In this document: one piece after another, positions 1-18,288 of the stretch
Layout of the letters: each line of letters opens with the position of its first letter
Position numbering within the stretch: position 1 is the first letter of the stretch
Assembly: GCA_009908735.1 (NCBI GenBank)
Contig: JAAAOR010000006.1
Span: forward strand, 1 to 18,288
Direction of reading: 5' to 3'
From: Spirochaetota bacterium
Lineage (GTDB): Bacteria > Spirochaetota > Spirochaetia > DSM-27196 > PWMO01
DNA: 18,288 nucleotides
Notes under the pieces: generated by a model
Databases searched by the model: none
Told to the model about the DNA's origin: nothing
Seen by the model: the letters and a program-made list of their open reading frames with translations, nothing else
Position numbers and translations under genes: made by a program

Positions 1-270
1 CTCGATCTCGTGGCCGACGGCGTGCCCTTCCGGGAGGCCTACCGGCGGGTGGGAACGAGCCTCGACTCAGTCACGCCGCCGGATCCCCTCGAGGCGCTCG
101 CCCGGCGCAGCGCCGACGGCTCCCCGGGGAATCTGAACCTCGCCTCACCGCGGGAGCGTGTTGCGGGCTTCGGGAAGCAACTCGCGCTGCGAGCGGCACG
201 GCTCGACCGCGCGGTCACTGATCTTGTGGGTCACGGGGTGGAGCTGGCGCCTGAGGCGTCGGCAGACTGA
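1..270 (+). CDS. argH: Argininosuccinate lyase, C-terminal fragment (5' end outside window)
   Basis: The reading frame is open from the first base and ends at TGA 268-270, leaving the last 89 residues. The segment GVPFREAYRRVG matches the conserved C-terminal helix of argininosuccinate lyases, which release arginine and fumarate from argininosuccinate in the last step of arginine synthesis. It is followed by ADGSPGNLNL, which resembles the EGSIGNL-type tail I recall from Bacteroidetes-type ArgH proteins. None of the catalytic core is in the window, so the call rests on this tail alone. Another member of the fumarase/aspartase superfamily is possible. The last 56 bases overlap the 3' end of the convergent binding-protein gene. 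Confidence 0.6.
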   Translation, partial: LDLVADGVPFREAYRRVGTSLDSVTPPDPLEALARRSADGSPGNLNLASPRERVAGFGKQLALRAARLDRAVTDLVGHGVELAPEASAD

Positions 271-1294
271 GCTCTCCGGTCTTGAAGCGTTCGGCCATGT
301 GCTCGATCCGTCGGCGCATGGCGGGATCAAAGGCGGACTCGAAGCGATTAAAATCCGTGTTGAGCGTCATCCGTCCCGTACGGAAACTTGCCTCCACGGT
401 CTCCGTAGCCTCGGGCCCGGCATCGAGAATACGGGCGATCATCTCAGCGACGGCATCCTCTAACTCGAGTGCGATGGCGGCGAGGACACGGTTGCGACCG
501 CTCTCCGGTCGCGCACTGTCGAGCCACACGACCTCGATGTTGGTTTCCCGAAGACCCTGCATGGCTACCGCCCGGTTTGCGTAGAGGGCCGGCAGCAACA
601 CCGGAGTACCGTCGGCATCGAAGTCTTCGATCCGCGAGCGAAGGACTGAAGCCGAGGCGCCGAGAGGAAGGCGTCTGATGCGCTCGCGATTTTCGTCGGC
701 GGCTGCCTTGAGTCCAAGGCGGTAGCCGGGGCGGACGACGTGCTCGCTCATGTACAGGCCCGTCTCGATGAGAAGTCCCGCCGTGGCAGAGGCCGTCACG
801 GCCGTCGTCGTCCCCGCGTCCGCCGTCGGCTCTGCGGTTTCGAGCCGCAGCCCGGCAATGTATCCGGCGAGAAAGGCCTGCTCGCGCCTGTTTATGAGGA
901 GGCCCGCCGCATTGGCCAAGGTAGGTGCCTCGCCGTCGACGATGAGAAATGAGGTATCGGGATGATCGGCGGCGGCCTGTAATCCGTCTTCGAGGAGGGC
1001 TCCGCCGCCCACCACCAGAAGCGCGACATTTCGGTCGCCTGCCCGCGTGCGAAGGCGTGTATCTCCGCGGCGCACGCTGGTGACAACCTCTACCTCGAAC
1101 CCTTCTCGCTCGGCAACTGCGGCGCGGGCACCGTCAACGATCATCTGATAGAGGGGATGGGAATCGGCAGTATCAGGGAGCATGATCGAGACGTAGTCGA
1201 TTGCGGGGGCCTCCTCCCCGTTTGACCCTGAGCCGTGGAGCGGCAGCTGTCCTGTCATGGTCGCAAGTAGTAGAACAATGAAGAAGTGACGCAT
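215..1294 (-). CDS. BMP/PnrA-like periplasmic substrate-binding protein
   Basis: A 359-residue protein of the type I periplasmic-binding fold, most like the BMP/PnrA (basic membrane protein, purine nucleoside receptor) group, which normally serves ABC transporters. Residues 1-22 form a signal peptide (MRH followed by a hydrophobic stretch, then polar GSGSN). The family pattern is visible: a SIMLPDT first strand, LLVVGGGALLEDGL, and REQAFLAGYIAGL, which corresponds to the conserved 'E-x-x-FLAGYLAG' block. There is no cysteine anywhere, so unlike most BMP proteins it cannot be a lipoprotein and is probably soluble in the periplasm. The ATG at 1294 is needed to keep the signal peptide; a second ATG 12 codons in would remove most of it. 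No Shine-Dalgarno precedes the ATG, but a TATCAT hexamer ends 6 bases upstream. No permease or ATPase genes are adjacent; the divergent neighbour is a sugar kinase. The substrate is unknown. Confidence 0.7.
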   Translation of the reverse strand: MRHFFIVLLLATMTGQLPLHGSGSNGEEAPAIDYVSIMLPDTADSHPLYQMIVDGARAAVAEREGFEVEVVTSVRRGDTRLRTRAGDRNVALLVVGGGALLEDGLQAAADHPDTSFLIVDGEAPTLANAAGLLINRREQAFLAGYIAGLRLETAEPTADAGTTTAVTASATAGLLIETGLYMSEHVVRPGYRLGLKAAADENRERIRRLPLGASASVLRSRIEDFDADGTPVLLPALYANRAVAMQGLRETNIEVVWLDSARPESGRNRVLAAIALELEDAVAEMIARILDAGPEATETVEASFRTGRMTLNTDFNRFESAFDPAMRRRIEHMAERFKTGELSLPTPQAPAPPRDPQDQ

Positions 1295-1325
1295 ACTCGC
1301 ATGATATCACTCGCCGGGGAAATTG

Positions 1326-1354
1326 TTGACCGGGGTAGTGGGATGTGCTACCGT
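1326..1354 (+). promoter_or_regulatory. Candidate sigma-70 promoter for the FGGY kinase gene
   Basis: TTGACC at 1326-1331, a 17-base spacer, and TACCGT at 1349-1354 preceded by TG (extended -10 form). A transcript starting near 1361 would have a leader of about 25 bases carrying the purine-rich ribosome site ahead of the GTG at 1385. The -10 hexamer matches only about half of the consensus, so this is a candidate. Confidence 0.45.
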
Positions 1355-1384
1355 TTGCCGCACTTTAGGGGACAGGGGGATTCG

Positions 1385-2755
1385 GTGCCCGGCGACCTGC
1401 CGCTCATCCTTGCAATCGACGTTGGTACATCTACGGTAAAGGGTGCGCTTGTCGACGGAGACGGTCGCATCCGGACCATCTCAACCGAGCGCGTGGCCGA
1501 TCGTTCCCGGGCTGTATCGGTCTGGGACCGAGATCAGCGCCACGACGCCATCGTCCATGTAATGCGAGAACTCGGTCCGCTTACAGCAGTGGACGTCGTG
1601 GTGGTAAGTGGTCACGGCCCGACGCTTGTACCGATAGACGCCGACGGAGAACCCCTCGAGCCGGTACTGCTGTGGAACGATGGCCGTGAACGACGCGTCT
1701 CGGAGCAGCCCTCCTTCTTTCTGCCGAAGGCAGCGTGGCTGCTTGCGGAAAGACCTGATGTCTACGAGCGCACTCGGCACTTCTTATCGCTACCCGAGTA
1801 CATTGACTACCTGCTCACGGGCGAGGTCGTCGCTATTACCCCGACCGACGAGTTCATTCAGTACATCTGGAATGCCGACGCCATTGCTGCCTACGGTCTC
1901 GATCCCGATCTGTTCCCGCCCTTCGTGCACACCGGCGACAGAATCGGGGTGGTGCAGGCGCCGGCCGCAGAGCGCTACGGGCTCCGAGCCGGAACACCCG
2001 TGGTTGCGGGTGGCTCGGATTTCCTCATGAGCCTTATCGGCACCGCGAGCCTCGCGCCCGGCAGGACCTGCGACCGCGCGGGCACCTCGGAGGGCATCAA
2101 CTACTGCTCCCGGACGCCGGTGGCGGACCCGCGCCTGAGGACGCTTCCCCACCTCCGCGCCGGTATGTACAACGTGGCCGCGATTCTCGAATCCACCGGG
2201 AGCGCTTTCGAGTGGTTTCGGGGCATCACCGGGCAGCAAGATAACGGCTACGTTCATATCCTCGAGGACATTCGATCCGCGGACTCCGACGCGCCGTTGT
2301 TCATCCCCTCACCACGGGGGCTCGACGGCTGGAACTTCAAAAACGGCGCCTTCCTCGAGCTCAACGCGCACCACGGCCCGGCCGAGCTCGGCCGGGCCGT
2401 GGTGGAATCTCTCGGCTTTACGATTCGCCATTCACTCGAGGTCCTCGCAGAGGTTGGATGCGAGGTGAACGAGCTCCGCATATGCGGGGGGCAGGCTAAA
2501 AACCCCGTTTGGAACCGTATGAAGGCGGACATGAGCGGTGTTGATGTTCTAGTGCCCGAGGTGGAGGATGCAGAGCTCGTCGGTAACGCCTGCTGCGGCC
2601 TCGTCGGCATCGGTGCTTGCGACAGCCTTCTCGAGGCAAGCGATCGCATCGTGCACTTTCGCGAACGCATCTCCCCTGAGCGTGAGGCATTCGAGCGCTA
2701 CGGCGAGCGCTACGCGCGTTACCAGGAGGCGGTGGAGCGCCTTTCGCATCTGTAG
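1385..2755 (+). CDS. FGGY-family carbohydrate kinase (xylulokinase-like)
   Basis: A 456-residue kinase of the FGGY family, which phosphorylates sugars or polyols with ATP in the cytoplasm. The N-terminal ATP phosphate-binding loop AIDVGTSTVKG lies at residues 10-20, followed by a WNDGRE segment. Asp212 in GGSDFLMSLIG fits the catalytic base position (xylulokinases have GGGDN), and the C-terminal half has RICGGQAKNPVWNRMKAD, the second family signature. I chose GTG 1385 because AGGGGGA lies just upstream of it and a promoter precedes it. The frame stays open back to an ATG at 1286, but that extension adds 33 residues with no family match and overlaps the binding-protein start. The substrate cannot be read from sequence; xylulose, erythritol-like polyols or autoinducer-2 are all plausible for the family. 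It is divergent from the binding-protein gene, suggesting a shared uptake and phosphorylation role (inference). Confidence 0.82.
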   Translation: MPGDLPLILAIDVGTSTVKGALVDGDGRIRTISTERVADRSRAVSVWDRDQRHDAIVHVMRELGPLTAVDVVVVSGHGPTLVPIDADGEPLEPVLLWNDGRERRVSEQPSFFLPKAAWLLAERPDVYERTRHFLSLPEYIDYLLTGEVVAITPTDEFIQYIWNADAIAAYGLDPDLFPPFVHTGDRIGVVQAPAAERYGLRAGTPVVAGGSDFLMSLIGTASLAPGRTCDRAGTSEGINYCSRTPVADPRLRTLPHLRAGMYNVAAILESTGSAFEWFRGITGQQDNGYVHILEDIRSADSDAPLFIPSPRGLDGWNFKNGAFLELNAHHGPAELGRAVVESLGFTIRHSLEVLAEVGCEVNELRICGGQAKNPVWNRMKADMSGVDVLVPEVEDAELVGNACCGLVGIGACDSLLEASDRIVHFRERISPEREAFERYGERYARYQEAVERLSHL

Positions 2756-2766
2756 CCACCGCGCCG

Positions 2767-2847
2767 CTGCCGCCGGCGTCGCCGCCCCGGAGGCGCGGCC
2801 CAGAGGGCGCCGCTCCTCTGCCGCCGGCGCCGCCCAGAGGGCGCCGC
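2767..2847. repeat. GC-rich duplicated intergenic element
   Basis: The sequence CTGCCGCCGGCG occurs at 2767-2778 and 2818-2829, and GCCCAGAGGGCGCCGC occurs at 2798-2813 and 2832-2847, so the gap between the kinase and the small membrane protein holds two imperfect copies of a GC-rich unit. CAGAGG at 2801 and 2835 can each pair with CCTCTG at 2815-2820, so alternative hairpins are possible. The function is not evident; it could be a dispersed intergenic repeat or slippage product. Confidence 0.55.
2825..2846 (+). terminator. Possible weak hairpin terminator after the kinase gene
   Basis: CGGCGCC (2825-2831) pairs with GGCGCCG (2840-2846) around an 8-base loop. The hairpin is followed by CCCACTATTCTCTCTTTG, not an unbroken T run, so intrinsic termination would be inefficient at best. 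Confidence 0.25.
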
Positions 2848-2861
2848 CCACTATTCTCTCT

Positions 2862-2889
2862 TTGTTATTCCAGTTCGCTGCATTATACT
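2862..2889 (+). promoter_or_regulatory. Candidate sigma-70 promoter for the small membrane protein
   Basis: TTGTTA at 2862-2867, a 16-base spacer and TATACT at 2884-2889 (five of six -10 positions). It lies immediately before the ribosome-binding site GGGGAGGTGAT (2893-2903), which is an almost complete complement of the 16S 3' end. The first base of the mRNA would fall inside or next to that site. Confidence 0.5.
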
Positions 2890-2908
2890 ATTGGGGAGGT
2901 GATGTAAG

Positions 2909-3310
2909 GTGTTTTTCTGGTTTGGCTTCCCGTTCATGTTCCTCCTCCCGTTTTTTGTTGCGGCGGTTGCGGTGCGTGTGGGAACACAGTTCTTCCGATC
3001 CTGGGATACGCAGCAGCGCCGCTACGTCTCGGGACGGGGGCGGCAGGGCAGCGATATCCTTGCCGATATCTACGGTATGCCGCGAAACGGACGTAGTCCG
3101 GAGGCTCGCGTCTTTCAGCTTGCGAGCAAGCTCGGCGGGCGTCTGAGTGTCTCGGACGTCGTCATCGAGCTCGGGGTCGACGTCAAAGACGCCGAAGAGC
3201 TACTTCAGGGTCTCGTGGACAACGTTCGCGTACGCATGGAGCTCGACGACAACGGGCGGGTAACTTTCGAGTTTCCCGAGATCATCGATCGCTCCGAGCG
3301 AGAGAGCTGA
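2909..3310 (+). CDS. Small N-terminally membrane-anchored protein of unknown function
   Basis: A 133-residue protein I do not recognise. The GTG start at 2909 is fixed by a very strong Shine-Dalgarno (GGGGAGGTGAT, 2893-2903). Residues 2-24 are a single hydrophobic helix rich in Phe (FWFGFPFMFLLPFF). Basic residues follow (RSWDTQQRRYVSGRGR), predicting a cytoplasmic C-terminal part. Residues about 62-125 (ARVFQLASKLGGRLSVSDVV, then ELGVDVKDAEELLQGLVDN, then VRMELDDNGRVTFEFPE) have the helix-helix-helix then beta-hairpin pattern of a winged-helix domain. This could be a membrane-tethered DNA- or protein-binding domain (inference). The last 29 bases overlap the 3' end of glnE on the opposite strand. 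Confidence 0.72.
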   Translation: MFFWFGFPFMFLLPFFVAAVAVRVGTQFFRSWDTQQRRYVSGRGRQGSDILADIYGMPRNGRSPEARVFQLASKLGGRLSVSDVVIELGVDVKDAEELLQGLVDNVRVRMELDDNGRVTFEFPEIIDRSERES

Positions 3311-6300
3311 GTAGCCGTTCGTAGAGACTGTGGGCGCGCTCGAGTGTTTGGGAGAGACGCGGCCAGAAGTCTTCGGTGATGTTTTGTGCCTGCTGCATGC
3401 GTCGGGCAACCACCTCGGTATCCTCGGCATCGAGTTTGAGGCTGTGAACCTGCCGGTCGGCGGCAATCTGCAACACGTGCTCCGCTTTCCGCAAAAACAC
3501 GTAATCCTCCCGTAGATGCCGCGCCGTTGCATCGTCGATGACTCCCCGTTCGGAGAGTGAGTCTATTGCTGCTATGGTATTGCCCTCGAGGCGTGATCTT
3601 TCGTCGTTGCCGGGGTTAACCGAGCTCGACGGCTCGCGCCGGCCGTGCCCGGAGCTCTCGCTGACCTCTGCGCCACCGCGGACCCCGGCACGTTCGCTGT
3701 TCTTGGCGCGCCCGCGGTCCCCACCTCGTTCGCTCTGCGAGGCGTGCGTCGCCCGCGTTGCCACATCGAGCAACTGTAACCCCTGCACCAGAAACTCGAT
3801 GTCGCGGATGCCCCCACGGCCCTCTTTGACGTCCACTACGTTCGGGTCGCTCTCGATCGCGCGCGTCTTCTGCTCGCGCAGTCGACGTATGCCGTCGGTA
3901 ACCGCCTGCGGCTCGACCCGGCGGGGTATGCTCTCGTGGACTGCATCAACAAAGCGGGCGGCAAGGTCGCGGTTTCCCGCTACTGGGCCGAGCTTTATCG
4001 CCGCTTGACGTTCCCATGCGGCTGCCTGCCGGTGGTAGTAGTCGATGGCCGCGGAGACGGGATAGACCAACATGCCGGAGGAGCCGAATGGCCGCAGTCT
4101 GAGGTCGACGCGATAGAGGTAGCCCTGCAGCGTGTGAGAGGTGAGATCCTGATTGAGCCGGGTCATCACCGAGGTGTAGGCGTCTCGCTCCGCCCCGGGA
4201 TCGGCCTGCGCGTCCGGCTCGTAGATGGCGAGCAGATCGATGTCGGAGCTATAGTTGAGCTCGTTGCCGCCGAGTTTCCCGAATCCGAGAATGGCAAATC
4301 GCACGGGGATCACATCCGGGGTTTCGCGCAGTATCCGCTCGAGGCAGGCATCGACGATGGTTCGCGCAAGGTTTGAGAGCTCCGCGGTCACTTCGCGCAG
4401 ACCTACGCCGAGACAGATATCGCGTGTGCCGATCCGTAGTATTTCTCGCCGCCGGAAACGGCGCACCGCGTCGAGCCACTCCTCGTGGGAGTCGCACGCA
4501 TCGCCAATTTCAGCGAGGTCGGCTCCCATCTCCTGCTCACCGCGCAGTCCGCGAATGATCTGGGGCGCGGTGGCCCACGCAAGGAACTCGGGATCGCGGA
4601 AGAGGGCCTGAGAGAGAAAGGTGCTGGTTGCGAGGATGGTCAGCAGTATTTCCAGGCGCTGCGGCTGGCGTTCGAGCTCGCGGAAGTGCGCTTCCGGATC
4701 ATCGAGTGCGCTCACGAGTTGCTCCCAATGGTTGAGGGCGAGATCGGCGTCGGGCACTCGCGTAAACACGTCCCAGGCGAGGATGGCGAGTTCGGCAAAG
4801 AGATAGCGCCTGTTGCCGTCGCCTGCGAGGTTGCGGAGATTGCGTAGGCTCCGCTCCGGATCCCGGAAACCGCCGGAGCTCAGGATGTCGGCCACACGGT
4901 CTTCATCGACATGATCGGAGAGTATGATGTCCGCGACCGTACCAAGGGGTGCCCCAGGCAGAGCATCGCGGCCGAGCTCGCGCTCGACGAAGACCCGGAC
5001 CTGCGCAGTGCGCGTTTCGAACTCAACGTGCAGTTGCTCCGACGGTCCGAGCTCGCCACTACCGGAGTACCCCATGCGCCTGGCAAGATGTTGGTACTCG
5101 AGGGATTCCACCGCTGGGAGAAAGAGGTCCATGGCGTTGCCACGCAGCATCCGCAATCCGTTTATGAGCTTTCGCAGAAAGTGGTAGGCATCCACGAGCC
5201 GGTCCGCCTCGGCGGCGTCGATCTCCCCGGCCGCCACGAGCTCGCTCAGGGCGACGTGGATACGCGGGGTGCGCAGCTTCGGGTTGGTGCGCCCGAGGGT
5301 CACCTGGAGGATCTGAACGCTGTACTCGAGGTCCACAAGGCTGCCGGGTGAAAACTTTGCATTCAACTGTCGCGGCCGGCTCTTGGACTTGAGCTGCACC
5401 GCCCGGAGGCGCTTGAGCTCGGCAAGGTCGATGCTGTCGGCGGCGTAGACAAGATCGTCGCGCAGTCGTTCGACGCGCCGGCCGAACTCCTTTTGACCGG
5501 CGACATGGCGCATGCGAACCAGCGCAAGCTTCTCGAGGCTCGATGCCTCCCCGGAGTAGTAGCGGGCAAATTGGGCGAGGCTCGACGCTTTGGCGCCGGC
5601 CGCGCCGTAGGGACGGAGGCGCAGATCCACCTGAAAGATACCCTCCCGCTTGGCGCGGATGAAGCCCGATATCTCGTTTACGAGATGGGCGAAAAACTCG
5701 GCGTTTCGCACGGGTTCGGCGCCGTCGGTGCTGCCGTCGTCGCTGTAGACGAACATCATCTCGATGTCGGATGCGTATCCGAGCGCCTCCCCGCCTAGTT
5801 TGCCGAGACCCATCACGGCGAGGTTAGCTGCGAGCCCGGCCACGGTGCGCGGTGTGCCGTAGCGCGCCGCGAGAGCATCGAAGCAGATGCGATAAGCGGC
5901 CTCGATGACCGCCTCGGCGAGAGCGGTGAGGCGGGAGCTCAGAAAAAAGAAATCGAGCTCCCCGCGGAGAATGTGGTCAAGGTCGATGAGATAGGTCTCG
6001 TGGTCCTTGAAATCGTTGAGAACCTTCCGTTTCTCTTCGAACCCTTGCGCCTTCTCGAGGGCGGCGTCGAGGAGGCCGGACACCTCCTCGGGCGGGTGGC
6101 TCAGCACCGTGTCGTTGGAGCTCGCGAGGAGGGGCAGAAGCTGCTCATGCTGCATGCGGATGAAGTCCTCCCACAGAAAGTCACTTGCCCCGAGCAGGCG
6201 GGCGAGGTCTTGGAGGATCTTCGGGCTTGAGAGAACGTCGTTCATCCGGTCGCGTTCGGAGAGAGTCAGGAAGTCCTGAATGAGCCGTTCGAATCTGAGC

Positions 6301-7307
6301 AAAGCCTGATAGCGGTCAGGTGCGACGGTGAGAAAGTAGGTGAACTGCTTGGTAAACGCCACCGAGAGTCGAATCTGATTCAGCCGGCGCTCGTCTGTGA
6401 CGGCGCGGCCTGAGGAGTCCACGAAATCGAAGAGGTCCTCCACCTGCTCGCCTCGGGTGTGAATTTCCACCCTCTCCACCGACATTTCATGCAGCACGAG
6501 GGCGCTCGAGAGGGCGTAGAGGAAAAAGGGCGTGTCGACCCCGGTGACGCGCATCCGCGTAGTCGTTTCGCCCGGCTCGACATCAATCCCCACTGGGTAG
6601 AGGGCGCGTTCCTGCCGCACGGGAAAGCGATCCAGTGCCGAGGCAACCTCCTCCGTGATGCGTCGTTTGACCTCACTGTAGCTTTCCTGCGTGCCACGGT
6701 GCAGCAGACCGAGAAACTCTCTTGCCTTTGCGGCTACCTCTTGCGACCAGGTTTCGAACGGGGCGTGCGTGGTCCCGCGAAAGCGGTCCACGATGTAGCG
6801 GGTCGGCGGCTTTGCGGCCGGCGTGGGGAAAGAGCCCGCACGGCGGTACCACGATCGCGCGCCGTGGCCCGACCGACGCCCGCGACCCCCTGCAGCGCCA
6901 CGGGTGGCGCCGGCCGCGCCGTCGTGCGTCCCGCCACCCGCGCGCCCACCCTCCGTGTCGGCGCCCGCGACGGTTCTCGCCTCTGTATATACGTCACCCG
7001 AAGCGATGTCGAATCCGGTTGCCGAGAGTAATCCCGCGAGCACGGAGAACTCTCCGGGAGCATCGTAGGATAAAAAGGTCACCTCGGCGCTGTCGCGCGT
7101 GCGCCGTATGAGTACGCGGACGGGATTCTCCGGCGAGAGGGCGGCGAGGGCGCTGAGATGCGCTTCGATCTCCTCCTGTTGAAAGGTTTCGAAGTAATGC
7201 TGCGGAAACCGCTCGACGTAGCGTCGTATGAGCGCTTCGCCAACTTCCGGGCATCGGGCGGTAAGCTCCGAGACTGTAGGGCGGCGGGACTGAAACTCCT
7301 CCATCAC
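3282..7307 (-). CDS. glnE: GlnE: glutamine synthetase adenylyltransferase/deadenylylase with N-terminal ACT domains
   Basis: A 1341-residue GlnE, about 400 residues longer than the E. coli protein (946). It adenylylates and deadenylylates glutamine synthetase in response to nitrogen status. Two ACT-like domains come first: ACT1 about residues 72-180 (DAPGEFSVLAGLLSATGFDI resembles GlnD 'DRPGLFARIAGVLA'), split by a Gly/Arg-rich insertion at about 112-165, and ACT2 about 248-300 (VDTPFFLYALSSAL). The deadenylylase nucleotidyltransferase motif follows at 500-516 (GLGKLGG with ASDIE), then the adenylyltransferase motif at 1008-1024 (GFGKLGG with SSDID; D1022, D1024). GRGGIRDIEF is intact. Three degenerate 12-residue repeats start at S1192. 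The start is GTG 7307 directly followed by ATG 7304; neither has a Shine-Dalgarno, but TACAAT lies at 7315-7320. It is downstream of amtB-PII, separated by a terminator. Confidence 0.92.
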   Translation of the reverse strand: MMEEFQSRRPTVSELTARCPEVGEALIRRYVERFPQHYFETFQQEEIEAHLSALAALSPENPVRVLIRRTRDSAEVTFLSYDAPGEFSVLAGLLSATGFDIASGDVYTEARTVAGADTEGGRAGGGTHDGAAGATRGAAGGRGRRSGHGARSWYRRAGSFPTPAAKPPTRYIVDRFRGTTHAPFETWSQEVAAKAREFLGLLHRGTQESYSEVKRRITEEVASALDRFPVRQERALYPVGIDVEPGETTTRMRVTGVDTPFFLYALSSALVLHEMSVERVEIHTRGEQVEDLFDFVDSSGRAVTDERRLNQIRLSVAFTKQFTYFLTVAPDRYQALLRFERLIQDFLTLSERDRMNDVLSSPKILQDLARLLGASDFLWEDFIRMQHEQLLPLLASSNDTVLSHPPEEVSGLLDAALEKAQGFEEKRKVLNDFKDHETYLIDLDHILRGELDFFFLSSRLTALAEAVIEAAYRICFDALAARYGTPRTVAGLAANLAVMGLGKLGGEALGYASDIEMMFVYSDDGSTDGAEPVRNAEFFAHLVNEISGFIRAKREGIFQVDLRLRPYGAAGAKASSLAQFARYYSGEASSLEKLALVRMRHVAGQKEFGRRVERLRDDLVYAADSIDLAELKRLRAVQLKSKSRPRQLNAKFSPGSLVDLEYSVQILQVTLGRTNPKLRTPRIHVALSELVAAGEIDAAEADRLVDAYHFLRKLINGLRMLRGNAMDLFLPAVESLEYQHLARRMGYSGSGELGPSEQLHVEFETRTAQVRVFVERELGRDALPGAPLGTVADIILSDHVDEDRVADILSSGGFRDPERSLRNLRNLAGDGNRRYLFAELAILAWDVFTRVPDADLALNHWEQLVSALDDPEAHFRELERQPQRLEILLTILATSTFLSQALFRDPEFLAWATAPQIIRGLRGEQEMGADLAEIGDACDSHEEWLDAVRRFRRREILRIGTRDICLGVGLREVTAELSNLARTIVDACLERILRETPDVIPVRFAILGFGKLGGNELNYSSDIDLLAIYEPDAQADPGAERDAYTSVMTRLNQDLTSHTLQGYLYRVDLRLRPFGSSGMLVYPVSAAIDYYHRQAAAWERQAAIKLGPVAGNRDLAARFVDAVHESIPRRVEPQAVTDGIRRLREQKTRAIESDPNVVDVKEGRGGIRDIEFLVQGLQLLDVATRATHASQSERGGDRGRAKNSERAGVRGGAEVSESSGHGRREPSSSVNPGNDERSRLEGNTIAAIDSLSERGVIDDATARHLREDYVFLRKAEHVLQIAADRQVHSLKLDAEDTEVVARRMQQAQNITEDFWPRLSQTLERAHSLYERLLSSLARSDR
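3627..3734 (-). repeat. Three degenerate 36-bp tandem repeats inside glnE
   Basis: Read on the minus strand, three consecutive 36-base units encode SERGGDRGRAKN, SERAGVRGGAEV and SESSGHGRREPS (residues 1192-1203, 1204-1215, 1216-1227). Each unit begins AGCGA. They sit in the adenylyltransferase half just after GRGGIRDIEFLVQGLQL and before the conserved C-terminal helices, so they form an in-frame insertion, not a truncation. Confidence 0.65.
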
Positions 7308-7314
7308 GGGAGAT

Positions 7315-7320
7315 ATTGTA
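7315..7320 (-). promoter_or_regulatory. Candidate -10 element of glnE
   Basis: On the minus strand the hexamer TACAAT (five of six consensus bases) ends 7 bases before the GTG at 7307. It follows the terminator of the upstream operon, so glnE needs its own promoter. No convincing -35 is visible at 16-18 bases upstream (TTTCCG at best). The position implies a leaderless or nearly leaderless message. Confidence 0.4.
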
Positions 7321-7352
7321 GCTCAACAGGCCTTGCACGGAAAAGGAGGCAC

Positions 7353-7401
7353 AAAAAAGGCGGGCGAGACCCCGGGGAGTTTCCCCGTAGCCCCGCCCGC
7401 C
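7353..7401 (-). terminator. Rho-independent terminator of the amtB-PII operon
   Basis: On the minus strand GGCGGGCG (7401-7394) pairs perfectly with CGCCCGCC (7366-7359), an inner CGGGGA/TCCCCG stem (7387-7382 with 7378-7373) extends the structure, and six T residues follow at 7358-7353. It lies 25 bases beyond the PII stop codon and is the best intrinsic terminator in the window. Confidence 0.88.
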
Positions 7402-7425
7402 GGCAATGAATGGCTGCGTAACCCA

Positions 7426-7767
7426 TCAACCGATGGCGTCGTTTCCCTTTTCGCCGCTTCTGATCCGAATCGTCTCTTCGAGCGGTAGGACGAAGATCTT
7501 GCCGTCACCGATCTCCCCGCTTCTCGCTCCCTTTATGACCGCGTCTATTGTTTGCTGAACGAAGCTGTCGTTCACCGCGATCTCGATTCGTACCTTCTTG
7601 AGAAGGTTTACCTCGATATCGACGCCCCGGTAGTGCTCGGTGTAGCCCTTCTGCTGTCCGGCACCCATCGAGTTGGTCACCGACATCTTGTAGACTTCCG
7701 ACTTGTACAGCTCCTCTTTCACGTCATTCAGCTTATGCGGCTGAATATAGGCAATAATCAATTTCAT
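7426..7767 (-). CDS. glnK: PII-family nitrogen regulator lacking Tyr51
   Basis: A 113-residue PII signal protein, the cytoplasmic trimer that senses ATP/ADP and 2-oxoglutarate and binds AmtB, GlnE or other partners. Landmarks: Q39 and K40 in GAGQQKG, the T-loop [16 protein letters not shown] at 43-58, GEIGDGK in the B-loop, and IRIRSGE near the C-terminus. The alignment with E. coli GlnB has no gaps across the T-loop; position 51, the tyrosine uridylylated by GlnD, is isoleucine here, while Tyr46 is kept. Uridylylation at the usual site is therefore impossible. The ATG at 7767 follows AGGAGGTCG. That site overlaps the end of amtB, whose stop lies 15 bases upstream, so the two are co-transcribed and probably coupled. 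The linkage to amtB favours the name GlnK over GlnB, but the subtype is uncertain. Confidence 0.93.
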
Positions 7768-7782
7768 GCTGCTCGACCTCCT

Positions 7783-9159
7783 TTACATCGAAGTGAAGAT
7801 CTGGAATCCACTGTAGGACTCCACGCCGTGCTCGCCGATGTCCAGGCCTTCCAGCTCTTCCTTCTCCGACACGCGGAGGATGCCAAGCGCTTTCAGGATG
7901 CCGAACAGGATGAGCGCAGCAACGACTACGTAGGCGAACACCGCCAGCACGCCGAGAACCTGCACGCCAAGCTGAGCAGCCCCACCGCCGTAGAACAGGC
8001 CCACGATACCGGGGTCGTTGCCGCCGTCCGCGAACAAGCCGACTGCGATAGTGCCCCAGGCACCTGCGGTTCCGTGTACCGACACCGCCCCGACAGGATC
8101 GTCGATATGCAACACCTTGTCGAGGAACTCGACCGAGAGCACTACGATGATACCCGCGAGGAAGCCGATAATGACCGCGCCGACGGGACTCACGACCCAG
8201 GTCCCCGCCGTAATACCCACCAGACCGGCCAAGGCGCCGTTGAGGGACACCGACGGATCGGGTTTGCCGAACCATATCCAAGAGGTGATCATCGCGGCGA
8301 TCGCGCCCATTGAGGCGGCCAGCGTGGTCGTGGTAGCCACGTGTGCAATGGATAGGTCGGTACCGGAGAGAGTGCTTCCGGCGTTGAATCCATACCAGCC
8401 GAACCACAGGATGAACACACCCAGTGCGGCAAGCGGCATGCTATGCCCGGGTATGGCTCTCACGCTCACCTGGCCGTTCACGCGCACGTACTTGCCGCGT
8501 CGTGCACCAAGAAGCGCCGAACCGACCAAGGCCGCCCAGGCTCCGACCGAGTGAACAACCGTGCTACCGGCAAAGTCGTGGAAGCCGAGCTCGGCAAGCC
8601 ATCCGCCACCCCAGACCCAATGACCCGAGATCGGGTAGATGAGACCGGAGATAAAGACGCTGTAGACGAGATAGCCGACGAACTTCGTCCGCTCAGCCAT
8701 GGCGCCCGACACGATCGTGGCGGCTGTGGCGGCAAACACGACCTGGAACATCCAGTCGCGGAAGATCGCCGACATGTCGCTCACGCCGTAAGCGCTCATC
8801 GTCTCCTGCGTGTACGAGAGAAAGAAGCCGTTGCTGCCGATGAACCCTCCGACGCTCGGAGCGCCGTACATGAGCGCCCAACCGATCGCCCAGTAGGCGA
8901 CGGCTCCGGCGGAGAAGTCCATCAGATTCTTCATGATGATGTTGCCGGCATTCTTGGCGCGGGTGAGCCCCGTTTCGACCATCGCGAAGCCCGCCTGCAT
9001 AAAGAACACGAGGGCGGCCGCGAGTATCAGCCAAATCATGTCGAACGCCTGAGAATACAGCGCAAGCATCTCTTCGGTGGACTGATCCTGAGCCACGGCG
9101 CTGCCGCCGCCCAGAAGCAACCCGGCGATAATGAACAGGGTGAACAATCGTGCTTTCAT
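7783..9159 (-). CDS. amtB: AmtB-type ammonium transporter
   Basis: A 458-residue Amt/Mep/Rh family channel that moves ammonium/ammonia into the cell. Residues 1-23 are a cleavable signal peptide (MKARLFTLFIIAGLLLGGGS, then AVAQ), as in E. coli AmtB, followed by about 11 membrane helices. The signature FFMQAGFAMVETGLTRAKN begins near residue 52. Asp195 and His203 (DFAGSTVVH) and His362 (GAVSVHGTAGAWGT) match the selectivity aspartate and the twin-histidine pore. The cytoplasmic tail (EHGVESYSGF) resembles the family's PII-responsive C-terminus. I chose the ATG at 9159 because AAGGAGGGT lies 7 bases before it and the signal peptide starts there. An in-frame ATG at 9237 would put 26 non-hydrophobic residues in front and would lie upstream of the sigma-54 promoter. 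PII follows directly. Confidence 0.96.
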   Translation of the reverse strand: MKARLFTLFIIAGLLLGGGSAVAQDQSTEEMLALYSQAFDMIWLILAAALVFFMQAGFAMVETGLTRAKNAGNIIMKNLMDFSAGAVAYWAIGWALMYGAPSVGGFIGSNGFFLSYTQETMSAYGVSDMSAIFRDWMFQVVFAATAATIVSGAMAERTKFVGYLVYSVFISGLIYPISGHWVWGGGWLAELGFHDFAGSTVVHSVGAWAALVGSALLGARRGKYVRVNGQVSVRAIPGHSMPLAALGVFILWFGWYGFNAGSTLSGTDLSIAHVATTTTLAASMGAIAAMITSWIWFGKPDPSVSLNGALAGLVGITAGTWVVSPVGAVIIGFLAGIIVVLSVEFLDKVLHIDDPVGAVSVHGTAGAWGTIAVGLFADGGNDPGIVGLFYGGGAAQLGVQVLGVLAVFAYVVVAALILFGILKALGILRVSEKEELEGLDIGEHGVESYSGFQIFTSM

Positions 9160-9199
9160 CAAGCATACCCTCCTTGAAGTTACCTGTTGCCGTCCCGAG

Positions 9200-9215
9200 T
9201 GCAATTCCAGTGCCA
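9200..9215 (-). promoter_or_regulatory. Sigma-54 (-24/-12) promoter of amtB-PII
   Basis: The minus strand reads TGGCAC-TGGAA-TTGCA from 9215 to 9200, a full match to the sigma-54 core TGGCAC-N5-TTGCA with the invariant GG and GC. The predicted start is near 9189, giving a leader of about 30 bases that carries the AAGGAGGG ribosome site. Transcription from it requires an AAA+ activator of the kind encoded by the next gene upstream. Confidence 0.85.
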
Positions 9216-9326
9216 ACTGGATCGACGGAATTAGCAAACTTATTAACTTACGCTGAGGGAGTACTTTACTTGAAGAAGAGCCTCCGAGGGACCGGCGCTA
9301 CAGCGGCCGCGTCGGATCGAACGATA

Positions 9327-9340
9327 CTACATGCACGTAG
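9327..9340. promoter_or_regulatory. Candidate activator site 1: CTAC-N6-GTAG
   Basis: CTAC-ATGCAC-GTAG, an inverted repeat with only one mismatched pair over 14 bases. Its centre is about 145 bp upstream of the predicted sigma-54 start, a normal distance for an enhancer site. A lone CTAC half-site occurs 29 bases nearer the promoter at 9298-9301. Confidence 0.5.
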
Positions 9341-9356
9341 AAAACGAGAGGATGAG

Positions 9357-9370
9357 CTACGATAATGTAG
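9357..9370. promoter_or_regulatory. Candidate activator site 2: CTAC-N6-GTAG
   Basis: CTAC-GATAAT-GTAG, identical in its outer arms to the site at 9327 and displaced by exactly 30 bp, close to three helical turns, so the two sites face the same side of the DNA. It lies 17 bases past the activator's stop codon and about 175 bp upstream of the predicted start. Confidence 0.5.
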
Positions 9371-9386
9371 GATCGTGTGGCCGGCC

Positions 9387-10940
9387 CTATGACCTTGTGC
9401 GATACTTTCGCGGATCGATGCCGTACTTCTGTACCCGAAGTCCCATGATCCGTTCGGTTATCTGCAGAAGCTGTGCCGCCCTCGCCATGTTGCCTTTTGC
9501 TGACTTCAACGCGTCGATGACAAGCTCACGCTCGAGGTTCTCAAGCTGTGCCTGCAGGGACCCCGAGGCCGCCGTGCCCGTAGACTCGGCGGACTGCAGC
9601 GTCGGCGGGAGATGGTGGCTGTGGACTACCCCGTCGATGCTCAGCACCGCCGCCCGCTCGATGACGTTCTCCAGCTCCCGTACATTCCCCGGCCAGTGGT
9701 AGCTCGACAACAGGTCGATGGCCGGCGTTGAGATGCGCTGAATGTCCTTGTGGTTCTTCTCCGCGTACTTTTCCACGAAGTGGTCGGCAAGCAGCAGGAT
9801 GTCGCTCTTGCGATCCCGCAGCGGCGGCATGTGGATCGGAAACACGTTGAGCCGATAGTAGAGGTCCTCTCGAAACTCGTTCCGCTCCATCGCCTCTTCG
9901 AGGTTTCGGTTGGTGGCCGTGATTATGCGAACGTTGGTGCGGAGGGTTTCGTTCCCTCCCACACGCTCGAACTGCCGCTCCTGGAGCACCCGCAGCAACT
10001 TGACCTGGGTCAAAGGCGCGAGGTCGCCAATCTCATCGAGAAAAATGGTGCCGCCATGGGCCAGCTCGAATCGACCCTTGCGCATGCTGATGGCTCCGGT
10101 GAAGGAGCCTTTTTCGTGGCCGAAGAGCTCGCTCTCTATCACGGTCTCCGGAAGAGCGGCGCAGTGCACTTTTATAAAAGGCTTTTCGGCTCGGTCGGAA
10201 TTATAGTGAATGGCGTGAGCAACGAGCTCCTTGCCCGTGCCACTTTCCCCGCGTATCAGCACCGTAGCCTCGCTTTTTGCCACCTGCGCGATCATATCGA
10301 AAACTTCCTGCATGGCCTGGGAATTTCCGATGATGTTCTGCGGTCGGAAGCGCGCGCGCAGCTCGTTCTGAAGGCGAGTGTTTTCCTCGACAAGCTGTCG
10401 TTTCTCCTCGAGGATGTTCTGCCGCAGCTTCACCGCCTGTGAGATGAGCGAGGTGACGATGGCCAACAGCCGGGTAGAGCTCTCGAGCTCGCGTTCCTCC
10501 GCGGGCTCGCAATCCACGCTCAGCGCACCGATGGTTTCGTTTCCGAGCTTGATCGGTACGCAAATAAAGGAGAGATCGTCGGACTCTTTGCGGACCCCTG
10601 TGCGATTGAGAAATAGCGGGTCCTCGTTTATGCGTGGTATCACCCGTGGCTCGCCGGTCTGCACCACTTTTCCGGTAATGCCTTCTCCGAGCTGATAGCG
10701 CCCGCGGGCCTGCTCGGTCGAGGAGTAGCCGTAGGCCGCCTCGATGGAAAGCTCGCCTGTCTTGCGGTCGAGCAGCGTGATGGCCGCATGGCGCATACCG
10801 AGACGGTCTGCGAGCGTCTGTAGCACCGGGTATATCACCCGGTCGAGTTCCATACTCTGGTCGAGGAGCTGGCTTATCTCGAAGAGAAGCGAAAGCTCTT
10901 CGACCTTCCCGTGATATGAGACGGTAGAATGTTCGGTCAT
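9387..10940 (-). CDS. nifA: NifA-like sigma-54-dependent transcriptional activator (GAF-AAA+-HTH)
   Basis: A 517-residue enhancer-binding protein. An N-terminal GAF domain covers about 15-170 and has the NifA-type stretch [19 protein letters not shown] and SFICVPI. A coiled linker covers about 170-195. The AAA+ domain has Walker A GESGTGKE (231-238), the sigma-54 contact loop GSFTGA (278-283; Ser replaces the usual Ala, a tolerated variant), Walker B TIFLDE (298-303) and WPGNVREL. A Fis-type helix-turn-helix lies at 485-507 ([20 protein letters not shown]). The cysteine cluster of rhizobial oxygen-sensitive NifA proteins is absent. The start ATG 10940 follows GGAG with a 7-base gap. It sits 25 bases after pyruvate kinase, so the two are probably one operon. 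No nif structural genes are in view, so its targets could be general nitrogen genes such as amtB. NifA subfamily assignment is moderately sure; the class of activator is certain. Confidence 0.88.
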
Positions 10941-10965
10941 GTGTCGGCTCCGTGTCGTGCTGTTC

Positions 10966-12732
10966 CTAAAGTAGCCCTTCGTAAATTATCTTCTCGCCTC
11001 CATCGAGGCTAACGATTTGGCTGTCTTCGAACTGCGAGTATGCGTCGGGAATCTCGGCGATGAGCACGAGATCGGGATTCGTCTCACGAGCATCATCGGG
11101 CGAGAGGTAGGTTTCCCCCTCGACGATAACGCCGATGACCGACGAGAGGAGGGGCCGGTGCTCGTCCTCCAGCGTCGGTGTGAGGAGGATTTCATCACCC
11201 GTGCCCCTGATCGCCGTTGCGGCCTCCCCGGCCGTCCGGGCTTTCACGATACGCCCGGAGCAGGTGGGGCCCATCGCCTTGTGGCCGCGGTTGAGGATGT
11301 TTCCGAGGAAATGCACTTTGATGGTATTCATGGGGAATGGCGAGTTCACAGGGATGCCCGCCGCGGTTACGACCTTGTCGAAGCGCATGACGTAGCCACG
11401 GTGCAGCGAGCGCTGCAGCGCCTTCTGTATCATGAGTTCGGAGTCGGTCACGTGCTCGGAGAGAATGGGGAAGATGCCCCACGGCAAGAGCAGCTGACGG
11501 AATGTGATTTCGGAGGTCGTCACAGCGATGATATTCGGGCGCGGGCGGAACTTGCTGAGAAGCCGCGGCGTGTTCCCGCGAATCGTTGGTGCGACGATCG
11601 CACTCGCCTCTATGTCGCGGGCGACAAGGTATGCCGCTTTGGCGATGGCGTGCCCGATATCCGAGGAGCTCTGGTGGAAGGAGAAGTACTTCTCGCAGCG
11701 GCTGAGGTATTCGGGTGATTCCTCCACCGCCATGGCGATACGGTGGAGAGTCTCCGTCGCACGCTTCGGGTAGGCGCCGCTCGCGGTCTCCCCCGAGAGC
11801 ATCACGGCGTCGGTGCCGTCGAAAATGGCGTTTGCTACGTCTGTGAGCTCAGCCCGCGTGGGGTCGGCGTTGTGAATCATTGAGTCAAGCATCTGCGTAG
11901 CGGTGATGACCGGCTTGTTCTGCCGATTGCATGCCGCGATGATGCGTTTCTGCGCAAGGGGGATCTGTTCGGTGCTCAGCTGCACGCCGAGGTCTCCGCG
12001 CGCTACCATGATGCCCTGCGAAACGCGAACGATCTCTTCTATGTTCTCGAGGCCCTCATGGTCCTCGATCTTGGCGATGACATGAGCGTGGCAGTCCCTT
12101 TCTTGAAGGATGCGCTGAATCTCGGTGACGTCTGAGGGCTTTCGCACGAAGGAGGCCGCAATGAAGTCCATGCCGTGGTCGATGGCAAAGGCGATGTCCT
12201 TTTTGTCCTTCTCAGTGATTGCCGGCAGCGAGACGCGCACGCCGGGAATGTTGACGTTCTTTCGGCTTCCGAGCGTCCCGCCGCTTCGAACGACGCAGTG
12301 CACCTCGGAGCCTTCAACGGAGACCACCTCGAGATCGATCAAACCGTCGGCGACGAAGATGTGCTTGCCGGCGCCGACCTCCTCGGGAAGCTGCTTGTAG
12401 GTGATGTTGATGCGCTCGGCTGTGCCCTCGATCTCGTCGGTGGTGATTGTGATGAGGTCGTCCGCCTCGAGATCTACCTTCGCGTCGCCGGCCATGACGC
12501 CGGTACGGATCTCGGGGCCTTTCGTGTCGAGGAGAATGCCGACCGGTATACCCGTTTCGTCGCCGGCCCGCCGAATCATCTCCAGTCGCCGGGCCTGCTC
12601 CTCGTGATTACCGTGAGAGAAGTTAAACCGGGCAATGTTCATTCCGGCTCGGAGGAGCTCTTTCATCCGGTCGAGGTCATCGACGGCCGGCCCGAGCGTG
12701 CATACGATCGTTGTCTTCCGCAGTCGTTCCAT
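10966..12732 (-). CDS. pyk: Pyruvate kinase with C-terminal PEP-utilising-like domain
   Basis: A 588-residue pyruvate kinase, converting phosphoenolpyruvate and ADP to pyruvate and ATP in glycolysis. Catalytic landmarks are intact: R35 in [12 protein letters not shown]221 in [15 protein letters not shown] at 245-250 and [10 protein letters not shown] near 276-285. The regulatory C-domain ends around 475. The last hundred or so residues (about 485-588) form an extra domain placed like the PEP-utilising mobile domain of Bacillus enzymes; [18 protein letters not shown] resembles its 'ILVTP-T-D-M-P' start. The TSHAA active-site histidine motif of true mobile domains is missing, so the domain would be structural or regulatory. 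No Shine-Dalgarno precedes ATG 12732; TATGGT ends 8 bases upstream. It leads the operon with the NifA-like gene. Confidence 0.95.
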
Positions 12733-12782
12733 AGATGTGCACCATAGCGTGTAACAGGCGAGAGTTCTACCGGTGAAAAAGC

Positions 12783-13250
12783 CTAGTCGCCCGATCCATC
12801 GCTCTCTTCATCTTCCTGCAGCAGGAAGTTGAGCTCTTCCCGCGAAACCACGTCTTCCTCCGGCGCGTGATCTTCGGGGCCATGCAGCAGGCTTTGAAGC
12901 TCCGTCCTGGTGGTCTGGTGGGAGGAACGACATGCACGAACTTTGTGAGAGAATGGGGTGAGGCTCTCCGCGAGGGGGCGCTCCGCGGCAATAATATCGC
13001 TGAGAAAGTCGAGAAAAGCGTTTTCGGCGCGAAGCAGCGACTTGAGGTACTCGGCGCGACGGATCAACTTCGGATTCTCCCGCAGCTGGGAGAGAATCTT
13101 CATGAGCGTTGAGTCTACAAAGAATATGTCTTCGAGCACCTTGTCCTTGAATAGCTCCGGGTCGACGTCGAGTGTGAGCCCGGAGCGCATACACTTCACA
13201 ATGGTGTGGACGAAGAATATGTTGTCGTCGTAGTTGACTCGCGAGGTCAT
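12783..13250 (-). CDS. Conserved-looking hypothetical protein, 155 aa
   Basis: I do not recognise this protein. It is almost entirely helical in character: residues about 1-85 alternate hydrophobic and charged positions (VDPELFKDKVLEDIFFVDS, then LMKILSQLRENPKLIRRAEY, then LLRAENAFLDFLSDII). A basic stretch around KVRACRSSHQTTR follows, then a strongly acidic tail (EEDVVSREELNFLLQEDEE). No signal peptide or membrane helix is present. I start it at ATG 13250. The frame is open to 13547, but that part lies antisense to rpsF. There is no real Shine-Dalgarno (AGGA abuts the ATG); GATAAT lies at 13260-13265. It is divergent from rpsF and 50 bases before pyk on the same strand, so it may be co-transcribed with pyk. 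Confidence 0.65.
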   Translation of the reverse strand: MTSRVNYDDNIFFVHTIVKCMRSGLTLDVDPELFKDKVLEDIFFVDSTLMKILSQLRENPKLIRRAEYLKSLLRAENAFLDFLSDIIAAERPLAESLTPFSHKVRACRSSHQTTRTELQSLLHGPEDHAPEEDVVSREELNFLLQEDEESDGSGD

Positions 13251-13284
13251 TCCTGTACCATTATCGACCCCCGTGCCTGCGTAC

Positions 13285-13311
13285 TTGACACAGCCGGCAC
13301 GTGCATAGTAC
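13285..13311 (+). promoter_or_regulatory. Candidate promoter of the rpsF operon
   Basis: A perfect -35 TTGACA lies at 13285-13290. The best -10 candidates are TAGTAC at 13306-13311 (15-base spacer) or AGTACT one base further on (16-base spacer); both match poorly. The spacing and weak -10 leave the exact start uncertain, near 13318. Confidence 0.5.
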
Positions 13312-13315
13312 TCTC

Positions 13316-13355
13316 GTCGAACCTCTTTACCATCGGCATCGTTCCGATGGTCGAC
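13316..13355 (+). promoter_or_regulatory. Hairpin leader of rpsF, candidate S6:S18 autoregulatory element
   Basis: ACCATCGG (13329-13336) pairs perfectly with CCGATGGT (13344-13351) around a 7-base loop. GTCG (13316-13319) can pair with CGAC (13352-13355), leaving a one-sided 9-base bulge (13320-13328). The structure ends 10 bases before the AAGGAGG of rpsF. Leaders of rpsF in several phyla bind the S6:S18 dimer through a hairpin with a CCG element; a CCG is present here at 13344-13346, but I cannot test the match to the covariance model. Confidence 0.4.
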
Positions 13356-13376
13356 TGAGTCCACAAGGAGGACCTC

Positions 13377-13658
13377 ATGAGAACCTACGAGGCGGTGTGC
13401 GTATTCCGCCCCGAAGATGAAGCGTTCAATGCCGGCCGGGATACGGTACGTACCGAGCTGCAGAATCTGGGCGCTACCATCACCAAAGAAGACGACATGG
13501 GCCGACGCACGCTGGCCTATCCCCTCAAGAAGACGAGCCAGGGCCACTACTACCTCTTCGTGGTAGAGATGGATCCTTCATCCGTCCAGCAGACAGAAGA
13601 TCATCTCAAACTGAAAGTCGATATGCTGCGGTTCATGCTGGTGCGCCAGGAGGACTGA
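13377..13658 (+). CDS. rpsF: 30S ribosomal protein S6
   Basis: A 93-residue S6, the typical length. It begins MRTYEAVCVFRPEDE, the family's first beta strand, and continues with the conserved GRRTLAYPLKKTSQGHYYLFV block that packs against S18 in the 30S platform. The C-terminal DMLRFMLVRQ strand is intact. The ATG follows AAGGAGG (13365-13371) with a 5-base gap. It is the first gene of the ribosomal/replication operon; the next gene begins one base after its stop, indicating translational coupling. Confidence 0.97.
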   Translation: MRTYEAVCVFRPEDEAFNAGRDTVRTELQNLGATITKEDDMGRRTLAYPLKKTSQGHYYLFVVEMDPSSVQQTEDHLKLKVDMLRFMLVRQED

Positions 13659-13659
13659 C

Positions 13660-14121
13660 ATGGCTGACATCAACCAAGTCGTGCTGGTCGGGAGACTGGT
13701 GCGCGACGCCGAGCTGCGCTACCTCTCAAGCGGCACTTCGGTCATGAACTTCTCCATTGCCGTGAATCGGCGGCGTAAGCAGGGAGATCAATGGGTGGAT
13801 GAGGCGAGCTTTTTCGACGTGGAGCTCTTCGGCCGGCAGGCTGAGTCCATTCAGCGCTTCATGGTCAAAGGGAAACAGGTGGGCATCCAAGGTGAGCTCA
13901 GGCAGGATCGCTGGGAGCAGGATGGCCAGAACCGAAGCAAAGTAAGGGTCCACGCTATCAACCTTCAGCTTCTCGGCGGGCCCGGAGACGGCGGGCAAAG
14001 TGCCGGCGGCTCCGGCGGCGGTCAGAGCCGCCCCGATCAGGTTCAAGGTGGCGGGAACGGCGCCGACTTCGGACCGCCTCCGGCAAATGACGACAACTTC
14101 GACGACGATGTTCCATTCTAG
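13660..14121 (+). CDS. ssb: Single-stranded DNA-binding protein
   Basis: A 153-residue bacterial SSB that coats single-stranded DNA during replication and repair. The OB-fold occupies about residues 1-106: [19 protein letters not shown], then [18 protein letters not shown], then [20 protein letters not shown] Gly/Gln-rich flexible linker follows (about 107-140), and the acidic tip [10 protein letters not shown] ends in the PF that recruits partner proteins. Start ATG 13660 lies one base after the rpsF stop. It sits between rpsF and rpsR as in most bacteria. Confidence 0.97.
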
Positions 14122-14135
14122 ATAGGAGGATTCGT

Positions 14136-14702
14136 ATGGCTGAAGAAACACCAAAAAACGAAGAAACACGAACTGAGAATACCGGCGGCACATCTTCCGA
14201 ACAGAGCGGCGCGCGCGAATCGAGCGCGCCACGCAGCAGCGAGGGCAGCGTCGGCGATAGCCGGAGCTCCGACAGTCGCAGTCCCGACCGCGGCAGTCCA
14301 GCTCGCAGCGGTGACAGCCGAAGCACCGACGGTGGTTCGCGCCCCACGGGCGGTTCGAGTCGACCCTCGGGCCCTCCAAGTCGACCTGGTGGTCCGAGCC
14401 GTCCAGGAGATCGTGGAGGCGATCGCGGTGGGGACCGGGGCCGCAGTGGCGGCGGCGACCGTGGTGGTCGCGGCGGTGGATATCGCGGTCGCGGAAAGGT
14501 CTTCTTTCGACGCAAAGTCGACAAGATTAAGACCCAGAACCTGACGATCGACTACAAGCGTCCGGAGATACTGCGTCGATTCGTGACGGACAGTGGCAAA
14601 ATTCTGCCACGTCGAATTACCGGCACGTCCGCAAAGAATCAGCGCCGGCTCATCCGTGAGATAAAGCGGGCGCGGTATCTGGCCCTGTTACCGATGGGGT
14701 GA
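14136..14702 (+). CDS. rpsR: 30S ribosomal protein S18 with long Arg/Gly/Ser-rich N-terminal extension
   Basis: The C-terminal 68 residues (about 121-188) are a normal S18: [40 protein letters not shown] and the [11 protein letters not shown] block that binds 16S RNA and S6. In front lie 120 extra residues of low complexity. There is an acidic Thr/Glu start, then Ser/Arg/Asp repeats ([20 protein letters not shown]), then Pro/Gly/Ser, then RGG-like repeats ([20 protein letters not shown]). The extension is longer than the domain. The start ATG 14136 is firm because AGGAGG lies just upstream and the frame is the same throughout. The stop overlaps the start of the next gene (TGATG at 14700-14704). 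Confidence 0.95.
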
Positions 14703-15658
14703 TGAGCGCACGAGACGTCTGGATAGAGGCGGCGATACTGTCCGTAGTGTCCGCCTTTCTCTATCAGTCGGCGCTATTCGTCTTCGTATTCATCGTTCCG
14801 CTTGCCGCTCTCGGTCGCCGGCGCGGTGCCGACTGGCTGGGAATGGCGGCGCTTGTCACGGGCGCCATAGTCGCGGCCACGCGAACGACGAGCCTCATAC
14901 GGCTCGGTATCGAGTGGGATTTTGCGATCCTTCTCATGGAGGTTCTGCCCCCGGCGGTCTTCCTCGGCGGACTCTACCTGCTGGAGACGAAATTGCTGTA
15001 CGGCGTGCGGCGTCTGTATCGACTGATACAGGCGGTGCTCATAGCCGGCGCAGTAAGTGTGCCGGCAATCCTCCTGGTGAGCTCGAGCAGCTTGGCCATG
15101 GAGACGCTGCAGCAGCAATTCGAGCTGCTGCACACGATGTTTACCGGCGGCGAGAGCGACGCGGAACGGCTCGGGCGCTTCGCGACGGTCGGCGGCATGA
15201 TGGAGGCGGTGCTTGATCTGCTTCTCAGTACGTACCTGTTTGCATATACCGTCGTGCTGGCGGGAAACTGGTACCTGGGTCAGGTAATCGGTGCACGTAC
15301 GCAGGGTGAGGAGGGGTTCCGGATCCGGGACTTCCGGCTGCCGGATATATTCGTCTGGGTGCTCGTCGGTGCATCTGGTGCGGCGCTGATTAGCATAGCC
15401 GGAAACGCCGGAGTCTTCGAGCATCTGGCCTGGAACGCGCTCTTTATCGCGTTGTTCCTATATGGGGTGCAGGGACTGGGAATACTGTGGTCGCTGCTTG
15501 ACCGTTACGACATCGCGCGGGGGCTTCGCATTGGCGTAGGGGTCGGACTCGCAATACTTATCCTGGTGCCCGGCGCCAACCTCCTGGTGTTGCTCGGACT
15601 TCCAGGATTGGGCGTGGCCGAGACATGGATACACTTTCGTAGTACTGAAAGGAGCTAG
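14699..15658 (+). CDS. DUF2232 (YybS-like) multi-pass membrane protein
   Basis: A 319-residue integral membrane protein with about eight hydrophobic helices. Its place between rpsR and rplI matches the DUF2232/YybS proteins found near rplI in Firmicutes and other phyla, and its hydrophobic layout fits. The function is unknown; some relatives sit near cyclic-di-AMP phosphodiesterase genes, but none is present here. Visible helices include [47 protein letters not shown] and a C-terminal [20 protein letters not shown] soluble-looking loop with basic and acidic residues lies at about 135-165. The start is GTG 14699 or the adjacent ATG 14702, both overlapping the rpsR stop, with GATGGGG as ribosome site. 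The stop lies within the ribosome site of rplI. Confidence 0.75.
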
Positions 15659-15665
15659 AGCAATT

Positions 15666-16304
15666 ATGAAAGTCATTTTGAATAACGATGTGGGCAATCT
15701 CGGGGAAGAGGGAGACGTAAAGGACGTGGCCGACGGCTATGCACGAAACTTCCTGATCCCCAAGGGGATGGTCATGCCGTACTCTCGACAGAATCTGGCA
15801 CTCATCGAGAGCCGGCGCGCGACCATAGAAAAGCGCAAGGAAGACAAACGGGAGCAGGCCAAGACCGCGAAGGACCGCCTCGAGGGCGAACCGCTGACGA
15901 TACGGATGACCGCGGGCGAGCGGGGCAAGCTCTTTGGCTCTGTCACGAGCCAGGCAATAGCCGAGGAGCTCGAGAAGCGTGGGATCGATGTGGAGCGAAA
16001 GAGGATCGACATCGAAGACGGCACGATTAAAACACTCGGAACTCACACTGTGCGCGTGCGCCTTTACGCCGAAGAGGAAGCACAACTGAAAGTCGTGGTG
16101 GAGCCCGACGAAAAGAGCGCGGCTCGTCAGAAATCAGCGCCGGCCGAAGAGACGACGGCCGAAGAGACGCCGGACGAAGAGGCCGAGCAAGCCCCGGCCG
16201 CGGATGCCCCGACCGAAGATGCCGCGGCTGGGCAAGCCGAGGAGGCGCCGGCCGAGGAACCCGCAACTGCAGAGGTGGCCGCTGAAGAGGAAGAGCGGGA
16301 GTAA
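15666..16304 (+). CDS. rplI: 50S ribosomal protein L9 with acidic C-terminal extension
   Basis: Residues 1 to about 148 are a complete L9: MKVILNNDVGNLGEEGDVKD, then VADGYARNFLIPKGMV, the N-terminal 23S RNA-binding domain; a charged connecting helix (about 40-75); and the C-terminal domain ending THTVRVRLYAEEEAQLKVVV. A further tail of about 62 residues is almost only Ala, Glu, Pro, Thr and Asp (repeats such as AEETTAEETPDEEAEQA). It is strongly acidic and probably unstructured. L9 is normally about 150 residues. ATG 15666 follows AAAGGAG, which spans the stop of the preceding gene. Confidence 0.96.
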   Translation: MKVILNNDVGNLGEEGDVKDVADGYARNFLIPKGMVMPYSRQNLALIESRRATIEKRKEDKREQAKTAKDRLEGEPLTIRMTAGERGKLFGSVTSQAIAEELEKRGIDVERKRIDIEDGTIKTLGTHTVRVRLYAEEEAQLKVVVEPDEKSAARQKSAPAEETTAEETPDEEAEQAPAADAPTEDAAAGQAEEAPAEEPATAEVAAEEEERE

Positions 16305-16316
16305 CCACTCGGCGCA

Positions 16317-17657
16317 ATGAACGGGGAGTCGCTGAAAGACAGGGTACCGCCTCATAATACCGAGGCCGAGGCTGCAACCCTGGGGGCGATACTACTTGAT
16401 CCGGAGGCCCTGGGGCGCGTTCTCGTGTACCTACGGGCCGACGATTTCTATCGTAACGCCAACGCTCGCATCTTCCAGGCCATCCTCAATCTCTCCGAGC
16501 GAGCCGAAGAAATCGACATCATCACCGTCACCCAGCAGTTGCGCGCAGAGGGGGCTCTGGATAACGTCGGCGGTGCGGCCCACGTCTCCTCCCTGACGGC
16601 GGCGGTACCGACCAGCGCGAACGTCGAGTACTATGCCCGCATCGTCAAGGAATCCAGCCTCAGACGGAAGCTGCTTCGGGTATCGAACGAGATTATCGCG
16701 ACGATCTACGACGATACCCGCGAAAGCCGCAAGGTCGTCGAAGAGGCCGAGCGGCGCATATTCGAGATTGCCGATAATCAGCAGACCGAGAACTTTCGCA
16801 AAGCGAAAGACATCGTCCAGGAGACCGTAGAGGCCATTGAGCGCCTCTACAAGACCAAGGACAGCTACACCGGCGTTCCGTCGGGTTTCCCGGATCTCGA
16901 TAATATGCTGAGCGGTTTTCAAAACTCGGAGCTGATTGTCATCGGAGCGCGGCCGTCGGTAGGAAAGACCGCCCTCGCGCTGACCATGGCGGCGCACATC
17001 GCAATCCATCAGCATATTCCGGTGGGCTTTTTCACGGCCGAAATGTCGAATATGGCGCTCATGCAGCGTCTTATCGCCTCGGAGGCGAGAATTGGCTCGC
17101 AGACGATTCGGACGGGGATGCTCAAGCCCTCGGACTTTAAAAGCCTCACCGATGCGGCTGGGCTTATCTACGAGGCTCCGCTGTGGATCAACGACACGCC
17201 CAATATCCCGCTTCTCGACTTGCGTGCACAGGCGCGACGCATGGTTTCCCAGCAAGGCATACGCGTTCTTTTCGTTGACTACATCACGCTCATCACCTCC
17301 GGGAACACCGATCTCCCTCGGCACGAGCAAGTAGCCGAGATATCGCGGTCGCTGAAAGCGCTCGCACGTGAGCTAAGAGTGCCGATCATTGCCCTCTCTC
17401 AGTTGACCCGTGATTCGGAGGGGAAGCGACCCTCGCTCGCAAGCATTCGCGAGTCGGGCTCTATCGAGCAGGACGCAGACGTGGTAATCTTCTTGCACCG
17501 CGAACGGGGAAGCGATCGCACGGGCGAGGAGCACCCCAGCGTCGTCGAGACCGAGCTCGTGGTGGCGAAGCAGCGAAACGGCCCGGTGGGAACGGTGAAA
17601 ATCGCATTCGTGCCGAAATACACGAAGTTCGAGTCACTCCGCCAGGAGCCCGTGTAG
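16317..17657 (+). CDS. dnaB: Replicative DNA helicase DnaB
   Basis: A 446-residue hexameric 5'-3' helicase that unwinds DNA at the replication fork. The N-terminal collar domain starts VPPHNTEAEAATLGAILLDP, the usual opening. The RecA-like motor has Walker A GARPSVGKTAL (K217, T218), PVGFFTAEMS, Walker B VLFVDYITLI, the IIALSQLTRDSEGKRP motif and the arginine-bearing ADVVIFLHRER. The C-terminal ELVVAKQRNGPVGTVKIAF is complete. Length is normal and there is no intein. ATG 16317 is 12 bases after the rplI stop; the nearest GGAG is about 14 bases away, so initiation may depend on coupling to rplI. Confidence 0.97.
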   Translation: MNGESLKDRVPPHNTEAEAATLGAILLDPEALGRVLVYLRADDFYRNANARIFQAILNLSERAEEIDIITVTQQLRAEGALDNVGGAAHVSSLTAAVPTSANVEYYARIVKESSLRRKLLRVSNEIIATIYDDTRESRKVVEEAERRIFEIADNQQTENFRKAKDIVQETVEAIERLYKTKDSYTGVPSGFPDLDNMLSGFQNSELIVIGARPSVGKTALALTMAAHIAIHQHIPVGFFTAEMSNMALMQRLIASEARIGSQTIRTGMLKPSDFKSLTDAAGLIYEAPLWINDTPNIPLLDLRAQARRMVSQQGIRVLFVDYITLITSGNTDLPRHEQVAEISRSLKALARELRVPIIALSQLTRDSEGKRPSLASIRESGSIEQDADVVIFLHRERGSDRTGEEHPSVVETELVVAKQRNGPVGTVKIAFVPKYTKFESLRQEPV

Positions 17658-17706
17658 GGACGAGTGCGGGGAGCCGGCGTGGTGCCGGGAAGGAGGCGGA
17701 GACAGC

Positions 17707-18006
17707 ATGGCGTTGAGAGACGAGTACAACTTCGACTATCTGGAAAACGAGGCGGAGAGCATGGTCGTCGAGGAGCTCGAACGTCAGCTCGAGCTCGAGC
17801 AAAACGCAGGCGTATGTCGAAGCGAAGAATGCGTCCTCGACATGGCGGCCTACGCCCTCAATAGCGTTCCTCCCCTGTATCGGGCTACGCTCCTCGGCCG
17901 CGTGTACAAACCGGCGCTTGACGAGAAGCACCACGGCGAGGTTCGCGAGGCGGTCGCCGAGGCAATCCGCGTGGTTAGAGAGAACCCGCCGTCCGATTCG
18001 ACCTGA
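17707..18006 (+). CDS. ComFB-family (late competence) protein
   Basis: A 99-residue protein with the ComFB layout. An N-terminal helix (NFDYLENEAESMVVEELERQ) is followed by C37 and C42 in CRSEECVLDMAAYALNSVPPLY. This matches the family's C-x-C-x-x-C-x-x-D pattern followed by AL-N-PP-Y, with the middle cysteine changed to serine. ComFB proteins are named from the Bacillus comF operon, and cyanobacterial members have been reported to bind cyclic dinucleotides. Whether this one does is unknown. ATG 17707 follows AGGAGG (17691-17696) at 10 bases. It is 49 bases after dnaB, on the same strand, and probably ends the operon. A small CCGGC/GCCGG hairpin (17674-17688) lies in the gap. Confidence 0.8.
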   Translation: MALRDEYNFDYLENEAESMVVEELERQLELEQNAGVCRSEECVLDMAAYALNSVPPLYRATLLGRVYKPALDEKHHGEVREAVAEAIRVVRENPPSDST

Positions 18007-18012
18007 ACCCGG

Positions 18013-18288
18013 TCAGTCCGGAAGCGTAAGCCGGAATGAGTCGGTGGTGGTGTTTGCGTTAACTGCCGCAACGAATTGCTCCGCCTGCTCGGATGAGGCG
18101 TAGAAGCGCCCCGCGACGGTAATGAGTGCCCACCCCCCATCCTTGAAGAAATAAAGGTCGCCGGTAGCCTCATTGCTCCCCGGCTCCCACATCGTAGCGC
18201 TACCGTCGCGATTGAGCGACCAGAGGAACCCGCCGGAGCTCTCGAGGCGCTGTGACGCGTGAGTGGTGCCGCCGTAGACCTCGATCTC
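18013..18288 (-). CDS. C-terminal fragment of an unidentified protein (5' end outside window)
   Basis: On the minus strand one frame is open from the window edge to TGA at 18015-18013, giving 91 residues with no in-window start needed. The sequence has features of a real folded protein: GGFLWSLNRDGSATMWEPGS, then GDLYFFKDGGWALITVAGRF, then SEQAEQFVAAVNANTTTDSF. It looks like antiparallel beta strands followed by one helix. I do not recognise the family. It may be the C-terminal, possibly exported, domain of a larger protein. It converges on the ComFB gene with a 6-base gap and no terminator between. A second minus-strand frame here (17850-18173) is less protein-like and overlaps the comFB gene. 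Confidence 0.6.
   Translation of the reverse strand, partial: EIEVYGGTTHASQRLESSGGFLWSLNRDGSATMWEPGSNEATGDLYFFKDGGWALITVAGRFYASSEQAEQFVAAVNANTTTDSFRLTLPD

Follow-up and report, generated by a model that had tools for sequence, protein, structure and literature searches.

Genes and candidate control elements of the window

The window, by which we mean the whole 18,288-nt stretch of DNA that was analysed, carries on its minus strand the genes for pyruvate kinase, an activator with a sigma-54 AAA+ domain, the ammonium transporter AmtB, a P-II nitrogen sensor and GlnE (Table 1). The start of amtB was taken as the ATG at 9159, and an AAGGAGG lies just upstream of it. The glnE gene begins 118 bp past the P-II gene on the same strand and is presumably co-transcribed with it; the activator gene lies 25 bp after the pyruvate kinase gene and may share its transcript. 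By Pfam annotation of the window's gene content, no nitrogenase gene adjoins the activator.

Table 1. Positions of the genes and of the candidate control elements at the amtB locus of the window
Feature	Position	Strand	Remark
Sigma-54 promoter TGGCAC-N5-TTGC(A) of the amtB-glnB operon, TGGCACTGGAATTGC	9201..9215	minus	Sole exact match in the window
Candidate proximal operator CTACATGCACGTAG (minus strand CTACGTGCATGTAG)	9327..9340		Near edge 111 bp upstream of the -24 element
Candidate distal operator CTACGATAATGTAG (minus strand CTACATTATCGTAG)	9357..9370		Near edge 141 bp upstream of the -24 element
Activator with GAF, sigma-54 AAA+ and Fis-type HTH domains, 517 aa, auto-annotated NifA	9387..10940	minus	Pfam, TIGR01817
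amtB, ammonium transporter, first gene of the operon predicted to be controlled	7783..9159	minus	PF00909; TIGR00836 over cut-off
P-II nitrogen sensor (glnB/glnK), directly downstream of amtB	7426..7767	minus	PF00543
glnE, glutamine synthetase adenylyltransferase	3282..7307	minus	PF03710, PF08335

Outside the control region, the GlnE frame (1341 aa) contains two low-complexity Gly/Arg/Ser-rich stretches. The S18 frame at 14136-14702 encodes 188 aa, with the S18 domain confined to residues 135-185 behind a long Ser/Arg/Gly-rich N-terminal extension, and in the L9 frame at 15666-16304 the Pfam domains L9_N (1-45) and L9_C (63-146) are followed by an acidic Ala/Glu-rich tail of about 65 residues.

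An earlier note on this DNA had placed a consensus sigma-54 promoter before the amtB-PII operon, and an exact-match scan confirmed this element as the only one in the window. Matches with up to two mismatches numbered 7 against 14.5 expected, and because such matches fall below expectation only the exact one was considered meaningful. The two CTAC-N6-GTAG palindromes that the note had described at 9327 and 9357 are likewise present, exact and 30 bp apart. They are the sole copies in the window, for which the shuffle mean was 0.10, and two or more copies arose in only 1 of 200 shuffles. The view that the pair is unlikely to be accidental is upheld both by these shuffles and by conservation of the palindrome in relatives, but the accompanying estimate of one motif per 65 kb by chance ignores base composition, and the shuffles point to roughly one per 180 kb. 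Distances of about 145 and 175 bp to the promoter had also been given; these agree with the sequence when the centre of each site is measured from the inferred transcription start; the near edges lie at the distances from -24 that Table 1 lists.

A CTAC half-site at 9298 had been listed with the pair. The letters are there, but the half-site is non-palindromic, and since at most 2 of the 19 CTAC pairs found across Spirochaetia (see below) have a half-site 29-30 bp beyond the proximal site, it is probably a chance occurrence and was rejected as a third element.

Conservation beside orthologous activator genes

The genome-wide evidence comes from the genomes of relatives, and further targets in the window's own genome are predicted from them. 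An ortholog set was formed from the window and those of loci L081-L178 with an activator match above 590 bits. Removal of four loci with near-identical flanks reduced these 84 loci to 80; weaker matches, such as the Treponema loci L085-L089, are left out, and one of the loci, L083, derives from a genome recorded as Verrucomicrobia. An unbiased scan covered every four-base arm with spacers of 0-12 bases, or 3328 combinations, both upstream of the activator gene and in the region after it, which was taken up to amtB or over 450 bp. TACA-N4-TGTA ranked first (43 of 80 loci upstream, 25 after) and CTAC-N6-GTAG second (36 upstream, 21 after), while the mean combination was found in 0.39 loci upstream and 0.60 after. 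Other high-ranking combinations (ACAT-N2, CCTA-N8) are register-shifted versions of the same palindrome.

Among the 832 combinations with three-base arms, TAC-N6-GTA ranked first upstream (60/80) and second after the gene (46/80), where it was outranked by GCA-N7-TGC, a pattern that fits the sigma-54 promoter itself. The classical NifA site TGT-N10-ACA ranked 32nd upstream (13/80) and 381st after the gene (6/80), in agreement with the earlier statement that the palindrome differs from it.

When up to one mismatch was allowed, CTAC/GTAG was present upstream of the activator gene in 64 of the 80 loci, compared with 3.6 in dinucleotide shuffles, and after the gene in 47, compared with 5.4. The sites counted number 140. 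No site with up to one mismatch was detected in 16 of the 80 upstream regions or in 33 of the 80 after-gene regions, 29 of the latter belonging to loci without amtB directly downstream. The amtB gene follows the activator directly in 40 loci, and 36 of these have a site and 31 a sigma-54-like promoter; the arms are thus conserved near orthologous amtB genes, which the earlier note had proposed as a test.

The consensus approximates atCCTACA-wwww-TGTAGGat, with an almost unvarying TAC/GTA core and 80% conservation of the outer C/G, the sites having been selected on those arms. TACN6GTA pairs 12-120 bp apart occur 36 times in the 80 loci; 18 of them are spaced by exactly 30 bp and one by 31 bp. 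The geometry of the window (141 and 111 bp from -24) resembles that of many other loci in the set. Among 37 downstream sites, 8 have a TTG located 22 bp ahead of the palindrome.

Sites before the activator's own gene

Sigma-54-like promoters were found in 1 of 80 upstream regions versus 42 of 80 downstream regions. The own-gene sites lie a median of 14.5 nt before the start codon, as picked by script, and in 47 of 70 a TTG is positioned exactly 12 bp before the palindrome, the next commonest offset having a count of 4. In 38 of 80 loci this TTG is followed, after a 17-bp spacer, by a hexamer with at least four of the six TATAAT bases that begins at the TAG of the right arm, an arrangement seen at 0 of 37 downstream sites. 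The operator would therefore sit between the -35 and -10 elements of a sigma-70-like promoter, a placement that we read as autorepression, and this anatomy suggests that the activator represses its own gene in many relatives. The own-gene operator is absent from the window.

Spacing of the paired sites and the predicted regulon

Pairs of CTAC-N6-GTAG with 10-24 bp between them, which permits start-to-start distances of 24-38 bp, were sought in 198 Spirochaetia genomes. The scan returned 19 places in 15 genomes, and the reversed control returned one place. Control pairs with CATC arms were equally numerous (19 places in 13 genomes), so the count was rejected as evidence by itself, and the weight rests on the confined spacing, the promoter association and the target genes. 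Start-to-start distances of the CTAC pairs were 29-33 bp in 19 of 19 cases, 13 of them 30 or 31 bp, whereas the CATC pairs were scattered over 24-36 bp with only 5 of 19 inside the 29-33 bp range. This confinement corresponds to about three helical turns. Loci were returned for 15 of the 19 CTAC-pair places; TGGCAY-N5-TTGC lies nearby in 12 of these, and the neighbouring frame is glnN in 7, gltB in 6 and glnA in 1, or 14 of 15, as read by eye with one reference per type confirmed by Pfam.

A promoter scan, which overlaps the pair scan and is not independent of it, searched 198 Spirochaetia genomes for CTAC-N6-GTAG located 50-110 bp upstream of TGGCAY-N5-TTGC. There were 44 such places in 40 of the 198 genomes and none for the reversed pattern (0/198), so that the enrichment upstream of sigma-54 promoters, the other test proposed beforehand, was observed. 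Two promoters appear twice, leaving 42 distinct ones. Target genes were assigned as the longest frame starting within 700 nt, identified by blastp to one reference per kind and, for Amt, by Pfam, with the G184 and G144 promoters included. The 42 promoters precede glutamine synthetase III (14), the glutamate synthase large subunit gltB (8), glutamine synthetase I (6), amtB (4) and other genes (10); that is, 32 of 42 precede genes for glutamine synthetase, glutamate synthase or an ammonium transporter.

By Pfam, the ten other targets include parts of ABC transport systems (L211, L219, L226, L232, L243), a molybdate-type binding protein (L242), an HMGL-like enzyme (L210), AspRS (L236), an LptD_N protein (L239) and one protein without a family (L241). 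The AspRS and LptD_N targets have no obvious link to nitrogen. In L242 and L180 (G034, contig C33), a gene for a molybdate-type ABC binding protein with CTAC-N6-GTAG and a sigma-54 promoter is found near a nif cluster, a hint that nitrogen control may extend to the uptake of molybdenum.

In the 147 genomes common to the promoter scan and the activator search, promoter sites were carried by 22 of 85 genomes with the activator versus 2 of 62 without it (Fisher p = 1.8e-4), the latter two having sites but no activator match at E <= 1e-140.

Family of the activator

Close relatives of the activator are found in spirochaetes, among them Spirochaeta cellobiosiphila and Salinispira pacifica, with matches in 85 of 148 Spirochaetia genomes at E <= 1e-140. 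The protein exceeds the cut-off of the NCBIfam NifA model TIGR01817 (564.1 bits against 528.85), to which extent its description as NifA-like was justified, and its nearest PDB chain is 9qq6, a Nif-specific regulatory protein. The alignment to TIGR01817 reaches only profile position 449 of 534 and stops short of the HTH; because the cut-off is passed without the HTH being aligned, the name "nif-specific" is not evidence of nitrogen fixation. The NCBIfam ntrC model scored 347.3, below its cut-off of 558.6, and the activator has a GAF domain. Of the 85 genomes with the activator, just 17 gave a nifD match, 16 of them above the family cut-off, and the other 68 gave none, although drafts may miss genes. 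We therefore conclude that "NifA" is a functional misnomer for this activator, and the nif-specific part of the earlier description does not hold, also in view of the recognition helix.

Among the 80 orthologs, 78 of 79 readable rows have a G-L-R recognition helix, the exception being L083. In AnfA the helix is TRRMLGVRMEKYGI, with G-V-R in 3 of 3 proteins, and in the VnfA-like protein it is TRRMLGLRMEKYAI, with G-L-R in 1 of 1. Second spirochaete paralogues mostly have TNRMxGIRxxKY (7 of 11), and the NifA of 9qq6 has TPRQIAYRIQ. The predicted recognition helix of the window thus resembles the AnfA/VnfA kind; in our reading, a G-[LV]-R helix defines the AnfA/VnfA family. The three AnfA proteins and the one VnfA-like protein were named by position, AnfA being encoded upstream of a nifH-like gene and anfD and the VnfA-like protein upstream of vnf-type genes. 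An anfD gene over cut-off was found in none of five genomes and in 3 of 297 in an order-wide search. An exact TAC-N6-GTA is present in one of three anfA-anfH gaps, and GTAC-N6-GTAC occurs 37 bp after the VnfA-like gene L276.

A tree of 83 proteins was built in which alternate rows of the 80-member ortholog set were included. Ten of the 83, including those of proteobacterial NifA type, which owe that name to their helix and to resemblance, separate from the remaining 73 (100/99). One branch (99/92) unites AnfA and VnfA with an Acidobacteriota row and with second spirochaete paralogues, 10 of the 11 being placed there. The nitrogen-regulator rows fall outside this branch and form a weakly united group of their own (62/97).

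A second activator match was detected in 14 genomes, 13 of which have nifD. The nifH gene follows this second paralogue in at least five loci; in L179 Pfam confirmed it and also identified a nitrogenase component 1 gene farther along. The order of second NifA-like paralogue and then nifH, with P-II-like frames between, is seen in L179 and L180 and also in L181 and L092. In L179 and L180 the nifH gene is preceded by TAC-N6-GTA pairs with a spacing of 39 bp in place of 30-31 bp.

Occurrence outside spirochaetes

In the unbiased scan of 31 non-spirochaete loci, the TAC-N6-GTA repeat did not rank high beside the activator. Before sigma-54 promoters, TAC-N6-GTA was listed at 15 places in 9 of 24 non-spirochaete genomes, some promoters being shared, against 2 for the reversed control. 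In the genome of L018 (Victivallis), divergent genes for glutamine synthetase III and glutamate synthase lie behind sites, as do Amt genes in the genomes of L066 and L006 and a GlnD gene in that of L006. Inspection by eye linked none of the other matches (e.g. L254, L258, L261, L263) to nitrogen, and these may have arisen by chance; no Pfam family was matched for L282. In the L067 genome (Salidesulfovibrio), a TAC-N6-GTA cluster at L278 (G233, contig C9) is common to the sigma-54 promoters of two divergent genes, nifH and one that is HMGL-like. The genomes of L006 and L018 have TACA-N4-TGTA sites and another helix, and only one of three anf gaps has the site; taken together, these observations indicate that helix and site do not correspond one-to-one.

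Discussion

We consider it very probable that the two palindromes are enhancer sites of the adjacent activator, which would act as a general nitrogen switch for amtB and the P-II gene and would be autorepressed in relatives. Conservation, spacing, promoter association, target genes and activator co-occurrence were read directly from sequence. From these we infer that the adjacent protein is the binder, what sign its autoregulation has, and that P-II acts on the GAF domain to signal nitrogen status.

In the mechanism that we propose, HTH dimers of the activator would bind the TAC-N6-GTA core, in spirochaetes in the form of the consensus atCCTACA-wwww-TGTAGGat, with two dimers, separated by about three helical turns, on the same face of the double helix. 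The AAA+ ring could then loop to RNA polymerase-sigma-54 at TGGCAC-N5-TTGC, and amtB, the P-II gene and perhaps also glnE would be switched on. Across Spirochaetia the same element marks the genes for glutamine synthetase III and I, glutamate synthase, Amt and some ABC transporters. Bound between the -35 and -10 elements of its own sigma-70-like promoter, the protein would block that promoter, making it an activator at sigma-54 promoters and a repressor of itself. P-II would convey nitrogen status through the GAF domain, and the position of its gene within the operon suggests feedback.

It is improbable, in our estimation, that the palindromes are real sites bound by a different enhancer-binding protein, either of NtrC type or the second, nif-linked paralogue. 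The similar helix of the latter in some spirochaetes, the TAC-N6-GTA pairs before nifH in L179 and L180, the two genomes that have sites without an activator match and the similar sites in some bacteria with a different helix are what such a binder would explain. Nevertheless, 64 of 80 loci have a site immediately ahead of the activator gene, and sites track the presence of the activator (22/85 versus 2/62). Furthermore, 13 of 14 genomes with the second match have nifD, whereas 68 of 85 activator carriers gave no nifD match.

The inverted repeats begin about 20 and 50 nt after the activator coding region and so might be RNA hairpins serving as terminators of that gene or as a leader element. 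The two sites could pair as RNA (-14.9 kcal/mol over 60 nt), and slightly more T follows the sites than in background (3.15 versus 2.27 of 8). However, a hairpin formed by one site alone is weak (-1.7 to -2.4 kcal/mol), the spacing of the pairs stays within 29-33 bp, and the same sites occur upstream of the sigma-54 promoters of other genes and within the activator's own promoter in relatives; we rejected this reading as highly unlikely. Least credible of all is a chance origin near an ordinary sigma-54 promoter. Only two sites are at hand in one window, and CATC control pairs are as numerous genome-wide, but conservation rules chance out, and the shuffles, the unbiased ranking, the reversed control, the target genes and the own-promoter geometry all speak against it.

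Beyond the activator and its two candidate enhancer sites, we tentatively envisage a broader picture that has somewhat less than an even chance of being right. Spirochaetes and, with a looser site, some Desulfovibrio-type bacteria, Myxococcota and Lentisphaerota would run a general nitrogen-assimilation switch on the TAC-N6-GTA code familiar from activators of alternative nitrogenases, the nitrogenase-specific AnfA and VnfA may be offshoots of this switch and not its source, and many proteins labelled nif-specific NifA would be mis-named. With the same reserve, this picture has a single protein acting as a sigma-54 activator at paired sites and as the repressor of its own sigma-70-type promoter at a single site. 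Overall, the analysis offers testable predictions of an operator, its target genes and a regulatory circuit in a phylum whose control of nitrogen has been little described. A curated equivalog model labels what appears to be a general nitrogen regulator "nif-specific" in genomes without a nitrogenase match, which can mislead searches for nitrogen fixers. The common TAC-N6-GTA core also ties ammonium assimilation to the control of alternative nitrogenases, and the origin of AnfA and VnfA becomes testable.

Comparison with known systems

The activator shares with classical NifA its domain order of GAF, AAA+ and HTH, a TIGR01817 score over cut-off and the nearest PDB chain. It differs in its helix, in its separate branch of the tree (100/99) and in its site and targets, which for NifA are TGT-N10-ACA, described with a 10-12 bp spacer in a passage of PMC6615313, and nif genes; nifD accompanies it in 17 of 85 genomes only, and grouping with NifA was not observed.

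For AnfA of Rhodobacter capsulatus, passages of PMC7294313 report an experimentally defined consensus, TAC-N6-GTA, and place two such sites, together with an RpoN promoter, in the interval from anfA to anfH. Our locus has the same core and a like arrangement, the activator gene being separated from its predicted target by two sites and an RpoN promoter. In contrast, AnfA controls nitrogenase, while the predicted targets here are Amt/P-II, glutamine synthetase and glutamate synthase, mostly in genomes without a nifD match, and the element has additional conserved outer C/G and inner A/T positions and a predicted site at the activator's own promoter. VnfA of Azotobacter vinelandii recognizes GTAC-N6-GTAC or GT(T/A)C-N6-GTAC according to passages of PMC9542535 and PMC7294313, and most of its promoters are described as having two motifs with similar spacing (PMC9542535). 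The TAC-N6-GTA core and the similarly spaced pairs are thus common to both systems, although the outer bases are G..C there and C..G here, and VnfA targets V-nitrogenase and related genes. In summary, the core operator, often paired upstream of a sigma-54 promoter, and the G-[LV]-R helix are those of the AnfA/VnfA type, whereas membership of that clade and activation of an alternative nitrogenase are lacking here.

The palindrome had been proposed to be an undescribed recognition sequence. This is too broad, since its core is published for AnfA and lies inside the VnfA consensus, but we did not meet the extended CTACA-N4-TGTAG form or its use for ammonium assimilation in spirochaetes in print. 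Searches of the open-access literature for CTAC-N6-GTAG, CTACN6GTAG, CTACANNNNTGTAG, CTACA-N4-TGTAG and CTACNNNNNNGTAG gave no match, which is weak evidence of absence, and the passages of PMC13067680 and PMC6615313 that were consulted make no mention of this element.

Other nitrogen regulators are comparable by description. DVU1949 of Desulfovibrio vulgaris, from another phylum, is presented in part of PMC4641369 as a one-component enhancer-binding protein predicted over 9 operons labelled nitrogen metabolism and transport, and is proposed there to be autoregulated; the likeness lies in this one-component nitrogen regulon, motif and orthology aside. In Leptospira, the GAF-type activator EbpA and sigma-54 are reported to control amtB and to matter under nitrogen limitation (passages of PMC12655853 and PMC5243855). 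EbpA is described as FhlA-like with two GAF domains, and the passages give it no enhancer motif, one of them describing binding to a 50-bp oligonucleotide of the -24/-12 region itself; here too the comparison is of descriptions, orthology aside. In R. palustris, P-II was reported to control AnfA, and an AnfA-GlnK1 complex was hypothesised, in the portion of PMC12093980 consulted. A sigma-54 promoter survey from 2025 describes glutamine synthetase as primarily sigma-54-regulated in Pseudomonadota and nitrogen enrichment as reduced in Spirochaetia, in the part available to us (PMC12316311).

The targets in relatives (glutamine synthetase, glutamate synthase, Amt) and the own-promoter anatomy fit an NtrC-like role. 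Taken together, the activator appears to function as a general nitrogen regulator of the NtrC kind that apparently reads an AnfA/VnfA-type site, and it is a proper member of neither family.
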